Assembly (NCBI RefSeq): GCF_011057685.1
Contig: NZ_LNFY01000001.1
Location: forward strand, 186,001 to 250,000
From: Thermotoga sp. Ku-13t
GTDB taxonomy: Bacteria > Thermotogota > Thermotogae > Thermotogales > DSM-5069
Direction of reading: 5' to 3'
Length of the DNA: 64,000 bases
Shown: positions 1-64,000 of the stretch, in pieces
How the letters are laid out: each line of letters starts with the position of its first letter
How positions within the stretch are numbered: position 1 is the first letter of the stretch
Notes under the pieces: model-generated
Databases searched by the model: none
The model's input: the letters and a program-made list of their open reading frames with translations, nothing else
What the model was told of the DNA's origin: nothing
Translations under genes and position numbers: made by a program

Positions 1-1
1 A

Positions 2-1306
2 GTTTCCAGCCTCGGGTTCAACCTCGCATGGAAACACCTCAACCAGCTCAAACGGGTTCGCTGTGAGCGTTTCGTCTACGACGAGAGTTTCAAAAGGTTC
101 TACTCGCTCGACAGCCGAACACCAATAGACCAGTTCAAGGTCTGGGCATTCTCTCTTCACTTTGAGAACGATGTTCTCAACGTTGTAAAACTCCTTCTGA
201 AGAAGGCTGTGCCGCTGAAAAATCTGGATCGATCCGATCTGCATCCTGTTATCCTTTTTGGAGGAACCCTCACGTACGTCGATTTGTCCCTGATCCGCAA
301 AATTGCCGATGTGATACTCCATGGCGATATCGAACCGATGTTGCCCCACCTTGAAGAAGCATTTCAGAACATCAGCAGGTCATCTCTTCTACACGCCTTC
401 GCGAAGCTTCCCTTTGCCAGTGTACCGGCATTGGGTAAAAGGTACGAGGGAATCTCCCAGTGCCGTGAACTCGATCTCCACGTTCCTGTTTCTCCCCTAG
501 TCCCTTCACGCGGTGATTTCGCGGGCAGACTCCTAATCGAGATAGAGAGGGGCTGTATTCACAGATGTGCCTACTGCATGATGGGCAAATTGAAGAAGCC
601 CGCCAGGTTCTTGAGCTTGGAAAAGATATCTGACGTTTTGCGTAGACACAATTCTGTGGGACTGATCGCCTCGAACGTGACCGACTATCCATGGCTGGAT
701 GAGCTCATCGATCTGCTCGAACGTTCGAACGTCTCAGTTTCTGTTTCATCGCTCAGATTGGATCGACTGAATGAGAGGTTCCTGAATTTTTTGAGAAAGC
801 ATCAGAACAGCTTCACCGTTGCTCTGGAAAGTGCGAGTGAAAGGCTGAGGAACGTTCTGAAAAAAGACCTGTCTGATGTACAAATCGAGAAGGCCTTGCT
901 CATGGCAAGGAAGGCTGGTTTCGAAGAGATAAAGGTCTACTTCATGTTCGGTTTCGATGAGGAAACCGAACACGATCTGAGAGCGATCGGCGATGTGGCC
1001 AGACACATTCTTGAACTTGGATTCAGAACGGTCAAATTCTCGATAAATCCGTTCGTACCCAAACGTGGCACTGAGATGGGAGAACACCACATGCAGGATG
1101 AAAAGACTTTGAAAGAAAAGATGAAGATCATCTCCTCGTCCTTACCTAAGGAAGTGAAAGCCACGTTTGAGAGTCTGAAACAGAGCAAAATCCAGTACAT
1201 CATAAACAGCATGGACGAAAACAGTGCCGAGAATTTCTTAACGCACGCTCAGCATTCTGACGAAGGCAAAATCGACAAACTCGTGTTCGAAGTGGCAACT
1301 TTTTGA
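2..1306 (+). CDS. Radical SAM protein, 5' end outside the window (partial)
   Basis: The reading frame is open from base 2 to a TGA at 1304-1306, giving 434 visible residues, so the start lies outside the window. The frame upstream of the first in-window GTG at 209 reads as ordinary protein. The radical-SAM cysteine motif CxxxCxxC (Cys-Ile-His-Arg-Cys-Ala-Tyr-Cys) is at about 553-579 and should hold the [4Fe-4S] cluster that cleaves S-adenosylmethionine. A TIM-barrel-like core follows, including the segment VALESASERLR. The preceding ~180 residues could be a cobalamin-binding-like or substrate domain, but I cannot prove that from what is visible. The substrate is unknown. A spacer of under 60 bp separates it from the TetR gene. 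Confidence 0.8.
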   Translation, partial: VSSLGFNLAWKHLNQLKRVRCERFVYDESFKRFYSLDSRTPIDQFKVWAFSLHFENDVLNVVKLLLKKAVPLKNLDRSDLHPVILFGGTLTYVDLSLIRKIADVILHGDIEPMLPHLEEAFQNISRSSLLHAFAKLPFASVPALGKRYEGISQCRELDLHVPVSPLVPSRGDFAGRLLIEIERGCIHRCAYCMMGKLKKPARFLSLEKISDVLRRHNSVGLIASNVTDYPWLDELIDLLERSNVSVSVSSLRLDRLNERFLNFLRKHQNSFTVALESASERLRNVLKKDLSDVQIEKALLMARKAGFEEIKVYFMFGFDEETEHDLRAIGDVARHILELGFRTVKFSINPFVPKRGTEMGEHHMQDEKTLKEKMKIISSSLPKEVKATFESLKQSKIQYIINSMDENSAENFLTHAQHSDEGKIDKLVFEVATF

Positions 1307-1318
1307 ATTCACCAGGTT

Positions 1319-1324
1319 TATAAT
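1319..1324 (+). promoter_or_regulatory. Possible -10 box for the tandem TetR gene
   Basis: A perfect TATAAT lies 40 bp before the TTG start of the TetR-type gene. I see no convincing -35 hexamer 16-18 bp upstream, so this is only a candidate. An SD sequence AGGGGGA follows at about 1350-1356. Confidence 0.3.
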
Positions 1325-1363
1325 CCAATGTGAAAACCGATTCACCAGACAGGGGGAAGAACG

Positions 1364-2578
1364 TTGAGGAGAGACCCAAAACGCTCGGATGGGAAGAAAA
1401 CCTTCTCCGACCTGCTCAGCTCAGCCTTGGAACTCTTCGCAACGCACGGTTATCATGCTGTCTCCGTTCCCATGATTTCGAAAAAGGCAGGTGTGAAACC
1501 CCCAACTTTCTACCAGTATTTCAACAGTAAAGAGAGCGTTCACGAAAAGTTGATCCAGGAAGCGTTCAACCTCTTTGTGAGCAGCATGAGTACCATCAAC
1601 GATGAAAATCCCAGATCACTCGTCGAAACCTTCATAAAGGCGTACGCCGCGTTCTTTTCAAACCACTTTCAGCATTTTCGCATCCTCCACGAAGCTGTCT
1701 ATTTGAAGAGAAACCTCAAAAGAAAACTCGATCAGGTTCTGAGGACCAAGGTTGTGGAAAAACTCTTACCTTACGCCGAAGAGAAAGAAAAAAAAGTGGC
1801 TACATGGTTCGTCACCGGACCGATCAGGTTCGCGTGTATATTCAGATCCCTCGTGGAAGAACGGTCGATCGAAGAAACGATGGTTGAAGACTTCGTGGAG
1901 CTCATCACCAGCGGCATCGATCCGGACGATCACGTTCTGGACAGCCGTGTTTTCGATGTGGATGTGAAACCCCTCATTGTTGAAACCAGTTCAACCAAAA
2001 CACGGTTGCTTCAGGCGGCTGAAAAGCTCTTCGGAAAGTACGGCTATCGGAACACGATGGTGAGTGATATCACAAAACTGGCGAGCGTTGCGGCTGGCAC
2101 TTTTTACGTGTACTTTCAGAGCAAGGAATCCATACTCGAAGAACTCGTGATGTCCACGAACAGGAACCTGAGGCTCACCATTGCGAGTGCGATTAAAGGT
2201 TTCGCCGACAGACGTGACGCAGAAATAGCGGGTTACAGCGCGTTCTTGAAATTCTTCCTGAACCATCCCAGCATGTACTCGGTCGTCAGGCAGGCCGAGT
2301 TTTTTAACCCCAGCATTTCGCGGACGTACTACGAGAAAATCTTCAACAGTTACCTCCCTCCGCTGAACAGGGCGATCGAGCTGAACATGATCAAGCCTCT
2401 CAGAGCCACAAATCTTGCGGTTGCGCTCATGGGCATTGGTCATTTCATGGGAGAAGACCTTGTCGTCTACAGCAAGACGTCCCTGTCTCAGATCAACGAT
2501 TATCTCTTCCTCCTGGCGCGCTACCTTTTCAAGGGTGTAGGGCTTGAAAAAGTGAGAACGAGCAACAGCGCGCAATAA
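1364..2578 (+). CDS. Tandem TetR-family regulator (two TetR units in one chain)
   Basis: This 404-residue protein has two TetR DNA-binding heads. The first spans about residues 11-62 and ends in the helix-turn-helix signature PPTFYQYFNSKESV. The second spans about 208-258 with the matching AAGTFYVYFQSKESI. Each is followed by an all-helical stretch of about 140-150 residues of the ligand-binding type. Ordinary TetR proteins have about 200 residues, so this is a head-to-tail duplication or fusion in an uninterrupted frame. Translation probably starts at TTG 1364, behind AGGGGGA. It lies directly upstream of the large transport/CoA island in the same direction and is the obvious candidate to control it; an inverted repeat sits over the next gene's promoter. 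The ligand is unknown. Confidence 0.85.
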   Translation: MRRDPKRSDGKKTFSDLLSSALELFATHGYHAVSVPMISKKAGVKPPTFYQYFNSKESVHEKLIQEAFNLFVSSMSTINDENPRSLVETFIKAYAAFFSNHFQHFRILHEAVYLKRNLKRKLDQVLRTKVVEKLLPYAEEKEKKVATWFVTGPIRFACIFRSLVEERSIEETMVEDFVELITSGIDPDDHVLDSRVFDVDVKPLIVETSSTKTRLLQAAEKLFGKYGYRNTMVSDITKLASVAAGTFYVYFQSKESILEELVMSTNRNLRLTIASAIKGFADRRDAEIAGYSAFLKFFLNHPSMYSVVRQAEFFNPSISRTYYEKIFNSYLPPLNRAIELNMIKPLRATNLAVALMGIGHFMGEDLVVYSKTSLSQINDYLFLLARYLFKGVGLEKVRTSNSAQ

Positions 2579-2663
2579 AGAGTGCAAGAAAGATAAACGC
2601 ACACAGCTTCGACTTATCGTTGGTAAACTTCAAACTATTATGTTTAACGTTTATTTTCAGGTG

Positions 2664-2717
2664 TTGCGTTGAGGTTTCCAAATCTGGTATCATACATAGT
2701 GAATCACATATCAGATT
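2664..2717 (+). promoter_or_regulatory. Promoter and putative operator of the transport/CoA island
   Basis: A plausible sigma-70 promoter is TTGCGT (2664-2669), an 18 bp spacer and TATCAT (2688-2693). An inverted repeat covers the -10: AATCTGGTAT at 2681-2690 and ATATCAGATT at 2708-2717. The arms match at 9 of 10 positions and are separated by 17 bp. A repressor bound here would block initiation. The nearest candidate is the tandem TetR protein encoded just upstream; that assignment is inference. Confidence 0.45.
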
Positions 2718-2748
2718 GACTGCTGGTTCACTTTACAGGAGGGGAAGC

Positions 2749-3780
2749 ATGCGAGATCACGTGGGCGTAGCCGGGATAGGAACGTACCTTCCGAAACGGT
2801 ATTTGAGTGCGAAAGAACTGGCCTCGCTGACCGGTATCGACGAAAAGGTTATCGTGGAAAAGTTCGGAATCAAAGGCAAATACGTTCCAGCAGAAGATGA
2901 CACCACGAGTCATATGGGCATCATGGCCGCAAGGGAAGCGATCAAAAACGCACGGATCGATCCAGAAGAGATAGATGTTGTTATCTGGAACGGTGCGCAG
3001 CACAAAGATTACCCCTGCTGGCTCGCCTGTGCGAAGGTTGCTCATGAAATCGGTGCGAAGCGTGCCTGGGCGTTCGACATGGAAGCGATGTGTGGTTCGA
3101 TGATTGTGGGACTTCAAGTGGCGAGGTCCATCATGTTGAGCGAGAAGAACGTGAACACAGTTTTGCTGGTGAGCGGTTATCGAAACGTTGATCTAGTGAA
3201 TCATTCGTACAAACCGACCTCTTTCATGCTCGACATAGGTGCAAGCGGTGCGGCCGTGGTGCTCAAGAAGAATCTGGGTGAGAACATCCTTCTGGGTGTC
3301 TCGAGCATCGTTGACGGTTCCTTTGCAGAAGATTGTATCGTACCAGTCGGAGGCACGAAAAAGTGGCCGGTGAAGCCCGAAGATCTCGACGAGTATTATT
3401 TTCATCTCGTGGATCCCGAATCCTTCAAAGAGAGATTGAACAGCGTCACGTTGAAGAACTTCTATTCGGTGATAGATGACGCTCTGATGAAGAGCGGATT
3501 TTCCCGCAAAGACATATCGTACCTCGCCATACTCCATTTCAAGAGATCGGCACACCTTGAGGTACTGGCTGAACTTGGTTTGAAAGAAGACCAATCTTTC
3601 TACCTCGAAGGTTACGGTCACATGGGACAGAACGATCAGATCTTTTCGTTGCAGGAGGGTTTGAAATGCGGAAAGATCAAAGATGGTGATGTGATCGTCC
3701 TAGTGGGGGCGGGCGTGGGCTGGACGTGGAACGCGGCGGTCCTGAAATGGGGAAAGATGAGAGAGCCCATCATGTGGTGA
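2749..3780 (+). CDS. KAS-III-like (FabH/HMG-CoA-synthase superfamily) condensing enzyme
   Basis: This is a 343-residue thiolase-superfamily protein. The start is ATG 2749 behind GGAGGGGAA; the frame is open upstream to 2620, but that stretch holds the promoter. The nucleophilic cysteine is visible in MEAMCGSM (about Cys115). The histidine position reads HFKRSAH rather than HQAN. The loop that carries Asn in true FabH reads YGHMGQND, so Asn is replaced by His. A glycine-rich C-terminal segment (VLVGAGVGWTW) is present. These changes argue against a housekeeping fatty-acid starter role and suggest a divergent acyl-CoA condensing or thiolytic enzyme. It is the first gene of the island, just before a CoA-transferase. 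The exact reaction is unknown. Confidence 0.75.
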   Translation: MRDHVGVAGIGTYLPKRYLSAKELASLTGIDEKVIVEKFGIKGKYVPAEDDTTSHMGIMAAREAIKNARIDPEEIDVVIWNGAQHKDYPCWLACAKVAHEIGAKRAWAFDMEAMCGSMIVGLQVARSIMLSEKNVNTVLLVSGYRNVDLVNHSYKPTSFMLDIGASGAAVVLKKNLGENILLGVSSIVDGSFAEDCIVPVGGTKKWPVKPEDLDEYYFHLVDPESFKERLNSVTLKNFYSVIDDALMKSGFSRKDISYLAILHFKRSAHLEVLAELGLKEDQSFYLEGYGHMGQNDQIFSLQEGLKCGKIKDGDVIVLVGAGVGWTWNAAVLKWGKMREPIMW

Positions 3781-3792
3781 GGGGGAACGAAC

Positions 3793-5094
3793 ATGGACTG
3801 GCGAGAAGTTTACAGGAAAAAACTCGTCGATATTGACAAAGTGCTAGATCTCGTTCAGAGCAACCATACGATAGTCGTCGGAATGGCGCCGATGGAACCC
3901 AAAATCTTCCTACGAAACCTCCACAGGGTCGCAGATAGGGTTGAGAACGTAACTGTGTTCACCTGTCTCAACATGGAGGAGTATCCGTTCTACATGAGTG
4001 AGAGATACAGCAAAAGTTTCCAGAACGCATCCTGGTACTTCGGTGCCTCGAACAGACAGGCGGTGAAGAACAACTACGGAACGGTCAGTTACGTTCCGAA
4101 CAACCTTCATCAGGCGGGAACGAACCTTCTGGACAGCAGAGATATCGACCTCTTCGTGGGTGTCGCTTCCCCCATGGACAAAAACGGTTTTCTCACACTA
4201 TCAGCATCGATCGTCTACGAAAAGGATGTGATGGAGAGAGCCAAAAAGGTGGTGCTCGAGGTCAACCCCAGGGCGCCGAGAACTCATGGAGATACCCAGG
4301 TTCACATCAGCGAGGTAGACTACGTGATCGAGGTCGATTATGACTTACCGGAGGCTGAACTCGCTGAGCCAACGGACGTTGAATCGAAAATAGCCCATCA
4401 CGTCAGTGAACTGATCGAAGACGGTTCCACCATCCAGATAGGCATCGGTGGGATACCAAACGCCGTTGCGAAATTGCTCTCCAGTAAGAAGGATCTGGGT
4501 GTTCACACGGAGATGTTCACCGAGTCCATGATAGACCTTTTCGAAATGGGGGTGATAACGAACAGAAAGAAAACTTTGTGGAAGGGTAAGTTCGTCTGTA
4601 CGTTCGCTTTCGGCACGAAGAGGCTCTACAATTTCGTGGATGACAACCCCTCGGTGATGTTCCTGCGCGGAAGGTATGTGAACGATCCGTACGTGATCGC
4701 ACAGAACGAAAAGATGGTGAGCATCAACACGGCGCTCATGGTGGATCTGACAGGAAACGTCTGCTCCGAAGCTCTGGGCACACAGCATTACAGTGGAACC
4801 GGTGGGCAACTCGATACCCACAGGGGAGCGGTGAAGAGTAAAAACGGTAAAGGTATCATCGCTTTGAGATCGACCGCAAAGAATGGCACCATTTCAACGA
4901 TCGTGCCACTGTTGCCGCAGGGTTCTCCCATCACCGTTCCAAGGCAAGAATTGGACTACGTTGTCACCGAATGGGGCATCGCGCACGTCAGGGGAAAAAC
5001 CGTGAAGGAAAGAACACTGGAACTCATCTCTGTCGCTCATCCAAATTTCAGGGAAATGCTGCAATTCGAAGCCAGGAAACTGGGTTTAATTTGA
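3793..5094 (+). CDS. Acetyl-CoA hydrolase/CoA-transferase family protein
   Basis: This 433-residue protein belongs to the Cat1/4-hydroxybutyrate CoA-transferase family, which moves CoA between acetyl-CoA and other short carboxylic acids. It has the CoA-binding motif IQIGIGGIPNAV (about residues 214-225), the segment MFTESMIDLFEMG with the likely catalytic glutamate near residue 244, and SGTGGQLD near the C-terminus. The length is normal for the family. The start ATG 3793 lies 12 bp after the preceding stop and follows GAGGGGGAA. Its place between a KAS-III-like enzyme and a Liv-type transporter suggests it activates an imported acid to its CoA ester. The substrate is not readable from sequence. 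Confidence 0.85.
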   Translation: MDWREVYRKKLVDIDKVLDLVQSNHTIVVGMAPMEPKIFLRNLHRVADRVENVTVFTCLNMEEYPFYMSERYSKSFQNASWYFGASNRQAVKNNYGTVSYVPNNLHQAGTNLLDSRDIDLFVGVASPMDKNGFLTLSASIVYEKDVMERAKKVVLEVNPRAPRTHGDTQVHISEVDYVIEVDYDLPEAELAEPTDVESKIAHHVSELIEDGSTIQIGIGGIPNAVAKLLSSKKDLGVHTEMFTESMIDLFEMGVITNRKKTLWKGKFVCTFAFGTKRLYNFVDDNPSVMFLRGRYVNDPYVIAQNEKMVSINTALMVDLTGNVCSEALGTQHYSGTGGQLDTHRGAVKSKNGKGIIALRSTAKNGTISTIVPLLPQGSPITVPRQELDYVVTEWGIAHVRGKTVKERTLELISVAHPNFREMLQFEARKLGLI

Positions 5095-5110
5095 TCGAAA
5101 GGGTGATATT

Positions 5111-6337
5111 ATGAAGAAAATCGTGGTCTCACTACTGATCTTGTTCGCAGTTTTGAGTTTTGCGCGAACCATCAAGATTGGAGCCGTTCTGCCGCTATCC
5201 GACATAACGGGAAGGCAAGCCGCGAACGCCATGAAGTTGGCGGTGAAGGAAGTCAACGAAGCAGGCGGTGTGCTCGGCATGCAACTGGAACTGTTCATCG
5301 TTGACGATGAGATGAAGCCAGAGAAGGGAGCTGCTGCGATCGACAGGCTCGCCACGGTAGAAAAAGTCGATTTCTTCGTCGGAGGAATGTCTAGCAGCGT
5401 GCATTTGGCACAGATTCCCATACTGAAAAAATACCAGAAGATAACAGTTTGGATAGGTGCTGCGTCCTACAAGTGTGAGGAAGCGATAGGACCAGATGCA
5501 GATTGGTACTTTCATTTGCACCCATGGGATTATCTGCAGGGTGAAAGCTATGCACACGGCTGGCGGGCGATCACAGAAAAGTATCCTCAAGTGAAGATCG
5601 AAAAGATCTTCCTGGCTTACGAAGAAGGCGCCTTCGGAACGAGCTCGTTCAAATCGTATCAGGACGAGTTCGAACTCGCAAAGAAGGGAACGGGAGTTTG
5701 GACCGGCTTGATGAAGGACCTCAAGGGTGCATCTTTCAAGAGTGCGGCGCTCGGAGGAGGAGACTACAGGGCGGTCCTTCTTCAGGCGAAACAGTACGAT
5801 CCTGACCTGTTCATCTGGGCCGGTTACGATGCCGACGCGATACCGATCCTCGTTCAGGCCAAGGAGATAGGTTTCGCACCCAAGCTGTTCGTCGGAGCGC
5901 CTCCGGGATGGCCGGCAGGTTTTGGTAAGAACCCGCTCTCCCATGGTGTCATTCTGTACGGCATGTGGGCACCCACTCTGAAAGATGTCAGTCCCGTCGC
6001 AAAACGCTTCTGGGATGCGTACGTCAAGGAATTCAACGAAGAACCGGCAACGTACTTCGCTCCACTCGGATATACCAACATAATGTTCCTCGTTGAGGGC
6101 ATCAAGAAAGCTGGCTCGCTCGACAAAGAAGCTATCATCAAAGCACTAAGAGAAATCGAGTACGATTCGCCGGTTGGAGGAGTTCTCAAGATCTCACCGA
6201 GCAGGATCATCAAGAACCAAGGTTTCAGGGCCCAGAAGATCTTGCAATGGCAGAACGGCGTGCAGCACGTCATCTGGCCTTTTGAGTATCAAACGGCGGA
6301 ATTGATCTATCCTTTCCCAGGTTGGGAAGGTAGGTAA
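5111..6337 (+). CDS. Liv-type ABC transporter substrate-binding protein 1
   Basis: A 408-residue exported protein of the type I periplasmic-binding fold (Peripla_BP_6, the LivJ/LivK family). The N-terminus is a clear signal peptide: two lysines, about 13 hydrophobic residues and a small-residue cleavage region near residue 18. The mature protein begins with a beta-strand reading TIKIGAVLPLSD, as in this family. It would capture solute outside the membrane and deliver it to the LivHM permease encoded next. Family members bind branched-chain amino acids, amides, urea, or aliphatic and aromatic acids. With a CoA-transferase and KAS-III enzyme alongside, an organic acid is as likely as an amino acid. 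A strong stem-loop follows the stop codon. Confidence 0.9.
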   Translation: MKKIVVSLLILFAVLSFARTIKIGAVLPLSDITGRQAANAMKLAVKEVNEAGGVLGMQLELFIVDDEMKPEKGAAAIDRLATVEKVDFFVGGMSSSVHLAQIPILKKYQKITVWIGAASYKCEEAIGPDADWYFHLHPWDYLQGESYAHGWRAITEKYPQVKIEKIFLAYEEGAFGTSSFKSYQDEFELAKKGTGVWTGLMKDLKGASFKSAALGGGDYRAVLLQAKQYDPDLFIWAGYDADAIPILVQAKEIGFAPKLFVGAPPGWPAGFGKNPLSHGVILYGMWAPTLKDVSPVAKRFWDAYVKEFNEEPATYFAPLGYTNIMFLVEGIKKAGSLDKEAIIKALREIEYDSPVGGVLKISPSRIIKNQGFRAQKILQWQNGVQHVIWPFEYQTAELIYPFPGWEGR

Positions 6338-6343
6338 TTCGTA

Positions 6344-6366
6344 TGGCTGGGCCCAGCGCCCAGCCA
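6344..6366 (+). other. Stem-loop after the first binding-protein gene
   Basis: A 9 bp perfect stem, TGGCTGGGC (6344-6352) with GCCCAGCCA (6358-6366), encloses a 5-base loop 7 bp after the binding-protein stop. No U-tract follows, so it is probably an mRNA-stabilising or partial-termination structure that keeps binding-protein mRNA in excess over permease mRNA. Confidence 0.65.
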
Positions 6367-6394
6367 TTATCGACTTCGAAAGAGGTGGAAGGAT

Positions 6395-7309
6395 GTGAAC
6401 AAGAAAACGATCGGCTACATAGTTTTAGTTGTTGTGCTTTTCCTCGTTGCGTTGTTGAGACCGTACGCTTTTTTCTACGGCTTGCAGAGGGGCAGTCTCT
6501 ACGGTCTGGTTGCTCTGCCCCTGGCGCTCATACTCGGCATCGTTGGGCTTTTGAATCTGGCTCACGGTGAATTTTTGACGCTGTCACTTTATCTCACTTA
6601 CGTCCTTTTCAACAAGTTTGGAGTGGACCCAGCTGTTTCTTCTCTGTTAACGTTTCCCATCCTCTTTGTTTTCGGGCTGCTCGTGTACAAACTTGTCATA
6701 GAGAGATCCTTGAAATCCCACCATCTCAACCTTCTGCTCTTAACGTTCGGCGTCTCCATAGTCATGGTCGAATCGTTCAACATCCTGTGGACTTCCAGAC
6801 CCAGGAACATATACACACCCTACGCAACGACATCGATCAAGGTTTTTGGCATCCACGTGGGTGCGTACGAGTTCGTCTACACACTCTTAGCGTTCCTCGT
6901 GCTGGCCGGATTGCTCGTTTTCTTGAAGAGGACACGCTTGGGGCAGGCAACCTACGCAGTTGGACAGAACCCGAAAGGTGCAGCTCTGGTGGGCATCAAC
7001 GTTAAACTGGTGTATGCGTTCGTGTTCGGTCTTTCGGCGGCACTGGTGGCACTTGCAGGATCATTTCTGTCTGTGAGGAGCTCCATCTTCCCGCAGGCTG
7101 GGGGACCATTCACGATGAAATCTTTCAGCTTGACAGCGATGGCGGGCCTGGGGAATCTCTTCGGTATAGTGCTTGCTGGTATTGTGCTCGCGATCGCTGA
7201 GGAAGTTGTGAAATCCATACCAGATTATGCGGGCTGGGCAGACCTGGTGTTCTTCGCTGTGCTAATAATCGCGATCGTCGTCAGGGCTTTTGGGAGGAGA
7301 GAGGGATGA
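6395..7309 (+). CDS. livH: Liv-type ABC transporter permease LivH (transporter 1)
   Basis: A 304-residue integral membrane protein with about eight hydrophobic segments. It carries the LivH hallmark GIVGLLNLAHGEFLTLS near the N-terminus and the coupling-loop region TRLGQATYAVGQNPKGAALVGIN that contacts the ATPase. The start is GTG 6395. The 3' end overlaps the next permease gene by ATGA. It forms the membrane channel with LivM. The substrate follows from the binding protein and is not known. Confidence 0.9.
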   Translation: MNKKTIGYIVLVVVLFLVALLRPYAFFYGLQRGSLYGLVALPLALILGIVGLLNLAHGEFLTLSLYLTYVLFNKFGVDPAVSSLLTFPILFVFGLLVYKLVIERSLKSHHLNLLLLTFGVSIVMVESFNILWTSRPRNIYTPYATTSIKVFGIHVGAYEFVYTLLAFLVLAGLLVFLKRTRLGQATYAVGQNPKGAALVGINVKLVYAFVFGLSAALVALAGSFLSVRSSIFPQAGGPFTMKSFSLTAMAGLGNLFGIVLAGIVLAIAEEVVKSIPDYAGWADLVFFAVLIIAIVVRAFGRREG

Positions 7310-8223
7310 GAATGAGATACATCTTTATACCAGCGATATGCGTGCTGTGCTTTGTGCTGCCCTTCTTCATCGACGCCTATCTCGTGCACGTGTTCACTTC
7401 GATCATGATCTTTCTATCCCTGTCCTTGAGCTGGGACATGATGCTGCGAACGGGCCAGCTCTCTTTTGGAATAGCCGGTTTCTTTGGCCTTGGTGCCTAC
7501 GCTTCGATCATAGCTGTTGACGATTTTTCCGTTCATCCCATGTTGAGCATCTTTGTTGCTGCAGTCTTTGCAGCCCTCGTGGCCTTCACCCTTGGATGGA
7601 TAGTACTGAGGCTCAGGGAGATCTACTTCGCCATAACGACACTCGCTCTTTCCAGCGTTTTCATGATCTTTGCGAGGAACCTGAGCGATCTCACCGGTGG
7701 TTCTGCAGGAAAGGTGCTCTACGAATCGATTTTTGGTGGAGATCCCATCAAAACTTACTGGCTCGTTCTTTCGGTGACACTCGCTGTGGTCCTGCTGTCG
7801 GAAATTTTTCAGAGAAGCAGGATTCGCTTTGCGATCAACTCCATAAGGGATGATGAGATCGCGGCGAAGTGTTCTGGTGTGAACATTTTCAAATATCTTT
7901 TGTTCGTCTTCGTGCTCACATCGGCTATTCAGGGTGCGGTGGGCGCACTTTATGCTCAGCAGTACGCGTTCGTGGAGCCAGAAAGCACTTTTTCTGCAAA
8001 CTTTCTGCTGCTCCCGATGTCGATGGCGCTGGTTGGTGGCATCTATTCGACCATCGGTCCAATAATAGGTGCCCTCGCTCTCGGGCTGGCTTCGGAATAC
8101 CTCAAGTTGCTCATGCCCTACGGGCATCTGATCATCTACGGTTTGATCCTCATCGTGACGATACTGTTTTTACCGAGAGGCGTTTATGGAACCATCACCG
8201 AGAAAATGGCAAAGAAGAGGTAG
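7306..8223 (+). CDS. livM: Liv-type ABC transporter permease LivM (transporter 1)
   Basis: A 305-residue membrane protein, the second permease half. Family features are GQLSFGIAGFFGLGAYASI near residue 50, the coupling segment SRIRFAINSIRDDEIAAKCSGVN, and a C-terminal FLPRGVYGTI where LivM proteins normally end. Unlike the LivM of transporter 2 it stops there, with no extra domain. The start ATG overlaps the stop of livH, indicating translational coupling. Confidence 0.9.
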   Translation: MRMRYIFIPAICVLCFVLPFFIDAYLVHVFTSIMIFLSLSLSWDMMLRTGQLSFGIAGFFGLGAYASIIAVDDFSVHPMLSIFVAAVFAALVAFTLGWIVLRLREIYFAITTLALSSVFMIFARNLSDLTGGSAGKVLYESIFGGDPIKTYWLVLSVTLAVVLLSEIFQRSRIRFAINSIRDDEIAAKCSGVNIFKYLLFVFVLTSAIQGAVGALYAQQYAFVEPESTFSANFLLLPMSMALVGGIYSTIGPIIGALALGLASEYLKLLMPYGHLIIYGLILIVTILFLPRGVYGTITEKMAKKR

Positions 8224-8236
8224 GAGGTCCGATGCC

Positions 8237-8950
8237 GTGCTTTTGAGAACACAGCGACTGACAAAGAGTTTCGGAGGTTTAGTGGCTGTCAAGCAGGTAG
8301 ATCTTCAGATCGAATCGGGTGAGATACTGGGCATCATAGGCCCAAACGGGGCAGGCAAAACCACGCTGACAAATCTCATATCAGGTGTCTTCTATCCGAA
8401 CGAGGGGTGCATCTACTTCGAAGAGAAAGACATCACCTTCGTGCCAGCCCATCTGCGGGCACGCATGGGCATAGCGAGAACCTTTCAGCTGGTGAGGCCG
8501 TTGAGGGATTTCACCGCTTTCGAAAACGTCATGGTTTCATGCTTGTTTGCGAAAGGTGATTCTTTGCGGCAGGCGCGTGAGACTGCAAGGAAGATATGTG
8601 ACATGGTGGGCCTTGAAAAGGCCGATAGACGTCTGGACAAGCTCACCGTGTTCGAGCTGAAAAAACTCGAGATTGCCAGAGCACTTGGTTGTCAACCCAG
8701 GCTACTGATCCTTGACGAGGTCATGGCTGGTCTAAACTTTGAAGAGATGCAGAGTGTGATAGCACTGGTGAAATCTCTGAGGGAGAGGCAGATAACGATC
8801 TGTGTGATCGAACACGTGATGAGCGTGATAAGTCAGCTCACGGATCGAGTGGTGGTCCTCGACAGAGGCGAGATCATCGCTGAGGGTCCTTACGAGAAAG
8901 TGGCTCACGATCCAAGAGTCATCAGCGCTTATCTCGGGGAGGAAACGTGA
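8237..8950 (+). CDS. livG: Liv-type ABC transporter ATPase LivG (transporter 1)
   Basis: A 237-residue cytoplasmic ATPase. Walker A is GPNGAGKTT and Walker B LLILDEVMAGL; His in the switch segment VIEHVMSV is visible. The signature region reads LTVFELKKLEIARAL, where most ABC proteins have LSxGQ; LivG proteins often diverge here. The best start is GTG 8237, 8 bp after TAGGAGGT; the longer open frame from 8186 would overlap livM by 38 bp. It pairs with LivF to power the permease. Confidence 0.88.
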   Translation: MLLRTQRLTKSFGGLVAVKQVDLQIESGEILGIIGPNGAGKTTLTNLISGVFYPNEGCIYFEEKDITFVPAHLRARMGIARTFQLVRPLRDFTAFENVMVSCLFAKGDSLRQARETARKICDMVGLEKADRRLDKLTVFELKKLEIARALGCQPRLLILDEVMAGLNFEEMQSVIALVKSLRERQITICVIEHVMSVISQLTDRVVVLDRGEIIAEGPYEKVAHDPRVISAYLGEET

Positions 8951-9657
8951 TGTTGAAGATAGAAAGTCTGAACGCTGCCTACGGGAGGATACGGGTTCTC
9001 TGGGACGTTTTTCTCGAGGTGAACGAAAAGGAAGCTGTTGGATTGTTCGGTCCCAACGGGGCCGGTAAAACCACCCTCGTAAACTGCATCGTTGGACTTC
9101 TGAGACCGATCTCCGGGAGGATCATCTTTCAGGACAGAGACATAACTGGCATGGAAACGCACGAAATCGTCAAACTTGGAATCTCTCTGGTGCCACAGGA
9201 GCGTGAACTCTTTCCCGGAATGACGGTTGAGGAAAATCTGAGGGCCGGAGCAAACTACATCCCACATGCGCGTGCGAGGATGAACGAAGCCTTCGACCTG
9301 GTGTTCACACTGTTTCCGATCTTGAAGGAGAGGTCCAGGCAAAAAGTTGGTACGATGAGTGGTGGCCAACAGAGAATGATTGCCGTTGCGAGGGCGTTGA
9401 TGTCATTTCCAAAGCTGTTGATACTCGATGAACCATCCGTTGGTCTACAGCCTTCCATCGTATCGGAATTGTTTTCGAAATTGCGCGAGATAAAAGATCA
9501 TGGGGTCTCGATCCTACTCATAGAACAGAACGTCAAGCAGGGTTTAAAGGTTGTTGAGAGAGGCTACGTTCTCGAAAACGGTAGAATAGTGTTGCAGGAC
9601 TCTTCTGCCAACCTGATGAATCACGGTCATGTTAAAAAAGCCTATCTCGGTCTGTAG
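8947..9657 (+). CDS. livF: Liv-type ABC transporter ATPase LivF (transporter 1)
   Basis: A 236-residue ABC ATPase with Walker A GPNGAGKTT, signature MSGGQQRM, Walker B LLILDEPSVGL, and the LivF-typical LVPQERELFPGMTVEENLRAGA. The frame begins GTG-ATG (8947 and 8950); either codon could initiate, and the GTG overlaps the livG stop. It ends the first transporter set (binding protein, H, M, G, F), which is complete and in the usual order. Confidence 0.9.
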   Translation: MMLKIESLNAAYGRIRVLWDVFLEVNEKEAVGLFGPNGAGKTTLVNCIVGLLRPISGRIIFQDRDITGMETHEIVKLGISLVPQERELFPGMTVEENLRAGANYIPHARARMNEAFDLVFTLFPILKERSRQKVGTMSGGQQRMIAVARALMSFPKLLILDEPSVGLQPSIVSELFSKLREIKDHGVSILLIEQNVKQGLKVVERGYVLENGRIVLQDSSANLMNHGHVKKAYLGL

Positions 9658-9672
9658 AAAGGAGTGGTTTGA

Positions 9673-10419
9673 ATGAGGCTGGAAGGAAAAGTGTGCATCA
9701 TCACGGGTGCGGCGAGCGGGATTGGCAGAGCGGCAAGCTTGCTGTTCGCCAAAGAGGGAGCAACTGTCTGCGCGTGCGACGTTTCCGAACAGGCATTGAA
9801 CAAACTCGTCGAGGATGCAAGGGGTCTTCCCGGTTCCATCGATCCCTACGTGCTCGACGTGACGAACAGGGAGCAGGTCTTCAAAACCGTTGAGCAGATC
9901 GCAACGAAGTATGGGAAGATCGATGTTCTTGTGAACAACGCAGGAATAACCAGAGACGCTCTGCTCGTCAAGATGACCGAGGAAGAATGGGACGCGGTGA
10001 TCAACGTCAACCTGAAAGGCGTTTTCAACATGACACAGGCGGTCGCACCGTACATGATCAAGGCTCAGAAAGGTTCGATCATCAACACCTCCTCCGTCGT
10101 GGGCATCTATGGGAACATCGGTCAGACCAACTACGCGGCGACCAAGGGTGGAGTCATAGCGATGACGAAGACATGGGCAAAGGAGCTCGCGCGCAAGGGT
10201 GCGCAGATAAGGGTGAACGCAGTCGCGCCTGGTTTCATCAGAACGCCCATGACAGAAAAGGTTCCTGAAAAGGTCATAGAAGCCGTGCTGAGCAGGACTC
10301 CATTGGGACGCATGGGTGAACCCGAAGAAGTGGCGTACGTCTATCTGTTCCTTGCGAGCGACGAATCGTCCTTCGTCACGGGTCAGGTGATAGGCGTCGA
10401 TGGAGGTCTAACGTTCTGA
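9673..10419 (+). CDS. Short-chain dehydrogenase/reductase, FabG-like
   Basis: A 248-residue classical SDR. It has the NAD(P)-binding motif TGAASGIG (residues 10-17), NNAG, the catalytic serine in NTSSVVG, the YxxxK pair in YAATKGG, and the C-terminal VTGQVIGVDGGLTF usual for FabG. It should interconvert a 3-oxoacyl and a 3-hydroxyacyl thioester or a similar alcohol/ketone pair. The SD AAAGGAG precedes ATG 9673. It lies between the two transporters, so it is probably an enzyme of the island's pathway, for example oxidising a 3-hydroxy acid derivative, rather than the housekeeping FabG. Confidence 0.88.
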   Translation: MRLEGKVCIITGAASGIGRAASLLFAKEGATVCACDVSEQALNKLVEDARGLPGSIDPYVLDVTNREQVFKTVEQIATKYGKIDVLVNNAGITRDALLVKMTEEEWDAVINVNLKGVFNMTQAVAPYMIKAQKGSIINTSSVVGIYGNIGQTNYAATKGGVIAMTKTWAKELARKGAQIRVNAVAPGFIRTPMTEKVPEKVIEAVLSRTPLGRMGEPEEVAYVYLFLASDESSFVTGQVIGVDGGLTF

Positions 10420-10444
10420 AAACTCTCCTGAGGGGGGATGTGCG

Positions 10445-11605
10445 GTGAAGAAGACGTTCGCTGCGCTGATGTTGCTGACCGCGCTCTTCGTGTTCGCAGA
10501 AGTTGGTGTCTATCCAGACAAGATCGTAGTTGGAACCTTCCAGGCTCTCTCCGGGCCGTACGCCGTGATAGGTCAGGAGATGTCCAAGGGTTTGCTCGCC
10601 TACTTCAACTGGGTCAACAAGAACGGCGGAGTTTACGGCAGGAAGATCGAGCTCATCATAGCGGACGATCAGCTCAACCCAACCAAGACCGTCGTTGAGG
10701 TCAAGAGACTCGTCGAGTCTGACAAAGTCTTCGCGATCGTTGGAGGTCTCGGCACCTATGGCTGTCTCGCCGTCATGGACTATCTGGAACAGAACAAGGT
10801 GCCATTCGTCTACCAGGGTGCCGGTACGAGCTTGTTGGTGGTCCCACCGAAAAGGTACATCTTTGGGGTTCAGCCGGACTACACGCTCGAAGGGCAATTG
10901 ATCGCGAAGTTCCTTGTCGAGAACCTGAAAAAGAAGAAGGTCGGGGTAATCTACATGGCCAACGACGTTGGTAAAGAGGGCCTGGCCGCGGTGAAGATGA
11001 GGCTTGAAAAGTACGGCATGAAACCCGCTTTAGAGATCGCTTACAACCCGCTTGAAACCGACTACAGTGCCCTGGCGATAAACGTTCTGAACGTTTCACC
11101 GGATGCCATCGTGATATACGGTTTCATCACAGACACCGTCAGGTGGATCAAAACTCTGAGAGATTATGGAGTGAGTGCCGACATCGTCACAACCTACGCC
11201 AACGCCGATCCGAGTTTCATAAACCTTGCGGGTAAGTACGCCGAAGGTGTGTACCTGACCGGGTGGGTCCCGCTGCCGACACCGGACCGACCGGAATTCG
11301 TCAGGGACTATCAGAGGGCGGTCGCGATATTTCAAGAAAGCTATCCGAACCAGATCATGTCCTCCTACGCGGTTGCCGGTTTCATAGCCGCCGAGGTGTT
11401 CGTTGCCGGTCTGGTCAAAGCAGGTCCAGATCTGACGAGGGAAAAGCTTGTTGAAACGCTCGAAACGTTCAGAAACTGGAACGGCATTCTGGCCAAAGAC
11501 ATCACCTGGGGTCCGGGACTGAGAAGGGGTAAATCGACAATGTACTTCATGAAGATCGAAAACGGTGTATTCACACCGGTCACAGATCTGATAGGACTCG
11601 ACTGA
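10445..11605 (+). CDS. Liv-type ABC transporter substrate-binding protein 2
   Basis: A 386-residue exported binding protein (Peripla_BP_6). The signal peptide covers about residues 1-18, and the mature part opens with DKIVVGTFQALSGPY. By eye it is clearly divergent from binding protein 1, so the two transporters probably take different though related solutes. The start is GTG 10445 behind GAGGGGGGA. The stop codon is the start of a strong stem-loop. Confidence 0.9.
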   Translation: MKKTFAALMLLTALFVFAEVGVYPDKIVVGTFQALSGPYAVIGQEMSKGLLAYFNWVNKNGGVYGRKIELIIADDQLNPTKTVVEVKRLVESDKVFAIVGGLGTYGCLAVMDYLEQNKVPFVYQGAGTSLLVVPPKRYIFGVQPDYTLEGQLIAKFLVENLKKKKVGVIYMANDVGKEGLAAVKMRLEKYGMKPALEIAYNPLETDYSALAINVLNVSPDAIVIYGFITDTVRWIKTLRDYGVSADIVTTYANADPSFINLAGKYAEGVYLTGWVPLPTPDRPEFVRDYQRAVAIFQESYPNQIMSSYAVAGFIAAEVFVAGLVKAGPDLTREKLVETLETFRNWNGILAKDITWGPGLRRGKSTMYFMKIENGVFTPVTDLIGLD

Positions 11606-11625
11606 GGAGGGGTTTACCCCTCCTC
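11604..11625 (+). other. Stem-loop after the second binding-protein gene
   Basis: A perfect 9 bp stem, GAGGAGGGG (11604-11612) with CCCCTCCTC (11617-11625), has a 4-base loop TTTA and starts inside the stop codon. It is followed by TTCGTTCT, only a weak U-tract. It probably acts as a partial terminator or mRNA stabiliser, like the hairpin after binding protein 1. Confidence 0.7.
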
Positions 11626-11646
11626 TTCGTTCTGGGGGAATAGAAC

Positions 11647-12417
11647 TTGGCGCTGTTGAAGATAGAATCGCTCACGGTTCGCTTCGGTGGCCTTGTGGCG
11701 GTGGACAGCTTTTCGATGAGCGTTCAAAAAGGAACGATCCATTCCCTCATCGGACCCAACGGGGCTGGAAAGACGACGGTTTTCAACGCGATAACTCGTG
11801 CCGTGAAGGTTCATTCTGGAAGTATTGAACTCGACGGTGTGGAGCTGACGCGTGTTCTGCCGCACCGGATCGTTTCAATGGGTGTTGCGAGGACCTTCCA
11901 GAACGTCGCGGTGTTCAGATACCTCACCGTGCTGGACAACCTTTACCTCGGATACCACCACAGGATCGAAGGAGGATTGCTGAGCGATCTGGTTTTGACG
12001 AAACGCAGGCTCGTTCAAAGTTACGAAATGTACAGGGAGGCTTTAAAAATTGCGGATTTTCTCAACCTGAAGAGTCGATTGCTGAGTTATGCGGGTACCA
12101 TACCTTACTTCTATCAAAAGCTGGTCGAGATAGGCCGCGCTTTGATGGCGAAACCAAAACTGTTGCTTCTGGACGAACCTGCCGCTGGACTCAACGAGGT
12201 GGAGACGGACCAGCTTGTGAACATCATAAGGCGCATCAAGGATGAGCTGGGGATCACCGTTCTACTTATCGAGCATGACATGCGTGTGGTGATGGATATC
12301 TCTGACATGGTGACCGTGATGGATTTTGGAAAGAAGATCTCTGAAGGTCTTCCGCACGAGGTTCAAAAAGATTCAAAGGTGATAAGTGCTTATCTGGGAG
12401 AGATACAGGGTGCTTGA
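11647..12417 (+). CDS. livG: Liv-type ABC transporter ATPase LivG (transporter 2)
   Basis: A 256-residue ABC ATPase starting at TTG 11647 behind TGGGGGAA. Walker A is GPNGAGKTT and Walker B LLLLDEPAAGLNEVE, with the LivG-type segment VARTFQNVAVFRYLTVLDN. The signature region (YFYQKLVEIGRAL) again diverges from LSGGQ. Gene order in this set (binding protein, G, F, H, M) differs from transporter 1 (binding protein, H, M, G, F), so the pair did not arise by a simple recent tandem duplication. Confidence 0.9.
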   Translation: MALLKIESLTVRFGGLVAVDSFSMSVQKGTIHSLIGPNGAGKTTVFNAITRAVKVHSGSIELDGVELTRVLPHRIVSMGVARTFQNVAVFRYLTVLDNLYLGYHHRIEGGLLSDLVLTKRRLVQSYEMYREALKIADFLNLKSRLLSYAGTIPYFYQKLVEIGRALMAKPKLLLLDEPAAGLNEVETDQLVNIIRRIKDELGITVLLIEHDMRVVMDISDMVTVMDFGKKISEGLPHEVQKDSKVISAYLGEIQGA

Positions 12418-13111
12418 GGTCAAGAACGTGACCGTCACGTATGGTCCCGTGGTCGCTGTGAAGAGTGTTTCTCTGAGGGTGGAGAAAAACTCCATCGTGG
12501 CGATCCTTGGAGCGAACGGCTCGGGGAAGACGTCTTTGCTCCACGCGATTGTTGGATTGAACAGTATCGCTTCGGGCGAAATACTCTTCAATGGTGAACG
12601 TATCGACAGACTCGAGGCGCACGAGATCATCAAGCGCGGTCTGGTTCTCTGCCCCGACAACAGGATGGTCTTTCAGAAAATGAGTGTGCTGGAGAATTTG
12701 CTGGCTGGTGCTTATCTGAGAAAGGAAGATCTGTCTCAAGATTTTGATTTCGTCTTCAACCTCTTTCCAAGACTCAAGGAACGCTTGAAACAGAAGGCAG
12801 GAACCCTTTCGGGAGGAGAACGACAGATGCTCGCCATCGCCAGAGCACTAATGGCGAAACCGAAACTGCTCATGCTGGATGAGCCTTCCACGGGGCTGGC
12901 GCCGAACCTGGTGAGCGAGATCATGAAGGCGATAAAGCAGATAAACGAGCTCGGCATAACGATCCTCCTGGTCGAACAGAGTGCCTACGCAGCTCTGAAA
13001 ATCGCCCATTACGCTTACGTGCTCCAAACCGGCAGGCTGGTCATGGAAGGACCTTCTGAACAGCTCATCAAGGACAGTTCGGTGATTCAAAGCTATCTGG
13101 GGGGAAGATGA
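12410..13111 (+). CDS. livF: Liv-type ABC transporter ATPase LivF (transporter 2)
   Basis: A 233-residue ABC ATPase with a GANGSGKTS P-loop, signature LSGGERQML and Walker B LLMLDEPSTGLAP. I start it at GTG 12410, which has GGGAGA 8 bp upstream and overlaps the end of livG. The open frame extends to GTG 12386 without a good SD. Confidence 0.88.
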   Translation: MLEVKNVTVTYGPVVAVKSVSLRVEKNSIVAILGANGSGKTSLLHAIVGLNSIASGEILFNGERIDRLEAHEIIKRGLVLCPDNRMVFQKMSVLENLLAGAYLRKEDLSQDFDFVFNLFPRLKERLKQKAGTLSGGERQMLAIARALMAKPKLLMLDEPSTGLAPNLVSEIMKAIKQINELGITILLVEQSAYAALKIAHYAYVLQTGRLVMEGPSEQLIKDSSVIQSYLGGR

Positions 13112-13990
13112 GTGCTCCTGAACAGGATCGTCCTTGGATTGTCGAGTGGAAGTTTTTATTCGCTCGCGGCGATCGGTATTGTGCTCATCTTCAAGGTGAC
13201 AGGTTTGATGAACTTCGCGTACGGAAACATGGCCATGTTCATGGTGTACGTCACGTACACACTAGTTTCGTTGGGTCTCGGCCCCTGGTCCGCACTCGTC
13301 GTTGTGATAGCCGTCAGCATGCTCTTTGGTTATGCCGTGGAACGTTTCACCCTGAGACCCCTGCGGAAGCTTTCACACGGTTCCATGCTCATAGTCACCT
13401 TCGGACTGCTCATGATCCTGGAAGGGCTCGCGACGCAAATATGGGGCACGCAGTACAGATCGTTGCCAGAACTGATAACTGGTAGACCCTTCGTCTTGAG
13501 GGGTAGCTTCGGCATAGTTGTGTTCAGAAGGCAGGATTTACTTCTGCTCGCAGTCCTTGTGATCGTCTCTCTGACGATCTTTCTTCTGTACAGGTTCACC
13601 AAGATAGGCATCGCGATGCGCGCCGTCTCGGAGAACGAGAAGGCGGCCCAGTTGATGGGCATCAATCCGAACAGGGTGATCAGTTACTCTTGGATGGTTG
13701 GAACCGCCATCGGAACGCTGGTGGCCGTGCTTGGTGCTCCGAGAACTTACGTCGCTCCGACGATGATGATCTACTACCAGCTGCAGGGCTTCACCGCGGC
13801 CGTTCTGGGTGGTTTCGACAGCCTGCTGGGAGCCGTATGCGGAGGGCTCGCGCTGGGCGTGATAGAGAATCTGATAGGTGGTTACATAAGCAACGAGCTG
13901 AAGACGACGCTCTCTCTGGCGATCATCGTGATCATACTCTTGATCAGACCTCAGGGCATGTTCGGCAGTGAAGAGATCAGGAGAGTGTGA
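13112..13990 (+). CDS. livH: Liv-type ABC transporter permease LivH (transporter 2)
   Basis: A 292-residue membrane protein with multiple hydrophobic segments. Family features are TGLMNFAYGNMAMFMVYVTY near the N-terminus and TKIGIAMRAVSENEKAAQLMGIN at the ATPase-coupling loop. The start GTG 13112 lies directly after the livF stop, with GGGGGGAAGA as SD. It forms the permease with the fused LivM encoded next. Confidence 0.9.
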   Translation: MLLNRIVLGLSSGSFYSLAAIGIVLIFKVTGLMNFAYGNMAMFMVYVTYTLVSLGLGPWSALVVVIAVSMLFGYAVERFTLRPLRKLSHGSMLIVTFGLLMILEGLATQIWGTQYRSLPELITGRPFVLRGSFGIVVFRRQDLLLLAVLVIVSLTIFLLYRFTKIGIAMRAVSENEKAAQLMGINPNRVISYSWMVGTAIGTLVAVLGAPRTYVAPTMMIYYQLQGFTAAVLGGFDSLLGAVCGGLALGVIENLIGGYISNELKTTLSLAIIVIILLIRPQGMFGSEEIRRV

Positions 13991-13994
13991 AGCC

Positions 13995-15692
13995 ATGAAA
14001 TGGTTACTGCTCGCTGTCCTTTTCGTTGTGCCGCTTTTGCCCAGGATCAGTGGCTTTGTGTTGACTCTCTTGAACTTGACGCTGATTTATTCGGTGGCAG
14101 CGATGGGTCTGAACCTGATCATGGGCTATGCTGGACAGATCTCCATAGGTCATGCGGCTTTCATGAGTGTTGGTGCCTACACTTCTGCGATCCTCGTGCA
14201 ACGCTTTTCCGTACCCATTCCTTTCTCGATCCTCGCCGCTGTAATCTTCGGAGCGATCTTCGGCATGATTTTAGGTTTTCCCGCGTTGAGATTGAAGGGT
14301 TTTTACCTGGCGATAGTGACGATGGGGTTCGCCGTGGCGATAGAGCAACTTTTCGGTGCCTTGGAGAAACTCACCGGCGGACACATCGGAATGAGGAACA
14401 TCAAGCTCTTCGGTAGTGACGCGGTGAGTTATTACGTTAACCTCGTGATCCTTCTGATCTGTTTCTATCTGTTCCGACTCATCGTCGCTGGGAAAACGGG
14501 AAAGGCGCTCGCGGCGATCAGGGAAAACGAACTGGTTGCTCGCATCTTCGGTGTCAACCTGACCTATCACAAAGTTGTGGCGTTCAGCGTGGGTTCGGCA
14601 TTCGCGGCGCTCGCCGGGGCCCAATACGCGCACACGATAGGTTACATAGCCCCGAGCCTCTTTGGCCTTTCCAAATCTCTGGATTTGCTCGCGATGGTGG
14701 TGATCGGTGGTTTAGCTTTAGAGATCGGACCGTTTTTCGGTGCGGCGCTGTACACCGTTCTTCCTTTCCTTTTCAGCAGGAGTGGTTTTTCGCTCTCGAT
14801 AATCTTCGGAGCGATACTCATCATCACGGTTCTGTTCATGCCGCGTGGTATCGCTTATTACGCGATGAACTTCTGGTTGATGTGGGGAGAATTGCCCATC
14901 GTCTGGCTCAAGAGAAAGCTAGGAAAGCCATTCGGCAAGTTCGTTGAAACGTCGTTCGGGCGGATACACTACGTGGAAGCCGGTGAAGGAAGACCGCTGA
15001 TATGCATCCACGGGAACTTCGGTTCGCTGAGATGGTTCGAACCCATTCTGGGGAAAATCCAGAATTTCAAAACCATCGCGCTGGACCTGCCGAACTTTGG
15101 TTTCTCCGACAGAAACACCCCGAGTATCGAAACCTACACTAGGGCTGTTGAAGAATTCATTGAAAGGCTCAATTTGAACAATGTCGTGGTTCTCGCGCAC
15201 TCTCTCGGTGGAGCTGTGGGTATGAAGTTGGCTCTCGAAAGGCCAGATCTCGTCGAAGCTTTGATTTTAGTTGATCCGTGTCCTATCGATGGCTTACCCA
15301 CACCGACTGAGAATCTTGCCTATCTGGAATTCTACAGGAGGAACAGATCGATCCTGAGAAGGTCTCTCTACGGTCTGTTGAAGATCGTGAAAGATAGAAA
15401 GTTCGTTGAGCAGCTGGTCGACGATGCTTTGAAAATGAATCCAGATTCGGTGTACGCGCACGCGGAGGAACTGACAAAGTTCAACCTCACAGACCGCGTG
15501 GCTGATTACCGTGTGAAAACGTTGCTGGTGTGGGGAGACATGGATCCACTGCTGACGCGCGAGCAGATGGAGAGAACGGCGAAGTGTTTGAATGCCGAGT
15601 TCGTTGTGTTCAACAGCCTGGGGCACACTCCATTCGTTGAAGCGCCGGTTGTTTTTCTGGAAAAAGTTGAAAACTTTTTGAAGGGGGTGTGA
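13995..15692 (+). CDS. livM: LivM permease fused to an alpha/beta-hydrolase
   Basis: This 565-residue protein is a complete LivM followed in the same frame by a complete alpha/beta-hydrolase. Residues 1 to about 290 are LivM: GYAGQISIGHAAFMSVGAY at 44-62, the coupling loop TGKALAAIRENELVARIFGVN at 168-188, and the usual end FMPRGI. A ~25-residue amphipathic link leads to the hydrolase at about 316-565. That domain has the oxyanion region HGNFGS, the nucleophile elbow AHSLGGA (Ser403), a likely acid in GDMDPLL (Asp517) and His544 in GHTPFVE. There is no stop, SD or start between the parts. I start it at ATG 13995, 9 bp after AGGAGAG. The hydrolase would sit at the cytoplasmic mouth of the permease, positioned to cleave substrate as it enters; that role is inference. 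Confidence 0.88.
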   Translation: MKWLLLAVLFVVPLLPRISGFVLTLLNLTLIYSVAAMGLNLIMGYAGQISIGHAAFMSVGAYTSAILVQRFSVPIPFSILAAVIFGAIFGMILGFPALRLKGFYLAIVTMGFAVAIEQLFGALEKLTGGHIGMRNIKLFGSDAVSYYVNLVILLICFYLFRLIVAGKTGKALAAIRENELVARIFGVNLTYHKVVAFSVGSAFAALAGAQYAHTIGYIAPSLFGLSKSLDLLAMVVIGGLALEIGPFFGAALYTVLPFLFSRSGFSLSIIFGAILIITVLFMPRGIAYYAMNFWLMWGELPIVWLKRKLGKPFGKFVETSFGRIHYVEAGEGRPLICIHGNFGSLRWFEPILGKIQNFKTIALDLPNFGFSDRNTPSIETYTRAVEEFIERLNLNNVVVLAHSLGGAVGMKLALERPDLVEALILVDPCPIDGLPTPTENLAYLEFYRRNRSILRRSLYGLLKIVKDRKFVEQLVDDALKMNPDSVYAHAEELTKFNLTDRVADYRVKTLLVWGDMDPLLTREQMERTAKCLNAEFVVFNSLGHTPFVEAPVVFLEKVENFLKGV

Positions 15693-15696
15693 ATCG

Positions 15697-16680
15697 ATGA
15701 AGTACGCCAGGATAATCTCTTCGGGCAGGTATGTACCCGGCAAGATCATGACGAACCAAGAATTCGAGCGACTGGTTCACGTCACGATCGATCCTTACTT
15801 CACCGAGCAGATCGGGATCAACCACAGACACCTCTCCAGTGAGGAAGAAACACCAACGTTCATGGCGGCCGAGGCTGCAAAGAGGGCGCTCGAAAGGATC
15901 AACATGAAACCGGAGCAGATCGACCTGATTATCGTCGGCACGGACACCCCGGAGGCCATTTCGCCACCGGATGCCGCGAGGGTTCAGTACCTGATCGGCG
16001 CGCACAGGGCCGAACCGTTAGCGTTCAACGTCAACGCTTCGTGTGCTAACGGAGCTCTGCTGCTGGACATCGCCTCGCGCTACATCGCACTGGGAGATTA
16101 CAGGAACGTTCTGGTGATAGGCGTGTACGCCATGACTAAGTTTTTGAGCTGGAAATATTCGTGGGAGGCACTTTTCTCGGACGGAGCGGGCGCACTGATC
16201 CTCACCGCCGCCGACGAGCCAGGATATCTGGGAAGCGTTGCGCGGTGCGATGGTAGCTGGTGGTATAACTGGGGCATATACATGGGCGCGGGCACGATGA
16301 ACCTCAACGGTTTCGAGAGAGGTTTACACAAGCTCGACCTGCGCTCGGCGTACCCGGCGACTGTGAACGAAGAAGGCTGGCCAATGCTTTTGAACCGTCT
16401 CATGCAGAAGTGTAATTTCGTGAAAGAAGACATTGGCATGATCTTCTTCACCCAGGTAAGGAAGAAGACCATACAGAAGGTCATGGAAACGATGGGTCTG
16501 CCAGAGGAGAAGGCGCACATGATCATGCACAAGTATGGTTACACAGGCTCCGCGTGCGTCTACATGGCTTACGACGATGCGTACGATGAGGGGAAACTCG
16601 AAGGATTACAAGGGAAAGTCATCATCTTCCTGACCTCTGGAGTGGGCTATCAACAGGTTGCGGTGGCGTTCAGAATGTGA
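15697..16680 (+). CDS. Second KAS-III-like (FabH-related) protein with altered active site
   Basis: A 327-residue thiolase-superfamily protein. The nucleophile region VNASCANGALL (Cys116) is FabH-like. The histidine site reads FFTQVRKKT and the Asn loop reads YGYTGSACVYMA, so the usual His and Asn appear to be Gln or Val, and Tyr. The C-terminal glycine motif LTSGVGYQQVAVAF is kept. The protein can probably form an acyl-cysteine, but decarboxylative condensation by the normal FabH triad is doubtful. It starts 4 bp after the fused LivM-hydrolase and overlaps the frame upstream of the next hydrolase, so it belongs to the same transcript. Confidence 0.75.
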   Translation: MKYARIISSGRYVPGKIMTNQEFERLVHVTIDPYFTEQIGINHRHLSSEEETPTFMAAEAAKRALERINMKPEQIDLIIVGTDTPEAISPPDAARVQYLIGAHRAEPLAFNVNASCANGALLLDIASRYIALGDYRNVLVIGVYAMTKFLSWKYSWEALFSDGAGALILTAADEPGYLGSVARCDGSWWYNWGIYMGAGTMNLNGFERGLHKLDLRSAYPATVNEEGWPMLLNRLMQKCNFVKEDIGMIFFTQVRKKTIQKVMETMGLPEEKAHMIMHKYGYTGSACVYMAYDDAYDEGKLEGLQGKVIIFLTSGVGYQQVAVAFRM

Positions 16681-16690
16681 GGTGGAAGTA

Positions 16691-17482
16691 ATGTTCAAGA
16701 CTTCTGACGGTGTTGAGATCGATTACGAATTCCACCCGGGCCAGGGAGATGTGGTCGTTTTCTTGAACGGGATCTTCATGAACATGAGAAGCTGGGATTT
16801 TCTGTCCAGGGACCTCAGGGATCGCTACTCGCTGTTGCTGCACAATTTCAGATGCCAGTGGTCTTCATCGAACGGGGCATGTTCTTTCGAAAGGCACGTT
16901 CAGGATCTGAAAGAGCTCTGCGACTTTCTGAAGATAGATCGTTTCCACCTGGTCGGTACCTCGTACGGTGCGGAGGTTGGGATGCTCTTCGCGGCAGAAT
17001 ATCCTGAAACGGTCAAAAGCCTCGTGGTCATAACGGCCACAGCGCGTGTGACTCCCCACATCCGTAACTGTGCGTTGCGCTGGAGAACAGGAGCCGAGAC
17101 GAAAGATCCCACCAAATTCGTGATCAGCTGGCTGAACGATGTCTACAGCGAAGATTTCCTGGACTCACACCCAGAACTTTTAAATTCCATCATTTCACGC
17201 ATGGAGGACTTCAACTACGAAGGTGCCGTGATGTTGCTCGATTCTTTCCTCCGAATGGAGCGCTCACCGATTCTGGAAGAACTCGGAAAGATAGAGTGTC
17301 CCACGCTTGTGGTGTACGCCGAGTACGATAGAATCAAACCACCGCGGTTTTCACACGAAATCGCCGCGTACATCAAAAACTCCGTTCTCGTCTGCGTACC
17401 GGACTCGGGTCACGCCGTGGTGATAGAAAAACCAAGAACGATCTCTTACTTAGTCAGGGCGCATCTGAGTTCATTCGCCTGA
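16691..17482 (+). CDS. Alpha/beta-hydrolase (stand-alone)
   Basis: A 263-residue hydrolase of the MhpC/3-oxoadipate-enol-lactonase type. It has FLNGIFMNMRSWDF near the N-terminus, the nucleophile elbow GTSYGAEVG (Ser at about residue 97), an acid in YAEYDRI and His in SGHAVVIE. The start ATG 16691 follows GAGGTGGAAGT. It is the last gene of the island and runs 12 bp into the convergent cutA. It probably cleaves an ester, thioester or C-C bond; the substrate is unknown. Confidence 0.82.
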   Translation: MFKTSDGVEIDYEFHPGQGDVVVFLNGIFMNMRSWDFLSRDLRDRYSLLLHNFRCQWSSSNGACSFERHVQDLKELCDFLKIDRFHLVGTSYGAEVGMLFAAEYPETVKSLVVITATARVTPHIRNCALRWRTGAETKDPTKFVISWLNDVYSEDFLDSHPELLNSIISRMEDFNYEGAVMLLDSFLRMERSPILEELGKIECPTLVVYAEYDRIKPPRFSHEIAAYIKNSVLVCVPDSGHAVVIEKPRTISYLVRAHLSSFA

Positions 17483-17782
17483 GATCGTTGAAACCAGCCA
17501 GTCGAGGTAATCTCTGTCCACTTTCTTTGCCTCGATGCAGATGATCGCAGGTGTACTGTATGGATGAAGCTTCTTCAGAGCTTCGAAGACTTCGTCTTCT
17601 CTGGTCTCATCGGTTTTCAATATCGCCGCCCATTCTTGATCTTCCACCATTTTCCCTTCCCACCAGTAACCGGATTGAACCTGAAAGGCGTTGAAGCACG
17701 CGATCTTTCTTTCTTCGAGCAGCTGTTTGCACACCTTCACACAATCTTCCCTGCTGGGAAAGGTGGTGTAAATCAGAACCAT
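17471..17782 (-). CDS. cutA: CutA divalent-cation tolerance protein
   Basis: A 103-residue protein covering the entire CutA family length: N-terminal MVLIYTTFPSREDCVKVCKQLLEE, the strand SGYWWEGKM and the C-terminal HPYSTPAIICIEA. CutA forms very stable trimers and is linked to copper and other divalent-cation tolerance, though its biochemical role is unsettled. The start ATG 17782 has GGAGG 7 bp upstream; the longer open frame to 17920 runs through the promoter and leader of the divergent glycerol operon and is not coding. Confidence 0.9.
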   Translation of the reverse strand: MVLIYTTFPSREDCVKVCKQLLEERKIACFNAFQVQSGYWWEGKMVEDQEWAAILKTDETREDEVFEALKKLHPYSTPAIICIEAKKVDRDYLDWLVSTISGE

Positions 17783-17850
17783 GCGAACACCTCCAGTTTT
17801 TTGTCTTCCATAAACGATGTTACTATGAGAATGGTTGTCGAATTCGCCAC

Positions 17851-17879
17851 TTGAATTCATCGAGCTTCCATGATAAAAT
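17851..17879 (+). promoter_or_regulatory. Sigma-70 promoter of the glycerol-3-phosphate dehydrogenase operon
   Basis: TTGAAT (17851-17856), an exact 17 bp spacer and TAAAAT (17874-17879). It predicts a transcript start near 17886 and a ~65-base leader containing the terminator-like GlpP element. Confidence 0.75.
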
Positions 17880-17900
17880 AAAAACGATGTGGTAGAGATC

Positions 17901-17940
17901 TGGAGAAAGCCACATCCCATTTGGGGTGTGGCTTTTTATT
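17901..17940 (+). promoter_or_regulatory. GlpP-type antitermination leader (terminator) of the dehydrogenase operon
   Basis: A 10 bp stem, GCCACATCCC (17909-17918) with GGGGTGTGGC (17923-17932), has loop ATTT and a following T5 run, forming a rho-independent terminator between promoter and gene. It is preceded by TGGAGAAA. An almost identical element, with the same GGAGAA lead-in and T-run, lies upstream of glpK on the other strand. In Bacillus subtilis GlpP with glycerol-3-phosphate allows read-through of such a leader terminator; here glpP is encoded between the two operons. The antitermination mechanism is therefore likely but inferred. Confidence 0.75.
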
Positions 17941-17954
17941 TTGGAGGGATGAAC

Positions 17955-19394
17955 TTGCGCATCGCGGTGATAGGTGCCGGTGTCGTGGGTTCTCTGATCG
18001 CGAGGGAACTGTGCAGGTACGATGTGGAAGTACTGCTCATAGAGAAGAACCTGGACGTGGGCTGGGGCGTCACGAAGGCCAACTCCGCGATCCTCCACGC
18101 CGGTTACGACGATCCTGTGGGCAGCGTGAGGTCGAGGTTCTGCAGCGTGGGAAATTCGATGTACACAGAGCTGTCGCGAGAATTGGATTTCGAAATCAAA
18201 AGGACAGGTTCCTACGTTCTTGCGTTCAACGATGAGGAGATCGCCGTTCTGCACAGACTTCTCAAGCAAGGTGAAAAGAACAACGTTCCAGGTCTCGAAC
18301 TGCACGATCGTGACACGATCCTGTCGAGAGAGCCGAGGGTCAATCCGGAGGTGAAGATGGGGCTCTGGGCCCCGACGGCGGGCATAACCGAGCCCTGGAT
18401 GGTCGCGATAGCCGCTGTGGAGAACGCACTCGAGAACGGCCTGAAACTTTTTCTGAACGAAGAGGTCGTCGATTTCGAAAGGCAGAATGGGAGGATCGTC
18501 GGAATCGTTACGAACAAAGCGAAGCACCGGGTGGACGTCGTCATCAACGCTGCAGGATTGTTCGCAGATGAAATCGCAAAGCGCGTCGGTGCTGAGTTTG
18601 TGCCTCTGCATCCGAGGAAGGGCGAATACATCCTGCTCGATAAAAAGCTTGGTAGCACTGTCAGATCCATCATTTTCCCCGCACCGACAGAGAAATCGAA
18701 AGGAATCCTCGTCTTACCCACAATAGATGGCGGTCTTCTCTTGGGTCCCACCGCTGAAGATCTTCCGAGCGACAGGAAGCACGATCTTTCGACGACGAGT
18801 CAGGGTCTTGAAGCGGTGAAGGGATTCGTTCTGAAACTCGTTCCGGGGATCGATTTTTCGATGGCGGTGAAAACCTTCGCGGGCTTAAGGCCTGAAAGCC
18901 CCCAGAAGGACTTCTTCATACGCGCAAGCGATTCTGTGAAAAATTTCGTCAACGTCATGGCAATGAGATCGCCTGGTTTAACCGCCGCCCCTGCGATAGC
19001 AAGATACGTCGTTGAGGAGATCTTGCAGCAACAGCTCGGATTGAAATTCTCCCCCAAAAGGGACTTCAATCCGCTGCGGAAGGGCATCAAGAAATACGCC
19101 GAACTGAGCGTTGAAGAATGGCAAAGGGCCGTGAAGGAAAGTCCCGCGGCGGGAAGGATGGTCTGTTTCTGCAACGAGGTGACCGAGGTGGAGATAATCG
19201 AGGCGATCAGGCGAGGTGCCAGAACGCTGGACGGTGTGAAGTTCAGGACGCGGGCTATGTTCGGTCGCTGTCAGGGTGGTTTCTGCATGAGCAGGATTCT
19301 GAAAATTCTGGAGAGGGAACTCGGTCTGGACGCGTCGAAGATCGTTCTCAAATCTCCCAGCAGCTGGATCATCGACGGGAAGGTGAGAGAATGA
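17955..19394 (+). CDS. FAD-dependent glycerol-3-phosphate dehydrogenase with C-terminal [2Fe-2S] (BFD-like) domain
   Basis: A protein of about 479 residues with an N-terminal dinucleotide fold (VIGAGVVGSLIARELCRY), a DAO-type FAD domain to about residue 370, and a C-terminal BFD-like [2Fe-2S] domain. That domain shows CFCNEVTE and GRCQGGFC, four cysteines. The domain order is that of the anaerobic GlpA type, oxidising glycerol-3-phosphate to dihydroxyacetone phosphate. The next two genes probably carry the electrons onward. The SD GGAGGG (17943-17948) abuts ATG 17949, leaving no spacing, so TTG 17955 is the better start, with the six bases ATGAAC between. The frame open to 17889 crosses the terminator. 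Loosely related 2-hydroxyglutarate oxidase is a less likely alternative. Confidence 0.85.
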   Translation: MRIAVIGAGVVGSLIARELCRYDVEVLLIEKNLDVGWGVTKANSAILHAGYDDPVGSVRSRFCSVGNSMYTELSRELDFEIKRTGSYVLAFNDEEIAVLHRLLKQGEKNNVPGLELHDRDTILSREPRVNPEVKMGLWAPTAGITEPWMVAIAAVENALENGLKLFLNEEVVDFERQNGRIVGIVTNKAKHRVDVVINAAGLFADEIAKRVGAEFVPLHPRKGEYILLDKKLGSTVRSIIFPAPTEKSKGILVLPTIDGGLLLGPTAEDLPSDRKHDLSTTSQGLEAVKGFVLKLVPGIDFSMAVKTFAGLRPESPQKDFFIRASDSVKNFVNVMAMRSPGLTAAPAIARYVVEEILQQQLGLKFSPKRDFNPLRKGIKKYAELSVEEWQRAVKESPAAGRMVCFCNEVTEVEIIEAIRRGARTLDGVKFRTRAMFGRCQGGFCMSRILKILERELGLDASKIVLKSPSSWIIDGKVRE

Positions 19395-20608
19395 AGACCG
19401 ACGTGCTCGTCATAGGTGCCGGGGCCGCCGGAATGGCAGCGGCGATCGCAGCGGCGAAAAACGGTTTGAAGGTGATCGTTGCGGAGAGGGACGAGATCAC
19501 CGGTGGCATCCTGAACCAGTGCATCCACAACGGCTTCGGCCTGCATTATTTCAGGGAAGAGCTGACGGGTCCGGAATACGCAGAAAGGTTTCGCGAAAGG
19601 CTCAGTGAGTATACCGATGCGATACAGGTTCTGACCGACTGTCACGTGCTGAAACTGAACAGAGACAAGAAGGCTCTGCTCGTTTCACCGAAGGGTGTGT
19701 TCGAACTCGAAACGAAGGTCGTGATATACGCAGCCGGAGCGCGAGAAAGGCCCTTTGGTTCGCTGATGATACCTGGTGATAGGCCTTCTGGCATATTCAC
19801 CGCTGGCGTGGCCCAGAGGTTGATGAACATAGATAACAGAAAGATCGGGAACAGGGCGCTCATCGTCGGTTCGGGCGACATCGGCATGATCATGGCAAGA
19901 AGGTTGACCCTGGAAGGAACAGAAGTGGTGGGAGTGGTTGAAAGGCTGCCTTATCCTGGGGGGTTGCTCAGGAACGTGATACAGTGCCTGAAGGATTTCA
20001 ACATACCTTTGTATCTGTCGAGCACGGTGGTGGAAGTCAGGGGAAAAGAGAGACTGGAGGAGGTTGTCGTTGCCAAGGTGGACGAGCAGTTCAGGCCCAT
20101 ACCAGGTACAGAGAAGATCTTCAAAGTTGACACGCTCGTTCTCTCAGTGGGCCTCATACCACAGGTTGAGATGCTGGATAGCCTCGTATCGCTCGATGCA
20201 AGGACCAGGGGGATCGCCTGCTCCAGCACGGGTCAATCTTCCTGCGAGTGGATCTTCGCGGCCGGTAATTGCACGGCGATCTTCGATCTCGTCGATTACG
20301 TGACCAGGGAAGGCGAGCGCGCCGGCGAGTATGCTTCGCGCTACGTTATAGGTGAACGTTTCACTCGAGGCGTTCCGATCGTTCCGGGAGAGAACGTCAT
20401 GCTCACCTTTCCGAATTTCTACAGCGACGTCGACGATCTGACTCTGTACGTCAGGTGCAGAAAGCCCATGGAAAGGGCCGTGCTCAAAGTCGGAAGTTTT
20501 GAAAGAGTGTTCGAAGATCTGATCCCGAGCGAAATGATCGTTGTGAAAGTCCCCAGGCAGAAGCTCACAGGACTCGGCAGGATCGAAGTGACGCTCCAGG
20601 AGGTGTGA
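19391..20608 (+). CDS. FAD/NAD(P)-dependent oxidoreductase (partner of the glycerol-3-phosphate dehydrogenase)
   Basis: A 405-residue pyridine-nucleotide-disulfide-type oxidoreductase. It has an N-terminal FAD motif VIGAGAAGMAAAIAAAKNG, GGILNQCIHNGFG, a second Rossmann motif ALIVGSGDIGMIMARRL (about residue 155) and the C-terminal FAD segment IFAAGNC. The start ATG 19391 overlaps the previous stop by ATGA, so the two are translationally coupled. In Thermotogales and many Firmicutes this protein, the dehydrogenase above and a DUF1667 protein occur as a set. It probably passes electrons from glycerol-3-phosphate oxidation to NAD(P) or another carrier. Confidence 0.87.
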   Translation: MKTDVLVIGAGAAGMAAAIAAAKNGLKVIVAERDEITGGILNQCIHNGFGLHYFREELTGPEYAERFRERLSEYTDAIQVLTDCHVLKLNRDKKALLVSPKGVFELETKVVIYAAGARERPFGSLMIPGDRPSGIFTAGVAQRLMNIDNRKIGNRALIVGSGDIGMIMARRLTLEGTEVVGVVERLPYPGGLLRNVIQCLKDFNIPLYLSSTVVEVRGKERLEEVVVAKVDEQFRPIPGTEKIFKVDTLVLSVGLIPQVEMLDSLVSLDARTRGIACSSTGQSSCEWIFAAGNCTAIFDLVDYVTREGERAGEYASRYVIGERFTRGVPIVPGENVMLTFPNFYSDVDDLTLYVRCRKPMERAVLKVGSFERVFEDLIPSEMIVVKVPRQKLTGLGRIEVTLQEV

Positions 20609-20610
20609 GC

Positions 20611-20979
20611 ATGGAGAAAATCGTCTGTGTGCTGTGCCCGATGGGCTGTAAGATAAAGTACGAAGCCGTTGACGGGAAGATCGTTTCAATCGAAGGCAAC
20701 CGCTGTCCGAGAGGCATCGCCTATCTGGAAGATGAACTGAAGGAGCCAAAGAGGATCGTGCCGACGAGCGTGAAAGTCCTCAGTGGTGAAATGCCGCTGG
20801 TGTCCGTGAAGACATCCAAACCCATCCCAAAAAGGTTGATTCCACAGTTCATGGATCTGATCAAAAAGGTTGAAGTCGAAGCACCCGTGAACGTGGGAGA
20901 CGTCATCCTGAGGAACGTCCTCGACAGCGGTGCAGACGTGGTCGCGACGCGGAGCGTCAAGAGGATCAGCTCAGCTTAG
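20611..20979 (+). CDS. DUF1667 small cysteine protein
   Basis: A 122-residue protein of the DUF1667 family with cysteines in CVLCPMGCKIKY and NRCPRGIAY, enough for a small Fe-S or zinc site. It ends the dehydrogenase operon. AGGAGGT (20598-20604) is 6 bp before ATG 20611 and directly against GTG 20605, favouring the ATG. Its 3' end overlaps the convergent glpP by 9 bp. It is probably a small electron-transfer or scaffold subunit; the function is not established. Confidence 0.85.
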   Translation: MEKIVCVLCPMGCKIKYEAVDGKIVSIEGNRCPRGIAYLEDELKEPKRIVPTSVKVLSGEMPLVSVKTSKPIPKRLIPQFMDLIKKVEVEAPVNVGDVILRNVLDSGADVVATRSVKRISSA

Positions 20980-21549
20980 CTTCAAATTCCACAGGCTCTC
21001 TTCACTCGTCGAGACGGCGATCGCCCCTTTCCTGAGCGCTTCGAGTACCTGCTGTGCGGTCTTGACGAGCCCCCCGGTTATGACGGGTATACCCGTTTCC
21101 TGGAGTATCTGCTGGATCAGGTCGGGTATCAATCCTGGAAGGACCTCTATGTATTCTGGCCTGTGCGTTTTTACCTGCGAAATACCGGTGGTAAGCGATT
21201 GGGAATCGAGCAGGAAGACTCTCTGAATGGGTATCAGTCCAACCTTCTTCGCAACGTCTATGAGGTTTCCTTTCGTGGTTATCACACCGTCCGCCCCCAC
21301 CTCAACCTTGAGATATTCGACCGCACTCTCGTCTTTACCAAGTCCCTTCACCAGATCCAGATGCACGAAGACCCTCTTTCCACGTTGGTGAAAGAATTCG
21401 ACGATACGCTTCAGTTCGAGCAGATCCCCGTAGAGCAGAAATACCGAGGTTGCCGGACTATCAGCTGCACGATGCAACTTTTCATCGTTCCTCAGAGCCG
21501 GCACGATTGGGTAAGCGAAGTACTTCTCATTTTTCATACCTTCAACCAT
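20971..21549 (-). CDS. glpP: GlpP glycerol uptake operon antiterminator
   Basis: A 192-residue protein (188 if ATG 21537 is used) of the GlpP family. The body shows [44 protein letters not shown] and a C-terminal phosphate-binding-like [14 protein letters not shown]. GlpP binds glycerol-3-phosphate and a leader mRNA to suppress termination. The gene overlaps the end of glpK by 16 bp on the same strand, so it is translated from the glpK message and may be autoregulated through that leader. The two matching leaders flanking this locus are its predicted targets. Confidence 0.9.
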
Positions 21550-23030
21550 CCCTTCGCACGCTCCACAGCTTTCTTCCAGCCTCTGTACAGTTCCTCTCTT
21601 CGTTCTTCATCCATACTGGGAACGAACCTCCTGTCCAGCTGCCATTGAGATTCGATCTGACTCAAATTTTCCCAGTAGCCCACAGCCAGACCCGCAAGGT
21701 ACGCCGCGCCGAGTGCCGTGGTCTCGTTGACTCTCGGTCTTTCTACAGGAACGTTCAGAATGTCCGCCTGAAACTGCATCAAGAAGTTGTTCTTCGAAGC
21801 CCCTCCGTCGACTCGCAGAGTCTTCAACTGGGTGCCACATTCTTCGCACATCACTTCGACAACGTCCCTCGTCTGGTACGCGATCGATTCTAAAACGGCC
21901 CTGACTATGTGTTCTTTCCTTGCACCGCGCGTCAGGCCGAACATGGCACCCCTTGCATACATGTCCCAGTGCGGTGCGCCCAGACCGACGAACGCGGGAA
22001 CGAAATAGACACCTGCCGAATCTGGAACACTCAGTGCGAGCTGTTCAGTTTCCGCAGCACTCTCGATCATTCTGAGTTCGTTCCTGAGCCACTGTATGGC
22101 CGCTCCCGCGATGAAAACGCTCCCTTCCAGTGCGTAGGAAACCTCATCTTTCACTTTCCACGCAACGGTGGTGAGCAGACCGGAACGGGAGAACACAGGT
22201 TTGTTGCCGATGTTCATGAGTATGAAGCATCCCGTACCGTAGGTGTTCTTCATCGTACCCGGATGCACGCACATCTGTCCGAACAGCGCTGCCTGTTGAT
22301 CTCCTATATCCGCCGCGATAGGTATCTCCACCCCAAAGATCTCTTTTTCCGTGACACCATAAACATAACTTGATGGGCACACTTCCGGCAGCACGGAACG
22401 TGGCACGCCGAACATGTCCAGAAGCTCTTCATCCCAGCAAAGATCGTTTATGTTGAACAGCATCGTCCTCGAAGCGTTAGAAACGTCTGTGGCGTGCACT
22501 TTGCCACCTGTGAGGTTCCATATGAGCCAGCTGTCGACTGTGCCGAAGGCGATCTCTCCTCTTTTCGCTTTCTCCATCATGCCTGGCACGTTCTTCAGGA
22601 TCCACTGAATCTTCGTCGCAGAGAAGTACGCATCCACAACCAAACCTGTCTTACTCCTTATCACATCCGTCAGACCCTGCGCCTTGATCTCATCGCACAT
22701 ACCGGCCGTCCTTCTGCACTGCCACACGATTGCGTTGTAAACGGGTTTACCGGTTTTTTTGTCCCACACGATCGTCGTTTCTCTCTGGTTCGTGATGCCG
22801 ATCGCTGCTATCTGTTGAGGCTCAACGTTCAGGTTGCGCAGGAGTTTTTTCACCACGCTCACCTGGGATTCCAGAATATCGTACGGATCGTGTTCAACCC
22901 AGCCCGGTCTGGGATAGATCTGAGGGAATTCCTGGTTCACCATTCCAACCATGTTGCCCTGCGAATCGAACAGTATGGCTCGTGAACTGGTCGTACCCTG
23001 ATCGAGCGCGAGAACGTAACGTTTCTCCAT
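21534..23030 (-). CDS. glpK: Glycerol kinase
   Basis: A 498-residue FGGY-family kinase that phosphorylates glycerol with ATP to glycerol-3-phosphate in the cytoplasm. Signatures are [16 protein letters not shown] at the N-terminus, [35 protein letters not shown]-like [12 protein letters not shown], and the C-terminal [11 protein letters not shown]. The start ATG 23030 is preceded by GGGGGTG. The open frame continues to 23108 only because it crosses the leader terminator; the odd peptide it would encode ([11 protein letters not shown]) mirrors the one encoded by the other GlpP leader. Order on this strand: leader, glpK, glpP. No glpF is present in the window. Confidence 0.95.
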
Positions 23031-23056
23031 CACAGCACACCCCCAACAAAGAAAAT

Positions 23057-23097
23057 CAAAAAAGACCACACCCCATTTGGGACGTGGCCTTCTCCTT
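23057..23097 (-). promoter_or_regulatory. GlpP-type antitermination leader (terminator) of glpK
   Basis: On the - strand the leader reads AAGGAGAA, then stem GGCCACGTCCC (plus-strand 23079-23089), loop AAAT, stem GGGGTGTGGTC (23064-23074) and a T6 run (23058-23063). It pairs over about 11 bp with three G-U wobbles. It shares with the dehydrogenase leader the core GGAGAA-R-GCCACRTCCCA and GGGGTGTGGYC plus T-run. It lies about 27 bp upstream of the glpK start. Confidence 0.75.
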
Positions 23098-23231
23098 CTC
23101 TCCTCCACGCAAGATTATTTTACAACAATTCGACTATCTTTTTGAACAACTCTTCTGTGCGACGCTGAACGTTACCTTTGGAGCCGAAAAACATTAACCT
23201 GTATCACGCGAGATCGGTTCCGAGGGATCTG

Positions 23232-23237
23232 TATAAT
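23232..23237 (+). promoter_or_regulatory. Candidate -10 box for the DUF47-mazG operon
   Basis: TATAAT lies 46 bp before the DUF47 start, in the divergent gap after glpK. No good -35 is seen at the right distance. The transcript may continue through many of the following close-packed + strand genes. Confidence 0.35.
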
Positions 23238-23282
23238 AGAAACGGAGTTGTGGAGATTTTTCATCGACAGGGAGTGCTGTTG

Positions 23283-23933
23283 ATGAGCTGGATAGTGGGC
23301 AAGAAAGAGCTTGAAATCGTGAACCTGGTTGGTGAACACCTTGAGAAAATAAGTGAAACGTTGCTGAGCCTGAAGAACCTTCTCGATGCTTATTTGTCGG
23401 CTCACACGGAGCACGTCGACCAGCTCGCTGAGGAAGTGCGAAAGCACGAGCATGAAGCAGACGTCGTGAGGAGAAGGGTCGAGCAGATCATGTACGGGGG
23501 CGCGTTCTTGCCAAACTTCAGGGGTGATCTGCTCGGAATCATCGAAGCTGCCGACAAGGTTGCCAACAAAGCCGAGTACGTCGCCGATGTGCTTGAGATT
23601 GAAAAACCGTACGTTCCATACTCGCTGCACGCGGAATTGAGGGCTTTGCTCGATGTGTCCATCGAGACGTTCGAAGCGCTCAAACAAGCTATAAAATATC
23701 TGTTCGAAGATTTGAGCCGGGTCACCGAGTTCATTGAGAAGACAGAGATGAAGGAACACGAAGTGGACGGGATAGAGAGGGGTTTACTCAGGAAAATATT
23801 TGCCATAACGGATATTTCCTACGGTCAGAAGATGCACCTGAAGGATCTGATCAGAAGCATCGCGGACATCGCCGACAGGGCCGAAGATTGTTCGGACAGA
23901 GTGCAAGTCGTGTCGCTCAAAAGGAGGGTGTAG
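23283..23933 (+). CDS. DUF47/PhoU-like protein
   Basis: A 216-residue all-helical protein of the DUF47 (TIGR00153, PhoU-related) family. It has paired helical repeats with the acidic metal-binding-like motifs EVRKHEHEADVVRR and EMKEHEVDGIERGL and the segment DIADRAEDCSDRV. Members are usually linked to phosphate (Pit) transport or its regulation. No pit transporter adjoins it here. The start ATG 23283 follows CAGGGAGT; the longer frame upstream crosses the promoter region. The stop is directly followed by the mazG start. Confidence 0.85.
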   Translation: MSWIVGKKELEIVNLVGEHLEKISETLLSLKNLLDAYLSAHTEHVDQLAEEVRKHEHEADVVRRRVEQIMYGGAFLPNFRGDLLGIIEAADKVANKAEYVADVLEIEKPYVPYSLHAELRALLDVSIETFEALKQAIKYLFEDLSRVTEFIEKTEMKEHEVDGIERGLLRKIFAITDISYGQKMHLKDLIRSIADIADRAEDCSDRVQVVSLKRRV

Positions 23934-24704
23934 ATGGCCGCCACAGGGGAAGCGTTCGAAAGGCTGATCCAGATCATGGAGACGTTGCGTTCTGAGAAGG
24001 GTTGTGAGTGGGACCGCAGTCAAACCCATGAATCTCTGAAGCCTTACTTGATCGAAGAAGCTTACGAGCTGCTCGATGCCATCGACGAAAAAAACGATGA
24101 AAGAATGGCAGAAGAACTCGGTGATGTGTTGCTCCAGGTGGTCTTTCACTCGCAGATCGCCAAAGAAAGAGGTGCGTTCGACATCGTGAAAGTCCTTCAG
24201 ATCCTCAACGAGAAGCTCATCAGAAGGCACCCTCACGTTTTCGGTGACAGTCCAGGTTATTCCTACGAGCAGTGGGAGAAGATCAAGGCGCAGGAGAAGG
24301 GATCGAAGAAATCTTCCGCAATAGGAGGATTGAACAAGGCGTTACCCGCTCTCAGCCTCGCAAGGAGGATTCAGGAAAACGCGGCTGCGGTTGGATTCGA
24401 CTGGCCGGACGTGTCGGGCGCTATAGAGAAGGTGAAAGAGGAGATAAAAGAGCTGGAAGAGGCGATGAAGGATGGAAATTCGAAATCTGTGGAAGAAGAG
24501 CTTGGAGATCTGCTGTTCGCGGTCGTCAATGTTGCGAGGTTTTCGAACGTCGATCCCGAAGTGGCACTGCGCAGATCCATTGAGAAGTTCGCCACCAGGT
24601 TCGCCATGGTCGAGCATTTTGCAAAAGAACGGGGGCTCGAGTTGAAGAGATTGACTCTTGAACAGCTCGATGCCCTGTGGGAAGAGGCGAAAGGAGGAGA
24701 ATGA
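23934..24704 (+). CDS. mazG: MazG nucleoside triphosphate pyrophosphohydrolase
   Basis: A 256-residue tandem-domain MazG. Each half carries the metal-binding helix pattern ExxE..ExxD: EEAYELLDAIDEKNDERMAEELGD in the first half and EEIKELEEAM...VEEELGDLLFAVVNVAR in the second. The motifs KGCEWDRSQTHESLKPYLIEE and RHPHVFGD are typical. It hydrolyses NTPs and dNTPs to the monophosphate and pyrophosphate, cleansing the nucleotide pool. It begins at the base after the DUF47 stop codon. Confidence 0.93.
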   Translation: MAATGEAFERLIQIMETLRSEKGCEWDRSQTHESLKPYLIEEAYELLDAIDEKNDERMAEELGDVLLQVVFHSQIAKERGAFDIVKVLQILNEKLIRRHPHVFGDSPGYSYEQWEKIKAQEKGSKKSSAIGGLNKALPALSLARRIQENAAAVGFDWPDVSGAIEKVKEEIKELEEAMKDGNSKSVEEELGDLLFAVVNVARFSNVDPEVALRRSIEKFATRFAMVEHFAKERGLELKRLTLEQLDALWEEAKGGE

Positions 24705-24705
24705 G

Positions 24706-25734
24706 GTGAAAAAGTTCCTGATCGTCGTTGTGGTGCTGTTCGCACTGACTCTTCTTGCGCAACAGGCAACGATCGTCGCCGAAGTCAACGGTAGGCCCGT
24801 CACACAGGAAGAACTCGACAGGGAAGCCAATCTGAACAGGCTTCTGCTCCAGCTTCAATCCATAGACGAGAGGTTCTACCAGGTTCTCACCGGAACACCG
24901 GAAGGTTTGGCACTGCTTCAGCGTTACAAGAGAGAGGTGCTCAACAACCTGGTCGATCAGATCCTGATCGTCCAGATCGGTGAGAAGATGGGCGTCGTGG
25001 TTCCAAAGGAGACGATCGAGAGTCTCGTCTCCAGCGAACTCAGCAAGACCCTTTCTCAGTACAACATGACCGAGAGTGATCTGGACTGGTATCTAAAGAA
25101 CGCGAACCTTGGCGATCTTGAAAGCTTCAAAAACAGGCTCAGGTGGATCTTCACGGTCCAGCAGACACTCGATCAGATCTACCGAAAGGTGACGGAAGGT
25201 GTTGCCGTCAGCGACGAAGATGTGAAGCGATTCTACGAAGAGAACAAGGAGTACTTTTCAGTGGAAGAGTCCGCCAAGCTCTTGAGGATAATCGTTGAGA
25301 CCAAGGAGCAGGCCGACAAAGTTCTGGAAAGGCTAAGAGCGGGCGAAGATTTCTCGAAAGTGGCCAGCGAGGTCTCCATCGATCCTTTAACGAAAGACAA
25401 GGCGGGGGACCTTGGCTGGGTTGAGCGCTACAGCGGTTTGATAAACCAGGAAATTGAGGAAAAGATTTTTGCGAGCCCGGCCGGCGCGATCGTTGGGCCG
25501 ATGCAGACCAGTGGTGGTTGGGAGATCTACCGCGTTCTTGAGAAGCGTCCAAAGGGCTACCAGTCACTCGAAGAGGTTGCCACAGACATAAGAAACTATC
25601 TGTCACAATCCAGGGCGAACGAACTGTGGCAGAAATGGATCCAGGAAGAATTCCTCAAGTTCAAGCAGTCGAGCGACATCAAAGTTTACCTGCTCACAGA
25701 ACCTCAATCTGAGGGAGGATCGCAGCAGCAATGA
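24706..25734 (+). CDS. Exported parvulin-type peptidyl-prolyl isomerase (SurA/PrsA-like)
   Basis: A 342-residue protein starting at GTG 24706 behind AGGAGG. Residues 1-19 form a signal peptide (VKKFLIVVVVLFALTLLAQ). An N-terminal SurA_N-like helical domain follows (EVNGRPVTQEELDREANLNRL). A parvulin domain occupies about residues 180-275 (SAKLLRIIVETKEQADKVL, GDLGWV, IVGPMQTSGGWEIYRVLEKR), then a C-terminal helix. It should assist folding of exported or outer-envelope proteins in the periplasm. It overlaps mtnA by ATGA. Confidence 0.88.
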   Translation: MKKFLIVVVVLFALTLLAQQATIVAEVNGRPVTQEELDREANLNRLLLQLQSIDERFYQVLTGTPEGLALLQRYKREVLNNLVDQILIVQIGEKMGVVVPKETIESLVSSELSKTLSQYNMTESDLDWYLKNANLGDLESFKNRLRWIFTVQQTLDQIYRKVTEGVAVSDEDVKRFYEENKEYFSVEESAKLLRIIVETKEQADKVLERLRAGEDFSKVASEVSIDPLTKDKAGDLGWVERYSGLINQEIEEKIFASPAGAIVGPMQTSGGWEIYRVLEKRPKGYQSLEEVATDIRNYLSQSRANELWQKWIQEEFLKFKQSSDIKVYLLTEPQSEGGSQQQ

Positions 25735-26774
25735 CGTTGAAAACGATAACGATGCACTGGACAGGGAATTCCCTCATCCTTGTCGATCAAAGAAAACTCC
25801 CACACGTGGTCGAGAACGTGGTGTGTGAGACTTATCAGCAGGTCGCTCAGGCGATAAAGGATATGGTCGTGCGCGGCGCGCCAGCAATTGGCGCCGCGGC
25901 GGCCTTCGGTTACGTTCTCGGTGCAAAGCAGTTCTCACACCTGAAGGGTGAAGATCTGTTGAAAGCCATGCAGCAGGTGCACGATACGATCGCTCAAACG
26001 AGACCGACGGCCGTGAACCTCTTCTGGGCACTCCGAAGGATGCGAGAAAAATTCCTGGCGAACCACAATGGAGACTTCGTGAATGTTCTCGAGCAGGAAG
26101 CACTGAAGATCGCACAGGAAGACATAGAGACCAACAGGGCGATAGGTAGACACGGCCAAGCCCTTCTCAAAGATGGAGACACAGTTTTGACTCACTGCAA
26201 CGCCGGGGCCCTCGCGACGGTGGATTACGGCACGGCCCTGGGCGTCATACGCGCTGCGATCGAAAATGGAAAAAGGTTGAAAGTCTACGTTGACGAGACG
26301 AGACCCTATCTGCAGGGTGCGAGACTCACCGCGTGGGAACTCGTTCAGCTTGGTGTGGAAACGATTCTCATCTGCGATAACATGGCGGGCTGGGTCATGA
26401 AGCAGGGAAAGGTTAACGCCGTGATAGTGGGTGCAGACAGGATCGCCGCCAACGGTGACGTTGCCAACAAGATTGGAACCTACACGCTGGCGGTGCTCGC
26501 AAGCAAACACGGTGTGCCTTTCTATGTCGCCGCACCGACTTCTACCATAGATCTGAACGTGAAGGACGGTTCACAGATCCCCATCGAGGAACGCGCACAC
26601 ACCGAGGTGACGCACGTTGGAAACGTGAGGATCGCTGCCGAGGGAGTGAAGGTCTACAACCCCGCTTTCGATGTGACGGAGCACGAACTTGTGACCGCGA
26701 TAATCACCGAAAAAGGAGTTGTCAGACCGCCGTACGATGTCAATCTGAGGAAAATAATGGGGGTTGAAGTTTGA
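25731..26774 (+). CDS. mtnA: S-methyl-5-thioribose-1-phosphate isomerase
   Basis: A 347-residue member of the eIF-2B-like superfamily. The motifs VRGAPAIGAAAAFGY, THCNAGALATVDYGTALGVIR (Cys in the active-site loop), and VIVGADRIAANGDVANKIGTY (catalytic Asp) define MtnA. It converts 5-methylthioribose-1-phosphate to the ribulose form in methionine salvage. No other salvage genes are adjacent; ahcY, at 49.5 kb, belongs to the related S-adenosylmethionine recycling. The start ATG overlaps the upstream stop and the 3' end overlaps the next TTG start. Confidence 0.93.
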   Translation: MTLKTITMHWTGNSLILVDQRKLPHVVENVVCETYQQVAQAIKDMVVRGAPAIGAAAAFGYVLGAKQFSHLKGEDLLKAMQQVHDTIAQTRPTAVNLFWALRRMREKFLANHNGDFVNVLEQEALKIAQEDIETNRAIGRHGQALLKDGDTVLTHCNAGALATVDYGTALGVIRAAIENGKRLKVYVDETRPYLQGARLTAWELVQLGVETILICDNMAGWVMKQGKVNAVIVGADRIAANGDVANKIGTYTLAVLASKHGVPFYVAAPTSTIDLNVKDGSQIPIEERAHTEVTHVGNVRIAAEGVKVYNPAFDVTEHELVTAIITEKGVVRPPYDVNLRKIMGVEV

Positions 26775-27217
26775 GGATAAATCCACTGGAAGATGGCAAC
26801 ATTAAGAGTCCTCAAGTGAAAGGCAAGAAGCTTTCGAAAAGCAAGCTTTCCACCCGCACCAGCCAGGAGACCGGCTTTCTTGATGTGCTGGAAAAGGTCG
26901 AAGAAGACACGTACAACCAGCTCCTGGAGGAGGCTATCAAGAACGTTGTCGAGGCGGGAAACGAGCTCGTTCGATCTCCGACTCAGGAGAACTTCAAAAA
27001 GTACCGCGAGAGCGTGAAACATTTTTTGAAGCTCATTGAGAAGAAGCTCTACAGGATCGAGAAGGCTGTGAGTGTGGATCTGCACGTCGTGGCGAACCGG
27101 GTGGATGAGAAACTGAACGAGATCGCCAGCGCTCTGTTACAGCTCGAAAGTGGAGCGATAAAATTGGCGGCGAAGGTCGAGGAAATTTACGGCTTACTCA
27201 TAAATATCTACAGGTGA
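26771..27217 (+). CDS. YaaR-family protein (DUF327)
   Basis: A 148-residue helical protein of the YaaR/DUF327 family, with a basic, disordered N-terminus, then helices including FLDVLEKVEEDTYNQLLEEAIKNVVEAG and a long C-terminal coiled helix. The start is TTG 26771, overlapping mtnA. The order yaaR-holB-ricT matches Bacillus subtilis, which supports the assignment. The function is unknown. Confidence 0.8.
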   Translation: MRINPLEDGNIKSPQVKGKKLSKSKLSTRTSQETGFLDVLEKVEEDTYNQLLEEAIKNVVEAGNELVRSPTQENFKKYRESVKHFLKLIEKKLYRIEKAVSVDLHVVANRVDEKLNEIASALLQLESGAIKLAAKVEEIYGLLINIYR

Positions 27218-28095
27218 GGGTTGTGGAGAAGATCTTTGAACGTCTCAGGGACTTCCTTCAGAGATCCATCGGCAGTTCGGTGTGCATCAGATCGCGCGAT
27301 GAAAGTCTGTTGAAGCGCGTTGACAGTGTTGTTGCGGGCATCACGAAAGAGCACCTGATCTTTACAGAACCTTCGATAGACGAAGTGAGACAAATAGAAG
27401 AGTTTCTTTACACAGCTTCGAGTGATACGGTGAAAGTTGCGGTCCTTCACAGGTTCGAACGTTCTTCCATGGAAGCGATCAACGCTTTTTTGAAGACGCT
27501 CGAAGAACCCCCATCCCACAGTCTGATAATCCTCACTTCTCTCAAATTCCGCGACCTGCCCCAGACGGTTCGGAGCAGGGTCAAGGTGTTCGATCTCCTC
27601 GTTCCAAAAGACTTTTACGAAGAACTCAGGAAAAAGGTTTCGGTGGAACCGGAGCTGGTGCTCAGGCTCTGCGAACTCGACTTCGATGTGGCCGAATACG
27701 TGGACGAATTGGGCTCCGATTTACAACCCGTTCGCTTCGAACCTTCTTCTTTTCTCTCACTTTTCAAAGGAGAAGCTCTGAAACCAGAAGAAAAGGTTCA
27801 GGCGTTGCTCGCACTGAACGATCTGTATTCTCGTTTCGAGAAGGGTGAGATAGACGATCGGGGTTTCGTGGAGCTTTACATGACGCTGGTCGAGCAAGCC
27901 AAAAAGGTCGATCTGACGAGGATGCTGGTTCAACTCGCGATGCTCTGCGAGATCGTTTTTGAACATCGTGGCGTCAAAGATCTGTCTGTTTATAGATGGT
28001 TCGACTCGATCCTCAGAAACAGGCTTCTGAACTTCAACACCCAGTTAACCTTTGTGAACCTGCTCGTCAAACTCAGACGTACCGCAAGGAGGTGA
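27214..28095 (+). CDS. holB: DNA polymerase III delta-prime subunit
   Basis: A 293-residue clamp-loader subunit. The segment HRFERSSMEAINAFLKTLEEPPSHSLIILTS followed by LPQTVRSRVKVF (the sensor-1/SRC-like region) is the delta-prime hallmark. There is no Walker A motif and no four-cysteine zinc module, so the N-terminal nucleotide-binding part is reduced compared with Escherichia coli delta-prime (334 residues). The start is GTG 27214, inside the yaaR stop region. Neighbours yaaR and ricT confirm the context. Confidence 0.85.
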   Translation: MRVVEKIFERLRDFLQRSIGSSVCIRSRDESLLKRVDSVVAGITKEHLIFTEPSIDEVRQIEEFLYTASSDTVKVAVLHRFERSSMEAINAFLKTLEEPPSHSLIILTSLKFRDLPQTVRSRVKVFDLLVPKDFYEELRKKVSVEPELVLRLCELDFDVAEYVDELGSDLQPVRFEPSSFLSLFKGEALKPEEKVQALLALNDLYSRFEKGEIDDRGFVELYMTLVEQAKKVDLTRMLVQLAMLCEIVFEHRGVKDLSVYRWFDSILRNRLLNFNTQLTFVNLLVKLRRTARR

Positions 28096-28099
28096 AACC

Positions 28100-28930
28100 A
28101 TGGACATGATCGCCGTAGTTTACGGGGTAGAGTTGCTACCGAAAGGAAAGATTCATTACTATGCAGAAAACGGTGAGGACATAAAACCCAACGATTTGGT
28201 GCTCGTCATGAGTGAGTTCGGGCTCGACGTGGGACGCGTCCTGTTCGGGCCAAGAGAACTCAGCATAGAACAGATCGGTAGCGAACTGAAGCCCATAATC
28301 AGAAAGCTCACCGAGGAGGACCTGAAACAGCACCAAGAAAATTTGAAAGATGCGGCCGAGGCGCACGAGATATGCAAGCAGAAGATAAAGGAACACAATC
28401 TACCCATGAAGCTTCTCCACACGCGCTACATGTTCGACAGATCGAGGCTGGTGTTCTATTTCAGTTCGGAAACGCGAGTCGATTTCAGAGAACTCGTGAA
28501 GGATCTTGCGCGCATATTCAAAACCAGGATCGAGCTCAGGCAGGTTGGTGTTCGTGATGAACTGAAGTTCATGGGAGGCATAGGTCTGTGTGGCCTTCCA
28601 GTCTGCTGCAGCAAATTCCTGCGTGAATTCGACAGCGTCACGCTGAAACATGCGAAGGCACAGCAACTCATGATTAACACAGCGAAGATCTCCGGGGCGT
28701 GCAGGCGGCTCCTCTGCTGTCTCACGTACGAGTACAATTTCTACAAAGAGATGCTCGAAGGCATCCCAGATGAGGGTGACACCTTCACTTACGAAGGTAA
28801 AACTTGTGTTGTTCAGTCCATAGACGTGTTCAAACAGAGAGTGCTCGCCGTCTCACAGGCCGAAGACGCCATGTTCTACGTACCCTTCTCCTACTTCAGG
28901 GGAGGCGGTGAGAATGGTAGCGCTGGCTAA
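28100..28930 (+). CDS. ricT: RicT/YaaT-family PSP1-domain iron-sulfur protein
   Basis: A 276-residue PSP1-domain protein. Conserved cysteines occur in IGLCGLPVCCSKFL and SGACRRLLCCLTYEY, which in Bacillus RicT help bind [4Fe-4S] clusters. The motif RVDFRELVKDLARIFKTRIELRQVGVRDE is a family hallmark. In B. subtilis the RicAFT complex stimulates RNase Y cleavage and phosphorelay; ricA and ricF are not seen here, and rnc (another RNase) lies two genes on. The start is ATG 28100, 4 bp after holB. Confidence 0.9.
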   Translation: MDMIAVVYGVELLPKGKIHYYAENGEDIKPNDLVLVMSEFGLDVGRVLFGPRELSIEQIGSELKPIIRKLTEEDLKQHQENLKDAAEAHEICKQKIKEHNLPMKLLHTRYMFDRSRLVFYFSSETRVDFRELVKDLARIFKTRIELRQVGVRDELKFMGGIGLCGLPVCCSKFLREFDSVTLKHAKAQQLMINTAKISGACRRLLCCLTYEYNFYKEMLEGIPDEGDTFTYEGKTCVVQSIDVFKQRVLAVSQAEDAMFYVPFSYFRGGGENGSAG

Positions 28931-29135
28931 GTTCCTGATCTTCATAGGCGTGGTGCTCTTGGTAACCGGGGTGGTTCTTTATCTCATAGGCAGATTCACA
29001 CCGCTTGGAAGGCTCCCGGGAGACATCGTGATAAAGCGCGAGAGGTTCATATTCTACTTTCCGATCATGACGAGCTTGCTTTTGAGTCTGGTTTTGACGG
29101 CTCTGTTCTTCATCATCTCGAGGTTTGGAAGATGA
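28914..29135 (+). CDS. DUF2905 small membrane protein
   Basis: A 73-residue protein with two membrane helices (about residues 5-27 and 46-68) joined by the family motif GRFTPLGRLPGDIVIKRERF. GGAGGC at 28901 favours ATG 28914 over the overlapping GTG 28908. The start lies inside the end of ricT, so translation is coupled. The function of the family is unknown. Confidence 0.85.
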   Translation: MVALAKFLIFIGVVLLVTGVVLYLIGRFTPLGRLPGDIVIKRERFIFYFPIMTSLLLSLVLTALFFIISRFGR

Positions 29136-29153
29136 GAAACTGGAGGGATACGC

Positions 29154-31043
29154 GTGAGGAACTTCGACAGAGAAACGGTGAAAAGGCTTAAAGAACTCGC
29201 TCGAATCTGTCGTGGTGATGTGCTGAAGATGACTTACGTCGCTGGTTCAGGGCATCCTGGAGGTTCCATGTCTTCCATGGAAATCTTTTTGAGCATCTAC
29301 AGTTTTGCCAACATCGATCCGAAGAATCCTTTCGATCCACTGAGAGATCGCATTGTGATCAGTCACGGTCACACTTCTCCCGGCGTTTACGCCGTGCTCG
29401 GAAGACTGGGTTTTGTGGACATAGAACAGCTCATCGCAGGTTTCCGCCACCATTCGAGCATCTTCGAGGGTCACGTGACGCGTGGCATTCCAGGCATTGA
29501 TTGGTCTACGGGAAATCTCGGTCAGGGTCTGGCGGCCGGAGTCGGGTTCGCACTGGCTGCGAAGATCAAGGAACAGGATTACCACGTCTTCGTTGCCATG
29601 AGTGATGCGGAGCAGGCCAAGGGACAGGTCGCCGAGGCTCGGAGAATCGCGAGGAAGTTTGGCCTGTCGAACATCACGGTCGTCATAGACTACAACGACG
29701 CCCAGATCTCCGGAAGGGCGCGCGACGTGATGCCTGTGAACATAAAAGAGAATTACCTTGCGGATGGTTGGAGAATCATCGAGGTCGACGGTCACGATAT
29801 AGAACAGCTTCTGTTCGCACTGAAGGAAGCCGTTGAAGACAAGGTCAATCCCGTTGCCATCTTGGCGCACACGGTGATGGGTAAGGGCGTCTCTTTCATG
29901 GAGAACGATGTGTCCTACCACGGAAAACCACTCACGAAAGAGCAACTTGAAAAAGCACTCGCTGAGCTGGGCATCGAGAACGATGTTGAAAAATACCTGG
30001 AGATGAGGAAGAAGCTGCCCCTTACCAAACATGAACCACTCAAACCCGAATACGAGATCAAGTTGAACATTCCTGCCCCGAGGACGTACATGGACAAGAC
30101 GGACAACAGGAGCGCATTCGGCAAGGCTCTTCTGGACATCGTGAAGGCGAACAGGAACAGTGAAACGCCGGTGGTCGTCGTCGACTGCGATCTTGCATCC
30201 TCTGTCAGAACCGATATGGTGATGAAGGAGGTTCCGGAGAGGTTCGTTCAGATCGGAGTACAGGAGCACGCAGCCGCGACCGTTTCGGGCGCCATGTCCG
30301 CCGACGGGATAGTGACCTTCTTCGCCGACTTTGGCGTTTTCGGTGTGAGCGAGACTTACAACCAGCACAGACTGAACGCGATAAATCACACGAACCTGAA
30401 GGTCGTCGTGACGCACTGCGGCCTGAACGTTGGAGAAGACGGAAAGACTCACCACGGACTCGATTACATTTCCGCGCCGGCGAACTGGCTGGGTTACAAG
30501 GTCATAATCCCCGCTGATCCAAACCAGACGGACCGTGCTGTGAGGTACGTCGCCTCAGTTTACGGAAACTTTCTGATCGCCATGGGCAGGGCGAAACAAT
30601 CGATCATAAAGAGCGAAGATGGAAAACCTTTCTTCGGTGACGATTACGTTTTCGAGTACGGAAAAATCGACGTTCTCAGAGAAGGTGACGAGTTGACCCT
30701 CATTGGTTGCGGTGCGATCGTGGAGAACCTGGTCGCGGCAGCGGACAGATTCAAGGGCAAGGTCACCGTTCTCAACGTTTCGTGCCCGTTCGATCTGAAC
30801 GAGGACACGTTGAGGAAATACTGCGACAACAGAAAGGTGCTCGTTGTGGAAGACCACGCAGCTTTACTGGGTCTGGCAGCGTTGCTCGCGAAGTTCATGA
30901 TGCAGCGAAGGATCTTCCCATCTCACTTCGAACAGATCGCGGTTGAGGAGCACGCAGTTTCGGGTCCCTACGAGGCACTTTACGAACTGTACGGTCTGAG
31001 TGCAGAAAGGATCAGCCAGAAGGTGGCCACGCTTCTGTCATGA
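29154..31043 (+). CDS. tkt: Transketolase, single-chain, with variant TPP motif
   Basis: A 629-residue thiamine-diphosphate enzyme that transfers two-carbon ketol units in the pentose phosphate pathway. The N-terminal part has SGHPGGSMSSMEI and the central part the catalytic glutamate segment IGVQEHAAATVSGAMS; the C-terminal domain is VVEDHAALLGLAA. The TPP/metal motif reads MSDAEQAKGQ then DYNDAQISG. The metal-binding Asp and Asn are in place, but the usual GDG glycines are Ser and Ala. The chain is slightly shorter than typical transketolases (about 660), and this looks like a subfamily trait. The start is GTG 29154. Confidence 0.9.
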   Translation: MRNFDRETVKRLKELARICRGDVLKMTYVAGSGHPGGSMSSMEIFLSIYSFANIDPKNPFDPLRDRIVISHGHTSPGVYAVLGRLGFVDIEQLIAGFRHHSSIFEGHVTRGIPGIDWSTGNLGQGLAAGVGFALAAKIKEQDYHVFVAMSDAEQAKGQVAEARRIARKFGLSNITVVIDYNDAQISGRARDVMPVNIKENYLADGWRIIEVDGHDIEQLLFALKEAVEDKVNPVAILAHTVMGKGVSFMENDVSYHGKPLTKEQLEKALAELGIENDVEKYLEMRKKLPLTKHEPLKPEYEIKLNIPAPRTYMDKTDNRSAFGKALLDIVKANRNSETPVVVVDCDLASSVRTDMVMKEVPERFVQIGVQEHAAATVSGAMSADGIVTFFADFGVFGVSETYNQHRLNAINHTNLKVVVTHCGLNVGEDGKTHHGLDYISAPANWLGYKVIIPADPNQTDRAVRYVASVYGNFLIAMGRAKQSIIKSEDGKPFFGDDYVFEYGKIDVLREGDELTLIGCGAIVENLVAAADRFKGKVTVLNVSCPFDLNEDTLRKYCDNRKVLVVEDHAALLGLAALLAKFMMQRRIFPSHFEQIAVEEHAVSGPYEALYELYGLSAERISQKVATLLS

Positions 31044-31762
31044 AAGAGGAAGAAATGAAAAGGCTGATAGAGTTCATGGAAAAGTTGCAGTACCGTTTTC
31101 TCGAGCCGAAGTTGCTCTTCACCGCACTGTGCCATTCTTCGTACGCGCACGAAGAACGGCAGCGCGGAAGGAAGGATGTCGAATCGAACGAGAGACTCGA
31201 ATTTTTAGGAGACGCGGTTGTGGACTTTTTGATAGCGGAGTATCTTTACACGAACTATCCAGACTCACCTGAAGGCACCATGTCCAAGATCAAGGCCGCG
31301 GCGGCGAGCGAGGATGCCCTCGCGCTGATCGCGAAAGATCTCGGGTTGAACCAATACATCTTTCTCGGCCGTGGAGAAGAGCTGAGCGGTGGACGCGAGA
31401 GAGAATCCATACTTTCGGGTGCTGTAGAAGCGCTGGCTGCAGCACTGTATCTGGACGGGGGATTGAAGGTCGTAAAATCGATTCTGCTCTCTCACCTCGC
31501 ACGATACATCGAACAGATCGCCGAAGGAAGGATCGTCTTCGACCACAAGACCACGCTGCAGGAGATAGTTCAGGAAAGGTACAGAACATTACCCGAGTAC
31601 GTCCTCGTTCGCGAGGAAGGTCCGGCACATATGAAAAAATTCTTTGTAGAGGTGAGGGTGAAGGGCCAGGCACTCGCGGTCGGCGAAGGCTCTTCGATAA
31701 AGGATGCCGAGAAGAACGCCGCGAAACTGGCCCTCGAAAAGCTGAAGGTGATGGAAGATTGA
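31040..31762 (+). CDS. rnc: Ribonuclease III
   Basis: A 240-residue double-strand-specific endoribonuclease. The catalytic signature NERLEFLGDAVVDFLIAEYL and the second acidic cluster SGAVEALAAALYLDGG (Asp and Glu for two-metal catalysis) are intact. A dsRNA-binding domain occupies about residues 165-237 (HKTTLQEIVQERYRTLPEY, AEKNAAKLALEKL). It processes rRNA precursors. It overlaps tkt and the following radical-SAM gene by 4 bp each. Confidence 0.96.
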   Translation: MKEEEMKRLIEFMEKLQYRFLEPKLLFTALCHSSYAHEERQRGRKDVESNERLEFLGDAVVDFLIAEYLYTNYPDSPEGTMSKIKAAAASEDALALIAKDLGLNQYIFLGRGEELSGGRERESILSGAVEALAAALYLDGGLKVVKSILLSHLARYIEQIAEGRIVFDHKTTLQEIVQERYRTLPEYVLVREEGPAHMKKFFVEVRVKGQALAVGEGSSIKDAEKNAAKLALEKLKVMED

Positions 31763-32748
31763 AGATTCTGCCAGTCTTTTTACCCCAGAGAGGCTGTAAG
31801 AACAGATGCATATTCTGTTCCCAGCAGGCCATAACAGGCCTGGAAAAACCGCTGGGCTTTGAAGAGCTCGACGAGCTCGCGCGGAAGTACTCGAACACTG
31901 CGGGCAGGTTCGAGATCGCCTTCTATGGAGGAACCTTCACCGCGATGGACGGGCATGAACAGGTGCGCTATCTTCAGTGGGCCAGCCGGTACGTGAAGTC
32001 CGGCGTTTGCACAGGTATAAGGTTGTCAACAAGACCGGACGAGATCGACGAACCGAGGGTGAAGATTTTGAAAGAAAATGGTGTGAGTTTCGTTGAACTC
32101 GGTGTGCAGTCCTTCGACGATGAAGTGTTGAAATTGAACCGGCGTGGTTACACTTCCGCGGACGTGTACAGGGCGTGTGAAATCCTCAAAAAACACGGAA
32201 TAGACTTCGGCGTTCATCTGATGGTCGGTCTGGTGGGGGACGAATCTTCCAAAGACATCCTCAGCGCCCGGCAAGCGGTTGAAGTTGGCAGCAAGAGCTG
32301 CAGGGTCCATCCGACGCTGGTGTTGAAAGATTCACCGCTCGAAGTCCTCTACAGGCTCGGTGAATACACTCCTATGGATCTGGAAACGGCAATCGACGTG
32401 TGCAGTGACATGGTGTCGATCCTCGAGGGCCACGGTGTTCGTGTCATAAGGTTGGGACTCTACGTCCCGTTGGAGCTGTTAAAAAACGTGGTCGCAGGAC
32501 CGCTCCATCCGAGGCTCGGGGAACTGGTCAGAACGAGGCTGGTTGAAAAAGTCTTCAACTTTCTGAACGCCAGTGCGGTCGTTCACACACACAGAGAATC
32601 GAGCTGGGTTTCGAGCCTGGATGTTCCAAAATTTGAAGGCGCAGAGTTCGGCTTCATCGTGAAAGAAAGCTTTGTTCCCTGGCAGTCCTCGCTCAGGCTT
32701 TACGCTGAAAGCATCCTGCAAGGGGTGATTCAATGTTCGAAGAATTGA
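31759..32748 (+). CDS. Elp3-like radical SAM protein
   Basis: A 329-residue protein with CxxxCxxC near the N-terminus ([12 protein letters not shown], residues 13-20), then [22 protein letters not shown] and [14 protein letters not shown], the Elp3/MiaB-type radical-SAM core. It lacks the acetyltransferase domain of true Elp3. Similar proteins follow rnc in many Clostridia. The start is TTG 31759. It may modify a tRNA or protein; the substrate is unknown. It overlaps pheS by 16 bp. Confidence 0.83.
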
Positions 32749-33737
32749 AGGAGAAGGCGCTCAGGGAGATCTCTGAGGCGCAGGACATCGCACAACTGGA
32801 ACGAATCAGGGTGAACTACCTTGGAAGAAAAGGCATTTTGACCGAACAGATGAGGAGCATCGGCAAGCTTCCACCACAGGAACGTCCCAGGGTGGGCCAG
32901 CTGCTCAACGAGCTGAAGCAAATCGTGGAGCAGGCGCTCGAAGAAAGAAAGAAGCTCCTCGAAATCGAGGAAGAAAAGAAAAACCTTCAAAAGCTGTGGG
33001 TCGATGTTACCCTGCCCGGTGCGATAAAAAAAATTGGCCATCTGCATCCTATATCCAGGGTGCTCGAAGAGATAGAAACGATCTTCGTGTCCATGGGTTT
33101 TAAGGTCGTTGAGGGCCCGGAGATAGAGGACGCCTGGCACAACTTCGACGCTCTGAACACGCCCGAGTGGCACCCTGCTAGAGACATGCACGATTCTTTC
33201 TACCTGGTGGACAAGCTTTTGAGAACGCACACCTCGCCAGTCCAGATAAGAACGATGCTTTCAGAAAAGCCGCCCATCGCGATCGTTTCTCCCGGGAGGG
33301 TTTACAGGAGAGACTACGACGCGACGCACCTTCCCATGTTCACACAGGTGGAAGGATTGTACGTGGATGAAAACGTCAGCGTGGCGCATCTGAAGTACAC
33401 GCTAGAAGTCTTCGTTAAGCGAATGTTCGGCCCGGAAAGAAGGATCAGGCTCAAACCTAGCTATTTTCCTTTCACCGAACCCAGCTTCGAGGTCGATGTT
33501 TCCTGTGGTATATGCAATGGCGAAGGCTGTCCGTCCTGCAAGTACACGGGCTGGCTCGAAATCCTTGGAGCGGGGATGGTCCATCCAAACGTTTTCAGGA
33601 ACGTTGGATACGATCCAGAAAAATACACGGGCTTCGCTTTTGGTATGGGTGTCGAACGCATCGCGATGCTGAAGTATCGGATCAAAGACATTCGCGACTT
33701 CGTAAGGAACGACGAGAGATTCCTCGAATGTTTCTGA
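32733..33737 (+). CDS. pheS: Phenylalanyl-tRNA synthetase alpha subunit
   Basis: A 334-residue class II synthetase subunit. The N-terminal ~90 residues are a coiled-coil tRNA-binding arm. Motif 2 and surroundings are [10 protein letters not shown] and [22 protein letters not shown]. Motif 3 is [16 protein letters not shown]. The acceptor-pocket segment [12 protein letters not shown] is present, plus [12 protein letters not shown], a four-cysteine insert seen in many bacterial PheS. It pairs with PheT to charge tRNA-Phe. Confidence 0.96.
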
Positions 33738-33750
33738 AAGGGTGATCGAA

Positions 33751-36117
33751 GTGCAGGTGCCAGTGGAATGGCTCAAAGAACTGGTCGACATCGATGTCTC
33801 TGCTGAAGAACTCGCCCACAGGCTCACTATGGCCAGTGTGAGTGTGGAGAGGATCTTCAATCCCTTCGCATCCGGAAAGATCGTCTCTGCTCGCGTCGCC
33901 GAAGTTCATCCTCATCCGAACGCCGAGAAGCTGAGAGTGTGCAGAGTCTTCGACGGATCGAGCTACCACACAACGATCACGTCGGACACGAATGTGAAGG
34001 AAAACGACTTCGTGGTCATAGCGTTTCCAGGCTCCAGGTTTGCCGATGGCAGTGAGGTTCGACAGACGTCCATCAGGGGTGTGCTCTCAGAGGTGGTCAT
34101 GTGCTCTCTCCAAGAACTCGGTCTGGAAGAAAAATCGGACCACGTGTACATCGTGGAGGAGGACATCGAGCCCGGTGTGGACATGATCAAGCATTGGAAG
34201 CTGGACGAACCCGTGCTGGATCTGGACATCACGCCAAACAGGCCAGACTGTCTCGGGATCATCGGTGTTGCGAGGGAAGTAGCTGTTTTACTTGGAAAGG
34301 AATTGAAACAACCTGAGCCAGAAATAGAGTGCCTCGATGAACCAGTCGAAAGATTCGTCTCGGTTCACATAGAAGATGTTGGAGGCTGTCCACGCTACTG
34401 CGCTGCTTACATGCAGTCCGGTGGTGTGAAAAACAGTCCCGTGTGGATGAAGCGCCGTCTCATGGCCTGCGGTATCCGGCCCATAAACAACATTGTGGAT
34501 GCATCTAACTACGTGATGCTTTTGACGGGCCATCCGGTCCACGTGTTCGATTATTCGAAAGTGAAAGACGGGAAGATCGTGGTCAGATGTGCGAGAAAGG
34601 GTGAGCGGGTCGTTCTCCTTGACGAAAAACTCTACGAACTCACCGGCATAGAAACGCTCATAACAGATGGTGAGAACATCCTCGCGGTCGGGGGCGTGAT
34701 GGGTGGTCGCGATTCTGGCGTGACTTCAGAAACGAAAGAATTGCTTCTCGAGGTCGCGTATTTTGATCCGGTCAGGATCAGGAGAACTTCGAAAGTCCTG
34801 AACATAAGAAGCGACGCATCCCACAGGTTCGAAAGGGGTGTAGATCCAAACGATGCGGAGTTCGTGATGAAACTCTTGATACGCACGATCCAGCAGGTCT
34901 CAGGTGGTTTGAGTGCAAAAGGTTTCATCGATGTCTATCCACGTAGAATAGAGCGAAAGAGTGTGAAGCTGCGCAGAGAAAAGTTGAAAAGAGTTCTCGG
35001 CATCGATGTTCCAGACGCTGAAGTTGTTCGCATTCTCAAATCGCTGGGCATGGAAGTACAGAGCGATGGAACCGGCTGGAACGTGCTCGTTCCGACCCAC
35101 AGACCCGACATTTCCATTGAAGAAGACCTGATCGAAGAGGTCGGCAGGATCTTCGGCTACGAGAAGATCCAGGCGGAGGTGCCGCGGATACTCGCGCTCG
35201 CCGGAGGATGGAACGATTATCAGAGGTTCAGGCGAAGAGTGAAACAGCTCGCACAGGCTTGTGGTTTCAACGAAGCCGTGAACCTGTCTTTCTGCAAGTC
35301 TGCCACAATCAGGCAGTTGATCGGTCAGGAACCTTTGAAGCTGAACAATCCCATGGTCGAGGACATGGACAGCCTCAGGCCTTCGTTGCTCTTTGGTTTA
35401 ATCGACTGTGTGGCGTACAACATCAGAAGACAGAGCAGAGATCTCAAGTTCTTCGAAGTTGCGAAAATCTACGGCTTCGAGGACGGTTCCATGTTCGAAC
35501 GGGAAAAACTCGGTTTGATCGCCTCTGGAAAGCTCGAAGAAGACGATTACACAGACACCAGGAACGTGTCTTTCCTCTGGCTCAAGGGTGTGATCGAGGA
35601 GATCGGGAAGCATTTGAATCTGTACTTCGAGTTCGAACCTGCCGACATCGACTGGCTCACACCTGGCAGGCGCGCCGAGATCTACCTCAACGGTCAGAAG
35701 GTTGGTTACATGGGCATGCTGAATCGGAAGTTCAACGAGCTGTACGATATCAAAGCCGAGGTCTACTTCGCCGAGCTGGACATGCAGACGATGTTTGAAA
35801 ATTATAATCCTGTTCCTTCGATCCCGACGCTCGGCGCGTTCCCGTACGTTCGAAGGGACATTTCCCTGCTGCTTCCAGTCGGGAGCAGGGCGAACGAGAT
35901 ACTGAAGTTTTTGAAGAATTCTCACAGCTTCGTTGAGAGAGTCGGTGTCAGTGACGTGTACACGGGCAAAGGCCTTCCTGAAAACACCGTCAGTGTCACG
36001 TTCTACGTCATCTACCGGGCTCCAGACAGATCACTCACCGACGAAGAGGTCAACCAGCTGTTCGAAGAAACGATTCAGAAAGTTGAGCAGACCTTCAAAG
36101 TGAGGCGAAGGTTCTGA
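33751..36117 (+). CDS. pheT: Phenylalanyl-tRNA synthetase beta subunit
   Basis: A 788-residue beta subunit with the usual domains: an EMAP-like tRNA-binding domain (about 40-150), B3/B4 editing domain (about 200-400), B5 (about 400-480, DVPDAEVVRILKSLGMEV), the catalytic-like core, and a C-terminal anticodon-binding FDX-ACB domain (SIPTLGAFPYVRRDISLL). GTG 33751 fits best: AAAGGGTGATC lies 5 bp upstream, and PheT proteins typically begin with (M)xVPVxWL. A GTG at 33742 is possible but sits within the SD. Confidence 0.95.
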   Translation: MQVPVEWLKELVDIDVSAEELAHRLTMASVSVERIFNPFASGKIVSARVAEVHPHPNAEKLRVCRVFDGSSYHTTITSDTNVKENDFVVIAFPGSRFADGSEVRQTSIRGVLSEVVMCSLQELGLEEKSDHVYIVEEDIEPGVDMIKHWKLDEPVLDLDITPNRPDCLGIIGVAREVAVLLGKELKQPEPEIECLDEPVERFVSVHIEDVGGCPRYCAAYMQSGGVKNSPVWMKRRLMACGIRPINNIVDASNYVMLLTGHPVHVFDYSKVKDGKIVVRCARKGERVVLLDEKLYELTGIETLITDGENILAVGGVMGGRDSGVTSETKELLLEVAYFDPVRIRRTSKVLNIRSDASHRFERGVDPNDAEFVMKLLIRTIQQVSGGLSAKGFIDVYPRRIERKSVKLRREKLKRVLGIDVPDAEVVRILKSLGMEVQSDGTGWNVLVPTHRPDISIEEDLIEEVGRIFGYEKIQAEVPRILALAGGWNDYQRFRRRVKQLAQACGFNEAVNLSFCKSATIRQLIGQEPLKLNNPMVEDMDSLRPSLLFGLIDCVAYNIRRQSRDLKFFEVAKIYGFEDGSMFEREKLGLIASGKLEEDDYTDTRNVSFLWLKGVIEEIGKHLNLYFEFEPADIDWLTPGRRAEIYLNGQKVGYMGMLNRKFNELYDIKAEVYFAELDMQTMFENYNPVPSIPTLGAFPYVRRDISLLLPVGSRANEILKFLKNSHSFVERVGVSDVYTGKGLPENTVSVTFYVIYRAPDRSLTDEEVNQLFEETIQKVEQTFKVRRRF

Positions 36118-36118
36118 T

Positions 36119-37063
36119 ATGCTCCCGTTCGAGTACGATAAGAACAAACCGTTCAATATCCAGAAGAGGTCTTTTCTGAACTTCAACTTGGTTTCTTTCG
36201 ATGCTGTTTATGAACCCGTTGTGGAGGAAAGCAGGCGCGTCTACGTGTACGAGTTCCTCGCGAATGAACCAAAGCTCGACCTCATCTTCGTGCACGGCAT
36301 GGGCAATAGGAACATATCCTATCTGCTCTGGTTCGCCGAGAATTTCAAAAATCACGGGATCAACACTTACTTTCTCATTCTGCCGTACCACTGGTTCCGC
36401 GCCCCCTCATCCTGGCGGGGTGGGGAACCTTTCTTTTCAACCTCTCCGAAATACTGTTCTGTCAGGTTTCACGAAGCCGTCAAGGACGTTCGAAGGACGC
36501 TCGATTACGTAGAGCAAAGTTCAAGCTTTCCCAAGACGATCATGGGTTTCAGCTTCGGTGGCATGATCGCCACCATGGCGCTCGCCATAGACATCAGGTT
36601 CGAAAAAGGGATTCTTTCGTTCACCGGTGGGGATTGGCGCTGGATCAATTGGTACGCGCCGCACACAGAACAGCTCAGGAAGGATTACATGCGCCTTAGC
36701 AATGAATACAACTGCCGGGACGAAGAAACCTGCGTTAAGAACCGTGCAGAGGCTCTCAGGAAACTGGACGAGCTTGAAAGCATAGAGGACATATTCCACC
36801 TGCAGCCAGCCTGTTTCCACTACGATGCTATATCGTACGCGAAGTTCGTGCAAAAACCGGTCCTGTTCTTCAGAGGGCTGTTCGACAGAGTCATCATTTC
36901 GAAGAGCTCGCGCGCCTTGATCGAGCGTCTCAAAGACGTCAGGCAGGTCCTGCTTCCCTGTGGCCACAGATCGTCGTACTTCTTCAGAAGATTCATCCTG
37001 AGGCAGTCGTTGAGGTTCTTGCTTGAGGGGGTGAACACAATTGATCATCGTTCGATACGGTGA
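36119..37063 (+). CDS. Alpha/beta-hydrolase-fold protein
   Basis: A 314-residue protein with strand-turn IFVHGMGNRN (residues 55-64), nucleophile elbow MGFSFGGMIA (Ser near 143), a possible acid in FRGLFDRVI and His in LPCGHRSSY. It begins right after pheT, and its 3' end overlaps the thiI start by 23 bp. It probably acts on an ester or peptide-like substrate in the cytoplasm; nothing specific can be read. Confidence 0.75.
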   Translation: MLPFEYDKNKPFNIQKRSFLNFNLVSFDAVYEPVVEESRRVYVYEFLANEPKLDLIFVHGMGNRNISYLLWFAENFKNHGINTYFLILPYHWFRAPSSWRGGEPFFSTSPKYCSVRFHEAVKDVRRTLDYVEQSSSFPKTIMGFSFGGMIATMALAIDIRFEKGILSFTGGDWRWINWYAPHTEQLRKDYMRLSNEYNCRDEETCVKNRAEALRKLDELESIEDIFHLQPACFHYDAISYAKFVQKPVLFFRGLFDRVIISKSSRALIERLKDVRQVLLPCGHRSSYFFRRFILRQSLRFLLEGVNTIDHRSIR

Positions 37064-38133
37064 AATAGGATTGAAAGGAAAAAAACAGAGGAAATTTCGA
37101 GAAAAGACTTGTTGAGAACATCAAAAAAGCCCTCGAGAGACACAACATTCACTCTCAGGTTCACACCATACATGGCAGGCTCCTGGTGAATACGCCCCAC
37201 GAGGCGGCAGACATCATCAGGAAGGTTCCGGGCGTCGTGTCCGTCTCACCGGCCTGGAGGATGGACTACGAAAACGTGCCCAGATTCCTTTCAGAGCATC
37301 TTGCCGGTATGAACCCATCTTCTTTCAAAGTTGAAGCGCGAAGGATCAACAAAGCCTTTCACAAAACCTCACAGCAGATCAACGAGGAAATCGGAGCTTT
37401 CGTTGTTCAGAACTTCGGTTGGAAGGTGGATCTGGAAAACCCAGAGCTGGCGATAGGCATCGAAATGATAGACAACGAAGCATACGTGTTCTTTGAGACG
37501 AAGAAAGGAGTCGGTGGCCTTCCATCTACGACTCAGGGGAAACTCGTATTGTTGCTGAGTCCCGGCATCGACTCGCCCGTTGCAGGTTTTCTGATGCTCA
37601 GAAGAGGTGCGAGCCTGGTCGCGCTCCACTTCGATCAGGGTCATTCCGAAACCGTCAAGCAAATGGTGAATGTTTTGAACGATTATTCTTCCGAACCCAT
37701 AGAATTGATTGTTATCGATCACCACGAATCCTTTTCGCCCTATGTCATCGAGCTCGAAAGGATGCGCAAAAGGGAATGGACCTGCGTTCTGTGTAAAATT
37801 CTGATGCTCAAAAAAGCTGAACAGATTGCAAGACAGAAATCTGCCCTCGGCATCGTGACCGGTGACAGTCTGGGCCAGGTCGCGTCGCAGACGCTTGAGA
37901 ATCTTTTTCTTGAAAGCAGCGCGGTAAACCTTCCCATCTACAGACCTCTCATAGGCATGGACAAAGATGAAACAGTGAAGATCGCAAAAGACATCGGCAC
38001 GTTTGACATCTTCCTCAAAGCTGCGAGACATTCCTGCCCGTTCAGACCTTCTTCTGTCGTAACGCGTGGTTCAATACACGTGCTGAGGAGGATAATCGAT
38101 GCCTTCAAGTCCCAGGGCCTCTGGCAGGATTGA
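37041..38133 (+). CDS. thiI: tRNA 4-thiouridine synthetase ThiI, with an apparent +1 frameshift in an A7 run
   Basis: The main frame (37186-38133 and upstream) encodes the ThiI THUMP domain remainder and the PP-loop domain (LLSPGIDSPVAGFLMLRRGA, VTGDSLGQVASQT). Upstream, the N-terminal ThiI signature IVRYGEIGLKGK lies in a different frame starting at TTG 37041, with SD GAGGGGGTGA. The switch is at the run of seven A at 37079-37085. With six A the frame reads GLKGKNRGNFEKRLVENIKK, the expected ThiI sequence, straight into the downstream frame. Either the base is a sequencing or assembly error, the gene is mutated, or slippage on A7 restores it. There is no rhodanese domain. ThiI thiolates tRNA U8 and can serve thiamine synthesis. 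Confidence 0.85.
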
Positions 38134-38208
38134 AGCTTCGGGCTCCACGTCATTTCGTAATGGTGATGTTTCACATTCGCAATGGGCACCTTCCGTATCT
38201 AATTAATG

Positions 38209-38218
38209 GGAGCGCTCC
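38209..38218 (+). promoter_or_regulatory. CelR/CebR-like palindrome, copy 1
   Basis: GGAGCGCTCC is a perfect 10 bp palindrome. In context, TGGGAGCGCTCCAG, it matches 12 of 14 bases of the actinobacterial CelR/CebR operator TGGGAGCGCTCCCA, a LacI-family site with a central CG. AGAGAGAAA follows, as in copy 2. Confidence 0.45.
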
Positions 38219-38312
38219 AGAGAGAAACGTTCGAACGTGGGGTTTCGTAATTGGCCCCATTCTAATCCGTCCGGTCAGCTGTGATTATTTTCTGATTGAC
38301 AATGTTTTCTGA

Positions 38313-38320
38313 GAGCGCTC
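38313..38320 (+). promoter_or_regulatory. CelR/CebR-like palindrome, copy 2
   Basis: GAGCGCTC recurs 103 bp after copy 1, again followed by C and then GAGAGAAA (TTT between). The spacing is close to ten helical turns, which would suit a looping repressor. No carbohydrate gene is adjacent. Confidence 0.4.
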
Positions 38321-38464
38321 CTTTGAGAGAAAATCAGCATGAAATTTTTGTCAATGCCACGCTAAAGGAAACGGTCAGAACTTCTTGGAATGATGGTTGA
38401 ACTTTCAGGAAAAGCTTTCCAAAATCAATAGTTCGAATTAGAAAATCGTAGTTAGATCCCAAGG

Positions 38465-38490
38465 GCCCCGAGAAGGGGCTTTTATTTTTT
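38465..38490 (+). terminator. Rho-independent terminator in the thiI downstream gap
   Basis: Stem GCCCC (38465-38469) with GGGGC (38475-38479), loop GAGAA, followed by a T-run TTTTATTTTTT (38480-38490). It would end transcripts from the thiI side before the glycosyltransferase gene. Confidence 0.8.
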
Positions 38491-38628
38491 GCAATTTCTT
38501 TCAGTGATGTAACCGATCTGGCTCGTTCGATTTCACATCGTCTGAAGTTCGAAACCTGTGAAGTTCTTGAGGAATCTCCATATTGATGGAAGAATTAATT
38601 AACTGGCAGATTCGAAAGGAGTGAAACC

Positions 38629-40092
38629 ATGCTCGAAGAAATCGCTAAACTCGTTCAAAAGGGCGAATTCGAAAAGGCGAAGCTGTACGCGGACAAGATT
38701 GAATCTGCTTTGGACAGGCACAATGTGCTTGGAATCATTTTCTATCAGGAAGGCAAGCTGGACGAGGCGTTGAATCACTTCAAGAAAGCTTTAGAGTTCG
38801 ATCCGACCCACGACGATGTTCTGTTCAACTACGCGAAATTGCTCTACGAAAAGCAAGACTACTTCGAGTCCTGGAGGTATCTGACACGAATAAAGCACAA
38901 AAGCTGGGAAGTGTACGATCTTCTTGGAGACACCCAGCTCAAACAGGACAATCTGGCGATGGCGGTGCATTATTACAGAAAAGCCTGCGAGCTCAATGCG
39001 CCCGAGCAGATGAAACAGAAGTTCGAAGAAGCCAGAAGATTGTTCAAAAGAAGTGAAAAGATAGCCATCTTCTGTCTTCCCGGTCTGGACAACTTCATAA
39101 AAGATATAGCGCAGATTCTATCGAACATCTACGAAGTGAAGCTCGTAGTGACCACCGACGGCAGACAGATTCAGGAAGCCTACAGCTGGGCGGACATCGT
39201 CTGGCTTGAGTGGGCGAACGAGATGGCCGTGGAGATAACGAACAAACTGCCGAAGGCGGGAAAGAGAATTCTGTGCAGGTTGCATGGTTACGAATCTCTT
39301 CGCACAGATTTCTTGAATAACATAAAATGGGCCAAGGTTGACCATGTTGTTTTCGTGGCAGAAAATGTTTTGAAAACCGCCCTTGAAAACTGTCCTCAGC
39401 TTAGATCTGTTCCTCATTCGTTGGTTTGGAACGGCATAGACTTGACTAAGTTCACGTTCAAGATAAGAAAACCTGGCCCCAACATTGTTTTTGTGGGGCA
39501 TTTCAACTACAAGAAAAATCCTGTGCTTGCCGTTCAAATACTGAAAAAGCTGACAGATATCGATCCAAGGTACAACTTGTCCTGGGCCGGCCAGATGCAA
39601 GATGAAAGAATGCAAAGGTACATCTGGCACGTACTGGAAAGAATGGGAATACAAAATAAATTCAAGTTCGATGGATTTATCACAAACGTCGAAGCTTATC
39701 TGGAAGACAAGAATGTTTTTCTCTCCACCAGCATACATGAAGGGTACGGCGTAGCGATACTCGAAGCCATGAGTAAAGGAATAAAACCAGTGATTCACAA
39801 CTTCTATGTGGCGGAGGAGTTTTATCCTAAAGAGTACATCTTTCATACTGTTGACGAGGCAGTGGAAATGATAAGATCGTTTGATTACGACTCCGTAAAG
39901 TACCGCGAGTTTGTAGAGCAAAATTGTCCACTTGAAAAGCAAGTAGAATTAATTGAGCGAACCATAAAGAATCGCGCCTCTGAAAAGAGGGCACCATCAA
40001 TACAACCCAGGCTTTTGGAAACAACGAAAATCTCCTTGGCTGGTGTCAACATCCATGTTGTTGATCCGTACAAGTTGAGGATTACAGTGTGA
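38629..40092 (+). CDS. TPR-domain glycosyltransferase (family-4-like)
   Basis: A 487-residue protein. Residues 1 to about 140 form TPR helices (GIIFYQEGKLDEALNHFKKALEFDP is a clear repeat). The rest is a GT-B glycosyltransferase with FVGHFNYKKNPVLAVQILKKL (start of the nucleotide-sugar domain) and the donor-binding EGYGVAILEAMSKGIKPVI, whose EAMS/EG glutamates match GT4. The start ATG 38629 follows AAAGGAG. The 3' end overlaps the methyltransferase by 4 bp, and flagellin is the next gene after that, so flagellin glycosylation is a reasonable but inferred role. Confidence 0.82.
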   Translation: MLEEIAKLVQKGEFEKAKLYADKIESALDRHNVLGIIFYQEGKLDEALNHFKKALEFDPTHDDVLFNYAKLLYEKQDYFESWRYLTRIKHKSWEVYDLLGDTQLKQDNLAMAVHYYRKACELNAPEQMKQKFEEARRLFKRSEKIAIFCLPGLDNFIKDIAQILSNIYEVKLVVTTDGRQIQEAYSWADIVWLEWANEMAVEITNKLPKAGKRILCRLHGYESLRTDFLNNIKWAKVDHVVFVAENVLKTALENCPQLRSVPHSLVWNGIDLTKFTFKIRKPGPNIVFVGHFNYKKNPVLAVQILKKLTDIDPRYNLSWAGQMQDERMQRYIWHVLERMGIQNKFKFDGFITNVEAYLEDKNVFLSTSIHEGYGVAILEAMSKGIKPVIHNFYVAEEFYPKEYIFHTVDEAVEMIRSFDYDSVKYREFVEQNCPLEKQVELIERTIKNRASEKRAPSIQPRLLETTKISLAGVNIHVVDPYKLRITV

Positions 40093-41159
40093 AACTGGAT
40101 AATTACGAGGACGATCTGGAAAGATTACTCCCGGAAATTGAAGCACCTGTGAATCAGATCCCACCTCGATTGCTTGTGTCTGATAAAAACATCGAGTACA
40201 TGATAGACTTTCTCGAAAAAACTTTCGTTGAGTCCGTTCCGTATCAAAAGATCAGATACTTTGCTTTTCTTCTCGACGTATATAAAAAAGGCCTTTACAT
40301 GTTAACTCCTGAGATCATCATAGATAGATTCATCAAGCTCTATCAGGACATCAAACTAACTGGTAAGATCCACAAACCTGTTGTGGCTTTCTTTAACAAC
40401 GGTCTGGAGGGTCTAAGTTTTCACCTGGGAAAGAAAGAGCCTGTGAACCTACCAGAAAATTTGTCATTCTGGGTCATAAGCGGCAGGCACAGAGTCGCTA
40501 TCGCGAATTTTCTGAAGTTCGAAACTGTACCGACATACGTTCTTTACAATCGGTTCGACAATGGCGCAGGTTTACCGATTAAACTCCTTCCAGTGTACTG
40601 GAAATACTATATAGAGCAGAATGAGAATGTCTATGAAGAACGAATAAAATCAACCTATGTCGGAATCTTCAACGGTAGTTATCAAGCATCAATTGATCCT
40701 GAGAAAAGAAGCATTGTAAGGGAGTTTGTCTTGAAAGTTAATCCAAAAAAGTTGATCGATGTCGGGTGCAATAAAGGCGAACTTTCTTATGAGTTCATGA
40801 AGTACGGTATTCAGGTCTTGGGAATTGATATCACACCTCGAGATCAGCTGGGTTTGCCCGATGATTATCCTTTCTTGCAAATGGACATAGTTAAGGAAGA
40901 ACTTCCGACAACCGCAGATATTATTCTCTTTTTGAGCGTGTATCATCACATCCTGTACAACTATGGTAAAGGTACGGCAGACAAGGTTTTCATGAAACTC
41001 CTAAAGAACACACATTATCTGGTGTTCGACTCGGGCCATCCAGAAGAGCAAGGCGTTTACAGGCAAGCCTGGATAAAAGCTATGAGAGAACATTTTCGAA
41101 CAGAAAAGCAACTCTTGGATCACTTCGGTCTGCCATACAAAGTTCTTGGTAAATGGTGA
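40089..41159 (+). CDS. ParB-like/SAM-methyltransferase fusion, AT-rich
   Basis: A 356-residue protein starting at GTG 40089. The centre has a ParB/Srx-like segment SFWVISGRHRVAIANFLKFETVPTYVL. The C-terminal half is a class I methyltransferase with motif I LIDVGCNKGELSYEFMKYG, IDITPRD (acidic loop) and ADIILFLSVYHHI. Base composition is clearly lower in G+C than in its neighbours: lines at 40621-40740 are about 35%. This suggests acquisition by transfer. The stop TGA 41157 falls where related methyltransferases often continue; the same frame goes on with a peptide ending GSFRTIVVF, so the C-terminus may be truncated. It may modify a sugar or nucleotide-sugar used on flagellin. Confidence 0.75.
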   Translation: MKLDNYEDDLERLLPEIEAPVNQIPPRLLVSDKNIEYMIDFLEKTFVESVPYQKIRYFAFLLDVYKKGLYMLTPEIIIDRFIKLYQDIKLTGKIHKPVVAFFNNGLEGLSFHLGKKEPVNLPENLSFWVISGRHRVAIANFLKFETVPTYVLYNRFDNGAGLPIKLLPVYWKYYIEQNENVYEERIKSTYVGIFNGSYQASIDPEKRSIVREFVLKVNPKKLIDVGCNKGELSYEFMKYGIQVLGIDITPRDQLGLPDDYPFLQMDIVKEELPTTADIILFLSVYHHILYNYGKGTADKVFMKLLKNTHYLVFDSGHPEEQGVYRQAWIKAMREHFRTEKQLLDHFGLPYKVLGKW

Positions 41160-41402
41160 ACGTCCCAGGGGAGTTTCAGAACGATCGTAGTTTTTACAAA
41201 TCCCCAGTTTTCGGCTGGTTCAGTCTGATTCTTTTGTTTTCGAGATCTGACCGGAAAAATTCGAGATCCAGAAGACAGGTCACACCGTCCCATTTTCCTC
41301 TTGGGGCACTGTTCTTTGTCTTCTCTTTTGCGCCTTGCTGTTTGCCGTGGTTCCGTCAGCCATCGTTAACCTTGTTGTTTCAACGAGTCGCGTTGAAAGG
41401 CT
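41160..41402 (+). other. Spacer between methyltransferase and flagellin promoter
   Basis: A 243 bp stretch with no supported gene. The frame opening at 41153 (102 codons) has unusual composition (many Phe, Ser, Arg) and runs through the flagellin promoter. The methyltransferase frame continues past its stop for 23 codons to a second TGA. Confidence 0.5.
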
Positions 41403-41430
41403 CTAAAGTGTTTCCTCCCTGTGCCGATAT
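41403..41430 (+). promoter_or_regulatory. Sigma-28 (FliA/SigD) promoter of flagellin
   Basis: CTAAA (41403-41407), 16 bp, CCGATAT (41424-41430): a full match to the Bacillus-type sigma-D/sigma-28 consensus CTAAA-N16-CCGATAT. It lies 80 bp before the flagellin start, giving a leader of about 70 bases. Confidence 0.88.
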
Positions 41431-41468
41431 TGAAATTGAAAGCCCATGGGCCCGTGGGTGAAAAGAAA

Positions 41469-41503
41469 CACCGCCAGGGAGGCGGTGCGAAATACAGGGA
41501 GGT
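41469..41503 (+). promoter_or_regulatory. CsrA-type translational control leader of flagellin
   Basis: Two GGA sites stand in the leader. Site 1 is in the loop AGGGA of a perfect 7 bp hairpin, CACCGCC (41469-41475) with GGCGGTG (41481-41487). Site 2, ATACAGGGAGGT (41492-41503), matches 11 of 12 positions of the CsrA consensus RUACARGGAUGU and contains the SD GGAGG, 7 bp before the ATG. In B. subtilis CsrA represses hag through two leader sites, one over the SD; this is the same layout. Confidence 0.65.
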
Positions 41504-41509
41504 GCGTGT

Positions 41510-43066
41510 ATGCGGATCAACCACAACATCAACGCATTGAATGCGTGGAGAAGCATGAGCGAGACGCAGTACTCGATGAGCAAAACACTGGAAAAGCTTT
41601 CTTCTGGGCTGAGGATCAACAGGGCAGGAGACGACGCAGCAGGCTTGGCAATAAGTGAAAAAATGAGAGGACAAATCAGAGGTTTGAACATGGCAGTAAA
41701 GAACGCGCAGGATGCCATATCGTTGATTCAGACAGCGGAAGGAGCCCTCACAGAGGTACACTCGATTTTGCAGAGGATGAGAGAACTCGCAGTTCAGGCA
41801 GCGTCCGACACGAACACGGATGTTGACAGATACCAGATCCAGGCAGAACTGGATCAGCTCAGAGAAGAGATTGACAGAATCGCAAGAACAACAGAGTTCA
41901 ACACGATGAAGCTTTTGGATGGAAAGATCGAAAGCTTCAGACCACAGGCGGATGTGAAAGTGGTTACGGGTGGGAATTTTGATCTCAAGGCCTCACAGTC
42001 CATAGATTTGAATGGTTACGAATTAGCTGACATTGCGGTGAATACAGCTAGTGCTACCAAAATTGACCTATCAATGCTTGGGAAAGCTTTGGGAAACGTC
42101 ACGGTAACTGCAAGCGGTGCGACTGTGTCGATCCTTGCTGGAGGAGCAACAGTGGCGAGCTTTACCGTATCGGACAACGCTGATAACGCAACGTGGGTAA
42201 GCAATATAAGTGGTTTAAGGTTTGAAATTGTTTTCTCTGATGCTAGCGTTTCTGCCGGCGCAATAAGAGCTTTTGTTGACTCTGTGAGAATATCGTTGGC
42301 AACTTCCGTGGTGATAAACTTTGATGACGTGAACGAAGGTTCCTACGTTGTAGAAGTCGGTCAATTTGTGGGAGCTGGTACAAGCGCCTTGGATGTCAGA
42401 ATAAACTACTTCAACGAATCAGGCCTTGCATTCGCACCTATTGTTGATTTCTCACAAGGTAAAGCTGTATATGGGCAGGTTACTGGGTCTATCAGTTATA
42501 GCACAACTGATGACAAGTTCGTGATCGACATAGCTGGAGGACTCAAAGGAATCGGGTTCACCTGGTCCACAGGAGTCTACAACATCAATTCCTTCGGTGG
42601 TGCCTTGCCTGAAGAGGAAGTGGTCGACAGCGGTGTGGTGAGAGCAGAAGAAAGATGGTATAAAGACACATCTTTGATCTTCCAGATCGGAGCCAACGAA
42701 GGGCACAACATGGTAGCTGGTCTCGACGATATGAGAGCAGCTGCGCTTGGACTCTCCACAGAGTCGCTCAAAGTCACCGATCAGGACAGCGCAGAAAGAA
42801 CGATCATGGTGATAGACGCGGCGATACACAAGGTGAGCAGTGCGAGGGCAAGGCTTGGAGCAGTGCAGAACAGGTTGGAACACACGATAAGCAACCTTGG
42901 AGTTGCGGCCGAGAACCTGACAGCGGCAGAGTCTCGAATCAGAGACGCAGACATGGCAAAAGAGATGATGGAATTCACGAAACAGCAGATACTGATGCAG
43001 TCGAGCATGGCGATGCTGGCGCAGTCGAACGCGTTGCCGCAGACGGTGCTGCAGTTGTTGAGATAA
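41510..43066 (+). CDS. fliC: Flagellin
   Basis: A 518-residue flagellin. The conserved D0/D1 ends are complete: the N-terminal MRINHNINALNAWRSM...LSSGLRINRAGDDAAGLAISEKM and the C-terminal ARLGAVQNRLEHTISNLGVAAENLTAAESRIRDADMAKEM...QSNALPQTVLQLLR. About residues 150-390 form the variable surface domain, rich in Ser, Thr, Ala, Val and Gly, which could carry O-glycans. The last residues LLR and an unprocessed N-terminus are normal. The protein is secreted by the flagellar type III system and polymerises into the filament. Transcription is from a sigma-28 promoter and a terminator follows. Confidence 0.97.
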   Translation: MRINHNINALNAWRSMSETQYSMSKTLEKLSSGLRINRAGDDAAGLAISEKMRGQIRGLNMAVKNAQDAISLIQTAEGALTEVHSILQRMRELAVQAASDTNTDVDRYQIQAELDQLREEIDRIARTTEFNTMKLLDGKIESFRPQADVKVVTGGNFDLKASQSIDLNGYELADIAVNTASATKIDLSMLGKALGNVTVTASGATVSILAGGATVASFTVSDNADNATWVSNISGLRFEIVFSDASVSAGAIRAFVDSVRISLATSVVINFDDVNEGSYVVEVGQFVGAGTSALDVRINYFNESGLAFAPIVDFSQGKAVYGQVTGSISYSTTDDKFVIDIAGGLKGIGFTWSTGVYNINSFGGALPEEEVVDSGVVRAEERWYKDTSLIFQIGANEGHNMVAGLDDMRAAALGLSTESLKVTDQDSAERTIMVIDAAIHKVSSARARLGAVQNRLEHTISNLGVAAENLTAAESRIRDADMAKEMMEFTKQQILMQSSMAMLAQSNALPQTVLQLLR

Positions 43067-43085
43067 TCGATCAACTGAACATGAA

Positions 43086-43115
43086 GGCGGGCTTCGTGCC
43101 CGCCTTTTATTTTTG
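43086..43115 (+). terminator. Rho-independent terminator of flagellin
   Basis: Perfect 7 bp stem GGCGGGC (43086-43092) with GCCCGCC (43098-43104), loop TTCGT, then TTTTATTTTTG. It lies 20 bp after the stop. Confidence 0.93.
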
Positions 43116-43155
43116 TCTTTTCATGGTTTAGAATTCAATTGGGGAGGTGCGAAGC

Positions 43156-43917
43156 TTGACACAAACCACCGTGCTTTTTGACAGCGGCACTCACAAATTC
43201 TATTTTCTTGGCTGGGAAGAGAAAGAGGAAGAAATCGTTCAGACGAACCAGTATTTGATCGTGGATGGGAACGAGGCGGTATTACTCGATCCAGGTGGTG
43301 CACACGTTTTTCCAAGAGTTCTGGCGAATGTCTCAGAGATAGTGGATCCATCGAAAGTAACTTACATATTCTACACCCACCAGGACCCTGATGTGACTAG
43401 TGGAATAATTCTGTGGCTATCCATAGCCGAAAACAGCAAGGTTTACATCTCGAATTTGTGGGTGCGCTTTTTGCCACATTTTGGTGTGTTCGATCAAAGG
43501 AGAATCGTGCCAATACCGGACCATGGAGATACGATCAGGTTCAGAAGCGGTAACGTCCTAGAGATAATACCGTCGCACTATCTGCACTCAACGGGCAATT
43601 TCACGCTCTACGATCCGACAGCGAGGATACTCTTTTCTGGAGACATCGGAACGTGCGTCTTTCCTGCCGGCAGAAGATACAGAGAAACTGAGGATTTCGA
43701 ATCGCACGTGAAAAACATGGAGCTGTTCCATAAAAGGTACATGACCAGCAACGTCGCCTGCAGAAAATGGGTCGATATCGTTTCGAAGAAGCAGATAGAA
43801 CAGATCGCGCCACAGCATGGAGCGGTCATGAAGGGTAATTGTGTTCAGAAGTTTTTCCAGTGGCTGAGGGAGCTTAAGTGTGGGATCGATTTGATCGATC
43901 AGTTCTACGGGAAGTGA
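43156..43917 (+). CDS. Metallo-beta-lactamase-fold di-iron protein (ODP/FprA-like)
   Basis: A 253-residue protein of the flavodiiron-type metallo-beta-lactamase family without a flavodoxin domain. Likely metal ligands are in [10 protein letters not shown] (HxDxD-type), [16 protein letters not shown] and the C-terminal PQHGAVM. It resembles ODP, the di-iron oxygen/iron sensor paired with a chemoreceptor in Treponema denticola. A soluble chemoreceptor gene follows after 5 bp, which supports a sensory role over an O2/NO reductase role. GGGGAGG lies against GTG 43147 and 8 bp before TTG 43156, so the TTG is the better start. Confidence 0.8.
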
Positions 43918-43922
43918 TATTT

Positions 43923-44756
43923 GTGGACAGAAAAACTTTCGAAAAGATCTCTTCAGCCTTCTTCGCAGAAAATCTAATGACCAGCTTCATGAGTCAGCTC
44001 GATGAGGCACTCGTTTCGAGAGTGATCGAACTACAGAAGCAGATCAGATCCGTTATGGAGAATTTCTCGAGGATGAGTCAGGAACTGACAAAACTTCAGG
44101 CACAGTTCTCCAAGGATAGCGAGGCACTCTCTTTGGCTTTTGAGTCCATCAAGAAGGTGAACGACGAGATGCAGTCGCAGCTTTCGAAATCCGGTGCGAG
44201 TCTGGAGCACGCGAGTGAGAAGTTCGACAGCGCTCTGGAACAGACGTCCAGAACAATCGAGAGCTTCAAAGAAACGAAGAATATGGTTGAAGAAATCAAC
44301 AACATTGCGAAACAGACCAAGCTCCTTGCTCTGAACGCTTCGATAGAGGCCGCGCGTGCGGGTGAACACGGCCGGGGTTTCGCGGTGGTGGCCGCGGAGA
44401 TACAGAAGCTCGCGGGAGAATCGAGCAGTGCGGCGCAGGAGATAACGAAGAAGGTGCAGCAGCTGAGTGAGATGATAGAAAAATCTTTAGATGGCTTGAA
44501 GACCGTTGGAGAACTCTTCGAACTGTTCAGAAGCTCTACAGAACAGATGCTTTCTTTCCTGAAACAGAACGCAGAACTCATCGTTCAGGCGAGAGGAACC
44601 TTTGAACAGGCGGAAGAAAACTTCGAAAGCCAGAAACGTTCGATAGAAGAAACACACCGTGTTTTGAACATCGCTAACGAAAAGTTCGACGCGATGCTCA
44701 GAGTTATAAGGTCGGTGGTCAGGGCACAACAGAAGCTGAAAGATGTGAGGTTGTAG
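43923..44756 (+). CDS. Soluble methyl-accepting chemotaxis-type receptor
   Basis: A 277-residue cytoplasmic chemoreceptor. There is no membrane segment and no HAMP domain. Residues 1 to about 35 may bind a partner sensor. The rest is a long helical hairpin whose tip reads [41 protein letters not shown], the universal CheA/CheW-binding hairpin. The start GTG 43923 follows GGGAAGTGA; the frame upstream overlaps the previous gene. Together with the di-iron protein it should form an internal oxygen or iron sensor driving CheA. It sits one gene after flagellin. Confidence 0.88.
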
Positions 44757-44887
44757 GTTTGGTAGATTCATCCTGCCGTCGATCTGGCTGGAGGATGTCC
44801 CGTCATGGAACGATCCACAGAGATGCTTTTTGAACAAACGAGTTTTCGGGAGCCTCGAGGATCACCGGCTGGTTGAGAGTAGCTGAG

Positions 44888-44916
44888 TTGAGTTTCGCTT
44901 TTTGTTTTGGTATACT
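44888..44916 (+). promoter_or_regulatory. Sigma-70 promoter of the archaeal-type ATPase gene
   Basis: TTGAGT (44888-44893), exact 17 bp spacer, TATACT (44911-44916). The transcript start, near 44923, falls within the first palindrome, so the coding start must lie downstream of the frame's first codon at 44873. Confidence 0.7.
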
Positions 44917-44950
44917 ATCAGTGGTGATAGTAACTATCAGGGGTGATAGT
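44914..44950 (+). promoter_or_regulatory. Two tandem perfect palindromes over -10, transcript start and SD
   Basis: ACTATCA-GTGG-TGATAGT (44914-44931) and ACTATCA-GGGG-TGATAGT (44933-44950) are separated by one base. Each has 7 bp perfect arms and a 4 bp centre, and their centres are 19 bp apart. The first covers the -10 end and the start point; the second contains the SD GGGGTGA. They could be a double operator or RNA hairpins that hide the SD. Confidence 0.7.
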
Positions 44951-46039
44951 TTGCTGTTCGATCCACAACCGAAGAGCAGCCGCGACGATCTCTACGATAG
45001 AGAAGAGGAACTGAAGCAGCTACAACTCAGCGAAGAACCCATCGTACTGATATTAGCTCCAAGGAGGTTCGGGAAGACTTCCCTGTTGAAGGTGTTCTTA
45101 TCCGAGACGGACAGGCCCAGCGTTTTCTTCGATTGCAGATCGATCTCCATGAACACCGCGAAAGAAGATTTTCTCCTGAGCTTTATTCGCCAGGTCGGGA
45201 AGTTGGTGAAAACCTACAGTTCCTTCATGAACTTTCTCAGGCGGATCAAAGGCTTGAAGATTTTCGGAATGGAGATCGCGCTCGCCGGCGACGAGAAACC
45301 TGACCTTGTGGAAGTTTTGGAGAAGCTTGACGACTGGGCTGAGTGTCAGGGAAAGAGACTCGTTTTAGCTTTCGATGAAGTTCAGTTTCTGAGGTTCCTC
45401 AGGAAGGCCGGCGGGATCGATCTTCCTCGTTTGTTCGCTTACGCCTATGACAATCTCAAAAATCTGCAGTTCATCATGACGGGTTCCGAGGTGGGTATCC
45501 TTGAAGATTTTCTCGCTCTCGAAAATCCGAATTCACCACTCTACGGAAGGTACGTGAGAGAGATTCACGTCCCACGGCTCACACCCAAACAGTCTAAGGA
45601 CTTTCTCATCAAAGGGTTCGCCCAGTACGGGCTGAAAGTTCCAGAAGACGCGATTGAGGCCGCAGTGAGGAGACTGGACGGAATAATAGGCTGGCTCGTT
45701 CATTTTGGCAAGCGGACCCTCGATCTGGGTGCGCCGAACGAAAGGATCCTGGAACAGATCGTGCAAGAAGCGAAGCAAGCGGTGCTGCAGGAACTGAAGA
45801 AAATTTTCCAACTGAGTGAAAGGTACAGGCATGTTCTCAGAGCCATCGCGCTGGGCTTACATACATGGAATGATATCAAAGAGGCTGTGGAGATGAAAGA
45901 GCGAATGAAACTGCCCGACGCATCGTTCAACAGGATCATCAGCAAGCTGGTCAAGATGGGTTATCTTGAAGTGGAACGTGGTGAAAAGAATCAGTATTTC
46001 ATCATCGATCCTGTGGTCAGAGAAGCTATGATAGATTGA
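44951..46039 (+). CDS. Archaeal-type AAA ATPase (PF01637-like)
   Basis: A protein of about 362 residues. Walker A is APRRFGKTSLL and Walker B LVLAFDEVQFLR, followed by the sensor segment FIMTGSEVG and a C-terminal winged-helix-like region (SFNRIISKLVKMGYLEVERG). This is the family of ATPases abundant in archaea and Thermotogales, whose cellular role is unknown. TTG 44951, just after the second palindrome and 5 bp from GGGGTGA, is the likely start; the upstream frame precedes the promoter. The tandem palindromes suggest tight self-control. Confidence 0.82.
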   Translation: MLFDPQPKSSRDDLYDREEELKQLQLSEEPIVLILAPRRFGKTSLLKVFLSETDRPSVFFDCRSISMNTAKEDFLLSFIRQVGKLVKTYSSFMNFLRRIKGLKIFGMEIALAGDEKPDLVEVLEKLDDWAECQGKRLVLAFDEVQFLRFLRKAGGIDLPRLFAYAYDNLKNLQFIMTGSEVGILEDFLALENPNSPLYGRYVREIHVPRLTPKQSKDFLIKGFAQYGLKVPEDAIEAAVRRLDGIIGWLVHFGKRTLDLGAPNERILEQIVQEAKQAVLQELKKIFQLSERYRHVLRAIALGLHTWNDIKEAVEMKERMKLPDASFNRIISKLVKMGYLEVERGEKNQYFIIDPVVREAMID

Positions 46040-46098
46040 TTGAAATTTAACCCGTCTGTGGCACAGATGTCTCACAAGCTGAGGAGGGAGGAAAACCC

Positions 46099-47253
46099 GT
46101 GCCGATCGAGTTCATCGAGAGAGATCACACGAACTGCGTCAAGTACGATGCGATAAGGGCAAGGTATGGCGATGATGTCATGCCCGCCTGGATCGCGGAC
46201 ATGGACGTTAAGGTGTGTGATCATATCGTCGAGGCGTTAAAAAAGAGAGTTGAACACGCGGTCTTCGGTTACACCTTCAGACCGGAAGAATACTACGAAG
46301 CCATCGTTGGCTGGTACCGAAGAAGACACGGCGTTTCGATCCAGAGAGAATGGATAATCGATGGACTAGGCGTGATGCCGATGATAGCGTTGCTTGTGAA
46401 TCTTCTAACCGAACCGGGCGATGGCATTATCATACAGCCGCCGGTCTATCCACCATTTTTCAACGTCATCAGGAGGAACAAAAGGATCGTCGTGGAGAAC
46501 AGGCTCAAAAAGTTGAACGAAAAGTACGTCATGGACCTCGAAGGACTTGAGAGGCTGTTGTCGCACCACAGGATCAAACTGCTGATCCTTTCCAACCCGC
46601 ACAATCCCGTTGGAAGGGCGTGGACGTACGAAGAGTTGAAAGATTTGTCAGAACTTTGCTCGAAGCACAACGTGACGATCATCAGCGATGAGATACACGC
46701 AGACATCGTGTACGAACCGTTCAGGTTCACTTCGATACTGAAAGTGGGACTTCAGAACGTGATCGTTCTCAGCTCGGCGGGAAAGAGTTTCAACGTTCCG
46801 GGCTTGACGAACGGTTACGGGATCGTTCCAGACGAGAAGATCAGAAAGCTTTACAACGAAGCACTCGAAGCCTTCGAGCTCACAACGCCAAACATCTTTG
46901 GAACGCTCGCTTTGCAGATCGCTTACACATCCTGCGAAGAATGGTTCAAAAGTTTGCTGGAAAGACTTCGCGAAAACAGAGATTTCGCTTACCACTTTGT
47001 GAAAGAGAACATGCCGTTGATCGATGTCGTTTTACCCGAGGCGACGTTTTTGATGTGGCTCGATTGTTCGAAACTGGGTTTAGAAAATCCCCACAGGTTC
47101 TTCCTCGAAAGGGCAAGAGTGTATCTGAACAACGGTGCAGATTTCGGCGAGCCGATGGGTGTGAGGCTGAACTTCGCCTGCTCCATGGAGAATTTGAAAA
47201 GAATACTCGAAGCGATGAGGAAGGCTTATGATTTGATCCTGAACCACACCTGA
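46099..47253 (+). CDS. patB: PatB/MalY-type PLP-dependent aminotransferase or C-S lyase
   Basis: A 384-residue fold-type I PLP enzyme with the PatB-typical N-terminus (RYGDDVMPAWIADMDVKV), the aspartate region LILSNPHNPVGR, ISDEIHADIVY and the PLP lysine in SSAGKSFNVPGLTNGYG. PatB/MalY enzymes cleave cystathionine or cysteine (C-S lyase). The start is GTG 46099 behind GAGGAGGGAGG. It is monocistronic, between an ATPase gene and a convergent tRNA. Confidence 0.87.
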   Translation: MPIEFIERDHTNCVKYDAIRARYGDDVMPAWIADMDVKVCDHIVEALKKRVEHAVFGYTFRPEEYYEAIVGWYRRRHGVSIQREWIIDGLGVMPMIALLVNLLTEPGDGIIIQPPVYPPFFNVIRRNKRIVVENRLKKLNEKYVMDLEGLERLLSHHRIKLLILSNPHNPVGRAWTYEELKDLSELCSKHNVTIISDEIHADIVYEPFRFTSILKVGLQNVIVLSSAGKSFNVPGLTNGYGIVPDEKIRKLYNEALEAFELTTPNIFGTLALQIAYTSCEEWFKSLLERLRENRDFAYHFVKENMPLIDVVLPEATFLMWLDCSKLGLENPHRFFLERARVYLNNGADFGEPMGVRLNFACSMENLKRILEAMRKAYDLILNHT

Positions 47254-47280
47254 CAGGCACGAAACGTGTGGCTCAGGAAG

Positions 47281-47310
47281 AAAAAGCAAAAACCCGCCGT
47301 CAGGGCGGGT
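47281..47310 (-). terminator. Terminator of tRNA-Leu (bidirectional hairpin)
   Basis: Read on the - strand the stem ACCCGCC/GGCGGGT (47292-47298 with 47304-47310) is followed by TTTTTGCTTTTT. It ends the tRNA transcript and probably also limits read-through from patB. Confidence 0.8.
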
Positions 47311-47311
47311 C

Positions 47312-47402
47312 TGGTGCCGAGGGCGGGAGTCGAACCCGCACGAGGGGGTCAACCCTCAACTGATTTTGAGTCAGTCGCGTCTGCCAGTTCCGCCACCTCG
47401 GC
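47312..47402 (-). tRNA. tRNA-Leu (anticodon CAA), CCA encoded
   Basis: The acceptor stem is GCCGAGG (5') with CCTCGGC (3'), followed by discriminator A and an encoded CCA (47312-47314). The anticodon loop ACTCAAAAT between CTG and CAG arms gives CAA, reading UUG. There is a long variable arm (class II) and a T-arm GGGTTCGACTCCC. The body has 88 bases plus CCA. Confidence 0.95.
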
Positions 47403-47447
47403 GCTCACTGAAATTTTATCACACACACCTGCCCCGTTCAAGTGAAT

Positions 47448-48359
47448 CTATTTGATAGTGAGCAGTATCAGAACCGGAAGGCTGATCATGGAAAGCGCCG
47501 TGGACAACACCACGCCCTGGGCGGCAAGCCTGTAGTCCCTGTCGAACATCTTTGCGAAAATGGCGGTGTTCACACCCGAAGGCATACCTGCCATCAAGAC
47601 GGGGAGAGCCTTCACGATCGCCGGCAGATCGAAGTTTTTGATCAGAACGAACACAAGAGCCGGTGTTGCAATCAATTTCAAAATCGATGCGAGATACAGG
47701 TCCATCTGGGCAACGAGATCCTTCAACTTGGCTTCGGCCAGGAACGCGCCGACCAGAAACATAGCGAGCGGAGTGGTCATCGAACCGACGCTGTCGAGTA
47801 CGGATTTGATCAAGCCGGGTAATTCGAGCGGTGTGAGGAATATGAACAATCCGAAAAGTGTCGAGAGTAGGCCGGGGTTGATGAACGTGTTTCGAACGTT
47901 GAGTCTGCCGCGCGCCATGATACCCACACCGAGTGTCCAGGTCAAGACGTTGAACCAGATGTTGAACACCGCACTGTAGAAGATCCCGATATCCCCATAG
48001 ATGGCGTTCATGATCGGATAACCCAGATAACCAACGTTGCCGAAGACGATCATGTACATGTAGACACCACGCTGATGCTCTTCGAACCTTCTGAAATGGG
48101 CGAACAGAAAAGCCAGCAGAGTCGAACACGCGTACATGATGGCACCCATGAGGAATATCTGAAGCGATGTTCTGGCAACCTCTCTGGAGAATTCTCTGTC
48201 CATCGAGCTTATTATCATCGCCGGCAGTGTAACATAGATGATCAGATCGGAACTGCTCCTGGTGAAACCATCGCTGAGGAGATTGATTTTCTTCAGCGCG
48301 AACCCGAAACCTGTCAGAAGGAAGATCGCCAGGACCTGATTCAGCACAACGTTCGTCAT
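47448..48359 (-). CDS. AEC-family (auxin efflux carrier type) permease
   Basis: A 303-residue membrane protein with about ten hydrophobic segments and the AEC layout: N-terminal half FLLTGFGFALKKINLLSDGF...LIIYVTLPAMIISSM, a central loop, and the C-terminal half TTPLAMFLVGAFLAEAKL and GMPSGVNTAIFAKMF. AEC proteins move organic acids or amino acids (malate, auxin-like acids); the substrate here is unknown. The start ATG 48359 is preceded by TGAGGAA. Confidence 0.88.
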   Translation of the reverse strand: MTNVVLNQVLAIFLLTGFGFALKKINLLSDGFTRSSSDLIIYVTLPAMIISSMDREFSREVARTSLQIFLMGAIMYACSTLLAFLFAHFRRFEEHQRGVYMYMIVFGNVGYLGYPIMNAIYGDIGIFYSAVFNIWFNVLTWTLGVGIMARGRLNVRNTFINPGLLSTLFGLFIFLTPLELPGLIKSVLDSVGSMTTPLAMFLVGAFLAEAKLKDLVAQMDLYLASILKLIATPALVFVLIKNFDLPAIVKALPVLMAGMPSGVNTAIFAKMFDRDYRLAAQGVVLSTALSMISLPVLILLTIK

Positions 48360-48451
48360 CCGAATTCCTCAAAATGATGATAAACTAAGATCGAGCAAAG
48401 AAAGCACTCTGTATTGGGAAAGAAACAACACTTTCACGATGGGAGGCCGCC

Positions 48452-49492
48452 ATGAAAGTAAGTTTACTTCGCTGTGATTCTTACGAAGAAGCCACGCAGA
48501 TTCTCAAAAACGCTCTGATAAATTTCGCAGACCTTTTCAGACCCGGTGATACCGTGCTCGTCAAACCCAACATGCTCTCGGCTCGAAGACCGGAAGAAGC
48601 CGTGACAACGCATCCAGCGATCGTAAGAGCCGTTCTATCTTTCCTCAAGGAAATCAAATGCAGTGTGGTCGTGGCGGACAGCCCAGCCTCGGGTAACTTT
48701 CAGAGAATAGCTGAAAAGACAGGAATAAAGGATGTGTGTGAAGAGTTCAACGTCCCCGTATTCGAGCTGGATCAACCAGTTCCAATGAACGGTGAGGTCT
48801 ACAAGAAGATAAACATCGACAAAAGGATCTTCGAGGTCGATAAAATCGTGAACGTGGCCAAGCTGAAGACTCATTCTCAGATGGTGCTCACACTCGCAGT
48901 CAAGAACACCTTCGGTTGTGTTCCTGGGTTAGAGAAATCCGGATGGCACATGAGGTGTGGAACGAACGAAAATTTCGCCGCACTGCTCGTCGACATTCAC
49001 AAGCTGGTCAAGCCCACATTGAACATCGTCGACGGTGTTGTGGGGATGGAGGGCAACGGCCCGGCGAACGGGAAGATAAAACGTTTCGGCGTGATCGCGC
49101 TCAGCACCGACGGGTTCACACTCGATTTCGTGCTGTGCAAGAGAATGAACGTTGAACCACTGATCATCTACACGGTACGTGAGTCGCTCGAAAGGGGTTT
49201 GATCGTCGATCACGATGTCGAAGGAGAATGGACGTCCCGCATCGAACTTCCCATCACCACCCCTGTGCTCCCGGTCCCGGAGGCGCTCAGATCGCTCGCG
49301 AGGCGCCTGGCTCGTTCGCCCAGGATTTCCAGAACGAAGTGTGTTCGCTGTAGAATATGTGAAGAGAGGTGCCCAGCAAAGGCGATAAACATCGACAAGA
49401 TGAAGATCGATTATGAAAAGTGCATAAAATGCTACGTGTGCCACGAGGTGTGTCCGCAGGGAGCCATAAGTCTGGTGAGGCGCATCTTCTGA
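48452..49492 (+). CDS. DUF362 protein with C-terminal 2x[4Fe-4S] ferredoxin domain
   Basis: A 346-residue protein. The DUF362 domain (about 1-275) shows VLVKPNMLSARRPEEAVTTHPAIVRAV, VADSPASG, NVAKLKTHSQMVLTLAVKNTFG and NIVDGVVGMEGNGPANG. Two ferredoxin motifs follow: CVRCRICEERCP and CIKCYVCHEVCP, for two [4Fe-4S] clusters. The family is redox-linked with no settled role. The start ATG 48452 follows GGGAGG. It is probably cotranscribed with ahcY, 9 bp on. Confidence 0.88.
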   Translation: MKVSLLRCDSYEEATQILKNALINFADLFRPGDTVLVKPNMLSARRPEEAVTTHPAIVRAVLSFLKEIKCSVVVADSPASGNFQRIAEKTGIKDVCEEFNVPVFELDQPVPMNGEVYKKINIDKRIFEVDKIVNVAKLKTHSQMVLTLAVKNTFGCVPGLEKSGWHMRCGTNENFAALLVDIHKLVKPTLNIVDGVVGMEGNGPANGKIKRFGVIALSTDGFTLDFVLCKRMNVEPLIIYTVRESLERGLIVDHDVEGEWTSRIELPITTPVLPVPEALRSLARRLARSPRISRTKCVRCRICEERCPAKAINIDKMKIDYEKCIKCYVCHEVCPQGAISLVRRIF

Positions 49493-49501
49493 AAGGAGTG
49501 A

Positions 49502-50713
49502 ATGAGTTTGAAATCGGGACACGTGAAGATCGAGTGGGTTTACAAATTCATGCCAATATTGAAATCGATCGAGGAGGAATACGGCCCGAAGAAACCTTTG
49601 AAGGGTTTACGCATAGGTATGTCGATCCATCTTGAGGCGAAGACCGCGAGGCTTGCGCTTTTGCTCAGAGGCCTTGGCGCAGAAGTGATAGTGACTGGGA
49701 GCAATCCTTTGAGTACTCAGGACGATGTCGCGGAAGCGCTGAGAGAAAGAGGATTGACGGTTTACGCCAAACGCACCGAGGATGAGAGAGTGTACGTGGA
49801 GAATTTGAAGAAGGTGTTGATGACCCAGCCGCACCTGATCCTGGACGATGGTGCCGATCTGACGGTGATGGCGCACACGGAACATCAGGAAGCTTTGAAA
49901 AACCTGCGCGGAGTCACAGAAGAAACTACCACCGGCGTGAGAAGACTACGCGCCCTGCACAGGAAAAACCTTTTGAAGGTTCCCGTGATCGCCGTGAACG
50001 ATGCGTTCACCAAGCACCTGTTCGACAACCGCTACGGCACGGGACAGTCCACGTGGGACGGCATCATGAGGAACACGAACCTGACGATCGCCGGCAAAAT
50101 TGTCGTGGTGTGTGGTTACGGCTGGTGTGGCAAGGGCATCGCGATGCGCGCCAGGGGTCTTGGGGCGAGGGTCATCGTCACCGAAGTGGATCCGGTGAAG
50201 GCGCTGGAGGCGGTCATGGAAGGTTTTGAAGTGATGAAGATTTCCCAGGCTGCGAAGCTTGGAGATTTCTTCATCACAGCCACGGGAAACACGAGAGTAA
50301 TAAGCGAAAAAGAATTTCTCCAGATGAAAGACGGTGCGATCCTGGCGAACGCGGGACATTTCGACGTCGAGGTGGACGTGAAAGCTCTGGAGAGAATGTG
50401 CGTGGAGAAGTACGAGGCGAGGCCCAACGTTACGGCCTACAGGCTTGCAGATGGTAGAACGCTTTATCTGCTGGCTCAGGGAAGATTGGTGAACCTGGCG
50501 GCCGCAGATGGGCATCCCGCAGAAATAATGGATCTGTCCTTCGCGGTGCAGACGCTGTCTCTGATCCATCTTGCCACGAACGAACTTACGCCTGGAGTGT
50601 ACGCTGTACCTTCTCACATCGACGAGAAAATAGCCAGGCTCAAGCTCGCGAGCATGGGTATCGAGATAGATACGCTCACCGAAGAGCAGAAGAACTATCT
50701 GGAAGAGTATTGA
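49502..50713 (+). CDS. ahcY: Adenosylhomocysteinase, short form
   Basis: A 403-residue enzyme that reversibly cleaves S-adenosylhomocysteine to adenosine and homocysteine, closing the methylation cycle. It has [58 protein letters not shown] and the NAD motif [17 protein letters not shown]. It ends at ...[12 protein letters not shown], without the C-terminal tail (P-x-x-YRY) that in the mammalian-type enzyme reaches the neighbouring NAD site. This is the shorter form I associate with T. maritima and some archaea. Confidence 0.94.
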
Positions 50714-50723
50714 GGTGATCGGT

Positions 50724-52718
50724 GTGATCTTCGAAATGCTCTCCAGCGTGCGCTCGAGAGGAAAACTCGATTACTGTGTGCCCAGCTTGTGGATCGAAGG
50801 CTGGTATAAAGGACCGTGCAGGATGGAGAACGATAAAGCCTTTGTCGATCCCGCAGTGCTCTTTTCAGAACTCAAAGAATGGCTCAAACAGAACAAACTC
50901 ATCGATGCCGAAGTGGGAGAGTCTCTGAGTCTGCAGAAGAACGAATCGAGCAGGAGCTGGATCAAAAAGGCGGTGCTGTACAGCAGCCTGGTGCGCACGA
51001 ACAGCGCGTACAACCACAAAGGCTTCGGCAGATTTGAGCAGGATGATGTGCTCGGATATCGAGAGAGTGGAACGTTTCTGAAGATGACATTACTTCTTCC
51101 ACATCTTAAAAGACTTGGAATCTACGTGCTCTATTTGCTACCGATCACCCAGTCGAGCGAGATGTTCAAGAAGGGAGAGATCGGTTCACCTTACGCGGTG
51201 AAAGACTTTTTGAAGATAGATGAAAGGTACCACGATCCCTTGCTCGACGGCTGGAACGTTTCGGACGAGTTCGCAGCTTTCGTTCAGGCCTGCCACATGC
51301 TTGGTATCAGGGTGGTTCTCGATTTCATTCCAAGAACCGCCGCGCGTGATTGCAACCTCGTCCTCGAACATCCAGACTGGTTCTACTGGGTCAAGCTCGA
51401 GGAACTGGCAGGCTATTCTCCACCAAAGATCGAGCATCTGGGTTTCTGCCAGCCGACCTTCGAGCAGATGAGGGAACTGTACGATCTCGAAGTGGTTCGC
51501 ACGCATTTGAAGAAGTTTTCTTTCGATCCTTCAAAACTTGATCCGCAAAAATGGGAAAATTTCGTGAGGCACTGTGAAAAAGAGAATTTCATGTACCAGA
51601 TCGCGAAGGAGTTCGGAGTCGTAACGGCGCCGGGCTTTTCCGACTGGGTCAACGATCCACAACCGACCTGGGACGACGTGACGTTCTTCAGGCTCTATCT
51701 GGACCACCCGCTCACCGCGAAGGGAAAGGTATCGAAAAACCAGGCACCGTACGTGCTTTTCGATGTCATCAAAGCGAGTCGTTTCCCCGGAGAGGTGAAG
51801 AACGTCCAGCTTTGGCAGTACATAGCGTCCGTGTTGCCACAGTTCCAGAAGAAGTACGGAATCGACGGTGTGAGGCTAGACATGGGCCACGCGCTGCCGC
51901 AGGAGCTCCAGAAGATGATCATGGACAACGCGCGTTCTATCGACCCGTCGTTCGTCTTCATCGCGGAAGAACTCGAGCCACACAGAGCAATCGAAGCGAA
52001 ACAGGCCGGTTACGATGCGATCGTCGGAAACAGCTGGTGGATGCTCCCGAGGTTCCCTGAAAAAACCTACGAGTTCTTCCAGAATCTTTCTGGCAGCATA
52101 CAGCTTCCGTTCCTGGCGGCTTGCGAAACTCCCGATACCCCCAGAACCGTTACGAGGAACGAGGGACAGAGGCTAAAATACCTTCTTCCGTTCCTATGTG
52201 CGTTCGTGAGGAACGGAATTTTTTCGATCAACTGTGGGCAGGAAATAGAAGAAAGTCAACCCATGAACCTTGGGCTCGATAACGATGCGTGCGGCAGGTT
52301 CACTTTGAAGTGCGACGATGAATTTCAAGGCAAACTTGCATTCTTCGATCACTATGTTCTTCACTGGAAGAGAACAGATCTTGTCGATTTCCTTTCAGAA
52401 CTTTCCAGTGTGAGAAATCGCTTCCTGGACGTGTTGCTCGAGGGAGAATACAGACCGGTCTATCTGAACTGGCAGGATGGAACGATCTGTAACGCGTCCT
52501 ACTGGAAGGACGATCTCGCGCTGATCGTGCTGGCCAACTTGAGACTGAGTGAGTGCAGTGTGGATGTGTTGCTGGAGCACACATGTGGTCGAAGGATCGG
52601 GGTACTCGAAGCCACGAGCTGGGATGGAAATGGATGGAAGCAGGAGAAAGTCTCTAACGTGATAACATGCCAGCTCGAACCGCTCGGTTTCAAACTCTAC
52701 GTTTTGAAGCTGGGGTGA
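50724..52718 (+). CDS. mmtA: Maltosyltransferase (GH13), MmtA-like
   Basis: A 664-residue GH13 enzyme. It closely matches my memory of T. maritima maltosyltransferase along its length: KAVLYSSLVRTNSAYNHKG, VLGYRESGTFLKMTLLLP, ILGIRVV-type LDFIPRTAARDCNL, GVRLDMGHALP (nucleophile Asp), VFIAEEL (acid/base Glu), ETPDTPR (third Asp) and GQEIEESQPMNLGLDND. It transfers maltosyl units between malto-oligosaccharides in the cytoplasm. The SD GAGGTGATC places the start at GTG 50724 rather than GTG 50715. It is followed 7 bp on by an unknown gene. Confidence 0.9.
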   Translation: MIFEMLSSVRSRGKLDYCVPSLWIEGWYKGPCRMENDKAFVDPAVLFSELKEWLKQNKLIDAEVGESLSLQKNESSRSWIKKAVLYSSLVRTNSAYNHKGFGRFEQDDVLGYRESGTFLKMTLLLPHLKRLGIYVLYLLPITQSSEMFKKGEIGSPYAVKDFLKIDERYHDPLLDGWNVSDEFAAFVQACHMLGIRVVLDFIPRTAARDCNLVLEHPDWFYWVKLEELAGYSPPKIEHLGFCQPTFEQMRELYDLEVVRTHLKKFSFDPSKLDPQKWENFVRHCEKENFMYQIAKEFGVVTAPGFSDWVNDPQPTWDDVTFFRLYLDHPLTAKGKVSKNQAPYVLFDVIKASRFPGEVKNVQLWQYIASVLPQFQKKYGIDGVRLDMGHALPQELQKMIMDNARSIDPSFVFIAEELEPHRAIEAKQAGYDAIVGNSWWMLPRFPEKTYEFFQNLSGSIQLPFLAACETPDTPRTVTRNEGQRLKYLLPFLCAFVRNGIFSINCGQEIEESQPMNLGLDNDACGRFTLKCDDEFQGKLAFFDHYVLHWKRTDLVDFLSELSSVRNRFLDVLLEGEYRPVYLNWQDGTICNASYWKDDLALIVLANLRLSECSVDVLLEHTCGRRIGVLEATSWDGNGWKQEKVSNVITCQLEPLGFKLYVLKLG

Positions 52719-52725
52719 AGGAAGG

Positions 52726-53349
52726 TTGAAGAGAGCGTACCTTTTGAATCTGAAGCTGTACGATTCTGCCGACGCGCGCTTTCCACTCGATTTTGACCGG
52801 GTGCAGAGAAGGAAGAAGTCCATACTGACCGAATTTCTCAGCCTGGACGCGGCCGAGTTTTTCATGGTGAATCTGTTCGGAGATCTTGCGTTGCCAAAGC
52901 ACGTTGTCGAAGTTCTATCTTTGCTTCCGTCAAAGGGAAAGTTCAGGCTGAAAGACGAGAACGTTCCGCTGGAACAATTCTCTCTCCCATCGAACGTTTC
53001 ATTGCTTGAAGAGTTGCCGGTCGAATTCACCAGTTTCTCTTCCAATCCCGTCGAGACGGAGCTTCCATCCTTTCTCATAGAAGAAGATGGGGAATTGCTT
53101 TTGATGAGGGCTTCAATGAAGGGTTGCAAGCCAGTCCAGAAAGAGACGCTGTCTTTGCCCGAAGAGGGACAGATCGCTTACATGCTCGAACCGGTTCAGG
53201 AAGAAAGACTCGAACAGGCCTCTCAGTTGCAGGTCCACGTCCTTGAATCTTACCAGCTGCCGGAAAAAGAAACAGTGAAAAAGTTGTTCGAGAGTGCTCC
53301 GGAAAAGCTGAAGGCGCTGCTCGTGGAAATCTCGAATCTGCAGGGGTGA
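52726..53349 (+). CDS. Hypothetical protein upstream of the YhaN-like ATPase
   Basis: A 207-residue acidic soluble protein that I do not recognise. It starts at TTG 52726 with GGGGTGAAGGAAGG upstream. There is no signal peptide, membrane segment or metallophosphatase motif (no GDxxD or GNHD), so it is not a YhaO/SbcD nuclease. It is 3 bp from the ATPase gene, has normal composition, and is probably its partner or a regulator. Confidence 0.7.
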   Translation: MKRAYLLNLKLYDSADARFPLDFDRVQRRKKSILTEFLSLDAAEFFMVNLFGDLALPKHVVEVLSLLPSKGKFRLKDENVPLEQFSLPSNVSLLEELPVEFTSFSSNPVETELPSFLIEEDGELLLMRASMKGCKPVQKETLSLPEEGQIAYMLEPVQEERLEQASQLQVHVLESYQLPEKETVKKLFESAPEKLKALLVEISNLQG

Positions 53350-53352
53350 AGT

Positions 53353-55872
53353 ATGGCTGTGCAGATCAGAAGGCTGTACATCAAAGGATTTGGAAAATTG
53401 AAGTCATTCAAGCTCGAACTGAAACCAGGTTTGAACGTCGTCTACGGTCCAAACGAGTCCGGCAAGACGACGCTGTACAACTTCATCAGATCGTGCATCT
53501 GCGGTCTGTCTGAAAAGGAATTGGAAAAATATCGACCCTGGGATGGTTCCGAACTCAATGGTGAAATCGTTCTTCTTCTTCATGAGGGAAAAGAGCTTAG
53601 AACTTTCAGTATCACCGGTGAGAAGATTTTTGAGAGAAACTTCGCAGACAGTCTGATCTTCCTGAGCGATGAAGAAGATCTGACGCTCAGAAAGGCAGAG
53701 GATCATCTCATCGCACGGATGAAGAACAACCTCCAACGCGTGGAAGAAGCTCAGTTGATCGAAGATGTCCTGAAGAAGATCCCACATTACGCGGAAGAAC
53801 TCCTCTCTGAAAGAAGACAGCTCGAGGAGAAACTGAACCGGCTCAAAGAGCAGATCGAAGAATTCCACCAGGCGAGAAAACAACAGTTTTCTAACTTCGT
53901 GGAAATCTCAAAACTCAAGCAAGAGCTTTCGTTGCTTCATCAAGAAAGATCCAAGTTGCAGGCTCAGATTGCGAGGCTGGACGAAAAGATCGAAGAATTT
54001 TTGAAGCAGCAACTCGAAGAACTCGATCGCAGATTGAGAGAAGTTCTTCAAACACTCGAAAAAGAGAAAAAACTTGCGCTTTTGGACGGGATACAGTACG
54101 AGGAACTTTTGAAAGCGAAAGCGCACCTAGATGAACTGAACACGATCATCGGGCAACGTCAGAGCAGGGTCGAAGAGATCTCGAAACTCCTCGAAGAAAC
54201 AGTAAAACAGCGCAACGAACTGGTACGCTCGATTGGGGATGAAGATATCGAGACGTTCAAGCTGAAACTGAAAAATTTGACTCTCGCGTACAAGCTCCTG
54301 GAATCGAACCTTCAGCAACTGAAAGAATTCGAATCCAGATACGAACCTTCTTGGAAAGCGTTCGAAGGACTCCGCGAAGATTTTCTGGAAGAAATGGTGG
54401 ACGAAGTGGAGCATCTTCAACAGCAGGAAGAGATGCAGCTGCAGAGCAGGCTGAAACTCCTCGAAGAGAATTCCTCTGAGAATAGAAAAAAGATCAGCAG
54501 GTCTCGCATCATCGCGATCGTTTCCGCTCTGACGGCCGTGGCTTCGACGATCCTCGGGTTCATGGTGGCGAGCTGGTGGTTCTTCCTCACGGCAGGGCTC
54601 GGTGCGACTACTTTGTTTTTCCTGACAAACGTGTGGAGGTTGGACAGGCAGATGTCACGTGACGAAGAAGAGATGTTGAAATGCCAGCTAGAACTGCGCG
54701 CGATAGAAAAAAGGAAAAGCTCAGCCACGCAAAGATTGTTCGCGAACTTTGGTGTCAAAGACGTATCTCAACTGAGACAGCTTTATAAGCGTTACAGAGA
54801 CTGGCTTAGCGAAAAAGACAGGTTCGAAAGGTTGAGACAAGAGCTCGAAATGGAAACGAAGAACCTTCTGGAACAGCTCAGGCAGTATGGAGCAGAAGAA
54901 CTGTCCGACGTTCCGAGTGTGATTCTCAGGCTCGAGGAAACTGTTTCATCGATCGAAGAAAAGAGCTTGAAGATAGCACAGCTCAAAGAGTCCTTACAGC
55001 ATCTGCAGGATGAACTGTCAGATTTGCAGAGACAGAAATTATCGTGGAAAAGCGAATTGAGAGAACTGCTCGAAAAGTTCGGTCTGGAAAGCTTCGAAGA
55101 GGTCAGCGGGGCGCATGAAAGGTACCACCGCGTTGAGGAGCTCGAGACTGAAAGATCGAAGTTAGAACGAACAAAGCAGTGCCTGCAAGAGCGCAACTTT
55201 GAATGTCTGCTGAGACAGTACCCGACCCTTTCGAACCTTCTGGACGAAAAGACCAGGCTCGAAAACCTCTCGAAAGATGTGGACAAACAGATCGAAAATT
55301 TGCAAACGAACCTCGCTGAACTGGAATCAACCCTGAACGAAGGAACGTTGCTCGATGGGGTAGTGGAACTGCTGAAGGAAAAATCGCTGATCGAACTTCG
55401 CAGCCGGATCGTCGAAATGAAGCTCGAAAGGTTACCATCGCTTTCACAGTTTTTGCACTCCGAACTTGAGAGGTTGACTGGATCTTACGTGAAGAAGTTT
55501 GCGAACCTTTTCGTGTCAACTTTCAGAATGTTTTCAAAGCTGGCAGAGAACGTGGTTGTGGACAAGGATCTTTCCGTGAGGATCGTGGCTGGCAGCGATC
55601 TGCATCTTTCCACCGAGGTTCTGAGCAGGGCGACAATCGACCAGTTGATCCTGTCCTACAAGACGGCGCTTCACGATACGCTCGAGCTCTCTGAACCCCT
55701 TCCGCTGATCGTGGATAACTTTCTGATCAGGTTCGACGAGGAACGACTGAAAGTGGCCGAAGAACTTCTGAAGGAAATTTCGAAGACACGGCAGGTACTG
55801 ATAATGACGAGCGATAGAAAGTTGATAGATCTTCTGGGCGTGCAGCCCGTGGCTCAATTGAACGTGACTTAG
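53353..55872 (+). CDS. YhaN-like SMC/Rad50-type ATPase with central membrane segment
   Basis: An 839-residue coiled-coil ATPase. The N-terminal head has Walker A GPNESGKTTLYNF (residues 35-47). A long coiled coil runs from about 120 to 375. Two hydrophobic helices at about 384-430 are followed by more coiled coil to about 700. The C-terminal head has a degenerate signature (STEVLSRATIDQLILSYKTAL) and Walker B PLPLIVDNFLIRFD. The shape is YhaN-like: the tip of the coil is anchored in the membrane, unlike Rad50 with its zinc hook. YhaN partners with the nuclease YhaO in Bacillus, but no nuclease gene is adjacent here. It ends 4 bp inside the convergent GGDEF gene. Confidence 0.82.
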   Translation: MAVQIRRLYIKGFGKLKSFKLELKPGLNVVYGPNESGKTTLYNFIRSCICGLSEKELEKYRPWDGSELNGEIVLLLHEGKELRTFSITGEKIFERNFADSLIFLSDEEDLTLRKAEDHLIARMKNNLQRVEEAQLIEDVLKKIPHYAEELLSERRQLEEKLNRLKEQIEEFHQARKQQFSNFVEISKLKQELSLLHQERSKLQAQIARLDEKIEEFLKQQLEELDRRLREVLQTLEKEKKLALLDGIQYEELLKAKAHLDELNTIIGQRQSRVEEISKLLEETVKQRNELVRSIGDEDIETFKLKLKNLTLAYKLLESNLQQLKEFESRYEPSWKAFEGLREDFLEEMVDEVEHLQQQEEMQLQSRLKLLEENSSENRKKISRSRIIAIVSALTAVASTILGFMVASWWFFLTAGLGATTLFFLTNVWRLDRQMSRDEEEMLKCQLELRAIEKRKSSATQRLFANFGVKDVSQLRQLYKRYRDWLSEKDRFERLRQELEMETKNLLEQLRQYGAEELSDVPSVILRLEETVSSIEEKSLKIAQLKESLQHLQDELSDLQRQKLSWKSELRELLEKFGLESFEEVSGAHERYHRVEELETERSKLERTKQCLQERNFECLLRQYPTLSNLLDEKTRLENLSKDVDKQIENLQTNLAELESTLNEGTLLDGVVELLKEKSLIELRSRIVEMKLERLPSLSQFLHSELERLTGSYVKKFANLFVSTFRMFSKLAENVVVDKDLSVRIVAGSDLHLSTEVLSRATIDQLILSYKTALHDTLELSEPLPLIVDNFLIRFDEERLKVAEELLKEISKTRQVLIMTSDRKLIDLLGVQPVAQLNVT

Positions 55873-57467
55873 AACACCATGAGCCTGTCTTTCCCGGAAA
55901 TCTTGGCGATCTGAAGCGCCTGCAGAGCCGCTTTGGTGAGTTCTTGTGAAGTCTTCCCGTGCTCGGGAAATATGGCGATACCTGCACTCACCGATACCTT
56001 CGTTTGAAAATCGATCCTTCGAACTTCCTGAAGGAGCCTGTCAGTGATCTCGATCGCCTTGGATTTGGTCACGTTCCTCAAAAGCAGCGCGAACTCTTCA
56101 CCACCGAACCTTGCGGCTATGTCGGTTTTCCTCGTTTTCGTGCGCAGTATGTCCGCGATCTTTTCGAGCAGACGGTCTCCCACTTCGTGTCCGAAACGCT
56201 GGTTTATGAGAGACAGATCGTCCACATCCAGGATCACGATTGCGAAACGGTTCCCCTTCGCAATCTCCGCATCGACATAGCTGAGAAAAGCGGAGTGCGT
56301 GAGCAACAGCGTGTGAGAATCGTAGGGTTGTCTTGAGACGATGTCTCGATACAGTTCCGATCTTTCCAGAAGCTTGTATACCTGGTTCGCTATAAGTTCC
56401 ATCAATTGAACGTCTTCGACCCGCGGCCTTTTTCCGCTTTCCGGTGCATCCACGCTGATGTAACCGACCATCTCCCCAAGAGGGCTGTATATCGGGACTA
56501 TCAGAAAATCTTGAGGGCGCCAGGCGTCAGGTTCATCGACTGATGCTTGGTCGATCAGTACCGCACTGTACTGCGACAGCACCTCAACTGTACCTTCGGG
56601 TATGAAATAAGAGCTGCTCACCCTGAAGCGTTCCTGCGTGAAGCGCAGAAGATGTTCGATCGGTGGCGGGTTTTCTCTCAGCCTTGAGAATTCTTCCTCA
56701 CTCATTCCGTAATGCGCTACGCGCTGGATCACCCCGAGCTCTCTGTTCAGAACGCTGATCAAGACGTATCTGAATCCTGTGATATCGCTGACGGTCTTGG
56801 CAAAATGTCTCAGAGTGTCCGTGACCGAGGCACTCGGAGGATGGTTCACCAGCTCGACCACGGTGGCGAGCTTCTTTCTGAAATCTGCGTAAGTCTGCTG
56901 GAACTTTTCCAGCTCCTTCATCTTGGATTTGTAACCGAGCAGCAAGTTATAAATCAAAAAACTCAGCATGAAGACCAGAACGATCCACAGGCTCTGCAAT
57001 TGCTGAGCGGACATGTAAAGACACGCCAATGTGGTGACGAACAGAACATCTTCAACGAAGAACAGGCGTGACTTTTCAGATTCTACGAGCACAGCCAGAA
57101 GGAAAGCGGTAGGGCTCAACAGAAGTGTTTTCAAGAAAAGATTATCTGCCAAGCTGGATAAGAAGTAAGCCAGGGCGTAGATGTTGTATTGCTTCAGAAA
57201 ACCGTAGAGTCTGTTTGAGAAAGCGTTCTTTTCAAAACGCAAAGAAGATCCGAGCGCCACGATCAACGGCATGAGGTTGCCGTTACCGAACGCAGTGTGT
57301 GGCAGGGCAACGAAGAGACCAGTCGCAGCCGTTCGCTGTTTCCTCTGAAGGTTGAAAACCGCAACGCTGTAGACGAGGAAGACTGCATCGAGCAGGGTAA
57401 ACCTGAAGGGCTTGAGCAGATATGTGAACAGAGCCGCGACAGCGATCAGAAGCAGTGATTTTTTCAA
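55869..57467 (-). CDS. Membrane GGDEF diguanylate cyclase with GAF-like domain
   Basis: A protein of about 532 residues. The N-terminal ~180 residues hold several membrane helices, then comes a coiled coil, a GAF-like sensory domain (about 215-360) and a GGDEF domain with ARFGGEEFALLL (active GGEEF). A product-inhibition I-site RKTD sits exactly five residues before GGEEF. It should make cyclic di-GMP and be feedback-inhibited. TTG 57467, overlapping the stop of the upstream gene, is my preferred start; GTG 57476 abuts its SD. It is the last gene of the envelope operon. Confidence 0.87.
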   Translation of the reverse strand: MKKSLLLIAVAALFTYLLKPFRFTLLDAVFLVYSVAVFNLQRKQRTAATGLFVALPHTAFGNGNLMPLIVALGSSLRFEKNAFSNRLYGFLKQYNIYALAYFLSSLADNLFLKTLLLSPTAFLLAVLVESEKSRLFFVEDVLFVTTLACLYMSAQQLQSLWIVLVFMLSFLIYNLLLGYKSKMKELEKFQQTYADFRKKLATVVELVNHPPSASVTDTLRHFAKTVSDITGFRYVLISVLNRELGVIQRVAHYGMSEEEFSRLRENPPPIEHLLRFTQERFRVSSSYFIPEGTVEVLSQYSAVLIDQASVDEPDAWRPQDFLIVPIYSPLGEMVGYISVDAPESGKRPRVEDVQLMELIANQVYKLLERSELYRDIVSRQPYDSHTLLLTHSAFLSYVDAEIAKGNRFAIVILDVDDLSLINQRFGHEVGDRLLEKIADILRTKTRKTDIAARFGGEEFALLLRNVTKSKAIEITDRLLQEVRRIDFQTKVSVSAGIAIFPEHGKTSQELTKAALQALQIAKISGKDRLMVF

Positions 57468-58540
57468 CCTCTCCACCCCTTCATCTCTGTGGTGGAAAAG
57501 TCGAACGGGAACTCGACCCACCTGTTCTCCAGAGAGGATTTGTATATCGCCAGCACGATTTCTACTGCCCTGGAGCCTGATTCTGCATCGATGTACGGTT
57601 TTCTGTCCTCCAAGATGGCCTTGCAGAAATCTTCATACAGCGGCCCGTGACCATGGCCGTACACCGTCTCTGGATCTGGCAGGCTCATGAAGGGATGTGA
57701 ATCTTCATCTGGAAATCTCCACACGAGTATCCTGTTGACGGCGAGCCCTCCTATTTTGACCGTTCCTCTCTCACCGAAGATCGTCAGAACTTCCTCAAGG
57801 TTCCTGTCGAACACGTTCGACGTGGCCTCTACGATCCCCACGCAACCAGATTCGAACTCGACTATGCCCGCAGCCAGATCTTCCACGGGAATGTAAGGAT
57901 GGTTCAGATTCTTTATCAATCCGAAAACGCGTTTGGGTTTTCCTCCCAGCATCCACTGGAGCAGATCGATCCCGTGAATCGACTGGTTCATGAGCACGCC
58001 CCCGTCCTGTTCCCATGTTCCGCGCCAGGCGTCCTGTCTGTAGTAGGATTCGCTTCTGTTCCAGCGCACGCTTACGGCACCGTGAAACAGCTTACCGAAG
58101 GCTCCAGTCTCTATTTTCTTGCGGAGCTCCTGAACCGGCGGGTTGAACCTGTTCTGGTGGCACACCCCTACTTTCAGTTTCTTGTGCTTGGACGTGTCGA
58201 CGATTTCTCTCAAATGTTTCGTGTCGAGGGCGAGGGGCTTTTCCACCAAGACGTGCTTGCCGAACTCCATCGCCTGCATCGTCATTTCGTAGTGCAAACC
58301 GCTCGGCGTGGCGATGGAGACGAAATCCACATCGGAGCGCCGGAGCACGTCGACGTAGTTCGTGTAGACTTCTGGTTTCACACCGAGCTTCTTTTCGAGA
58401 ATCTCCGCGGTTCTCTGCGCTTTTTCTTCAACGATGTCACACACCGCAACTGGTTCCACAAGATGACGATTTCGCTCGATGGCTTCCACGTGCTTCGAAG
58501 AGATCCGGCCGCAGCCAACCAGCGCCATCCTCAGTTTCAT
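57464..58540 (-). CDS. Gfo/Idh/MocA-family NAD(P)-dependent sugar oxidoreductase
   Basis: A 358-residue dehydrogenase with Rossmann motif ALVGCGRISSKHVEAI, the family signature HVLVEKPLALD and a C-terminal domain beginning near GVCHQNRFNPPVQEL. It directly overlaps wecB, so a UDP-N-acetyl-hexosamine oxidoreductase (WbpB-like, oxidising a UDP-HexNAcA) is a fair guess. True WbpB partners (aminotransferase, acetyltransferase) are not in the window. Confidence 0.87.
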   Translation of the reverse strand: MKLRMALVGCGRISSKHVEAIERNRHLVEPVAVCDIVEEKAQRTAEILEKKLGVKPEVYTNYVDVLRRSDVDFVSIATPSGLHYEMTMQAMEFGKHVLVEKPLALDTKHLREIVDTSKHKKLKVGVCHQNRFNPPVQELRKKIETGAFGKLFHGAVSVRWNRSESYYRQDAWRGTWEQDGGVLMNQSIHGIDLLQWMLGGKPKRVFGLIKNLNHPYIPVEDLAAGIVEFESGCVGIVEATSNVFDRNLEEVLTIFGERGTVKIGGLAVNRILVWRFPDEDSHPFMSLPDPETVYGHGHGPLYEDFCKAILEDRKPYIDAESGSRAVEIVLAIYKSSLENRWVEFPFDFSTTEMKGWRG

Positions 58541-59616
58541 ATCCGAACACCTCTCAAAATCTTCCAGATCCGTTCAGAAGTTTTCCCATCCCCGAAGGGA
58601 TTCTCAGAAGGATCCAATCTTTTCTCGCTCGCGAACACCATGGCGCCGTAGACCGAATCCTTGTCGGTGCCCGCCAGCGTTCCAAAACCAGATTCTATGA
58701 GCTCCGGTCTCTCCGTGGTCTTCCTTGCGACCACAACGAATTTGCCGAAAGACGGCGCTTCTTCCTGTACGCCACCGGAGTCGGTCACAACGAACCAGCA
58801 ACCTTCAAGCAACGCCAGAAAGGAAATGTAGTCGAGAGGTTCTATCAGGAAGAAGTGCCGGTTGGATCCGACGGTCTCGAAAACGATCTTTCTGACGTTG
58901 GGATTCTTGTGGACGGGCAGGACCACTGGAACGTTCCTTTCCTCGGCAAATTTCGCGATCCCGGAGAGTATCGAGACCATCCTCTCACCTATGTTCTCTC
59001 GCCTGTGGAGGGTCAGAAGTACGTAAGTGTCGAAGGGCACGATCCGCGATCTTATTCGAGGCAGTTCGAAGTTGTTTCTTATCATGTTCAGCGCATCGAC
59101 GACGCTGTTACCAACCACGTGGATGCGCCATTCTTCGATGCCTTCCTTCAGCAGGTTTTCCCTGGCTTTCATCGTTGGTGCAAACAAGTAAGTGCTGACA
59201 ACGTCCACAACCCTTCTGTTCATCTCTTCGGGGAAAGGATCATAGAGATCGTGGCTCCTCAAGCCCGCCTCGATGTGGGCGACCTCGACTTTCGAGTGAA
59301 ACGCACAGATCGCGCAGGCCATCGCCGTGGTGGTATCACCCTGCACGAAAAGCACGTCCGGCTTTTCTCGTTGCAGAATGGGAGGCAGTTTCTGCATGAT
59401 GCTGGCAACAACGCTGTCGAGGGTTTGATCGTGCGTCATGATGTTCAAATCGTACTTTGCCTCTATGCTGAAAATGTTCATCATCATATCCATCATTTCT
59501 CTATGCTGTGCTGTTGCGATTATGAACGCTTCTTCGCCTTTCTCCACGAAGAATTTAAAGACAGGCGCGACCTTTATGACTTCCGGACGGGTTCCGAACA
59601 CGAAACAATACTTCAT
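58537..59616 (-). CDS. wecB: UDP-N-acetylglucosamine 2-epimerase (non-hydrolysing)
   Basis: A 359-residue enzyme converting UDP-GlcNAc to UDP-ManNAc. Motifs are FGTRPEVIKVAPV, VQGDTTTAMACAICAF, VEAGLRS-type HIEAGLRSHDLYDPFPEEMNR, LTLHRRENIG and VTDSGGVQEEAPSFGKFVVVARKTTERPE. The start ATG 59616 has GGAGG upstream. It overlaps both neighbours by 4 bp and supplies precursor for an envelope polysaccharide. Confidence 0.95.
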   Translation of the reverse strand: MKYCFVFGTRPEVIKVAPVFKFFVEKGEEAFIIATAQHREMMDMMMNIFSIEAKYDLNIMTHDQTLDSVVASIMQKLPPILQREKPDVLFVQGDTTTAMACAICAFHSKVEVAHIEAGLRSHDLYDPFPEEMNRRVVDVVSTYLFAPTMKARENLLKEGIEEWRIHVVGNSVVDALNMIRNNFELPRIRSRIVPFDTYVLLTLHRRENIGERMVSILSGIAKFAEERNVPVVLPVHKNPNVRKIVFETVGSNRHFFLIEPLDYISFLALLEGCWFVVTDSGGVQEEAPSFGKFVVVARKTTERPELIESGFGTLAGTDKDSVYGAMVFASEKRLDPSENPFGDGKTSERIWKILRGVRI

Positions 59617-60104
59617 GATCGTTCGACCTCCAGGGACGTCCTGTTACCTTTGCTGTCTATAGCGACGCGCATGAACAACCTTTCCACCTCGATCTCGTAC
59701 ACAGCGTCTTCGCCCAGATCTGCGTAGGTGAGGATCCTTGTCGATGTGGGACGGACCTCGGACTCAAGTACGAAAAGCACGCGGGAAAACCTTTTGAAAA
59801 TGCTTTCATCCAGGCTGGCATCGAAGGCTATCACAGAAACCACACCGTACAGGAACGCTTTCTCAAGGAAATTTTCGAATTTCTTTGATGGGATCGGTTT
59901 CACGGAATTCTTTTCGATCCTTCCGAAGCAGATGAGCTCGTTCTTGATGAAATCAGGTACCAAACCCTCGGCACGCTCGTAGTTGACGATCCTCTGAAAG
60001 GCTGCATCGCTCAGAAGGATGATCCTTCCGGTAAAAACGATGGAATCCGATACCTTCAGTTTTCTGACGACGTTCAATGACACTGGATATTTCATGAACA
60101 GCAT
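59613..60104 (-). CDS. Orphan small protein resembling the beta part of Fe-S fumarase/tartrate dehydratase
   Basis: A 163-residue protein. Its N-terminal part (KVSDSIVFTGRIILLSDAAFQRIV) follows the pattern of class I hydro-lyase beta subunits (GDxVxLSGxIxxARDAAHxRL), and AFLYGVVSVIAFDAS fits a later segment. The usual Arg-Asp-Ala-His is Ser-Asp-Ala-Ala-Phe, and no alpha subunit or cluster cysteines are adjacent, so enzymatic activity is doubtful. The start ATG 60104 is 8 bp after AAAGGAGC. The similarity is by eye only. Confidence 0.6.
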   Translation of the reverse strand: MLFMKYPVSLNVVRKLKVSDSIVFTGRIILLSDAAFQRIVNYERAEGLVPDFIKNELICFGRIEKNSVKPIPSKKFENFLEKAFLYGVVSVIAFDASLDESIFKRFSRVLFVLESEVRPTSTRILTYADLGEDAVYEIEVERLFMRVAIDSKGNRTSLEVERS

Positions 60105-60119
60105 TTCACACTGCTCCTT

Positions 60120-60728
60120 TCATCCTGTCAGGAATACTGTCAGTTTCTCTATGAAATGAATGAACGGGTTCATTATCAACGGCATGATCCAGAGGAATAG
60201 AAGTGCCAGCATGAAGAGCACCCCGTAAACTTCGTACTTCATATACCATTCCGTGTAACCTTCGGGGAGCAGCGCTCCAAGGATGCGGGAACCGTCGAGG
60301 GGTGGTATTGGAAAGAGAGAGAACAGAGCATACGTCAGGCTGAACCTCGCAGCCTTGCTGAAAATCTCAAAAGCGATTTCGAAGTCGTTCAAAGAGCGTG
60401 CCAGAATGCCATAAAAAAGAAAACAGACCATACCGGTCGCAGGCCCAATCGACGAGACCAGAAGAAAGTGTTTTTTGCCCTTCTTCAAGTTCCAGGGCCT
60501 GATCGGAACGGGGCGAGACCAGCCGAAGTTCAGGAAAATGAAGGCAACCGTCCCGATCGGATCCAGATGCACAAAAGGATTCAGGCTGGTTCGGCTAACC
60601 TTTTGAGGCGTTTGATCGCCGAGCCTGACCGCCAGTCGGGCTTTGAAATATTCACGTGGCACAACTGTGAGGATGACAGCCACGAACCCTGTAACGATCT
60701 GTTTCAACAACGAGGACAGCGTCACCAC
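60120..60728 (-). CDS. M50 (site-2-protease-like) membrane protein lacking the zinc histidines
   Basis: A 202-residue integral membrane protein aligned clearly with small M50 peptidases: VRLGDQTPQKVSRTSLNPFVHLDPIGT, FGWSRPVPIRPWNLK and LFPIPPLDGSRIL. The zinc site HExxH is replaced by Arg-Glu-Tyr-Phe-Lys (residues 25-29), keeping Glu but losing both His. The second-site Asp of PLDG remains. It is therefore probably a pseudoprotease. The start is one of two adjacent GTG codons (60728, 60725) after GAGGTG. It lies between the PBP gene and the fumarase-like gene. Confidence 0.8.
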   Translation of the reverse strand: MVTLSSLLKQIVTGFVAVILTVVPREYFKARLAVRLGDQTPQKVSRTSLNPFVHLDPIGTVAFIFLNFGWSRPVPIRPWNLKKGKKHFLLVSSIGPATGMVCFLFYGILARSLNDFEIAFEIFSKAARFSLTYALFSLFPIPPLDGSRILGALLPEGYTEWYMKYEVYGVLFMLALLFLWIMPLIMNPFIHFIEKLTVFLTG

Positions 60729-60763
60729 GGCACCTCGCCTAAAATTCTATCACGCGAAAAACG

Positions 60764-62542
60764 TCATTGAAGTTTCAGAAAGACCGTCTTACCCCTGAAA
60801 TCGATCGCACCGGGCTCTGGATACTGTTCTGCGACTCTTCCCACCCCTTCGATCGTCACGTCGGAGATTCCAAGTTGCTGGAGTATCAAAAGTGCATCGC
60901 GCAAGGTCAAACCACGGAGGTCTGGCATCGCATGCGTCGTCACGCTCAGAGGGTGCTCTTTTCGAAATTGAATCATTCTTTTTACTATTGAGGCAAAAAT
61001 GGGTGCGGCGACCTCTCCGGCGAGGTACGCCCCCGCCGACGGTTCGTCCACATACACCAGGATCGTGTAGAGAGGATCTTCGGAGGGGAAGTAGCCGGCG
61101 AAGATCGAAACGTATTTGTCTTTCCCATCGGCCAGCTTCTGTGCCGTCCCGGTTTTACCTGCGACACTTACCCCCAGCACGTTCGCTCTTTTTCCCGTTC
61201 CTTCGCTCACGACTGCCTGCAGTGCCTCGCGTATGAACCTGCTCGTTTCTTCACTCAGAACGCGTTTCTCCACTGGTGTGTTTTCTTCAACGATCGTGGG
61301 CCTGACATATTTTCCAGAGTTGGCGAGCGTATTGAATGCCGCCAGGAATTGTAGAGGGGGTGTTCCAATACCGTGCCCGATGCTGATCATCGCGAAGTCT
61401 ATCTTCGACCATTGACTGGGTTTCCTCAGCACTCCAGATATTTCTCCGGCGATCTCCACACCCGTTTTCTCCCCGAAACCGACCTTTTTCAGCCATTCGT
61501 AGTAAGCTTCCTCGCCGATCTTTTCTCTGATCAGCCTGGCGATCATGATGGTTGCGCTGTTGCAGGAGTGAGCGAGCGCTTCTTTCACGCCCACGGTGCC
61601 GTGTACATCGATGTCCCTCACAGTTACGTCCAGCTCCGGGACGGGCTTTATCTGTCCTGTACATTGAAAGGTTTCATCCCCTTTGAGAACGCTACTCTCG
61701 ATGGCGATCGCGTACACTATGGGTTTCAAGGCTGAACCTGGTTCGATGTAACCGAGCACCGCATCGTTCCAGTTCCTCGTTGTGACCATAGCCCTGATCT
61801 TTCCAGTCTTGGTTTCCATTACGATGGCTCCCGCGCTGACCGCTTGGTTCTGTTCTCTGGCTTTCACGATCTCCTCATAACATATGCGCTGTAAGTCGAG
61901 ATCTATGGTCAATCGAACATCTTTTCCGTTCACGGGATCCTTCAGCGATACGAGTTGGGGCAGAAGCGTCACAAATCCAGAAAACTTTAGAAAGGCCTTT
62001 CCGTCCCTTTTGCCTCTCAGCTGCGCGTCGAGCGCCTCTTCCACACCACCAACCGCACGATTGGCGACAATGAGCCCTAAAATCTTATCCATGCCGAAAT
62101 CGGTGAAACGCTTTCTTCTAGGTTCGAGTTCTACGGAAACAAAAGGCAGCATCTCGGTGGGAACGAGCTTGAGGATCTCATCTCTCGAAGGACCTTCACC
62201 GAGTCTGAGGAACCTGTTTCCCGATGAAAGAATCGCCTCCGCAGTTTTCTCGATTTTGAAATTCCTGAGAAGAAGTTCAAGGTATGGTTTGAGCCTGTTG
62301 AGGTTGCTGCCTCTCACGTAGTCGAGATCAAGATAGCCCACGCTGACGAACTCATCGTACGCACAGAGTCTGCCCTGCACATCCAGGATTTTACCTCTCG
62401 AGGCGGGTATGCGGATCGTCCAGAGGGGCCCAACGGTTACATTAAAGCTTCTCAGTGAGAGCAACACAAACGTGCCCACCGAGAAGAACAGGAAGGTAAA
62501 AGTCAAGAATTTCAATCGGCTCGAGATCAACTTACTGTTCAT
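60764..62542 (-). CDS. ftsI: Class B penicillin-binding protein (FtsI/PBP2-like) with a PASTA domain
   Basis: A 592-residue peptidoglycan transpeptidase. One membrane helix (about 13-31) anchors it. A dimerisation/pedestal region precedes the penicillin-binding domain. Catalytic motifs are intact: SxxK in PGSALKP (Ser270), SxN in HSCNSA (326-328) and KTG in AGKTGTAQ (463-465). The last ~60 residues (MPDLRGLTLRDALLILQQLG) are a PASTA domain. Position after rsmH and ftsL marks it as the division transpeptidase. It overlaps ftsL by 11 bp. Confidence 0.92.
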   Translation of the reverse strand: MNSKLISSRLKFLTFTFLFFSVGTFVLLSLRSFNVTVGPLWTIRIPASRGKILDVQGRLCAYDEFVSVGYLDLDYVRGSNLNRLKPYLELLLRNFKIEKTAEAILSSGNRFLRLGEGPSRDEILKLVPTEMLPFVSVELEPRRKRFTDFGMDKILGLIVANRAVGGVEEALDAQLRGKRDGKAFLKFSGFVTLLPQLVSLKDPVNGKDVRLTIDLDLQRICYEEIVKAREQNQAVSAGAIVMETKTGKIRAMVTTRNWNDAVLGYIEPGSALKPIVYAIAIESSVLKGDETFQCTGQIKPVPELDVTVRDIDVHGTVGVKEALAHSCNSATIMIARLIREKIGEEAYYEWLKKVGFGEKTGVEIAGEISGVLRKPSQWSKIDFAMISIGHGIGTPPLQFLAAFNTLANSGKYVRPTIVEENTPVEKRVLSEETSRFIREALQAVVSEGTGKRANVLGVSVAGKTGTAQKLADGKDKYVSIFAGYFPSEDPLYTILVYVDEPSAGAYLAGEVAAPIFASIVKRMIQFRKEHPLSVTTHAMPDLRGLTLRDALLILQQLGISDVTIEGVGRVAEQYPEPGAIDFRGKTVFLKLQ

Positions 62543-62819
62543 TAGAACCTGGCACGATCACCTCTCGTGAGGACATCAACAACGCTTGTTCCAATTTGAG
62601 CTGGCGGATCTGTTGCTCGAGCTCAAGGATACGTGCTTGCAGAACTCTGTTTTCTCTCGACAGGCTCGCCGTTGAATACATCAACCTTACCAGTGGCAGG
62701 GTGGCGACTACCAGCACCGCGAGGAATACCATCACGAGGGCGATCCTCACGAGGGACAACGAAAGAATCCGTTCAGCTGAACGACTCCTCCGCTTCGCTA
62801 TTGACTTTACAGGGGTCAA
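62532..62819 (-). CDS. ftsL: FtsL-like small division protein
   Basis: A 95-residue bitopic protein: basic N-terminus, one membrane helix (about 23-47) and a coiled coil with a leucine heptad pattern (SRENRVLQARILELEQQIRQLKLEQALL). Size, topology and place between rsmH and the PBP fit FtsL, which recruits FtsI at the septum. The start is TTG 62819 behind AGGGGGGAAGG. Sequence identity is too low to use alone; context decides. Confidence 0.78.
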   Translation of the reverse strand: MTPVKSIAKRRSRSAERILSLSLVRIALVMVFLAVLVVATLPLVRLMYSTASLSRENRVLQARILELEQQIRQLKLEQALLMSSREVIVPGSNEQ

Positions 62820-62834
62820 CCTTCCCCCCTCCTC

Positions 62835-63707
62835 TCACACCCGCTCCGCTACTCTCAGTTTGGCGCTCCTGGCTCTTGGATTCAGTTTTATCTCAGCTTC
62901 CCTAGGTGTTATCGGCTTCTTCGTCAACTGTTTTAGTTCAAAACAGGTTCTGAAAAACTCCTTGACGATCCTGTCTTCCAGCGAATGGAACGATATGACT
63001 GCGATCCTGCCACCCGGTTTCAACATCGTCGGAACCTGGACGAGAAATTTTTTGAGATTTTCAAGCTCGTTGTTGACCGCAATCCTTATCGCCTGGAACA
63101 CACGCGTTGCAAAATGCCTCTTTCGAGCATACTTGTCTGGGATCGCTTTCGCCAGAACCTCCACCAGCTGCTTCGTGGTCTCTATGGGCCTGTTACGAAC
63201 TATGAACCTGGCGATGCGCCGGGCGTACCTTTTCTCTTCACCGTATTCGAAAATAATCTTTCTGAGAGCCTCTTCATCCCAGAAGTTCACCACATCGTAC
63301 GCTGTTAAAGTCTGTTGCTTGTTCATTCTCATGTCGAGTGGACCGTCTCTGTTGAAAGAGAATCCTCGCTCCGCTTTCTCTAGCTGCATCGATGAAACTC
63401 CAAGATCCATCAAAATCGCATCGACCTGCGAGATCCCAAGATCTTTCAGAACTCTGGTTGCATCCACATAGGAACTTTTCAGCAGTTTGACGCGACCTTC
63501 TTCGATGAAGCGTTCCAGCCTTTTCTTTGCAAAATCCAGAGCTTCATCGTCGATGTCCAATCCAACCACGACGCTGCTGTCGATTCTGGTCAGAATGGCT
63601 TCAGCGTGTCCACCCAGACCCACGGTACAATCGAAAAACACACCGTGAATGTGTTTGAAAAACTCGATGATCTCATCAACGAGTACAGGAACATGGACGG
63701 AATCCAT
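62835..63707 (-). CDS. rsmH: 16S rRNA (cytosine-1402-N4) methyltransferase
   Basis: A 290-residue RsmH (MraW). Motifs are HVPVLVDEIIEFF at the start, FFDCTVGLGGHAEAIL (SAM-binding), LDIDDEAL, MDLGVSSMQLEKAERGFSFNRDGPLDMRMN and the C-terminal GRIAVISFHSLEDRIVKEFF. The start ATG 63707 follows GGAG; the open frame to 63884 crosses the promoter. It opens the division operon. mraZ, which usually precedes it, is not seen. Confidence 0.95.
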   Translation of the reverse strand: MDSVHVPVLVDEIIEFFKHIHGVFFDCTVGLGGHAEAILTRIDSSVVVGLDIDDEALDFAKKRLERFIEEGRVKLLKSSYVDATRVLKDLGISQVDAILMDLGVSSMQLEKAERGFSFNRDGPLDMRMNKQQTLTAYDVVNFWDEEALRKIIFEYGEEKRYARRIARFIVRNRPIETTKQLVEVLAKAIPDKYARKRHFATRVFQAIRIAVNNELENLKKFLVQVPTMLKPGGRIAVISFHSLEDRIVKEFFRTCFELKQLTKKPITPREAEIKLNPRARSAKLRVAERV

Positions 63708-63735
63708 TCGATCCGCTCCGCTGACTTTCTGCTGT

Positions 63736-63765
63736 ATTATATGGCTAAAATCTTTAGAAAAGCAA
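63736..63765 (-). promoter_or_regulatory. Sigma-70 promoter of the rsmH-ftsL-ftsI operon
   Basis: On the - strand: TTGCTT (plus-strand 63760-63765), 18 bp, TATAAT (63736-63741), about 30 bp before the rsmH start. The chain of overlaps and short gaps suggests transcription could reach the GGDEF gene. Confidence 0.65.
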
Positions 63766-63961
63766 ACTGCGTCGTTCATTTTGAAGAAAACGGAAAGGCG
63801 CTTCAGACGATGATTTTCGTAACCTGTCATAAAGGTAATCTCATGTTTACAATTTTCGATCGAAATCTGTGTACCTTTCACCAACCTGCCAGATTGTTAA
63901 AAAGAAACGACCGAGCTTACGCACCAACAGATACATGGACGTGAAAGGAGTAAAATAAACT

Positions 63962-64000
63962 GTGCGTTCTCACAGAGCTCAACTGGAGGTCGAAACTGAG
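63962..64000 (+). CDS. Possible 5' end of a + strand gene (partial, uncertain)
   Basis: A frame opens at GTG 63962 (MRSHRAQLEVETE) and is still open at the window edge. AAAGGAG lies about 11 bp upstream, rather far. Thirteen codons are too few to identify anything. The preceding ~195 bp (63766-63961), divergent from rsmH, hold no other supported feature. Confidence 0.3.
   Translation, partial: MRSHRAQLEVETE

Follow-up and report, generated by a model that had tools for sequence, protein, structure and literature searches.

The locus raises the question of whether a LivM-type permease and an alpha/beta-hydrolase that share one reading frame constitute a genuine protein, and what a hydrolytic enzyme attached to an importer would act upon. 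The window analysed is a 64,000-nt stretch of DNA, in which the open reading frame at 13995-15692 (+ strand) encodes 565 amino acids with no internal stops, in agreement with the original prediction of a permease and a hydrolase without a stop between them. The ATG at 13995 is preceded by AGGAG 11 nt upstream, and the LivH gene ends at 13990. Residues 22-277 match Pfam BPD_transp_2 (PF02653) at 130.1 bits, above the cut-off of 26.8, and residues 334-551 match Abhydrolase_1 at 85 bits, above the cut-off of 25.8. The parts of the fused gene are:

13995..14852, + strand, LivM-type (BPD_transp_2) permease domain, residues 1-286 (Pfam PF02653, 130 bits; AF2 model pLDDT 88)
14853..14927, + strand, linker, residues 287-311 (helix 286-308 after the last transmembrane segment; ends basic, KRK; dN/dS 0.03-0.13)
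14928..15689, + strand, alpha/beta-hydrolase domain, residues 312-565 (Abhydrolase_1, 85 bits; fold match to 8ynv PhaZ, E 2e-15)
15009..15017, + strand, HGN oxyanion motif, residues 339-341 (invariant, 20 homologues)
15201..15203, + strand, catalytic Ser403 (invariant, 20 homologues)
15543..15545, + strand, catalytic Asp517 (invariant, 20 homologues)
15624..15626, + strand, catalytic His544 (invariant, 20 homologues)

The LivM part reaches its predicted end at FMPRGI (residues 281-286), and the hydrolase is intact as claimed, with Ser403 in AHSLGG and Asp517 and His544 in standard motifs; the triad and the HGN oxyanion loop do not vary across 20 aligned fused homologues. The NCBIfam LivM model for the high-affinity branched-chain amino acid permease (NF008450) was matched at 137.7 bits and failed its cut-off of 366, and the permease part, searched against PDB sequences, returned no matches.

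A survey of 103 Thermotogota genomes (homologue threshold E<=1e-45) found a homologue in 66, with both parts in one frame in 53 as counted from the survey table, 42-93% identical where aligned. The other 13 are g26 genomes with two genes (n=4), g31 genomes with the hydrolase part only (n=8) and G030, in which the gene is broken. The fused frame is also present in several Spirochaetota MAGs, two Bacillota MAGs and Marinitoga lauensis, and the close relatives, for which two separate genes had been considered, are fused in both the same genus and the same family. Between the source genome and two congeners, the pairs in which dN/dS was estimable (a third congener pair was saturated), the permease and the hydrolase gave values of 0.06-0.13 and the linker values of 0.03-0.13, and all three parts are under purifying selection (dN/dS <0.14). 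The joining of two genes by a sequencing or assembly frameshift is rejected as extremely improbable, without recourse to reads, because the same frame occurs in more than 50 assemblies and dN/dS across the junction, including that of the linker, is well below 1; linker length is conserved as well. The fusion of importer subunit and hydrolase is genuine. No earlier description of this conserved fusion was found in the open-access literature, which also held nothing relevant on permease-hydrolase fusions, on hydroxybutyrate import by such transporters or on ABC import coupled to ester cleavage; the statement that no described example was known is borne out within that literature, itself weak evidence of absence. 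Plasmid records contained no clear fusion, the one weak match (21.8% identity, 80% query cover) being annotated as an ATP-binding cassette protein.

The fused permease shares its operon with a further permease, a pair of ATPases and a substrate-binding protein, all within a larger gene cluster:

1364..2578, + strand, tandem TetR-type regulator (conserved in cluster)
2746..3780, + strand, KASIII-like protein KS1 (NF005308/PRK06840, 479.5 bits, cut-off 315)
3793..5094, + strand, 4-hydroxybutyrate/butyryl-type CoA-transferase (PDB 9vag/3eh7, E 1e-102 or better)
5111..9657, + strand, second Liv system LivJ1-H1-M1-G1-F1 (inside the same cluster)
9673..10419, + strand, FabG-like SDR (TIGR01830, above cut-off)
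10445..11605, + strand, LivJ substrate-binding protein (Peripla_BP_6, 227 bits)
11647..12417, + strand, LivG ATPase (operon, conserved neighbour)
12386..13111, + strand, LivF ATPase (operon, conserved neighbour)
13112..13990, + strand, LivH permease partner (operon, conserved neighbour)
15697..16680, + strand, KASIII-like protein KS2 (Cys kept; FabH His and Asn absent)
16688..17482, + strand, Hyd2, a second, stand-alone alpha/beta-hydrolase (profile match, cluster comparison)

Stretches of about 14-20 kb around 32 fused genes were compared, and LivJ, LivG and LivH were each present in all 32 and LivF in 30. KASIII-like proteins and tandem TetR regulators were found near 28 each, a CoA-transferase near 23, a FabG-like SDR near 18, a second hydrolase near 12 and a thiolase near 10. 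The thiolase of the source genome lies outside the cluster (C1:614 kb) and shares 72% identity with the thiolase found in the G024 operon. The CoA-transferase is nearest to 4-hydroxybutyrate CoA-transferases. The triad of KS1 is Cys-His-His, with His at the FabH Asn position, KS2 retains only the Cys, and both departures are conserved across clusters; judged by these residues neither is an ordinary FabH, because KS1 has His for Asn and KS2 is without His and Asn. The second full LivJHMGF set (5111-9657) is kept in the genus and in the larger part of the family.

The content of the cluster argues for a substrate other than Leu, Ile or Val. The system is read, with a probability of about 0.5, as a LivHMGFJ-type importer with a cytosolic-face esterase, which would import short hydroxyacyl esters for breakdown to acetyl-CoA. 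LivJ would capture a small acyl ester, most likely one formed from a short (3-)hydroxy acid or an oligomer of such an acid, LivHM and LivGF would import it, and the esterase-type hydrolase borne on the cytoplasmic C-terminus of the LivM subunit, and thus tethered at the inner face, would cleave it and leave the free acid trapped. The CoA-transferase would then activate the acid, the FabG-like SDR would oxidise the 3-hydroxyacyl-CoA and the thiolase, together with the KASIII-like proteins, would yield acetyl-CoA. The fusion would have arisen once, by the joining of two neighbouring operon genes, and would be kept for 1:1 stoichiometry and membrane location, a hand-over from pore to active site being possible and not required. 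Consistent with this proposal are the wide distribution of the fused frame (53 Thermotogota genomes, Spirochaetota and Bacillota MAGs) under purifying selection with an invariant triad and a 19-27 aa linker, and the neighbours conserved around 32 loci, with a CoA-transferase of the 4-hydroxybutyrate type; the affinity of the hydrolase, the predicted membrane side, the trees and the unfused Bacillota clusters, described below, also favour it. However, the substrate is a putative one, the hydrolase superfamily spans many chemistries, several LivJ relatives in the PDB are named amino-acid binders, the CoA-transferase, FabG and thiolase are absent beside some fused genes, and the proposal gives the KASIII-like proteins no clear role. 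The covalent tie of an ABC importer to a catabolic enzyme suggests that Liv systems, KASIII-like proteins, CoA-transferase, SDR and thiolase together form an entire uncharacterised uptake pathway, spread over Thermotogota, Spirochaetota, Caldisericota and Bacillota.

The closest match of the hydrolase is the intracellular P(3HB) depolymerase of B. thuringiensis by PDB sequence search, NCBIfam model and fold. The two are alike in the Ser-Asp-His triad, but the hydrolase domain differs from this PhaZ (PDB 8ynv) in being only about 25% identical, in its fusion to a permease, in its occurrence in a phylum where no PHA synthase was found, and in failing the model for intracellular short-chain PHA depolymerases (NF050089) with one third of the cut-off score (94.6 vs 300 bits), a shortfall that also weighs against the ester-uptake proposal. 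A storage-granule role is unlikely because PhaC (PF07167) was absent from all 103 Thermotogota genomes, with a positive Caulobacter control, and Esterase_PHB was absent from the source genome; the lack of PhaC would point to an ester that is imported rather than stored. Compared with LivM/HAAT-family permeases (PF02653), the fused protein shares the permease domain and the LivH, LivG, LivF and LivJ partners but has an added C-terminal hydrolase, scores under the NCBIfam LivM cut-off and probably has no branched-chain amino acid as substrate. The same parts, namely unfused LivHMGFJ, alpha/beta-hydrolase, KASIII and CoA-transferase, come together in Bacillus, Clostridium and Alkaliphilus clusters (L095-L116), but there the hydrolase is separate, the gene order is different and the hydrolases are just 21-34% identical.

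Modelled with AF2 (mean pLDDT 90, pTM 0.76), the fused protein has a helix at residues 286-308 that runs on from the last transmembrane segment, and the best fold matches of the permease model, none of which reaches E 0.001, are the type II ABC importers PsaB and BtuC. Known structures of the PsaB/BtuC type have a cytoplasmic C-terminus. The linker is basic and leads, with no further transmembrane segment, to the hydrolase, which is predicted to be cytosolic because of the type II importer-like fold, the basic linker and the absence of a following transmembrane segment. A periplasmic hydrolase, prompted by signal-like upstream frames in g31 (L118-L121), was rejected, as SD-ATG starts just before the hydrolase leave no signal sequence.

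Linker length is 19-27 aa in all 84 fused frames examined, many of them redundant (reference residues 288-311), and by this measure is geometrically constrained. The junction had been described as having neither a Shine-Dalgarno sequence nor a start codon; the former holds, but in-frame ATG codons at 14865 (M291) and 14880 (M296) and a TTG at 14877 are present in the linker. None has a Shine-Dalgarno sequence, and an internal start at M291 or M296 of the source gene was rejected on that ground. Among 36 non-redundant fused genes, 12 (L019, L022, L037, L038, L055, L079, L082-L085, L126 and L129) carry, at the linker/hydrolase junction, an in-frame ATG together with a Shine-Dalgarno match of 5-8 nt, against 4.3 +- 1.6 expected from shuffled synonymous codons, an excess that is indicative and gives no probability, the rows being related; elsewhere in the same genes 9 of 585 ATGs have such a match. 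No junction Shine-Dalgarno and ATG pair occurs among the rows of the source organism's family. Several lineages may make the free hydrolase in addition to the fused form, and the source family would appear, from sequence, to make the fused form only.

The LivM and hydrolase trees agree, and all fused rows group together. L055, which is fused, is the sister of the unfused g26 rows and belongs to their family, and the hydrolases of g31 lie nested next to fused proteins from their own family; the simplest reading of both trees is one ancient fusion followed by two separations, two independent fusions being a possible alternative for the g26 branch. Further out are the LivM genes of Caldisericota, which are unfused and share the LivJ-G-F-H-M gene order, and then Bacillota, in which the hydrolase is a separate gene inside the same cluster. 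In genome G063 (L124, 10348-10410) the permease and hydrolase share a frame and are parted only by a short gap that holds a pair of TGA codons and a start of the form GGAGGTG-ATG, which shows how little divides the fused from the separate state. In the Mesotoga-like g31 genomes (L118-L121) the separate hydrolase adjoins the other Liv system (Liv1), a thiolase and a CoA-transferase, and LivM2 was not found in the stretches examined.

It is possible, at somewhat less than even odds, that the fusion joins pathway partners only, in the Rosetta-stone manner, the hydrolase acting on an intracellular intermediate and the gains being co-expression and stoichiometry without contact between pore and active site. 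The renewed separation of the domains in g26 and in g31, where the hydrolase stays with the other Liv system, the free hydrolase suggested by 12 of the 36 junctions and the separate hydrolases of the Bacillota clusters all fit such a partnership, but a loose tether needs no constraint like that on the linker, held at its length down to about 40% identity in several phyla, and the source family has the fused form without a junction Shine-Dalgarno sequence. Strict vectorial processing, in which the hydrolase lies under the cytoplasmic gate, cleaves the emerging substrate and so pulls transport, is unlikely. The short, conserved, helical linker directly after the last transmembrane segment would suit it, as would the cytosolic topology and a triad intact in every aligned fused member, but two lineages tolerate separated domains, internal initiation is possible in relatives and the monomer model (pTM 0.76) leaves the pose of the hydrolase within LivHMGF unfixed. 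It is similarly doubtful that a rigid helical linker docks the hydrolase beneath the LivHM cytoplasmic gate, making import and ester cleavage one coupled step that traps the product. Of the vectorial processing originally predicted, the conserved covalent importer-hydrolase, the intact active site and the constrained linker stand, but hydrolysis on leaving the permease is no more than a possible step, and the two separations, after which the hydrolase stayed in the cluster, and the junction starts speak against a strict coupling. A weaker version, a pathway enzyme held at the membrane beside its importer, fits all of these observations. Direct hand-over of substrate from importer to enzyme is testable because the one pair exists in nature in a fused form, in a separated form and possibly in a form that gives two products.

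In L082 an 889-aa frame suggested a triple fusion of LivH, LivM and hydrolase, which was rejected, as LivH is in a different frame and the long frame is open by chance. RNA elements or introns were likewise rejected as the cause of the break in copy L044 and of the split in L056, an Rfam search of both giving 0 matches. In G006, one of the 53 genomes counted as fused, a later insertion of about 455 nt (L044, 12737-13192), which has inverted ends and is IS- or MITE-like, breaks up the hydrolase part.
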